DNA of 21,353 nucleotides, from positions 1 through 21,353 of IMG/VR virus record IMGVR_UViG_3300005613_000471; one strand, written 5' to 3'. This document shows positions 1 to 21,353 of this stretch, in pieces (positions within the stretch are counted from its first letter, which is position 1; every line of letters starts with the position of its first letter). The notes under the pieces were generated by a model, which did no database searches, was not told where the DNA came from, and was given only the letters and a program-made list of their open reading frames with translations. The translations under genes were made by a program, and so were the position numbers. Origin of the DNA: a virus.

Positions 1-1
1 A

Positions 2-379
2 ATTCAACAGTATAAAAGTGAAAGAGAATCATCTGATAGTGAATTCTATTTAAGAAAGCATCTATCAAGAAGAATTAGACAAACTTTGCTAAAACAGGGT
101 GAATCTAAAATTCTCTTTAATCAATATGGTATTGATGTAAACTCAATATTGTTGAATATTGGAGAAAGACCTTCTCCAGATTATCATTTGGATCATATTC
201 TTCCAGTTTCTGCTTTTGATTTTACAGACCCATTTCAAGTATGGTCTTGTAATCATAAAGATAATTTAAGATGGTTGGAATATAAAAAGAATATAGAAAA
301 AAGTGATAAACATTCTCCAGAAGATCTTTTAAAGTATCTGCAAGAGATGAAATCTGAATGGGACGCAAGTAGAGCATAA
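2..379 (+). CDS. HNH endonuclease, 5' end outside the window (partial)
   Basis: The frame is open from the first bases of the window, so the true start lies upstream; 125 residues are visible. The protein has an HNH core: an Asp-His pair (bases 191-196) in the context DYHLDHILPVSAF, then a stretch N-HKDNLRWLEYKKNIEKS with the conserved Asn, Arg-Trp and the second Asn/Lys group. This pattern is typical of phage and intron HNH nucleases that nick DNA for homing. The codon use is AT-rich with AGA for Arg, unlike the sequence just downstream, which fits a mobile gene. The stop at 377-379 is followed in the same frame by a protein-like tail (see the next entry). It could be free-standing or intron-encoded; the missing upstream part prevents a decision. 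The HNH family call is firm, the mobility is inference. Confidence 0.8.
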   Translation: MQQYKSERESSDSEFYLRKHLSRRIRQTLLKQGESKILFNQYGIDVNSILLNIGERPSPDYHLDHILPVSAFDFTDPFQVWSCNHKDNLRWLEYKKNIEKSDKHSPEDLLKYLQEMKSEWDASRA

Positions 380-469
380 GGGAACGGTACGTTCGGGAAG
401 GAAATCATCTCAACCTTTCTGCGTTCTATGCTCCAAGGAACGGGAACTCGGATCACCCGCAAGGGTTAA
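380..469 (+). pseudogene. Possible C-terminal remnant or 3' exon of a gene interrupted by the HNH gene
   Basis: Directly after the HNH stop, in the same frame, 29 codons read on without a stop to TAA at 467-469. They begin GNGTFGKEIISTF and end GTGTRITRKG. The stretch is clearly richer in G+C and in CGN arginine codons than the HNH gene, which uses AGA. It has no good start codon of its own except ATG at 428 (13 codons). I read it as the end of a phage gene split from its front part by the endonuclease insertion, either a broken gene or a 3' exon. I do not recognise the gene. A chance open frame cannot be excluded at this length. Confidence 0.35.
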
Positions 470-492
470 AGGAGAAAATCACCCATTCTTTT

Positions 493-497
493 AGGAG
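493..497 (+). promoter_or_regulatory. Shine-Dalgarno site for the DUF4278-like gene
   Basis: AGGAG at 493-497 lies 8 bases before ATG 506. It fixes the start of a gene too short to be obvious otherwise. Confidence 0.7.
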
Positions 498-505
498 TCA
501 CTACA

Positions 506-670
506 ATGAATACACTTACACTTATCAAAAACAAAATCGAGAAAGCAGCACGTCTGCATGACGCACAAATTCTTCACACTACATATCGTGGTGTAAAGTA
601 TGAGTGCAAGCAAGAAGGCGAAGAAGTACATGGTACTTTCTGCTATCGCGGTCGTAATTATAGCAAGTGA
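506..670 (+). CDS. Small DUF4278-like protein (54 aa)
   Basis: A 54-residue basic protein starting MNTLTLIKNKIEKAARLHD. Its C-terminal half carries the paired YRG-Y signature: YRGVKYE, then YRGRNYSK at the very end. This resembles DUF4278, a family of short proteins found in cyanobacteria and their phages; its function is unknown. The start is supported by AGGAG at 493-497. The gene is followed at once by a strong terminator, so it is the last gene of its transcript. Its G+C-richer codon use matches the 380-469 tail and not the flanking endonuclease genes. Family assignment is by motif memory only. Confidence 0.7.
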   Translation: MNTLTLIKNKIEKAARLHDAQILHTTYRGVKYECKQEGEEVHGTFCYRGRNYSK

Positions 671-677
671 AACTGAT

Positions 678-702
678 GGGGGGTTGACGACCCCCCTTTT
701 TT
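678..702 (+). terminator. Rho-independent terminator with a promoter -35 box in its loop
   Basis: A run of six G (678-683) and a run of six C (691-696) form a stem, which T684/A690 can extend, followed by TTTTTT (697-702). The loop contains TTGACG, the -35 element of the promoter listed next. The hairpin ends the DUF4278-like transcript. Confidence 0.85.
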
Positions 703-712
703 CTTCTATACT
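684..712 (+). promoter_or_regulatory. Sigma70-type promoter overlapping the terminator
   Basis: TTGACG (684-689), a 17-base spacer and TATACT (707-712). The predicted start is near 719, 15 bases before ATG 734. The -35 hexamer lies inside the loop of the terminator hairpin. Spacing and hexamers fit the host vegetative sigma factor consensus, so this is probably an early or middle promoter for the downstream genes. Confidence 0.65.
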
Positions 713-733
713 AAAATAACTTATGTTTTTAAC

Positions 734-958
734 ATGGATAAGGATGCACTTAAACTCCTTGTACGGCAACTTAGAATGCTGGTTGATGCTCTAGAATCTG
801 AAGTTTATTCAGACGTTGAAGCATACAGCAAGCAACCTAAGTATCAAGCACCCATTACTGACTATGAGGAGGTATATGATGACGATGATGATGGTGTGAC
901 TAATCGTATAAATAATTCATACAGATTATTTAACGACGATGATGGAGATGGATTATAG
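734..958 (+). CDS. Small acidic hypothetical protein (74 aa)
   Basis: A 74-residue protein with a helical N-terminus (MDKDALKLLVRQLRMLVDAL) and a strongly acidic C-terminal half with runs of Asp (YDDDDDG near residue 50, NDDDGDGL at the end). I recognise no domain. It is the first gene after the terminator/promoter at 678-712. Its last 20 bases overlap the start of the HNH endonuclease gene, and a perfect late-promoter box (907-914) lies inside its coding sequence. The acidic tail could mimic DNA or bind a basic partner, but that is speculation. Confidence 0.65.
   Translation: MDKDALKLLVRQLRMLVDALESEVYSDVEAYSKQPKYQAPITDYEEVYDDDDDGVTNRINNSYRLFNDDDGDGL
907..914 (+). promoter_or_regulatory. T4-type late promoter box before the homing endonuclease
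   Basis: TATAAATA, a perfect match to the T4 late consensus, sits inside the preceding gene. Transcription would start near 920, about 20 bases before the endonuclease start cluster at 939-950. It would uncouple the endonuclease from its early-gene neighbours. Confidence 0.5.
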
Positions 959-1442
959 AATACTTGATGAATATCCTCATTACAAAATATACCCAGATGG
1001 AAAAGTTTATTCAATTAAACTTAAAAAATATATTAACGGGCATAAGAATAAAAGAGGATACTATGCTTTTACTTTGTATAATTTAAGTGGAAAGAGAAAG
1101 CATAAGGGATTGCATCAACTTCTTGCTATGGCATTTATTCCAAATCCAAATGGATATGAAATAGTCAGACATCTTGATGACGATAAAGAAAATAATTCCT
1201 TGTCTAATTTAAAATGGGGAACAATAAAAGAAAATATTGAAGATGCCATTAGGAATAATGTTTTTAAAATACCAGACAACTCTAGAAATTGGTTGATTAA
1301 AACTCCTAGTGGTGATACAATAAAAGTGAAAAATCTTTCCAAATTTTGCTTGAATAATAACTTAACTAAACAAAATTTACACAAAACATATAAGGGTGAT
1401 AGATATCATCACAAGAATTTTAAATTGTTGAGGATGTTATGA
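939..1442 (+). CDS. NUMOD4/HNH homing endonuclease (167 aa)
   Basis: Residues about 5-45 match a NUMOD4 DNA-binding motif (YKIYPDGKVYS, then GY-F-LY-). Residues about 55-105 match an HNH_3 catalytic motif: LHQLLAMAFIPNPNG, then VRHLDDDKENN, then LSNLKWGT-KENIEDA. The C-terminal part (about 115-160) looks like a small helix-turn-helix target-binding module. Free-standing enzymes of this class nick a cognate site in related phages and spread by repair. Three in-frame ATGs (939, 942, 948) compete for the start. The gene overlaps its upstream neighbour by 20 bases and its stop (TGA 1440-1442) overlaps the next ATG (1439). It is more AT-rich than its neighbours, as expected of an invader. Confidence 0.85.
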   Translation: MMEMDYRILDEYPHYKIYPDGKVYSIKLKKYINGHKNKRGYYAFTLYNLSGKRKHKGLHQLLAMAFIPNPNGYEIVRHLDDDKENNSLSNLKWGTIKENIEDAIRNNVFKIPDNSRNWLIKTPSGDTIKVKNLSKFCLNNNLTKQNLHKTYKGDRYHHKNFKLLRML

Positions 1443-1588
1443 AAACTAAAAAAGCAATCAAGTACATTTTAAAACATCCTAACCTTTTCACTGAAGGAGA
1501 AATAGCGTATGCTAAACTTGTTGAAAAGGAAAGAAAATCACAAAAGAAGTTAAATGAACACAGCAAAACTGATATCGGTCACACCTGA
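1439..1588 (+). CDS. Small basic hypothetical protein upstream of thyX (49 aa)
   Basis: A 49-residue protein starting [20 protein letters not shown] and continuing with [17 protein letters not shown]. It is short, helical and lysine-rich. The ATG overlaps the endonuclease stop (ATGA), and its 3' end overlaps the first 35 bases of thyX in another frame. The 'K-I-KHP-L' opening recalls small conserved cyanophage proteins, but I cannot name a family. The regular codon flow and tight overlaps at both ends suggest it is real. Confidence 0.55.
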
Positions 1589-2192
1589 TGCTGAAAAGCA
1601 TATTGCATATTGTGCCCGTGTAAGCAACCCTTCAAATCAGGGAAACGATTCCTTTGAGGGTCTTTTGAAATATTGTATCAAGCACAAGCATTGGAGTATC
1701 TTCGAGCAGGCATTTATGACTATCGAGTTGGAGACTTCTAGGGCTATAGCAGCTCAAGTGCTTCGTCATCGTAGCTTCACTTTTCAAGAGTTTTCCCAAC
1801 GGTATGCTGATAGCAGTTTGCTGAGTAAGCAAATTCCTATTCCCAAGTTTCGCCGTCAGGATGTCAAGAATCGTCAGAATTCTATTGATGATCTTGATGA
1901 CTTTGAGGTACAGAGATTGGAGATGCAAACCCAGACACTGTTTGATTCTGCTATGGCACTGTATCAACAGATGCTAGAGAAGGGTGTGGCAAAGGAATGT
2001 GCAAGAATGGTGCTTCCCCTCGCTGTGCCCACAAGAATCTATATGTCCGGTTCACTAAGATCGTGGATGCATTATATTGATCTGAGGTCTGCTAACGGCA
2101 CACAGAAAGAACATATGGATCTTGCTATTGCTTGTAGGGAAATTTTTTCTGAGCAGTTTCCTACTATTGCTAGTGCTCTAGAATGGGTCTAA
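1554..2192 (+). CDS. thyX: Flavin-dependent thymidylate synthase ThyX
   Basis: A 212-residue ThyX, the usual length. It methylates dUMP to dTMP using methylenetetrahydrofolate, FAD and NADPH, and so feeds phage DNA synthesis. The signature RHRX7S is intact: R71-H72-R73, then S81, in [14 protein letters not shown]. The C-terminal block with [20 protein letters not shown] and [12 protein letters not shown] matches the conserved substrate/FAD region. A Ser stands in the 'GSLRSW' position where Asn is common, which seems tolerable. ThyX is common in T4-like cyanophages, where it replaces the T4 td enzyme. The gene lies directly before phoH and the gp33-gp59-gp32 block. Confidence 0.96.
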
Positions 2193-2218
2193 ATATAAAA
2201 ACATTGTGAGGTGATGTG

Positions 2219-2470
2219 ATGGCAACGTATCCTGTGAAACATAAAGAAACAGGTGAGACTAAGGAAGTTAAAATGAGTGTTCATGATTGGGATCAATGGC
2301 GTAAAGATAATCCAGACTGGGAAAGATTTTATACACCAGAAAACACTCCTGGTATGGGACTAGAAATGGGCGAACCTTTCAGTAAAATTTACACGAAACA
2401 TCCAGGTTGGAAGGATGTGATTGGTGCCGCTAAAAAGCAACCAGGTTCAACTTTGAAGCACTACGATTGA
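2219..2470 (+). CDS. Conserved hypothetical protein between thyX and phoH (83 aa)
   Basis: An 83-residue protein with no cysteine, opening MATYPVKHKETGETKEVKMS, followed by a Trp/Asp-rich segment (HDWDQWRKDNPDW) and a short basic C-terminus (GSTLKHYD). The start is ATG 2219; a GTG immediately before it (2216) is in frame, but AGGTGA at 2209-2214 fits the ATG. The opening 'MATYPVKHKETGE' recalls the N-terminus of FmdB-type small zinc-ribbon proteins, but the zinc cysteines are absent, so metal binding is unlikely. Function unknown. Confidence 0.75.
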   Translation: MATYPVKHKETGETKEVKMSVHDWDQWRKDNPDWERFYTPENTPGMGLEMGEPFSKIYTKHPGWKDVIGAAKKQPGSTLKHYD

Positions 2471-2474
2471 AACT

Positions 2475-3227
2475 ATGCCCACTAGAAAGAAAAAAGAAAA
2501 TCCTGTACCATTCGGAACGAGCAACCGAGTAATGAAAAGGAAAAAACCAATCAATCTTGATTACATCAGAAAGATTGAACCACTAACTGACAATCAAGAA
2601 ACATTTTTTGATGAATACAATAAAGATCAAAATTTAGTCGCATATGGATGTGCTGGAACAGGAAAGACCTTCATCACCCTCTACAACGCCATCCTGGATG
2701 TCTTAGACCCAAGGACACCCTACGAAAAGATCTACATCGTCAGGTCGCTTGTACCCACCAGAGAGATTGGTTTCTTACCTGGTGACCATGAAGACAAATC
2801 ATCGCTTTACCAAATTCCATATAAGAACATGGTGAAGTATATGTTTGAGATGCCTGATGACAATGCTTTTGAAATGTTGTATGCAAATCTAAAAGCACAA
2901 GGCACCATCAGTTTCTGGAGCACTTCATTTATTCGTGGCACCACACTTGATAATGTTATTGTTATTGTTGATGAATTTCAAAACCTGAACTTCCATGAAC
3001 TTGATTCAATGATTACCCGTGTTGGTGAAAGTTCTAAGATTCATTTCTGTGGTGATGCAACACAGACCGACTTGGTGAAGACTGCCGAAAAGAATGGTAT
3101 TGTGGATTTCGTCCGTATCCTTAAAAATATGCCATCATTTAGTATGGTAGAATTTGAAGCAGCAGATATCTGCAGAAGTGGACTTGTTAAAGAGTACATC
3201 ATCGCTAAACTTGAACTTGGTATGTAA
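2475..3227 (+). CDS. phoH: PhoH-like ATPase
   Basis: A 250-residue P-loop ATPase of the PhoH family. Walker A is GCAGTGKT at residues 58-65 and Walker B is VIVIVDEFQN at 161-170; CGDATQTD (192-199) matches the conserved sensor-like motif. PhoH proteins are widespread in cyanophages. The name comes from a phosphate-starvation gene of E. coli, but the role in phages is unsettled, with RNA or nucleotide metabolism proposed. The basic N-terminal stretch (TRKKKENP, then KRKKP) is typical of phage versions. The stop (TAA 3225-3227) overlaps the ATG of the exonuclease gene at 3227, so the two are translationally coupled. Confidence 0.93.
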   Translation: MPTRKKKENPVPFGTSNRVMKRKKPINLDYIRKIEPLTDNQETFFDEYNKDQNLVAYGCAGTGKTFITLYNAILDVLDPRTPYEKIYIVRSLVPTREIGFLPGDHEDKSSLYQIPYKNMVKYMFEMPDDNAFEMLYANLKAQGTISFWSTSFIRGTTLDNVIVIVDEFQNLNFHELDSMITRVGESSKIHFCGDATQTDLVKTAEKNGIVDFVRILKNMPSFSMVEFEAADICRSGLVKEYIIAKLELGM

Positions 3228-3901
3228 TGTTTACACAAATTGAAATTGATTATCCATCCCTAGACAGAGAAACTATTGACGGTGTTAGGTATTATGATAC
3301 CCCTACAGGGGAGAAGTTAGTATCTATTACTTCTGTAATTAGTCATTACAACCGAGAGATTTTCCGTGAATGGAGAGCACGGGTTGGTAACGATGAAGCA
3401 AATAAAGTTACCAAGCAAGCGACCAGTCGAGGCACTGACATGCATACACTGGTTGAACATTATATCAAGAATGAGGAACTACCAACAGTTCAACCATTGT
3501 CTGAAATGTTATTCAAGCAGGCAAAACCTGACTTGAATAAGATTGATAATATTCATGCGATTGAGCAGGCACTGTTCAGTAAAGAACTTGGTGTAGCAGG
3601 AACGGTTGATTGTATTGCCGAATACGAAGGTGAACTTGCAGTCATTGACTTCAAGACTAGTAAGAAACCAAAACCAAGGAAGTGGATTGAACACTATTTC
3701 GTACAGTGTGCAGCCTATGCTTGCATGTTATACGAAATGACTGGTATAATGGTACAAAAGTTTGTCATCATCATGTCGTGTGAGGATGGTGAATGTGTTG
3801 TTTATGAAGAGTATGACAAAAGAAAGTACATCGACCTTCTCTCAGAATATATTAGAGAGTTTGTTGAATTCAAACTGCAGGAGTATGGAAAAGAATCCTG
3901 A
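3227..3901 (+). CDS. PD-(D/E)XK exonuclease, RecB/MGME1-like
   Basis: A 224-residue nuclease of the RecB/Cas4/MGME1 superfamily. Visible motifs: SRGTDMHTLVEHYI with His73; AIEQ with Glu113; the D-(D/E)xK core GVAGTVD (Asp128) and VIDFKTSKK (Asp141, Lys143); and a C-terminal QCAAYACML with Gln160 and Tyr164. Such enzymes degrade DNA ends; in a phage they may trim recombination intermediates or host DNA. It starts within the stop of phoH and its end overlaps the gp33 gene by 17 bases, placing it in one early/middle operon with replication genes. Substrate and polarity cannot be read from sequence. Confidence 0.85.
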   Translation: MFTQIEIDYPSLDRETIDGVRYYDTPTGEKLVSITSVISHYNREIFREWRARVGNDEANKVTKQATSRGTDMHTLVEHYIKNEELPTVQPLSEMLFKQAKPDLNKIDNIHAIEQALFSKELGVAGTVDCIAEYEGELAVIDFKTSKKPKPRKWIEHYFVQCAAYACMLYEMTGIMVQKFVIIMSCEDGECVVYEEYDKRKYIDLLSEYIREFVEFKLQEYGKES

Positions 3902-4157
3902 AAAAGAAACAATCAACGATCTATTGGAGAGTAAGTTCTATTGTTCTCGTAGATTTACAGAGCAAATTGAATTGATTGCACATGAAAACAAGGGCATGAA
4001 ATATGTTGATGCAATTGTATATTTCTGTGAGCAAAATAATCTTGATGTGGAATCAATTCCTAAATTAATTTCCAAACCACTTAAAGAAAAACTTAAGTGT
4101 GAAGCAATGGAATTAAACTTGCTAAAAAGAACTTCTCACGCTAAACTTCCCATATGA
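3885..4157 (+). CDS. 33: Late-promoter transcription coactivator gp33
   Basis: A 90-residue protein whose C-terminal half has the pattern DAIVYFCEQNNLDVESIPKL, then SKPLKEKLKCEA and LNLLKRTSHAKLPI, which I recognise from cyanophage gp33. In T4, gp33 binds host RNA polymerase and the sliding clamp gp45 and lets the late sigma factor gp55 initiate at TATAAATA. The C-terminus ends in a small hydrophobic tail (LPI), matching the expected clamp-binding end. AGGAG (3879-3883) lies only one base before the ATG, so the start is a little uncertain; no better downstream ATG exists. The late boxes found in this window are its likely targets. Confidence 0.8.
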   Translation: MEKNPEKETINDLLESKFYCSRRFTEQIELIAHENKGMKYVDAIVYFCEQNNLDVESIPKLISKPLKEKLKCEAMELNLLKRTSHAKLPI

Positions 4158-4172
4158 TTATTTGTATGGTGA

Positions 4173-4784
4173 ATGATTCCGAAGGTGACTCCATTTGATG
4201 CATATAAGTCCTATCTAGGACTGAAGAACCACTTTACAAAGGAGAAGTATGACTACCATAAGTATTGTGGAAAGTCCCGTGCTTCTATTCAAAGCTTTTA
4301 TAAAAGAAAGGACAGGTTCTTTTTTGAAAAACTTAGCAGACAGAAAGACGATGAGGAAGTGGTCGAGTTTTTCGTTTCCAATTTTGTATCTTGTGATGAC
4401 CCTCAGTCATTGTGGATTGGGGAGATTGTCCGAAATGGAGAACACAACTACACCGAGTGGAAGAAGCGATTACAGTCACTCTCATACACCTTCAAGACAG
4501 AAATAGAGAATGTCTTTACGGGAAAAGATTTTGATGATATGTTTGAGTTGGTGGGAACAAAACACCCACCAGTCATCAAGGAACATCTAAACAAAAGTTT
4601 GTCCCTTGAATCAATTGTAATCCTTAATAAGATTATTGGATTTAAATCAAACTTTGATGCTAAACTTGATGATCCAGTATGGAAGTTTTTATCCATGCGA
4701 ATTAGTAAGTATGATACCTTCATACATATAGATGTGTTCAAATACAAGAAAATTTTGAAAGAGATTATTTGCGAGGGGGTATGA
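4173..4784 (+). CDS. 59: Replicative helicase loader gp59
   Basis: A 203-residue protein matching T4 gp59, which loads helicase gp41 on forked DNA coated with gp32. The opening VTPFDAYKSYLGLKNHFTKE, the all-helical character, the many Lys/Phe residues and the size (T4 gp59 is about 217 aa) fit the family. The gene lies between gp33 and gp32, its usual place in T4-like cyanophages. No strong Shine-Dalgarno precedes ATG 4173. The stop (TGA 4782-4784) overlaps the next ATG at 4781. Confidence 0.85.
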   Translation: MIPKVTPFDAYKSYLGLKNHFTKEKYDYHKYCGKSRASIQSFYKRKDRFFFEKLSRQKDDEEVVEFFVSNFVSCDDPQSLWIGEIVRNGEHNYTEWKKRLQSLSYTFKTEIENVFTGKDFDDMFELVGTKHPPVIKEHLNKSLSLESIVILNKIIGFKSNFDAKLDDPVWKFLSMRISKYDTFIHIDVFKYKKILKEIICEGV

Positions 4785-5116
4785 GTTTTTTTGAATCTGA
4801 TTTTGTCCAGCAAGAGATGAAAGAGATCTCTGAACTTCAAGATAAGATTTACGAGAAGGTCTTTTCTTTCGCATCCATGGGCAAGGATGAAAAACTTGAA
4901 CACATTAATATGCTGGAACAACTGCTTTTAAAGCAGAAGGTTCTCTATACTAGGATGAGTCTTTCGGATGATCCTGAAGCGCAACGCATGAAGGATAGCA
5001 TTATCACTTCTGCAAGACAACTAGGATTCCCCCCTGATGTGGATCTTGGTTATGTGTTTTCTAATATGTCGAACATAATTGAAAACATGAAACAACACAT
5101 AAATGAGTCTTCTTGA
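4781..5116 (+). CDS. DUF1825-like protein (111 aa)
   Basis: A 111-residue, all-helical protein starting MSFFESDFVQQEMKEI. It resembles DUF1825, a cyanobacterial family of similar length that also opens 'M-FF-S--VQ-E' and has a central region about keeping a helix 'QM--L----------R'. Family function is unknown. The start is ATG 4781, supported by GAGG at 4773-4776 and by the ATGA overlap with the gp59 stop; the open frame upstream has no ATG. The location between helicase loader and gp32 suggests a replication or host-takeover role, which is inference. A host-like gene in this position points to acquisition from a cyanobacterium. Confidence 0.72.
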   Translation: MSFFESDFVQQEMKEISELQDKIYEKVFSFASMGKDEKLEHINMLEQLLLKQKVLYTRMSLSDDPEAQRMKDSIITSARQLGFPPDVDLGYVFSNMSNIIENMKQHINESS

Positions 5117-5141
5117 CAAACCTTTAAAAAGATCTTATAGT
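5113..5141 (+). promoter_or_regulatory. Sigma70-type promoter for gene 32
   Basis: TTGACA (5113-5118) is a perfect -35 box, then a 17-base spacer and TATAGT (5136-5141). The -35 box overlaps the stop codon of the DUF1825-like gene. Transcription would start near 5148 and give a leader of about 72 bases before ATG 5220. It would allow gp32 to be made independently of the upstream operon. Confidence 0.75.
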
Positions 5142-5147
5142 TCTTGG

Positions 5148-5219
5148 TTTAAGAGGCTACCCAATCCTCATAAAAGCAAAGGGACACAATCCAAATACAA
5201 CGAATACGGAGTTTATCAA
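5148..5219 (+). promoter_or_regulatory. Gene 32 mRNA leader with Shine-Dalgarno and possible pseudoknot
   Basis: GGAG (5208-5211), 8 bases before ATG 5220, is the ribosome site. Upstream, GAGG (5153-5156) can pair with CCTC (5166-5169), and CCC in that loop (5160-5162) with GGG (5181-5183), giving a small H-type pseudoknot. The rest is A-rich and unpaired. In T4, gp32 represses its own mRNA by binding from a leader pseudoknot into an unstructured operator. The geometry here is similar, but the stems are short. Confidence 0.35.
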
Positions 5220-6173
5220 ATGTCTTTTTCAGACCTTAAGAAACAATCCTCTTTGGGATCTTTGACAGCGCGACTGACCAAAGAAGCCGAAAAGATGAAT
5301 AACAAAGGCGGCGGTGCCGACGACCGACTCTGGAAACCAGAGATGGATAAGTCTGGCAATGGTTACGCCGTGATCCGTTTTCTGCCAGCACCTGACGGTG
5401 AAGACCTGCCATGGGTCAAACTGTTCTCACACGCCTTCCAGGGACCTGGTGGGTGGTATATTGAGAACTCCCTGACCACCATTGGTGGTAAGGATCCTGT
5501 CGGTGAACTGAACAGGGAACTGTGGAACAGCGGCAGTGATGCCGATAAAGATGCAGTGCGTAAGCAAAAGCGCAAACTGTCTTTCTATGCTAACATCTAT
5601 GTTGTTAAAGATCCTGCCAATCCTCAGAACGAGGGCGGAGTATTCCTATACAAGTTCGGTAAGAAAATCTTTGACAAGATCATGGATGTGATGCAACCTG
5701 AGTTTGAAGATGAAACCCCTATCAATCCTTTTGATTTCTGGCAGGGTGCAAACTTCAAACTGAAACTGCAGAAGAAAGATGGTTATTGGAACTATGATAA
5801 GTCCGAGTTTGATCGTCCTGCTCCTCTGCTAGATGACGATGATGCCCTTGAGGCAATCTGGAAGAAGCAGTATTCACTGACTGCCTTCACTGCTTCAGAT
5901 CAATTCAAATCTTATGATGATCTGAAGAATCGTCTTGATTATGTTTTGGGTAATAAATCTACCCGCATGTCAACCACAGACGAGGAAACAGAATATGATA
6001 ACTACGCTGCCACTGAAGAACGAAAAGTTAGTGAAGAGCAAGTCATGCAAAAACTTGAAGATTCATACAAAGCTTCAAAACCAAATGCTGACTTCAACTC
6101 TCCTGACATTACAGGTGGTCAATCAGACGATGATGATCCCATGAGTTACTTTGCTAAACTTGCAGATAGCTGA
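5220..6173 (+). CDS. 32: Single-stranded DNA-binding protein gp32
   Basis: A 317-residue homologue of T4 gp32, which coats single-stranded DNA in replication, repair and recombination. The N-terminus MSFSDLKKQSSLGSLTARLT carries the basic/Ser-Leu self-association motif. The core (roughly residues 25-240) is the OB-fold DNA-binding region, with VIRFLPAPDGEDLPWVKLFSH. The C-terminus is highly acidic (QSDDDDPMSYFAKLADS), the expected partner-binding tail. The frame is open back to an ATG at 5103, but the promoter at 5113-5141, the Shine-Dalgarno at 5208-5211 and the canonical gp32 opening all favour ATG 5220. The gene ends the rightward early block. Confidence 0.93.
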   Translation: MSFSDLKKQSSLGSLTARLTKEAEKMNNKGGGADDRLWKPEMDKSGNGYAVIRFLPAPDGEDLPWVKLFSHAFQGPGGWYIENSLTTIGGKDPVGELNRELWNSGSDADKDAVRKQKRKLSFYANIYVVKDPANPQNEGGVFLYKFGKKIFDKIMDVMQPEFEDETPINPFDFWQGANFKLKLQKKDGYWNYDKSEFDRPAPLLDDDDALEAIWKKQYSLTAFTASDQFKSYDDLKNRLDYVLGNKSTRMSTTDEETEYDNYAATEERKVSEEQVMQKLEDSYKASKPNADFNSPDITGGQSDDDDPMSYFAKLADS

Positions 6174-6241
6174 TGAAATATAATCAGATATGTCTGACTT
6201 TGCTAGTCATTGCAGCGTATGCTAATTTATTGAGGGGGTAA
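6173..6241 (+). CDS. Possible 22-residue hydrophobic peptide after gp32
   Basis: An ATG overlaps the gp32 stop (TGATG at 6171-6175) and opens a frame for a short peptide with a hydrophobic middle (CLTLLVIAAYA) flanked by polar ends, as in a tiny membrane peptide. The stop lies in the loop of the terminator. Translational coupling is possible. It is short enough to be chance. Confidence 0.25.
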   Translation: MKYNQICLTLLVIAAYANLLRG

Positions 6242-6255
6242 AACCCCTCTTTTTT
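6232..6255 (+). terminator. Rho-independent terminator after gene 32
   Basis: GAGGGG (6232-6237) pairs with CCCCTC (6244-6249) around a GTAAAA loop, followed by TTTTTT (6250-6255). It ends the rightward block before the convergent gp53 gene, whose stop codon (6254-6256) touches the T run. On the minus strand the hairpin lacks a clean T run, so it probably works one way. Confidence 0.85.
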
Positions 6256-6916
6256 ATTGATAAATTCTAATATTTTCTCCCCTAACAGTATTGTTATTAA
6301 CATATTGTGTGCTCCCCTTTCTATATTTCATAACATCTTCTAGATTTTCTATGGCGACATTTAGGAATTCAGATCTCAATAAGAATATATTTCTTCTGTT
6401 GAGTTGAATATTTTCTTCATACTCTAAGTTAGTAACTTCTTTGGTGATGTTTTTTCTGGTTACTTGATTTCCAGAATTAAAAAAGGTAAAAGTAAATGAT
6501 TCTGGAACCTGAAGACCACCAGGAAGAACTGTTCTTCCTATAGAATCTTTTTGTTCTAGAGTTTCGTAATGGTGAGCATTGAAGAAATTAATATCATCAC
6601 CATACTTTGAGGTCATGTATTTTTGAAAAGCATCTTGAGACAATGGCCATTCGTCTACCAAGTTAATCACATTATTTGAAAGAAGAACGACCCAATCATA
6701 ATATGGGTTATTATAAATTTTATTCGCTACTTGGTCTGGTCGTTCGTCTCCAATGATTTTGTATTCAGTGAAGTTTGTTAGGTCATTAAAGAGATCAGGG
6801 TTTAATTTTGCCCTTCTGAATAAGTTTTTAACAGTAATATATTCTGATATACTAGCACCTGGAAGTCGGCTAATATATTCAAATCTTGGAACGTAAGAAA
6901 AGAAAGGAGTAGGCAT
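6254..6916 (-). CDS. 53: Baseplate wedge subunit gp53
   Basis: A 220-residue homologue of T4 gp53, which joins the baseplate wedges to one another. The segment YKIIGDERPDQVANKIYNNP, followed by DWVVLLSNNVINLVDEWPLS, is the recognisable family core, a LysM-like fold in T4 gp53. The N-terminus (MPTPFFSYVPRFEY) is typical of cyanophage versions. It is the last gene of the leftward late operon; only one base separates it from the gp48 stop. Role and location follow from T4. Confidence 0.88.
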   Translation of the reverse strand: MPTPFFSYVPRFEYISRLPGASISEYITVKNLFRRAKLNPDLFNDLTNFTEYKIIGDERPDQVANKIYNNPYYDWVVLLSNNVINLVDEWPLSQDAFQKYMTSKYGDDINFFNAHHYETLEQKDSIGRTVLPGGLQVPESFTFTFFNSGNQVTRKNITKEVTNLEYEENIQLNRRNIFLLRSEFLNVAIENLEDVMKYRKGSTQYVNNNTVRGENIRIYQ

Positions 6917-6917
6917 T

Positions 6918-8375
6918 TTAGAAACCCATAGATTCGTCTTTCATGTTTATATCATCAGCGTATATTGGTTGAATTTCACTGAACTGCATATTAATTTCAT
7001 AACAAGTCATAGAGGGAAGACCTCTAAATGTCATATAAGAACCCTCTGGTGCATAGTTCACATTGAATGAGGTAAGAGCACAAGGTTTAATTCTATTTAA
7101 GAAAGGATGTTGATTATTTTTACCATCTCCTCCAAAGATATATTCAAGTTTGTAAACATTTGGAGTTAGTAAAAATAAATTTGATTCTGATCTTTGTGGT
7201 AAAGAATTTTGTTTAAATGATTTAATAATGTTTCTTACTTCTCTAGCTTCTTTTTGATCTCTAGGTGTTAGTTTGAAATTATAATTAAAAGTTCTAAGTG
7301 TTGGGCCATTAAAGAGCAGTTCAAGGTTTGGATTAACTACAATTCCCGTTGCTCTTGTAAAAACATTTGCACCAACTGCTTGACCTGCAAAGTAACCAAC
7401 AATTGCAGCAGCAGTATTATCATCTTCTAACGCTTTCGTAATTTCTGTTCCAGCACCCAGTAATGCTTCTTTTGCTTTCTTAAAATCAAGAGTTGCACCC
7501 GAGTTAATTAAACCCATTGCAAGTTTTCCTGCAATCAACTGTAGGGGATTTACTTTATCACCACCCCAAGATATGGAATTACTTTCTGAAATACCAGGAA
7601 GCATAGGCAGAATAGTTGTTACGAGGGATTCTGAACCAAGTCTAGTTTCTATAGACAGTTTATCTTCTTTATTATTAAAATTTAATCCTGCAGGCACATA
7701 TCTGAAGGATGTAAACCTCATGAAATCATATCCCACATCAGGGACACTCATTGGGTATTGAAATAGTTTACCGGCTTCTGTAAAATTTATACCTTTTCCT
7801 TTTTTATCCTTGTTTAGGTTTACTCCTTTAAAATTAATAGAATCTTCCTTTGGCTTTACATCCTCTCCTGTGTTTTCTTCATTTGGATCTACACTTCCGC
7901 CAGGATTGGCTGGTTGAGTTCCGTCTTCATTAGCAGGTGGTTGTGCTGGCGGTGCGTCTGCTGTGTTATCGCCAAGAGATTTATATCCATCGGAACTTGC
8001 TATCTCTTCATACTCCTTTCTGGATGTCGATCCTTGAGCACCGGCAGCATCTTCAGATATAGCGAGTGTGCTTAATTTAATAGATTTATCAACTCTTTTT
8101 TTCTGTTCCTCTTTATCATCAGTTCCAGCAAAAAATGCATCATATAAATTTTGATTAGATACTGATTCTTTATTATTACTACGATTATAACTGTATATTA
8201 ATGTTCTACCAAGTATATTTTCATTATACACATCATAGTTGCCTGTTGCCCTATCAGTAACCACAGCAAGCGTGCCAGTTCTACTAACTCCTGTTCTTTT
8301 TAGATTAGGAAATCTTGCCTGATATCTTGTAGGATCATTTAGTCCCAAAGATTCCCATCCGTCGGGTATTGGCAT
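6918..8375 (-). CDS. 48: Baseplate tail-tube junction protein gp48
   Basis: A 485-residue protein whose C-terminal part (about 330-480) has a tube-like domain: GPTLRTFNYNFKLTPRDQKE, then IIKSFKQNSLPQ and a terminal block with GSYMTFRGLPSMTCYEINMQF. In T4, gp48 caps the hub and, with gp54, starts tube growth. The N-terminal third differs: residues about 136-180 form a Pro/Glu/Asn-rich linker (APPAQPPANEDG) that looks disordered. The protein is longer than T4 gp48 (about 364 aa), mainly through this N-terminal part. An AATAAATA late box (8389-8396) precedes the start. Confidence 0.82.
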   Translation of the reverse strand: MPIPDGWESLGLNDPTRYQARFPNLKRTGVSRTGTLAVVTDRATGNYDVYNENILGRTLIYSYNRSNNKESVSNQNLYDAFFAGTDDKEEQKKRVDKSIKLSTLAISEDAAGAQGSTSRKEYEEIASSDGYKSLGDNTADAPPAQPPANEDGTQPANPGGSVDPNEENTGEDVKPKEDSINFKGVNLNKDKKGKGINFTEAGKLFQYPMSVPDVGYDFMRFTSFRYVPAGLNFNNKEDKLSIETRLGSESLVTTILPMLPGISESNSISWGGDKVNPLQLIAGKLAMGLINSGATLDFKKAKEALLGAGTEITKALEDDNTAAAIVGYFAGQAVGANVFTRATGIVVNPNLELLFNGPTLRTFNYNFKLTPRDQKEAREVRNIIKSFKQNSLPQRSESNLFLLTPNVYKLEYIFGGDGKNNQHPFLNRIKPCALTSFNVNYAPEGSYMTFRGLPSMTCYEINMQFSEIQPIYADDINMKDESMGF

Positions 8376-8383
8376 TTGACTTT

Positions 8384-8779
8384 TTAGTTATTTATTTGAA
8401 AACTTTGATATGGAATGGAGCGCATGTCCTCAAGTTCCAGTGGATAAACTAAATGTAAATCATTATTTCCAACTTCATTCCAGGTATAGTTCCTGAATGG
8501 TTCATTACCTAATGCTGCCCAGTGATAATTAACACCTTTGAACCCCCAATTAAAAACACCGATACATGCTATCAAAGGGAATTGATCATATTGAATTCGT
8601 GGTGTCTTAGGACGATAAATGAACGTATAATATCTACCGACTTGTGGAACAAGTTCTGTTGTTGTTAGAACAGACATTAATTCTAAGAACATATCATCAG
8701 GTTGTCCTGCATTTATGATACCATCACGAAGGTATTCAATTCTATTTGTGTCGCTTATTAGGTAGTCTTCTTGTTCCAT
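8384..8779 (-). CDS. Conserved hypothetical, probably baseplate-associated (131 aa)
   Basis: A 131-residue protein starting [20 protein letters not shown], with a central aromatic segment (YYTFIYRPKTPRIQYDQFP, then FNWGFKGVNYHW) and an acidic C-terminal part. It looks like a small beta-rich structural protein. I cannot name its family. Its position between gp4 and gp48 in the leftward late operon makes a virion or baseplate role likely. Its ATG overlaps the stop of the GIY-YIG gene (TAATG). Confidence 0.75.
   Translation of the reverse strand: MEQEDYLISDTNRIEYLRDGIINAGQPDDMFLELMSVLTTTELVPQVGRYYTFIYRPKTPRIQYDQFPLIACIGVFNWGFKGVNYHWAALGNEPFRNYTWNEVGNNDLHLVYPLELEDMRSIPYQSFQINN
8389..8396 (-). 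promoter_or_regulatory. Late promoter box before gene 48
   Basis: On the minus strand the sequence reads AATAAATA, one mismatch from TATAAATA and a match to the NATAAATA form of cyanophage late promoters. It ends 13 bases before the gp48 ATG and lies in the last codons of the preceding gene. The predicted leader is very short. Confidence 0.4.
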
Positions 8780-9060
8780 TACCCTTTAAGGATAAAGTAT
8801 CTGGATAAACCTGCGTCTTTCATCGCTGCCGTCATAGACGGGTATTCTATACCTTTATATTTAACAGGTTTGGCAGCATAGAACTGCCCTTTCATAAATT
8901 CACTATGTTTCTTTCTTTTTTCTATATCAGTTGAATTTACTTCCGCCATCTTTTGAATATTTTTTTCATGGTCGCCATACATCCTACGACCTGTTCCTTT
9001 GCCAATATAATATGGCGTTCCGTCTTCCCTAAGATAAGCGTAGGTGTAAAATCTATTCAT
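8779..9060 (-). CDS. Shortened GIY-YIG homing endonuclease, likely inactive
   Basis: A 93-residue protein. The first 25 residues are a clear GIY-YIG start ([20 protein letters not shown], then GRR). The last part is an intact NUMOD-type end: a NUMOD3-like [12 protein letters not shown], then [20 protein letters not shown] and RYFILKG. The middle of a normal enzyme, including the conserved catalytic Glu region of the GIY-YIG fold, is missing; free-standing relatives are roughly twice as long. This looks like an in-frame internal deletion that kept both ends. The gene fits exactly between gp4 (stop/start overlap ATGA) and the next gene (TAATG), so selection may keep the reading frame for translational coupling. 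Confidence 0.8.
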
Positions 9061-9548
9061 CTTTTCCTACGCCTCCTACTTGTATAGTCTTTTCTAGTAT
9101 AATGCTTTTCATCAAATAAGTCATCTTCTGTCATTATCAAAAATTCAACACCATTATCAAGACAGAACTCTGATGCTGCTTTCCACTTTGCTTGGTTAAC
9201 TGCGTATGACTTTACTTCATTAATATAAGTTTTGGTTGTTCTGGTAGGTTTCTTTGGTTCCTTTGTTTGTTTTTTTGGTTTCACTTCAACCACATACTTT
9301 TTCACCTTTCCACCGTTTTCTTTCACTTCAATCAGGTAGTCGGGGTAGTATCGGTGAACTCTATTATCAACAGGTGAAATATATGGTATACTGAATTCTT
9401 CAGACGCCCACCTTAAGATGTTTTCATTGTGATCACACCAGTGACAAAAGCGACGTTCCCAAGACGAACGACACACGATATTGTTTGGGTTGCCTTGATA
9501 TTTTTCAGGGTGAGACGGTTTATAAATTGACTTTATCGTTCCCGCCAT
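9057..9548 (-). CDS. 4: Head completion protein gp4 (PD-(D/E)XK-like)
   Basis: A 163-residue homologue of T4 gp4 (the gp50/gp65 region), needed to complete heads so that tails can attach. The N-terminal [19 protein letters not shown] and [20 protein letters not shown] are the family signature. The block YYPDYLIEV (Asp70) and YVVEVKPKK (Glu88, Lys90) is a PD-(D/E)XK nuclease-type core as in TnsA-like folds, with Glu31 as the extra acidic residue. Whether it cuts DNA at the head vertex is unproven. It is the first gene of the leftward late operon and has a perfect late box 22 bases upstream. Confidence 0.85.
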
Positions 9549-9570
9549 ACATAGTAATAGTAATCACGCC

Positions 9571-9578
9571 TATTTATA
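9571..9578 (-). promoter_or_regulatory. Late promoter for the gp4-gp53 operon
   Basis: On the minus strand the bases read TATAAATA, a perfect T4 late box, ending 22 bases before the gp4 ATG (9548). A plus-strand TATAAATG (9575-9582) overlaps it, but its last bases are the gp54-like start codon. Confidence 0.7.
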
Positions 9579-9579
9579 A

Positions 9580-10335
9580 ATGGCAGGACCAAGAGGAAAC
9601 GCACAGAAGATATCGTCACTGAAGACTAAGATTGGTGAACTATCACAAACTAATGTATTTCAAGTTGGTCTTCAACCTCCTGCTGCTGTAAGTCAATTTA
9701 TAAGACGAGAGTATTCTGTCCGTTATAATGAGAATATTGAATTGCTATGTAATAGTGCGACATTGCCTGGAAGCAGATTGGCAACGCATGAACAGTCGCA
9801 AGACTTTTATGGTGTTAGAGAAAGGTATGCGTATAGAAAACAATTTGATGAAACACTTCAATTAAATTTCTATGTTGATATCAACTATGATATAATTACT
9901 TTCTTTGAAGGTTGGCAGAATTATATTATGGGTATAGGTCCGGGTGCTAATCAAACATCGGAAGACGATTATTTAGAACCCACTGCGACATATAGAGTAT
10001 CTTATCCAAAAGGTGCTGCAGGATATGTGACACAGATATTTGTTTCTAAATTTGAAAAAGATTTAAGAGCAAAACAATTGCAGTATGTTTTTACTGATGC
10101 ATTTCCTATAGGATTTAACTCGATGCCGGTTCAGTATGGACCAGCAGAAATTCTTCAAATGACTGTTGATTTTGCTTATACCAAATACGTCAGAGGGGTG
10201 GTACAAGGTGTTCAAAAAACTCCTAGAGGAACTGTTGTAGGAAGTGTTAATTCTAGACCTGGATTCGTAACTGAAGATATTTTATTACCATCAGGTGAAA
10301 TAATTCAAAGAGAAAGAAGAATATCATCTGGTTGA
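9580..10335 (+). CDS. 54: Baseplate tail-tube initiator, gp54-like
   Basis: A 251-residue tube-fold protein. It starts MAGPRGNAQKISSLKTKIGE and has a core like tail-tube proteins: CNSATLPGSRLATHEQ, then RKQFDETLQLNFYVD, IITFFEGWQNYIMG and YPKGAAGYVTQIFVSKFEKD. In T4, gp54 sits on gp48 and nucleates the gp19 tube. The gene starts the rightward tail cluster and precedes gp26. It could be a second tube protein; the place next to gp26/gp51 and opposite gp48 favours gp54. No Shine-Dalgarno is visible, and the start codon overlaps the divergent late boxes. Confidence 0.65.
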   Translation: MAGPRGNAQKISSLKTKIGELSQTNVFQVGLQPPAAVSQFIRREYSVRYNENIELLCNSATLPGSRLATHEQSQDFYGVRERYAYRKQFDETLQLNFYVDINYDIITFFEGWQNYIMGIGPGANQTSEDDYLEPTATYRVSYPKGAAGYVTQIFVSKFEKDLRAKQLQYVFTDAFPIGFNSMPVQYGPAEILQMTVDFAYTKYVRGVVQGVQKTPRGTVVGSVNSRPGFVTEDILLPSGEIIQRERRISSG

Positions 10336-10341
10336 TAAATA
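10334..10341 (+). promoter_or_regulatory. Possible late promoter box before gene 26
   Basis: GATAAATA overlaps the gp54-like stop codon and ends 25 bases before the gp26 ATG. It differs from TATAAATA only at the first, tolerant position. Confidence 0.4.
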
Positions 10342-10366
10342 TACTGACTGAACTTTATGGGTTGTT

Positions 10367-11086
10367 ATGCCTTTACCAAAAATTGCCACACCAACTTATG
10401 AATTGGTGTTACCCTCGACTAAAAATACAATTAAGTACAGACCTTTCTTGGTTAAAGAAGAGAAGTTGCTTGTGCTTGCATTAGAAACTGAAGATACTAA
10501 ACAAATCACACAAGCCATTACAACTGTAATAAAGGGATGTGTTCTTACAAAAAATGTTGATGTTGAAGAACTTCCCACATTTGATATTGAATATCTTTTC
10601 TTGAACATTAGAGGTAAATCTGTTGGTGAGGTTGTAGATGTTAATATCATCTGCCCCGATGATGGTGAGACTGAAGTTCCCGTTAAAATTAATCTTGATG
10701 AAATTGAAGTTCAGTTTGATGAAAATCATACAAAACAAATTAAGATTGATGATAACTTGATGATGGAGATGAAGTATCCATCACTGGAACAATTCATTAA
10801 GAACAACTTTGATTTCAGTGGTGAGTCTAATATGGAACAGTCCTTTGAAATTATTGGAAGTTGTATTGATAAGATCTATAATGAAGAAGAAGTTTGGGCA
10901 ACTGATGATTGTACTAAAGAAGAGATTACTGAATTCTTAGAGCAGATGAATTCAGTTCAGTTTAAAGAAGTAGAGAAATTCTTTAGCACGATGCCTAAAC
11001 TATCGCATGAAATCAAGGTAACAAATCCTAATACTAAAAAGAAAAGCACTGTCGTTCTGGAGGGTTTATCCAGTTTTTTCGGGTAG
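10367..11086 (+). CDS. 26: Baseplate hub protein gp26
   Basis: A 239-residue homologue of T4 gp26, a baseplate hub component. The opening ATPTYELVLPSTKNTIKYRP, followed by FLVKEEKLLVLALETED, is the family signature. Later come DIEYLFLNIRGKSVGE and an acidic middle region. In T4 the gp26/gp51 pair is needed for hub assembly; here gp51 also follows at once. It is acidic, with no membrane segment. Confidence 0.88.
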   Translation: MPLPKIATPTYELVLPSTKNTIKYRPFLVKEEKLLVLALETEDTKQITQAITTVIKGCVLTKNVDVEELPTFDIEYLFLNIRGKSVGEVVDVNIICPDDGETEVPVKINLDEIEVQFDENHTKQIKIDDNLMMEMKYPSLEQFIKNNFDFSGESNMEQSFEIIGSCIDKIYNEEEVWATDDCTKEEITEFLEQMNSVQFKEVEKFFSTMPKLSHEIKVTNPNTKKKSTVVLEGLSSFFG

Positions 11087-11097
11087 GAATGGTACAC

Positions 11098-11268
11098 ATG
11101 GATCTGGAGGGATATTTTAAACTCAATTTCTCCTTGATGCAGTACCATAAATATTCATTGACTGAGATTGAGAACATGATGCCTTGGGAAAGAGACATTT
11201 ATGTTCAACTTCTAAAAAATCACCTAGAGGAAGAGGAACAAAAAGCAAAGGCAAGACAGAATGGATGA
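11098..11268 (+). CDS. 51: Baseplate hub assembly protein gp51-like (56 aa)
   Basis: A 56-residue protein MDLEGYFKLNFSLMQYHKYS, followed by LTEIENMMPWERDIYVQLLK and a charged helical end. The 'F-L-Q-H-YSL-EI--M-PWER--Y' pattern is that of cyanophage gp51 and of many phage tail assembly proteins encoded next to gp26. In T4, gp51 is a catalyst of hub assembly. An in-frame ATG at 11089 would add three residues, but AGGA (11085-11088) touches it directly, while it lies 9 bases from ATG 11098. The end overlaps the next start (11261) by 8 bases. Confidence 0.75.
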   Translation: MDLEGYFKLNFSLMQYHKYSLTEIENMMPWERDIYVQLLKNHLEEEEQKAKARQNG

Positions 11269-13573
11269 AATTCCAGAAGGTTTAGAGGATCTACTAAAAG
11301 ATATATTGGATGATGAGGAGAAGAAACCTTCTCCTCAAAGTTCTTCTGCGCTTGCTGTTATTCCAAAAGTAGAAAAAGAAGAAGAAGATTTAGTTGATGA
11401 TGAAATTGATGAAAGAATTTTAACTTTACTCGGATTAGAAGATGTAACCGACATTGATTATGCCACATATAAATCCCTTTTAAGGGAAAAGGTTGCTGCT
11501 GCCAGAATGTCCGGTAGCACTATGTCTTCTGAAGAAGCAGAAATTATTACCAATGAATTTAAAAGGGTAAAGAAATTAACTGGCAGATTTAAGATAAAGA
11601 AGAAAAAAATAAATGTTGAATCATTTTTTGAAACTGTTCAAGAAAAAACAGAAAGCAAAGAAGAAGATGAAGATATTCCTGATGGATTAGATGATCTAAT
11701 TAATGAAATTAAGGAAGAGGTTGATCTAAAAGAACCTGAGGAGGAAACTCAAGAGGAAAAAGAAGAAAAAGAAGATAAAGCAGAAAAATTTATTAAACTT
11801 ACTCTTGCTCCCAGTTTAAGTAAGATTGAAAAAAATCTTGAGAGTATTCTTGATACACTGACCAAGCAGTTTCAGTTTGATAAGAAGCAAAGTGAGAAGG
11901 CTGCTGATGTTGCACAGACCAGTAGAAAAAGAGAAAGAGAGAAAAAGTCAGAAACAAAAAAAGGTAGTAAAGTAAAAGACACCGCAGATAAAGTAGTCAA
12001 ACCTGTCAAAGGCATGTTTGATATGATAATGGACTTCTTTAAGAACATTCTTCTTGGGGGTGCATTGTTGTGGTTATTAAACTTTTTAAAAGATCCAGCA
12101 AAAGCATTTCAACCAATCATTGATGCTATAAATGGAGTTATAGATTTTTTAAATAATGTCATAAAGACAGTATTTGATTTTGTGTTTGCTCCAGTCAATG
12201 ATGCTCTAAGTGGTATATGGGATGGACTTAATTTTTTAGAAGATAGATTGAATGATGCGACATCATTGTTTGGTCAGGAACCAATTGATAATATAAATGA
12301 AGAAAATAAACCTAAGTTTGAAGCACCGCAAATACCAAAGGTAGAAAATCCATTTAAGAAACCAGAATCAACACCGGCACAAGAACCAACACCAGTCCAA
12401 GGAATGGAAGGCGGTGGTGTTATTTCATCTTTAACTAACAACAATACCCCTACTAATTTTATTAGTAACAACAATACCCCTACTAATTTTATTAGTAACA
12501 ACAATACCCCTACTAATTTTATTAGTAACAACAATACCTCTAATTTCTTTTCTTCTTTAACTAACAATAATACCTCAAGATCTAATTCTTCTTTAATTAA
12601 TAATAAATCAATTAATATTTCAGACTTACTATTCGCTGGTGGTGGTTCTATCACTAGTGATTCTGGACAAAGCATAACAGGTATGGGTGCTGATACACAA
12701 TTAGTTGCTCTTCAACCAGGAGAAGTGGTGATGAGTAAACCTGCTGTTAATCACTATGGTGCGAGTAACCTTCTTGCGATGAATAAAGAAGGTGGTGGAA
12801 CAAACAAACCAAAGACAGGAAAAATAATGGGTATGCAAGGTGGTGGTATGGTTGAAGTGAAGGGCACCGGCAACACCGTTGAAGGAACTTTGAAGTTGAA
12901 GGACTCTACTGGTAAACAGGTAGGCAAAACCTATAGCGCCATCAGTGGCACATACGCTGGTATGAACGTTCCTCAAAACAGAAGATCTACAACTAGAAAC
13001 GCCCCAATACCAGATGGTAACTATAAGTTACTTGGTTTTGAAAAGCACGGACCCTATCCTGGACTGCCTGGCATAGGTCATTGGAGCACATATATTGCAA
13101 ACGCTGGTGGGTCTATTGGTAGTAGAAGTGGTCTCATGCTTCATAGTGATATTGGAAGTAACGGAACACTTGGATGTGTCGGTGTAGAACTTGGTGGTGT
13201 CGCAGGAACAAAATCTGAACAAGAATTTTTACAGGCATACCAGCAGGTAAATCCGGAAAAGATTAAGATTGCACTAGGTGGTGGCGGTGGTGATGCTAGT
13301 GAAGTTGCATCAGTTGATAGAAAACCAACCCCTGATAACTCCGATAAAGCAGCTAAAATAAGACCACCATCTGGACGCACGAACACAACACCAAAAGCAC
13401 CTGCACCTGCCCGATTTACTGGTGTGGTATTGCCCACTATGCAACAATCAAGAAATAAGGCACCATCAAGTGGTTCAGTTATGTCTGGTAAAAATGTTCC
13501 CAACATATCTCCAATTGATTTAGGTAACACTGAACTGATGGTCATCAAAGCAATCTATAATATCGTAGGATAA
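11261..13573 (+). CDS. Large tail protein with YkuD-like (L,D-transpeptidase-like) domain
   Basis: A 770-residue modular protein. Residues 1-250 are highly charged and helical, with a duplicated motif (IPEGLEDLLKDI at 4-15, IPDGLDDLINEI at 139-150). A hydrophobic segment follows (262-276, NILLGGALLWLL). Residues 392-430 hold three full NNNTPTNFIS units and a partial fourth. LVALQPGEVVMSKPAVNHYG (481-500) matches a motif common near the end of tape-measure and related tail proteins. Residues about 530-672 resemble a YkuD-type fold, with His628 and Cys639 in HSDIGSNGTLGCVG as the expected catalytic pair. The C-terminus has a DRKPTPDNSDKA box shared with the next gene. It could be the tape measure or a hub protein that remodels peptidoglycan during injection; which one is open. 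Confidence 0.7.
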   Translation: MDEIPEGLEDLLKDILDDEEKKPSPQSSSALAVIPKVEKEEEDLVDDEIDERILTLLGLEDVTDIDYATYKSLLREKVAAARMSGSTMSSEEAEIITNEFKRVKKLTGRFKIKKKKINVESFFETVQEKTESKEEDEDIPDGLDDLINEIKEEVDLKEPEEETQEEKEEKEDKAEKFIKLTLAPSLSKIEKNLESILDTLTKQFQFDKKQSEKAADVAQTSRKREREKKSETKKGSKVKDTADKVVKPVKGMFDMIMDFFKNILLGGALLWLLNFLKDPAKAFQPIIDAINGVIDFLNNVIKTVFDFVFAPVNDALSGIWDGLNFLEDRLNDATSLFGQEPIDNINEENKPKFEAPQIPKVENPFKKPESTPAQEPTPVQGMEGGGVISSLTNNNTPTNFISNNNTPTNFISNNNTPTNFISNNNTSNFFSSLTNNNTSRSNSSLINNKSINISDLLFAGGGSITSDSGQSITGMGADTQLVALQPGEVVMSKPAVNHYGASNLLAMNKEGGGTNKPKTGKIMGMQGGGMVEVKGTGNTVEGTLKLKDSTGKQVGKTYSAISGTYAGMNVPQNRRSTTRNAPIPDGNYKLLGFEKHGPYPGLPGIGHWSTYIANAGGSIGSRSGLMLHSDIGSNGTLGCVGVELGGVAGTKSEQEFLQAYQQVNPEKIKIALGGGGGDASEVASVDRKPTPDNSDKAAKIRPPSGRTNTTPKAPAPARFTGVVLPTMQQSRNKAPSSGSVMSGKNVPNISPIDLGNTELMVIKAIYNIVG
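12437..12538 (+). repeat. Three and a half 30-bp tandem repeats
   Basis: Units at 12437-12466, 12467-12496 and 12497-12526 are identical, with a partial fourth at 12527-12538. Each codes for NNNTPTNFIS and contains the perfect inverted repeat ACTAAT-TTT-ATTAGT. Degenerate relatives follow to about 12610. Identity at third codon positions points to recent slippage or duplication. Confidence 0.9.
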
Positions 13574-13574
13574 G

Positions 13575-16214
13575 ATGGCAGCACCACTTCTGATTGGTTT
13601 AGGTAAGGCACTATTATCTCAAGCACCTAAGATTGCTGCAAAGCAACTTGGGAAGAAGGCAGTGAAGAATGCTGCTAAGAATTTTATAAAAGGAAAAAAA
13701 GATAAAAAGAAAAAGAAAGGAGGAGCACTTGTTCGCTCTGAAGATATTACTAATGCGGGACAACAAGTTAATGAAACTGCACAAAAAATATCACCACAAA
13801 AGTTATTACCACCATCAACTGATACATCTACATCGTCCGCAGTTGTATCTTCCTCTGGCAAAACAAGTTACGAAAAAATATCACAAAGATTAGATAATAT
13901 AATTGGCATCACTGGTTCATTAGATAAAGCATTTAAGCAGCAACTTAAGGATAAAAAGAAAACAGCAAAAGCAGTTCAGAAAGCACGTCAAACAGAAAAC
14001 AAAAAAGCAAGAGAAGAAAAGTTAGAACAAGGTAAGAAATCTTTAGGTATCGGTGCTGCAGCAATGAGTGCGGCAAAGAAATTTGGTTTAATGGATTTTA
14101 TTACAAATGTTTTATTAGGTGGTCTTATTTTATTTTTACTTAAGCAAGCACCAAAAATTGAAAAAATATTTAACTTTTTAACTGAAAACATATACGCTTC
14201 TTTCTTGATTATTAGGGGTGTTCTTCAAGCATTTAAAGGTGCATTCAAGCAATTCGGCAAAATTGTAGGTGGTATTGTAAAGACTGGTATAAGATTTGCC
14301 ACTAAACCATTTAGGATGGCAGGTAGTGCCATTGCGTCTGGTTTTAGAAGATTGGGTAATGCTATCTTCAACTTTGCCAAAATGGGTCTCAATTTGATAA
14401 AAAGAGGACTTGGATTGAGACCAATTCCTAAGTCACCAGATAAAGGTGGTAAGAAAAGAAAAGGCAAAGGTAAACCAAGTGGCAGGAAGGGCAAAGGTAA
14501 ACCAAGTGGCAGGAAGGGCAAAGGTAATGTAAAGGATAAATTGAGAGGTAAACCAAATATAAAACCCAAAAGTAATATTTTATCCAAACTTTTTGGAAAT
14601 AAAGGTGCTAAAGATTTAGCAAAAGCAAAGGGACCACTTTCAAGAGTTTCTAGACTTGCAAAGGGAATTAGAATTCCAATATTAGGTCCGATTATTGTTG
14701 CCATCACTAGTATGCTTGCTGGAGATCCAGTGGGCAAAACACTATTTAAAGCAGTCGGAGCGGGTCTTGGTGAGGCATTAGGAACATTAATTCCTATTCC
14801 CATTGTTGGAACAATTATTGGTGGATTAATAGGAGAGTATGGAGGAGATTTACTTTATACTCTCCTTTACGGTGGTGGTATGGGATCTGTTGCTAATAAA
14901 ATTAATGAAGACTTTCAGAAAGCACTTGATGTTGGAGGACAGGCAATAGATTTCTTGAAGTCTGGATTTAGCAGATTAATTACAAGTTTTCCTGTTGTAA
15001 TAATACCTGAGGGGAGAGGTAGAAGAAGTATAACGACACAGGTTACAAAATTAATCCCCGGATTATTTGATTTCTTAAAGTCTAAAAATTATGTTGATGG
15101 GAAGGGACAGGTTACTAAATTTCCAGATATAGGAAAGTTTTTCTCAGAACCACAAAAAACATTTGGATTGTTAAAAAAATCATTTTTCCCAGCATCTAAA
15201 ACACAACCAGAGCAACCAGCGGTGGATACAATATCGGGAGATTCTGAATCACAAACCGCACCAACAACTTCCGCAACTGGTCCTGGGGGATATACGCCGC
15301 GGCCGCGGCGGATCACTTCATCTTCAATTAATGTGGGAACATTACCAGCAAAACCTACTAGAAAACAAGCATTCGACCATATTTACAAAATTGCTAAAAA
15401 GGTTGGCGGAACAAAATTCCCAGAGATTGTTGCTGCACAAGCAATGCATGAGACTGGATATCTTGTAAACCCAAATAGTGTTTATTTTGCAAGTGGTAAA
15501 ACAAATCCATTCGGTCAAACAGGTGATAGAGGATATGGCACAATACCTAGGGCAGGCTACCCTTCTGGGTGGACACTTTATCCAAACTTAGAAACGGCAG
15601 TTAGAGACCACATTAAACTGTGGCATGATGTTGGCAATCATCCAGGCAACTATAATGCTTTCAATAGTGCTTTAGAAGGAATTGCTAGTGTTGCTCCAGC
15701 ATATTCTCCTAATGCAGACCCTGCAAATATTCGCCTTGGTTATACAGTTGATGCTTATAGTAAAGGAATGGTCAGAGCACTTAAAGTAGGTGGATTTGAT
15801 CCAAAAACAAAACGAACGGGTGCTGCTCCTGCACCTGCACCATCAAATAACGCCACAGCATCTTCATTGCAACAACCGCAGACACCACTAATTTCTGATA
15901 GAAAATCAACCCCAGATAATTCAGAGAAAGCAAATAAATTACAACCAGCACCGACACAACAGCAACAAACAGCAACACCAGTTCAACCTTCATCCTCTAC
16001 TGCTTCACAGAGTGCTTCACAGGTCAGTAGATCTGCATCTTATGAAGATGGTGCTGAACAAACTATTGTAGTGCCATTACCATCTCAAGAGCAGACACCA
16101 ACAATGCAACCACAACAATCGGGTTCAGTGATAAGAGTCGGAGGGTCTACGAAAGATGTATTAAATAGTTACTATAAAGCACAACTGCTTGGATTCTTAT
16201 ATAAGCAAGGATAA
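13575..16214 (+). CDS. Large tail protein with glucosaminidase-like domain, tape-measure candidate
   Basis: An 879-residue protein. The N-terminal 170 residues are Lys/Ala-rich helices. A hydrophobic segment NVLLGGLILFLL (178-189) matches the one in the preceding protein. Further hydrophobic stretches lie at about 365-382 and 395-425. Residues 292-318 are a Lys/Gly-rich repeat (GKGKPSGRK twice). A Pro/Ser linker leads to a domain at about 596-740 resembling FlgJ/GH73 glucosaminidases: FPEIVAAQAMHETGY with Glu626 as probable catalytic acid, then NPFGQTG and TLYPNLETAVRDHI. DRKSTPDNSEKANK (775-788) copies the box in the preceding protein. Such phage proteins cut peptidoglycan during DNA entry. 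Hydrophobic segments plus a muramidase-type domain recall tape measures. Its stop overlaps the next ATG (TAATG). Confidence 0.72.
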   Translation: MAAPLLIGLGKALLSQAPKIAAKQLGKKAVKNAAKNFIKGKKDKKKKKGGALVRSEDITNAGQQVNETAQKISPQKLLPPSTDTSTSSAVVSSSGKTSYEKISQRLDNIIGITGSLDKAFKQQLKDKKKTAKAVQKARQTENKKAREEKLEQGKKSLGIGAAAMSAAKKFGLMDFITNVLLGGLILFLLKQAPKIEKIFNFLTENIYASFLIIRGVLQAFKGAFKQFGKIVGGIVKTGIRFATKPFRMAGSAIASGFRRLGNAIFNFAKMGLNLIKRGLGLRPIPKSPDKGGKKRKGKGKPSGRKGKGKPSGRKGKGNVKDKLRGKPNIKPKSNILSKLFGNKGAKDLAKAKGPLSRVSRLAKGIRIPILGPIIVAITSMLAGDPVGKTLFKAVGAGLGEALGTLIPIPIVGTIIGGLIGEYGGDLLYTLLYGGGMGSVANKINEDFQKALDVGGQAIDFLKSGFSRLITSFPVVIIPEGRGRRSITTQVTKLIPGLFDFLKSKNYVDGKGQVTKFPDIGKFFSEPQKTFGLLKKSFFPASKTQPEQPAVDTISGDSESQTAPTTSATGPGGYTPRPRRITSSSINVGTLPAKPTRKQAFDHIYKIAKKVGGTKFPEIVAAQAMHETGYLVNPNSVYFASGKTNPFGQTGDRGYGTIPRAGYPSGWTLYPNLETAVRDHIKLWHDVGNHPGNYNAFNSALEGIASVAPAYSPNADPANIRLGYTVDAYSKGMVRALKVGGFDPKTKRTGAAPAPAPSNNATASSLQQPQTPLISDRKSTPDNSEKANKLQPAPTQQQQTATPVQPSSSTASQSASQVSRSASYEDGAEQTIVVPLPSQEQTPTMQPQQSGSVIRVGGSTKDVLNSYYKAQLLGFLYKQG
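14463..14527 (+). repeat. Two and a half 27-bp tandem repeats
   Basis: Identical units at 14463-14489 and 14490-14516 with a partial third to 14527. They encode GKGKPSGRK units in a basic linker of the 879-residue tail protein. Confidence 0.85.
15295..15310 (+). repeat. 16-bp perfect G+C palindrome
   Basis: CGCCGCGGCCGCGGCG is its own reverse complement and contains no A or T, inside an AT-rich gene. It encodes part of TPRPRR (residues 574-579) just before the glucosaminidase-like domain. Confidence 0.8.
16207..16211 (+). promoter_or_regulatory. Shine-Dalgarno for the gp27-like gene
   Basis: AAGGA lies 2 bases before ATG 16214, which overlaps the preceding stop (TAATG), so re-initiation by terminating ribosomes is likely. 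Confidence 0.4.
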
Positions 16215-17542
16215 TGTCTACTAAAGGAACACAACAACTATCGGAGGTAAATGCTGGTAATATTACTAAATGCATCATCACATCTAATGAAAGTGGAAAT
16301 GCATTTGACCTAAGAGCAGGTGTCGCTGAATTAAATTACTATGAAAGCGTTCTTTCCAACACTATAACAGCAACACTTATCATTGTAGACACAGGATATA
16401 GAGCAAACGGATCAACAGGAAAATCTTTGATAGATGGATTACCAATTAGAGGTGGGGAAAGGGTTGATTTAGTCTTTAGTGATGCTAATAATCCTCAAAA
16501 TAATATCGGTGCAGTTTTATATGTTAACCGCGTAAGAGACGCTCAGTCTAGAACACAAAAAGACTTGTATATTTTAGACCTTGTAACACGGGAGTGTTTG
16601 TCTAATGAATTGACAAGAGTAACGAAAAGGTATCAGGGAAGAATAAGTGAGAATATTAAATCTATATTAACTGATATTCTGAAGACGGAGAATGATATTG
16701 ATGCAGATGCCACTGCTATTGATTATAATTTCCTTGGCAATGATAGAAAACCATTTTATGTTTGCACTTGGTTAGCATCAAAATCAACCCCACAAACAGC
16801 GGGTTCTAGCGGTAGTTCTATAGGTGGTACTGCTGGTTATCTGTTTTATCAAACAAAGGAAGGATTTAAGTTTAAATCATTAGATGTTTTACTATCTCAA
16901 ACACCTGATAAGAAATTCATTTATACAGGAACACCATTTCGCACCAAAGAATCTTCAAATATATACTCTTACACTATTGATAGAAACATAGAATTACAAT
17001 CTAATTTAAGTTTGGGTGTATATAACAATAGAACAATATTCTATGACCCTGTTGCATTTGATTATGAAGTTATAAACTTTAATTTGAAGGGTCAAGAAAA
17101 TAAAATATCAACTGCTGGTATCAATTTCAGTGGGGATTTAGTTGATAAAGCATTCACTTCGGGTCCATCTAGATTAATGAGTAATGTTCTTGATATTGGA
17201 TATAATCCATCAGGTTCTACACCAGAAGAACAACTTCAAAGTTGGAATGAACAAAAAACAAAGACAAATTTTGATGCTCCTAGAACAATGGTCCAGTCAG
17301 TGATGAGATATAATCAAGTGTTTACCATTCAAACAAACATCACCATTGGTGCTGATCTATCATTATCAGCAGGTGATATGATTGGTTGTACTTTTAAACA
17401 GACAGAAGGGGAGTCAAGAGATGAAATAAATAACCAAACAACAGGCAATTACCTCATCGCGCATTTGTGTCACAGAATAACACCTTCAGATTCCTTTACA
17501 AGTTTGGGGTTGGTAAGAGATTCATACGGTAAGCCAGAATGA
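16214..17542 (+). CDS. 27: Baseplate hub protein, gp27-like
   Basis: A 442-residue protein with the beta-rich pattern of gp27/gpD-type hub proteins. The start is an Asn/Thr-rich N-terminus followed by FDLRAGVAELNYYESVLSNT and ITATLIIVDTGY. Then come YVNRVRDAQ, DLYILDLVTRECLSNELTRV, YVCTWLASKS and a late domain with NITIGADLSLSAGDMIGCTF. In T4, trimers of gp27 form the hub ring that holds the gp5 spike. The next gene is gp5-like with an ATGA overlap, as expected for partners. Sequence similarity to T4 gp27 is low; context and fold-like pattern carry the call. Confidence 0.75.
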   Translation: MSTKGTQQLSEVNAGNITKCIITSNESGNAFDLRAGVAELNYYESVLSNTITATLIIVDTGYRANGSTGKSLIDGLPIRGGERVDLVFSDANNPQNNIGAVLYVNRVRDAQSRTQKDLYILDLVTRECLSNELTRVTKRYQGRISENIKSILTDILKTENDIDADATAIDYNFLGNDRKPFYVCTWLASKSTPQTAGSSGSSIGGTAGYLFYQTKEGFKFKSLDVLLSQTPDKKFIYTGTPFRTKESSNIYSYTIDRNIELQSNLSLGVYNNRTIFYDPVAFDYEVINFNLKGQENKISTAGINFSGDLVDKAFTSGPSRLMSNVLDIGYNPSGSTPEEQLQSWNEQKTKTNFDAPRTMVQSVMRYNQVFTIQTNITIGADLSLSAGDMIGCTFKQTEGESRDEINNQTTGNYLIAHLCHRITPSDSFTSLGLVRDSYGKPE

Positions 17543-20500
17543 TAGAACAGGGGTTTTTTAACAAACATTTTGTAGGTAGGGACGGATTCCAATGGTGGAT
17601 CGGTCAAATTCCTAATGCGGATGTTTGGCAGATGAATATCCCTGGAACCCGTGTCACAGGTAATAATCAAGTAGCAGGTTTCGGACAAAGGTATAAAGTC
17701 CGCATCATGGGATATCATACTGCAAGATCAACAGACCTCCCTGATGAGGACTTGCCTTGGGCATCTGTGATGTATCCAGTTACTGCTGGTAGTGGTAATA
17801 ATGGTTCTTCACAATCCGTTAATCTTCTCCAAGGTGATTTTGTTTATGGGTTCTTCTTAGACGGAGAAGACGGACAGCAACCTGTTATTATGGGTGTTGC
17901 TGGTTTTAATGAGTATCAGGCAGTGATGAAGAACGTTCCTGATGCTAAATTTGTTCCTTTCTTAGGATTGAAACCTGGTGTAGTTGATAATGGTTTTCTT
18001 CCTCTTGGTGCTCAGAGACAGACACAAGACCAGACTGTCATAGCACAAACTAACGCAGATGGAACACCATCAAATAATATTGCTATCGTTGCTGCTACAG
18101 TTGGTTTGCAGGATCAAGATAAGGCAACGGCAGAAGCAGACGATACAACTGAGCGCCAAGAAGAGGCATTAGCACAACCATCTGAATGTGAGCCACTTCC
18201 TATTGGGAAGATGCAACTGCAAGTTAGAAATTCTATTCAAAAAATTGAAAAAATTAGAAAGTCAGTTTATAACGTGCAGTCAGATATTCTAGAGACTGTA
18301 GGTAATGAACAGGCAAAAATTGATAAAGAAATCCAAAAAGCATCTGAGTTCATTGCCTCTAGCATGAAATGGGTTTATGAGCAAGTTGAAGCATTCATTA
18401 CAGATAAGACAAACGAAGCACTTAAAACTGTTTATGACCTTGCAATGCCCAATGAGAGAAATCTTGTTAAGCAAACATCAAAAACTATTTTAGATTCAAT
18501 TGCTTGCTTCTTTAGAAAGATAATGGCACAACTTGTCAAATTAGTTGGAGAATTTCTGAAGGATGCTGTTGAAAAAGTTATTAATGTTCCAGTTTGCTTT
18601 ATTGAAAATTTTGCTGGTGCAGTAATCGGAACTGTTGGTGGTGCTGTTGATGGATTATTTCAAGGCATTGAGGAATTGATCGGTGGTGTTGGTGATATTG
18701 TTGGTGAAGGTATTGATATTGCTGGTGATGCACTTGGACTTCTTGATAATCTTCTTTCAGCACTTTCTTGTGATGATAGACCTGAGTGTTCTAAGATCAA
18801 TAAATGGAACATTAGAGCAGGAGCAGGTGGAATCTCAAAGGCAGATGCTACCGGTATTCTTGAAAAAGCAAAGGGATTTGTTACTCAAGCACAAGGTCTT
18901 GGAACAAGTGCATTGGATTCATTTGATGGACTCACTAACATTGATCTAAGTTCTATTCTTACATCCACTGATTCTTGTAATACTGATGCAATTGCTTGTG
19001 GTCCACCAGGTATTGAATTTTTTGGTAGTGATGGTGCTGGTGCATTGGGTAATGTTGTTATAGGTGTGACTGGTGAAGTTCTTGCCGTTGATATGGTAAG
19101 TTTTGGGGCAGGTTTTGATGAAAATACAAGAGCAAAAATTGTTGACCCTTGTGGCAAGGGAAAAGGTGCCGTCGTAAGACCAGTTTTTGGACCTGTTCCT
19201 AGATCTGGTCGTTCAGAATTTGCGGATGGAGAAGAAGAAAGACAAGTAGTTGGAAGAAATGTAAAATCTACTATCAGAACATCTAGGAGAAGAGCAAAGG
19301 TTGGAGATACGATCACAATCAGATGGAATGTCACCGATGCTAAAAGGGTTATTGCAAAAGGAAAGGGGTTCCGTGATCAAGTTCAATCAGATCAATTTAG
19401 TGGAGCAGTAGATGTAACTGTAAGAAAAGGATTTACATCGTATAGCATCATCGGTGTCGGTGACGAAGATCGTGTAGAAGCAAATGTGGTTGTAGAAGGA
19501 ACAATTGGCAAACCAAGTCCTCAAACAAATGCCCCATACGGTCCAGGAAACTATAGACCTTCAGCATCTGGTGAAGGAACACAATTAAATCCAGATTTTC
19601 CTGGAAACCCAGGACTTCTTAACACTCCCACTGGTGGTGGAGGCGGTGGTGGGGTAGCACCACTAGGGTTTGGTCCTTTTGACCCAAATCCGTATCCATT
19701 TCCAGGTAATCCATTTGATGGTGCTCTTGTTCCAACACCTTTTAATCCTACCGGTGGTGTATTTGAAACACCAGCTTTTGGTCTTGGTCCAAGTTTAAAT
19801 ATAGGATCTCCTGTTGATGTCGCTCGTCCAGGTTCCGTTATCCCTGCTGAAAGTAAGATCGGATTAGGAGTAACAGGAGTTGAGGTTGAATTTACTGTTA
19901 ATAGATTTAGTGATTTGAATAATAGAATGACCTTCAGAATGGAAGGTTTTGATGATGACAATTTGGGTGACTATCAAGGAACAGGTGATTTATCTTTTTC
20001 ATTTACAGGTAATGATTTAGGAACAGAAATCAGATTAATCAGACCCAACACAAATTATATTGTAACTGGTTATTTGTCAACTGGTGAAAAAGTTCCTAAT
20101 CCACTTAAAAGAATAGTAGCTAAAGATAAAGATGATCCAGCAAAAGGATTTAATGTCTTAAAGAAGTCCAATTCGGCTTCGGGGTTGACCACAAAAAATA
20201 AAGGCAAGACAATTGGACTTGATGATGTCTTTGGTAGAAAAGAATATCAAGTTACTGAAACATTTACAAGAATAGAAAGAAATGCTGCTGGTGAAGCAGA
20301 CATTATTTGGAAATTTGGTAATAGTAGAGAACAAAATAAGTATGACTCTAATCCTAGCACTTATTTCAAAGACAAACTAAGTGATGGAAATAAAAAAATT
20401 AGATTACTAGATGGTGGTGGAGATGATACTAATGCTACCTTTGAAATTACTGAGGGTAATGGTAGATTCAGTGATGATGGACTAAAAGTTATCGGCACGG

Positions 20501-21353
20501 GTCGTATTGGCATAACACTTAAATGGGATGATAACAAGGACGATTTCGGCACTGCCATTGATTTTATTACCGTAACTGCTGTTCATGCTGGGGCAGATTC
20601 AACCTGGACACAAACTGAAGATGGTAAACCGGGTGGTGATAAAATTAGTAAGGGTGAAGACTTTGAATCTTTCTTTATTGATCCAGTAGATAGGGAAATC
20701 ACTGAAACAATTACAAAAACACTTCTTGATGAAGGAGAATCTGATTTCGATTATGATGATTTAGTTATCTCTGTTAATAAAGGTAAATTTAGAACTCAAG
20801 ATGACGGAACTGCTGTCTTCCGCGTTAGTATTGAAGATCCTTCGCCACCAGGAGATGCTCAACCTCAAGGTGGTGGTGGTGGTGGTGTTCCTTCAGGAGT
20901 TCCTGGAAGAGTAATTGATCAACCCCTATCACCTGGTGGTGATGATATAGGCATCATTGATGTTATTGTTATTGATGGTGGAGGTGGATATATTGGTGGT
21001 TTTGATGGAAGTTCAGGTGGTGATGGAAGAGTTTGGAAAGAACCAGATGAAACTGTCATTAAACGCAAAGATGGAAGATACGAACCACCTGCCCCACCTG
21101 AAATTAACAAATGCTTCTTACCTGGGGATGAAGTTACTTTACCACCAGGGACACAAGTTGTTACTGAACCAAATGATGGCGTAGGTGGTGGAGAACTAAT
21201 TATTGGTGGAAATATACATATTATACAAAAACCAGGATGTATTACCACCCCAGAAATACAACCGCCAGATCAACCACCCCCAGATCAACCACCCCCAGAT
21301 CAACCACCCCCAGATCAACCACCCCCAGATCAACCACCACCAGACTTTCCGAC
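17539..21353 (+). CDS. 5: Giant baseplate spike protein, gp5-like (3' end outside the window)
   Basis: At least 1271 residues, open at the right edge. Residues 1-130 match the gp5/VgrG-type OB-fold: FVGRDGFQWWIGQIPNADVW, IPGTRVTGNNQ, RYKVRIMGYHTARS, LPWASVMYPVTAGSG and PVIMGVAGF. It lacks a visible lysozyme domain, unlike T4 gp5 (575 aa). Later regions: a coiled-coil-like helix (about 225-305), a Gly/hydrophobic helical part (about 347-411), an Ig-like segment (about 588-655), a Gly/Pro-rich linker (about 668-764), a region ending in SDFDYDDLVISV that recalls DUF4114 of cyanobacterial surface proteins (about 934-1085), and a QPPPD repeat at the edge. It should sit on the gp27-like hub at the baseplate centre; the long tail may reach or bind the cell surface. 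Confidence 0.8.
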   Translation, partial: MIEQGFFNKHFVGRDGFQWWIGQIPNADVWQMNIPGTRVTGNNQVAGFGQRYKVRIMGYHTARSTDLPDEDLPWASVMYPVTAGSGNNGSSQSVNLLQGDFVYGFFLDGEDGQQPVIMGVAGFNEYQAVMKNVPDAKFVPFLGLKPGVVDNGFLPLGAQRQTQDQTVIAQTNADGTPSNNIAIVAATVGLQDQDKATAEADDTTERQEEALAQPSECEPLPIGKMQLQVRNSIQKIEKIRKSVYNVQSDILETVGNEQAKIDKEIQKASEFIASSMKWVYEQVEAFITDKTNEALKTVYDLAMPNERNLVKQTSKTILDSIACFFRKIMAQLVKLVGEFLKDAVEKVINVPVCFIENFAGAVIGTVGGAVDGLFQGIEELIGGVGDIVGEGIDIAGDALGLLDNLLSALSCDDRPECSKINKWNIRAGAGGISKADATGILEKAKGFVTQAQGLGTSALDSFDGLTNIDLSSILTSTDSCNTDAIACGPPGIEFFGSDGAGALGNVVIGVTGEVLAVDMVSFGAGFDENTRAKIVDPCGKGKGAVVRPVFGPVPRSGRSEFADGEEERQVVGRNVKSTIRTSRRRAKVGDTITIRWNVTDAKRVIAKGKGFRDQVQSDQFSGAVDVTVRKGFTSYSIIGVGDEDRVEANVVVEGTIGKPSPQTNAPYGPGNYRPSASGEGTQLNPDFPGNPGLLNTPTGGGGGGGVAPLGFGPFDPNPYPFPGNPFDGALVPTPFNPTGGVFETPAFGLGPSLNIGSPVDVARPGSVIPAESKIGLGVTGVEVEFTVNRFSDLNNRMTFRMEGFDDDNLGDYQGTGDLSFSFTGNDLGTEIRLIRPNTNYIVTGYLSTGEKVPNPLKRIVAKDKDDPAKGFNVLKKSNSASGLTTKNKGKTIGLDDVFGRKEYQVTETFTRIERNAAGEADIIWKFGNSREQNKYDSNPSTYFKDKLSDGNKKIRLLDGGGDDTNATFEITEGNGRFSDDGLKVIGTGRIGITLKWDDNKDDFGTAIDFITVTAVHAGADSTWTQTEDGKPGGDKISKGEDFESFFIDPVDREITETITKTLLDEGESDFDYDDLVISVNKGKFRTQDDGTAVFRVSIEDPSPPGDAQPQGGGGGGVPSGVPGRVIDQPLSPGGDDIGIIDVIVIDGGGGYIGGFDGSSGGDGRVWKEPDETVIKRKDGRYEPPAPPEINKCFLPGDEVTLPPGTQVVTEPNDGVGGGELIIGGNIHIIQKPGCITTPEIQPPDQPPPDQPPPDQPPPDQPPPDQPPPDFP
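21271..21345 (+). repeat. 15-bp tandem repeat encoding QPPPD
   Basis: Four perfect units of CAACCACCCCCAGAT at 21271-21330, a shortened variant before (21259-21270) and a diverged one after (21331-21345). They form a stiff proline linker in the gp5-like protein. The array is close to the window edge. Confidence 0.9.

Follow-up and report, generated by a model that had tools for sequence, protein, structure and literature searches.

A paralogous pair of candidate tape-measure proteins with exchangeable, predicted wall-cutting modules in T4-like cyanophages

What do two large, adjacent proteins with different predicted peptidoglycan enzymes do beside the hub genes of a T4-like cyanophage whose spike shows no lysozyme? 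The question is raised by the window analyzed here, the whole 21,353-nucleotide stretch of a 21-kb virus record (IMGVR_UViG_3300005613_000471), which carries a late gene cluster on its plus strand. The initial annotation had placed the pair at positions 11261-16214, correctly, and two large adjacent ORFs of 770 and 879 amino acids, termed here slot 1 and slot 2, fill this interval (Table 1). The gene order gp26-gp51-slot 1-slot 2-gp27-gp5 is that of a tail/hub cluster of late genes, in which the gp51-like ORF takes the position of the annotated gp51 of S-PM2, P-SSM2 and P-SSM7. A single base separates the two slot ORFs, and the last base of slot 2 is shared with the hub gene; this touching or overlapping of the genes from gp51 onward suggests that their translation is coupled. 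The spike had been described as a gp5-like protein without a lysozyme domain, and indeed Gp5_OB was the sole domain detected, with no lysozyme domain found, in an ORF that runs off the end of the window.

Table 1. Features of the tail/hub cluster in the window
Feature	Position	Strand	Basis or remark
gp54-like tail-tube-type protein	9580-10335	+	
gp26-type baseplate hub assembly protein, upstream anchor	10367..11086	+	PF12322 E 1.1e-75, phrog_150
gp51-like small hub-assembly ORF	11089..11268	+	start 11089 or 11098; overlaps slot-1 start
Slot-1 protein, 770 aa	11261..13573	+	
Slot-1 shared frame, aa 181-302	11801..12166	+	charged helices (invariant E227/E231), then hydrophobic core
Slot-1 hydrophobic core MIMDFFKNILLGGALLWLLN, aa 255-274	12023..12082	+	
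Slot-1 repeat linker, 10-aa units NNNTPTNFIS	12423..12610	+	
Slot-1 conserved linker, PGE motif (GADTQLVALQPGEVVMSKPAV...), cassette 5' border	12626..12855	+	alignment consensus
YkuD-fold domain, slot 1	12827..13300	+	AF2 model, PDB fold matches, alignment of 39
DNA block replaced relative to L082 (~530 bp, encloses enzyme only)	12856..13385	+	
Slot-1 box DRKPTPDNSDKAAK, within replaced block	13316..13357	+	
Slot-1 conserved C-terminus (...IDLGNTELMVIKAIYNIVG)	13466..13570	+	
Slot-2 protein, 879 aa	13575..16214	+	
Slot-2 shared frame, aa 97-207	13863..14195	+	invariant E147/E151/G182
Slot-2 hydrophobic core KFGLMDFITNVLLGGLILFLLKQAP, aa 169-193	14079..14153	+	
Slot-2 hydrophobic glycine-rich middle, aa 349-441	14619..14897	+	phrog_12490 6.5e-12; hydropathy
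GH73-type glucosaminidase domain, slot 2	15336..15818	+	PF01832, alignment, AF2 model
Slot-2 box DRKSTPDNSEKANK	15897..15938	+	
Slot-2 conserved C-terminus (...DVLNSYYKAQLLGFLYKQG)	16110..16211	+	
gp27-like hub protein (T4-GC15), downstream anchor	16214..17542	+	phrog_350 E 1.5e-93; T4-GC15 label
gp5-like spike, Gp5_OB domain	17539..21351	+	ORF open at window end

The arrangement is more general than the initial annotation, whose observation is confirmed, had claimed. Among the 93 loci that span gp26 through the gp27-like hub gene, 89 have exactly two large ORFs between gp26 and gp27, and three such ORFs are found in 4/93. Isolates with slot loci include P-SSM2, P-SSM7, P-TIM68, S-PM2, S-H38, S-N03, S-H34, S-B68, S-SCSM1, S-CREM1, S-CREM2, S-SRM01 and S-SZBM1; since 89/93 loci and many isolates hold both slots, the duplication is older than the split of the sampled group into its present lineages. 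In the more distant pelagiphage HTVC008M, a single protein of 687 amino acids adjoins gp26-gp51; it is annotated as a tape measure and matches many tape-measure PHROGs (to 8e-12). The slot genes themselves are currently annotated as hypothetical proteins or endolysins.

Because a Pfam search with the whole of slot 1 gave no match, its enzyme domain was modelled structurally. Foldseek comparison of the AlphaFold2 model (aa 524-680; pLDDT 85, pTM 0.82) with the PDB placed Csd6, Pgp2 and DpaA at the top (probability 1.00, 1.00 and 0.96), and these were the sole convincing fold matches. All three have the YkuD fold and act on peptidoglycan by cutting it, not by joining. The module has in common with them, and with Tlde1, both the fold and the catalytic His...Gly-Cys motif, of which H and GC are invariant in 39/39 homologues (H628 at 13142-13144 and C639 at 13175-13177 in the window). 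However, its identity to solved YkuD-fold structures is only 11-15%, and those relatives are cellular enzymes or secreted effectors, whereas the phage module belongs to a tail protein. A PDB sequence search with the module found no match, and Pfam recognized Tlde1_dom in 9/39 members (best 0.0013), the module scoring below the curated cut-offs for YkuD and Tlde1_dom (Tlde1_dom 17.0 bits vs 30.1). It is a distant relative and a member of neither curated family. The earlier label of YkuD-like is thus supported by the fold match and weakly by Pfam, and the modelled domain is probably an L,D-carboxypeptidase-like peptide cutter.

For slot 2, the proposal of a glucosaminidase-like enzyme finds support in PF01832, which matches 33/33 homologues of the module (aa 588-748; best 8.8e-15), the window's own copy scoring 28.4 bits, just below the curated cut-off of 30.2. 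The predicted catalytic Glu of this GH73-type domain lies in the motif AAQAMHE, whose Q35, A36, M37, H38 and E39 (alignment numbering; E626 in slot 2, 15450-15452) are invariant in the alignment of 33. The AF2 model is lysozyme-like; its top PDB matches were all MltE and non-significant (E 0.69, probability 0.54), and a PDB sequence search with the module found no match. With YkuD in slot 1 and GH73 in slot 2, the predicted enzymes of this phage are a peptide cutter and a sugar cutter. Outside the enzymes, the conserved slot-1 C-terminus is probably a hub-docking peptide, and the glycine-rich middle of slot 2 could possibly be a membrane-active segment.

Slot proteins are present in the virions of two relatives. 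In S-CREM2, mass spectrometry found both of them (1565 and 1456 amino acids), under the name of endolysins (PMC10665884), with 73 and 71 peptides, or 4.7 and 4.9 per 100 amino acids. These densities are like those of the hub (5.9) and the spike (4.9) in the same data (PMC10665884), and are not proof of location because some non-tail virion proteins equal them. In S-SCSM1, both slot proteins are marked as virion proteins (PMC9602691).

Tail length offers a further clue. Eight published values, which come from different laboratories and in some cases from related phages, correlate with mean slot length (r=0.93, n=8 phages); without S-CREM2, an outlier in its ratio of tail to slot length (0.277 nm/aa), the correlation is r=0.83 (p=0.02, n=7) with a slope of 0.144 nm/aa and an intercept of 9 nm. 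Published tape measures give ~0.15 nm/aa (PMC1796659, PMC3556154), and it is suggestive only that tail length tracks slot-protein length at this classical ratio in seven phages. The length of gp27, used as a control, showed no correlation with tail length, and that of gp5 correlated mildly among the phages other than S-CREM2 (r=0.62). The enzyme modules can themselves count as ruler length, since deletion of the 114-amino-acid hydrolase motif of TM4 gp17 left a viable phage with a tail ~20 nm shorter (PMC1796659). The ruler reading predicts tails of ~75-90 nm for P-SSM2, whose slot proteins have 529 and 516 amino acids, and of ~175-205 nm for S-H38, with 1255 and 1196 amino acids. Weak matches to tape-measure PHROGs were obtained for slot 1 of the window (2.8e-4) and slot 2 of P-SSM2 (0.0021). 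Comparison of the slot proteins with T4 gp29 (phrog_1283) gave no detectable homology (hhalign 14% and 0.8%), which is weak evidence because gp29 has reportedly changed so far in schizo- and exo-T4 phages that BLAST no longer recognizes it (PMC2147016). Position and tail scaling both fit a tape measure as the likely role of the slot frames, a role that the initial annotation had missed.

The slot proteins could instead be tail lysins that hang on the gp26/gp27/gp5 hub while another, unrecognized protein sets tail length, an alternative that we consider rather unlikely. It would accommodate the absence of homology to gp29 and the violation of the ruler ratio by S-CREM2, and the enzymes and their position require just a hub role. 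However, the lengths of both slots are tracked by tail length, and a tape-measure-like protein stands at the same place in HTVC008M. Two other long virion proteins of S-CREM2 considered as the ruler, ORF124 (2668 amino acids) and ORF130 (1640 amino acids), were rejected, since both have comparably long homologues in S-H34, whose tail is ~130 nm, and ORF124 also in S-N03. Moreover, forms without a recognized enzyme persist: P-SSM2 keeps both frames with no recognized enzyme, which argues that the frame has a function of its own.

Much less probable is that the slot proteins are endolysins or capsid-packaged enzymes, as automatic annotation implies and as the S-CREM2 authors propose for the homologues, which they suggest to be lysis proteins that the head may enclose (PMC10665884). 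Against this stand the operon position within the hub cluster in 93 loci, the conservation of a non-enzymatic frame with a hydrophobic core, the existence of slot forms without a recognized enzyme, and, in S-CREM1, the presence at another site of a distinct lysozyme and a holin-like gene.

The tape-measure reading concerns the frames, and these have a common origin. The initial annotation had pointed to a charged N-terminal frame with an N-LLGG hydrophobic core in both proteins; the cores are present, and family profiles built from 88 slot-1 and 65 slot-2 N-terminal regions, taken from loci with an intact N-terminus, matched each other with a score of 145 (hhalign 99.1%, E 6.9e-19), whereas reversed profiles, gp26/gp27/gp5 profiles and 40 column-block shuffles scored ≤41. 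The match persists without doubtful rows and within the window's clade (98.8%). The window's pair alone also aligns beyond chance, with a local score of 120 vs 52.6 +/- 9.7 and a maximum of 94 in 500 block shuffles, and slot 2 as a tblastn query matches slot 1 at 11816-12214. Near-invariant columns correspond across the independent alignments (slot-1 E227/E231/F259/G266 with slot-2 E147/E151/F175/G182), and in 16 phages the two slots of the same genome match each other significantly by BLAST. Because the profile match far exceeds its controls, invariant residues correspond and the slots match within genomes, the two ORFs are paralogues, and ancient ones. That their likeness merely reflects a charged coiled-coil composition is very improbable: the sequence is indeed low-complexity and Lys/Glu-rich and single pairs are just ~25-33% identical, but neither shuffled or reversed profiles, nor corresponding E..E...F...G columns, nor the within-phage BLAST matches agree with convergence.

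The enzymes have a different history from the frames. The closest relative of the window, L082, lacks the YkuD module, although its identity to the window is 94% for gp26, 92% for the slot-1 frame, 91% for the slot-1 C-terminus and 93% for the slot-2 frame. In the DNA, the stretches 10301-12855 (the repeat linker excepted) and 13386-14478 share 85-89% identity between the two, and 12856-13385 is unrelated; slot 2 also diverges past 14478. Within the PGE linker, homology to L112/L111 begins at 12679/12715 and homology to L082 stops at 12855. Conversely, L110-L122 are 79-86% identical to the window in the YkuD module vs only 62-65% in gp26 and 22-37% in the frames, and L090/L091 are 77% identical in the GH73 module vs 56-57% in gp26. 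In IMG/VR the YkuD module occurs at 53 loci, and all those that could be placed (nearly all) are slot ORFs of this cluster; its tree needs three slot changes, of which two or more fall on branches with strong support. Because modules are undercounted when whole slot families are tallied with Pfam, local profiles were built for the survey of slot modules in other cyanophages that the initial annotation had suggested. They recognized 14 module types, 11 of which are present in both slots, and since the loci were sampled with a bias towards YkuD and GH73, the module counts are not frequencies. Both slots draw on one common pool, and the comparisons give good support to an old duplication and to enzyme exchange, within and between slots, that is recent and continuing.

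Duplication followed by domain exchange, as first proposed, is thus well supported, with paralogous frames and DNA break points that enclose only the module. Another part of that interpretation, that the DRKxTPDNSxKAxK box is a conserved element of the frame, did not stand. The box does occur just 3' of both enzyme modules, with 35/42 identical DNA positions and a likeness beyond chance (71 vs ≤55 in 1000 shuffles). It is absent from all other slot proteins, had zero matches in all IMG/VR contigs, and was therefore rejected as a general frame element; it is private to this phage. The most fitting interpretation is that it was left behind when sequence was copied from one of the two genes to the other, and not that it serves the frame.

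We consider it reasonably probable that the slot proteins form a pair of tape-measure type, docked on the hub and extending through the tail, and that they are ejected to cut the wall, with modules swapped by recombination. Each would comprise a frame of charged helices and hydrophobic core, a flexible linker, an exchangeable module and a C-terminal peptide docking on the gp27-like hub. Both could be packed in the tail at low, roughly equal numbers and help to set its length. Upon tail contraction, they would exit through the tube, their hydrophobic segments acting at the membrane, and the YkuD-fold and GH73 modules would jointly open the wall by cutting peptide and sugar bonds, thereby taking over the role of the T4 gp5 lysozyme. 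Against this reading, no enzyme was recognized in either slot in 15/79 phages. New enzyme specificities would be gained by recombination at the linkers, with only the module swapped. More tentatively, and with less than even confidence, the two paralogues could both be tape measures and make up one ruler together, with for instance three copies of each round the sixfold tube and the enzymes as interchangeable cartridges. As the module would be part of the ruler length, an enzyme swap would then also alter tail length.

Several known systems resemble parts of this arrangement. TM4 gp17 (PMC1796659) and phiCbK gp95 with its CHAP domain (PMC3556154) are, like the slot proteins, long virion tail proteins with a wall-cutting motif, but each is a single tape measure with a single motif, whereas the cyanophages have two paralogues that each dock many enzyme types. 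The gene for T4 gp29 also lies in the hub cluster, and its 590 amino acids compare with 516-529 in enzyme-free slot proteins; gp29, however, is single and without an enzyme. T4 likewise cuts the wall at the tail tip, as proposed here, but with a lysozyme in the gp5 spike, whereas the cyanophage spike has only a detected OB domain and the enzymes reside in the two slot proteins. In Bacillus phage 0305phi8-36, the gp27 homologue gp147 is flanked by exchangeable wall-degrading domains (PMC2147016), a similar fusion of a conserved baseplate part with exchangeable modules; there the enzymes are fused to the hub protein itself, and in the cyanophages they sit on a duplicated pair adjoining the hub gene. 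Hydrolase-bearing tape measures are already known. In the openly accessible literature searched, paired tape measures were not described (matches concerned tape-measure chaperones), nor was a near-universal paralogous pair with a common module pool in T4-like cyanophages, and the cyanophage literature searched did not name a tape measure for T4-like marine cyanophages. The pair is a candidate for both ruler and wall entry in a very common group of ocean viruses, and would explain entry where gp5 shows no lysozyme.

Among 16 non-redundant phages with a recognized module in both slots, 9 of the 10 single-class pairs join a peptide cutter to a sugar cutter (Fisher p 0.033, kinship ignored). Together with virion mass spectrometry, the position beside the hub gene and a gp5 without detected lysozyme, this pairing fits the two-enzyme injection tool first envisaged for the locus. 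The enzyme pair that a phage carries may help to determine which cyanobacterial walls it can cross, and the slots would constitute a ready-made natural collection of wall-cutting modules that share one docking frame. As a separate observation, the modules of L082, L083 and L002, for which Pfam gave no peptidoglycan-enzyme match, were classed by eye only as zinc-amidase-like.

The slot 1 protein of the cyanophage S-PM2 matches NAD:arginine ADP-ribosyltransferase (PF01129; aa 66-218, E 1.3e-5, exceeding the curated cut-off), a sequence similarity suggesting that effector-like domains, too, may be delivered to the host as part of a slot protein. The hydrophobic, glycine-rich middle of slot 2 is kept among relatives (phrog_12490) and, judged from its sequence, is possibly membrane-active.

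Divergent GH73 relatives, in ORFs of ~930 aa, occur on contigs L198, L199 and L201-L203 in another gene setting, where no gp26 was found around these ORFs; they are a possible outside source of the GH73 module. Three large ORFs lie between gp26 and gp27 at loci L039, L090, L091 and L136, the first three probably containing an additional slot copy and the last a slot 1 that appears to be divided into two ORFs. In the window, a GIY-YIG-like endonuclease ORF beside a gp2-like ORF possibly represents a homing insertion.

Features discussed, with their positions
Feature	Position	Strand	Annotation
Slot 2 middle region, hydrophobic, glycine-rich	14619-14897		phrog_12490
GIY-YIG-like endonuclease ORF and adjoining short gp2-like (DNA end protector) ORF	8384-9060	-	
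S-PM2 slot 1	L100:3357-6860		PF01129 match in N-terminal part

Both slot proteins of S-CREM2 (L093) are ~2x as long as usual; they contain long repeats (NNSTT; FQQSMGSVAPAG) as well as several enzyme modules, recognised or assigned by eye. The S-CREM2 ratio of tail length to slot-protein length is 0.277 nm per residue, a value at odds with the simple parallel helical ruler by which the other phages are well described.
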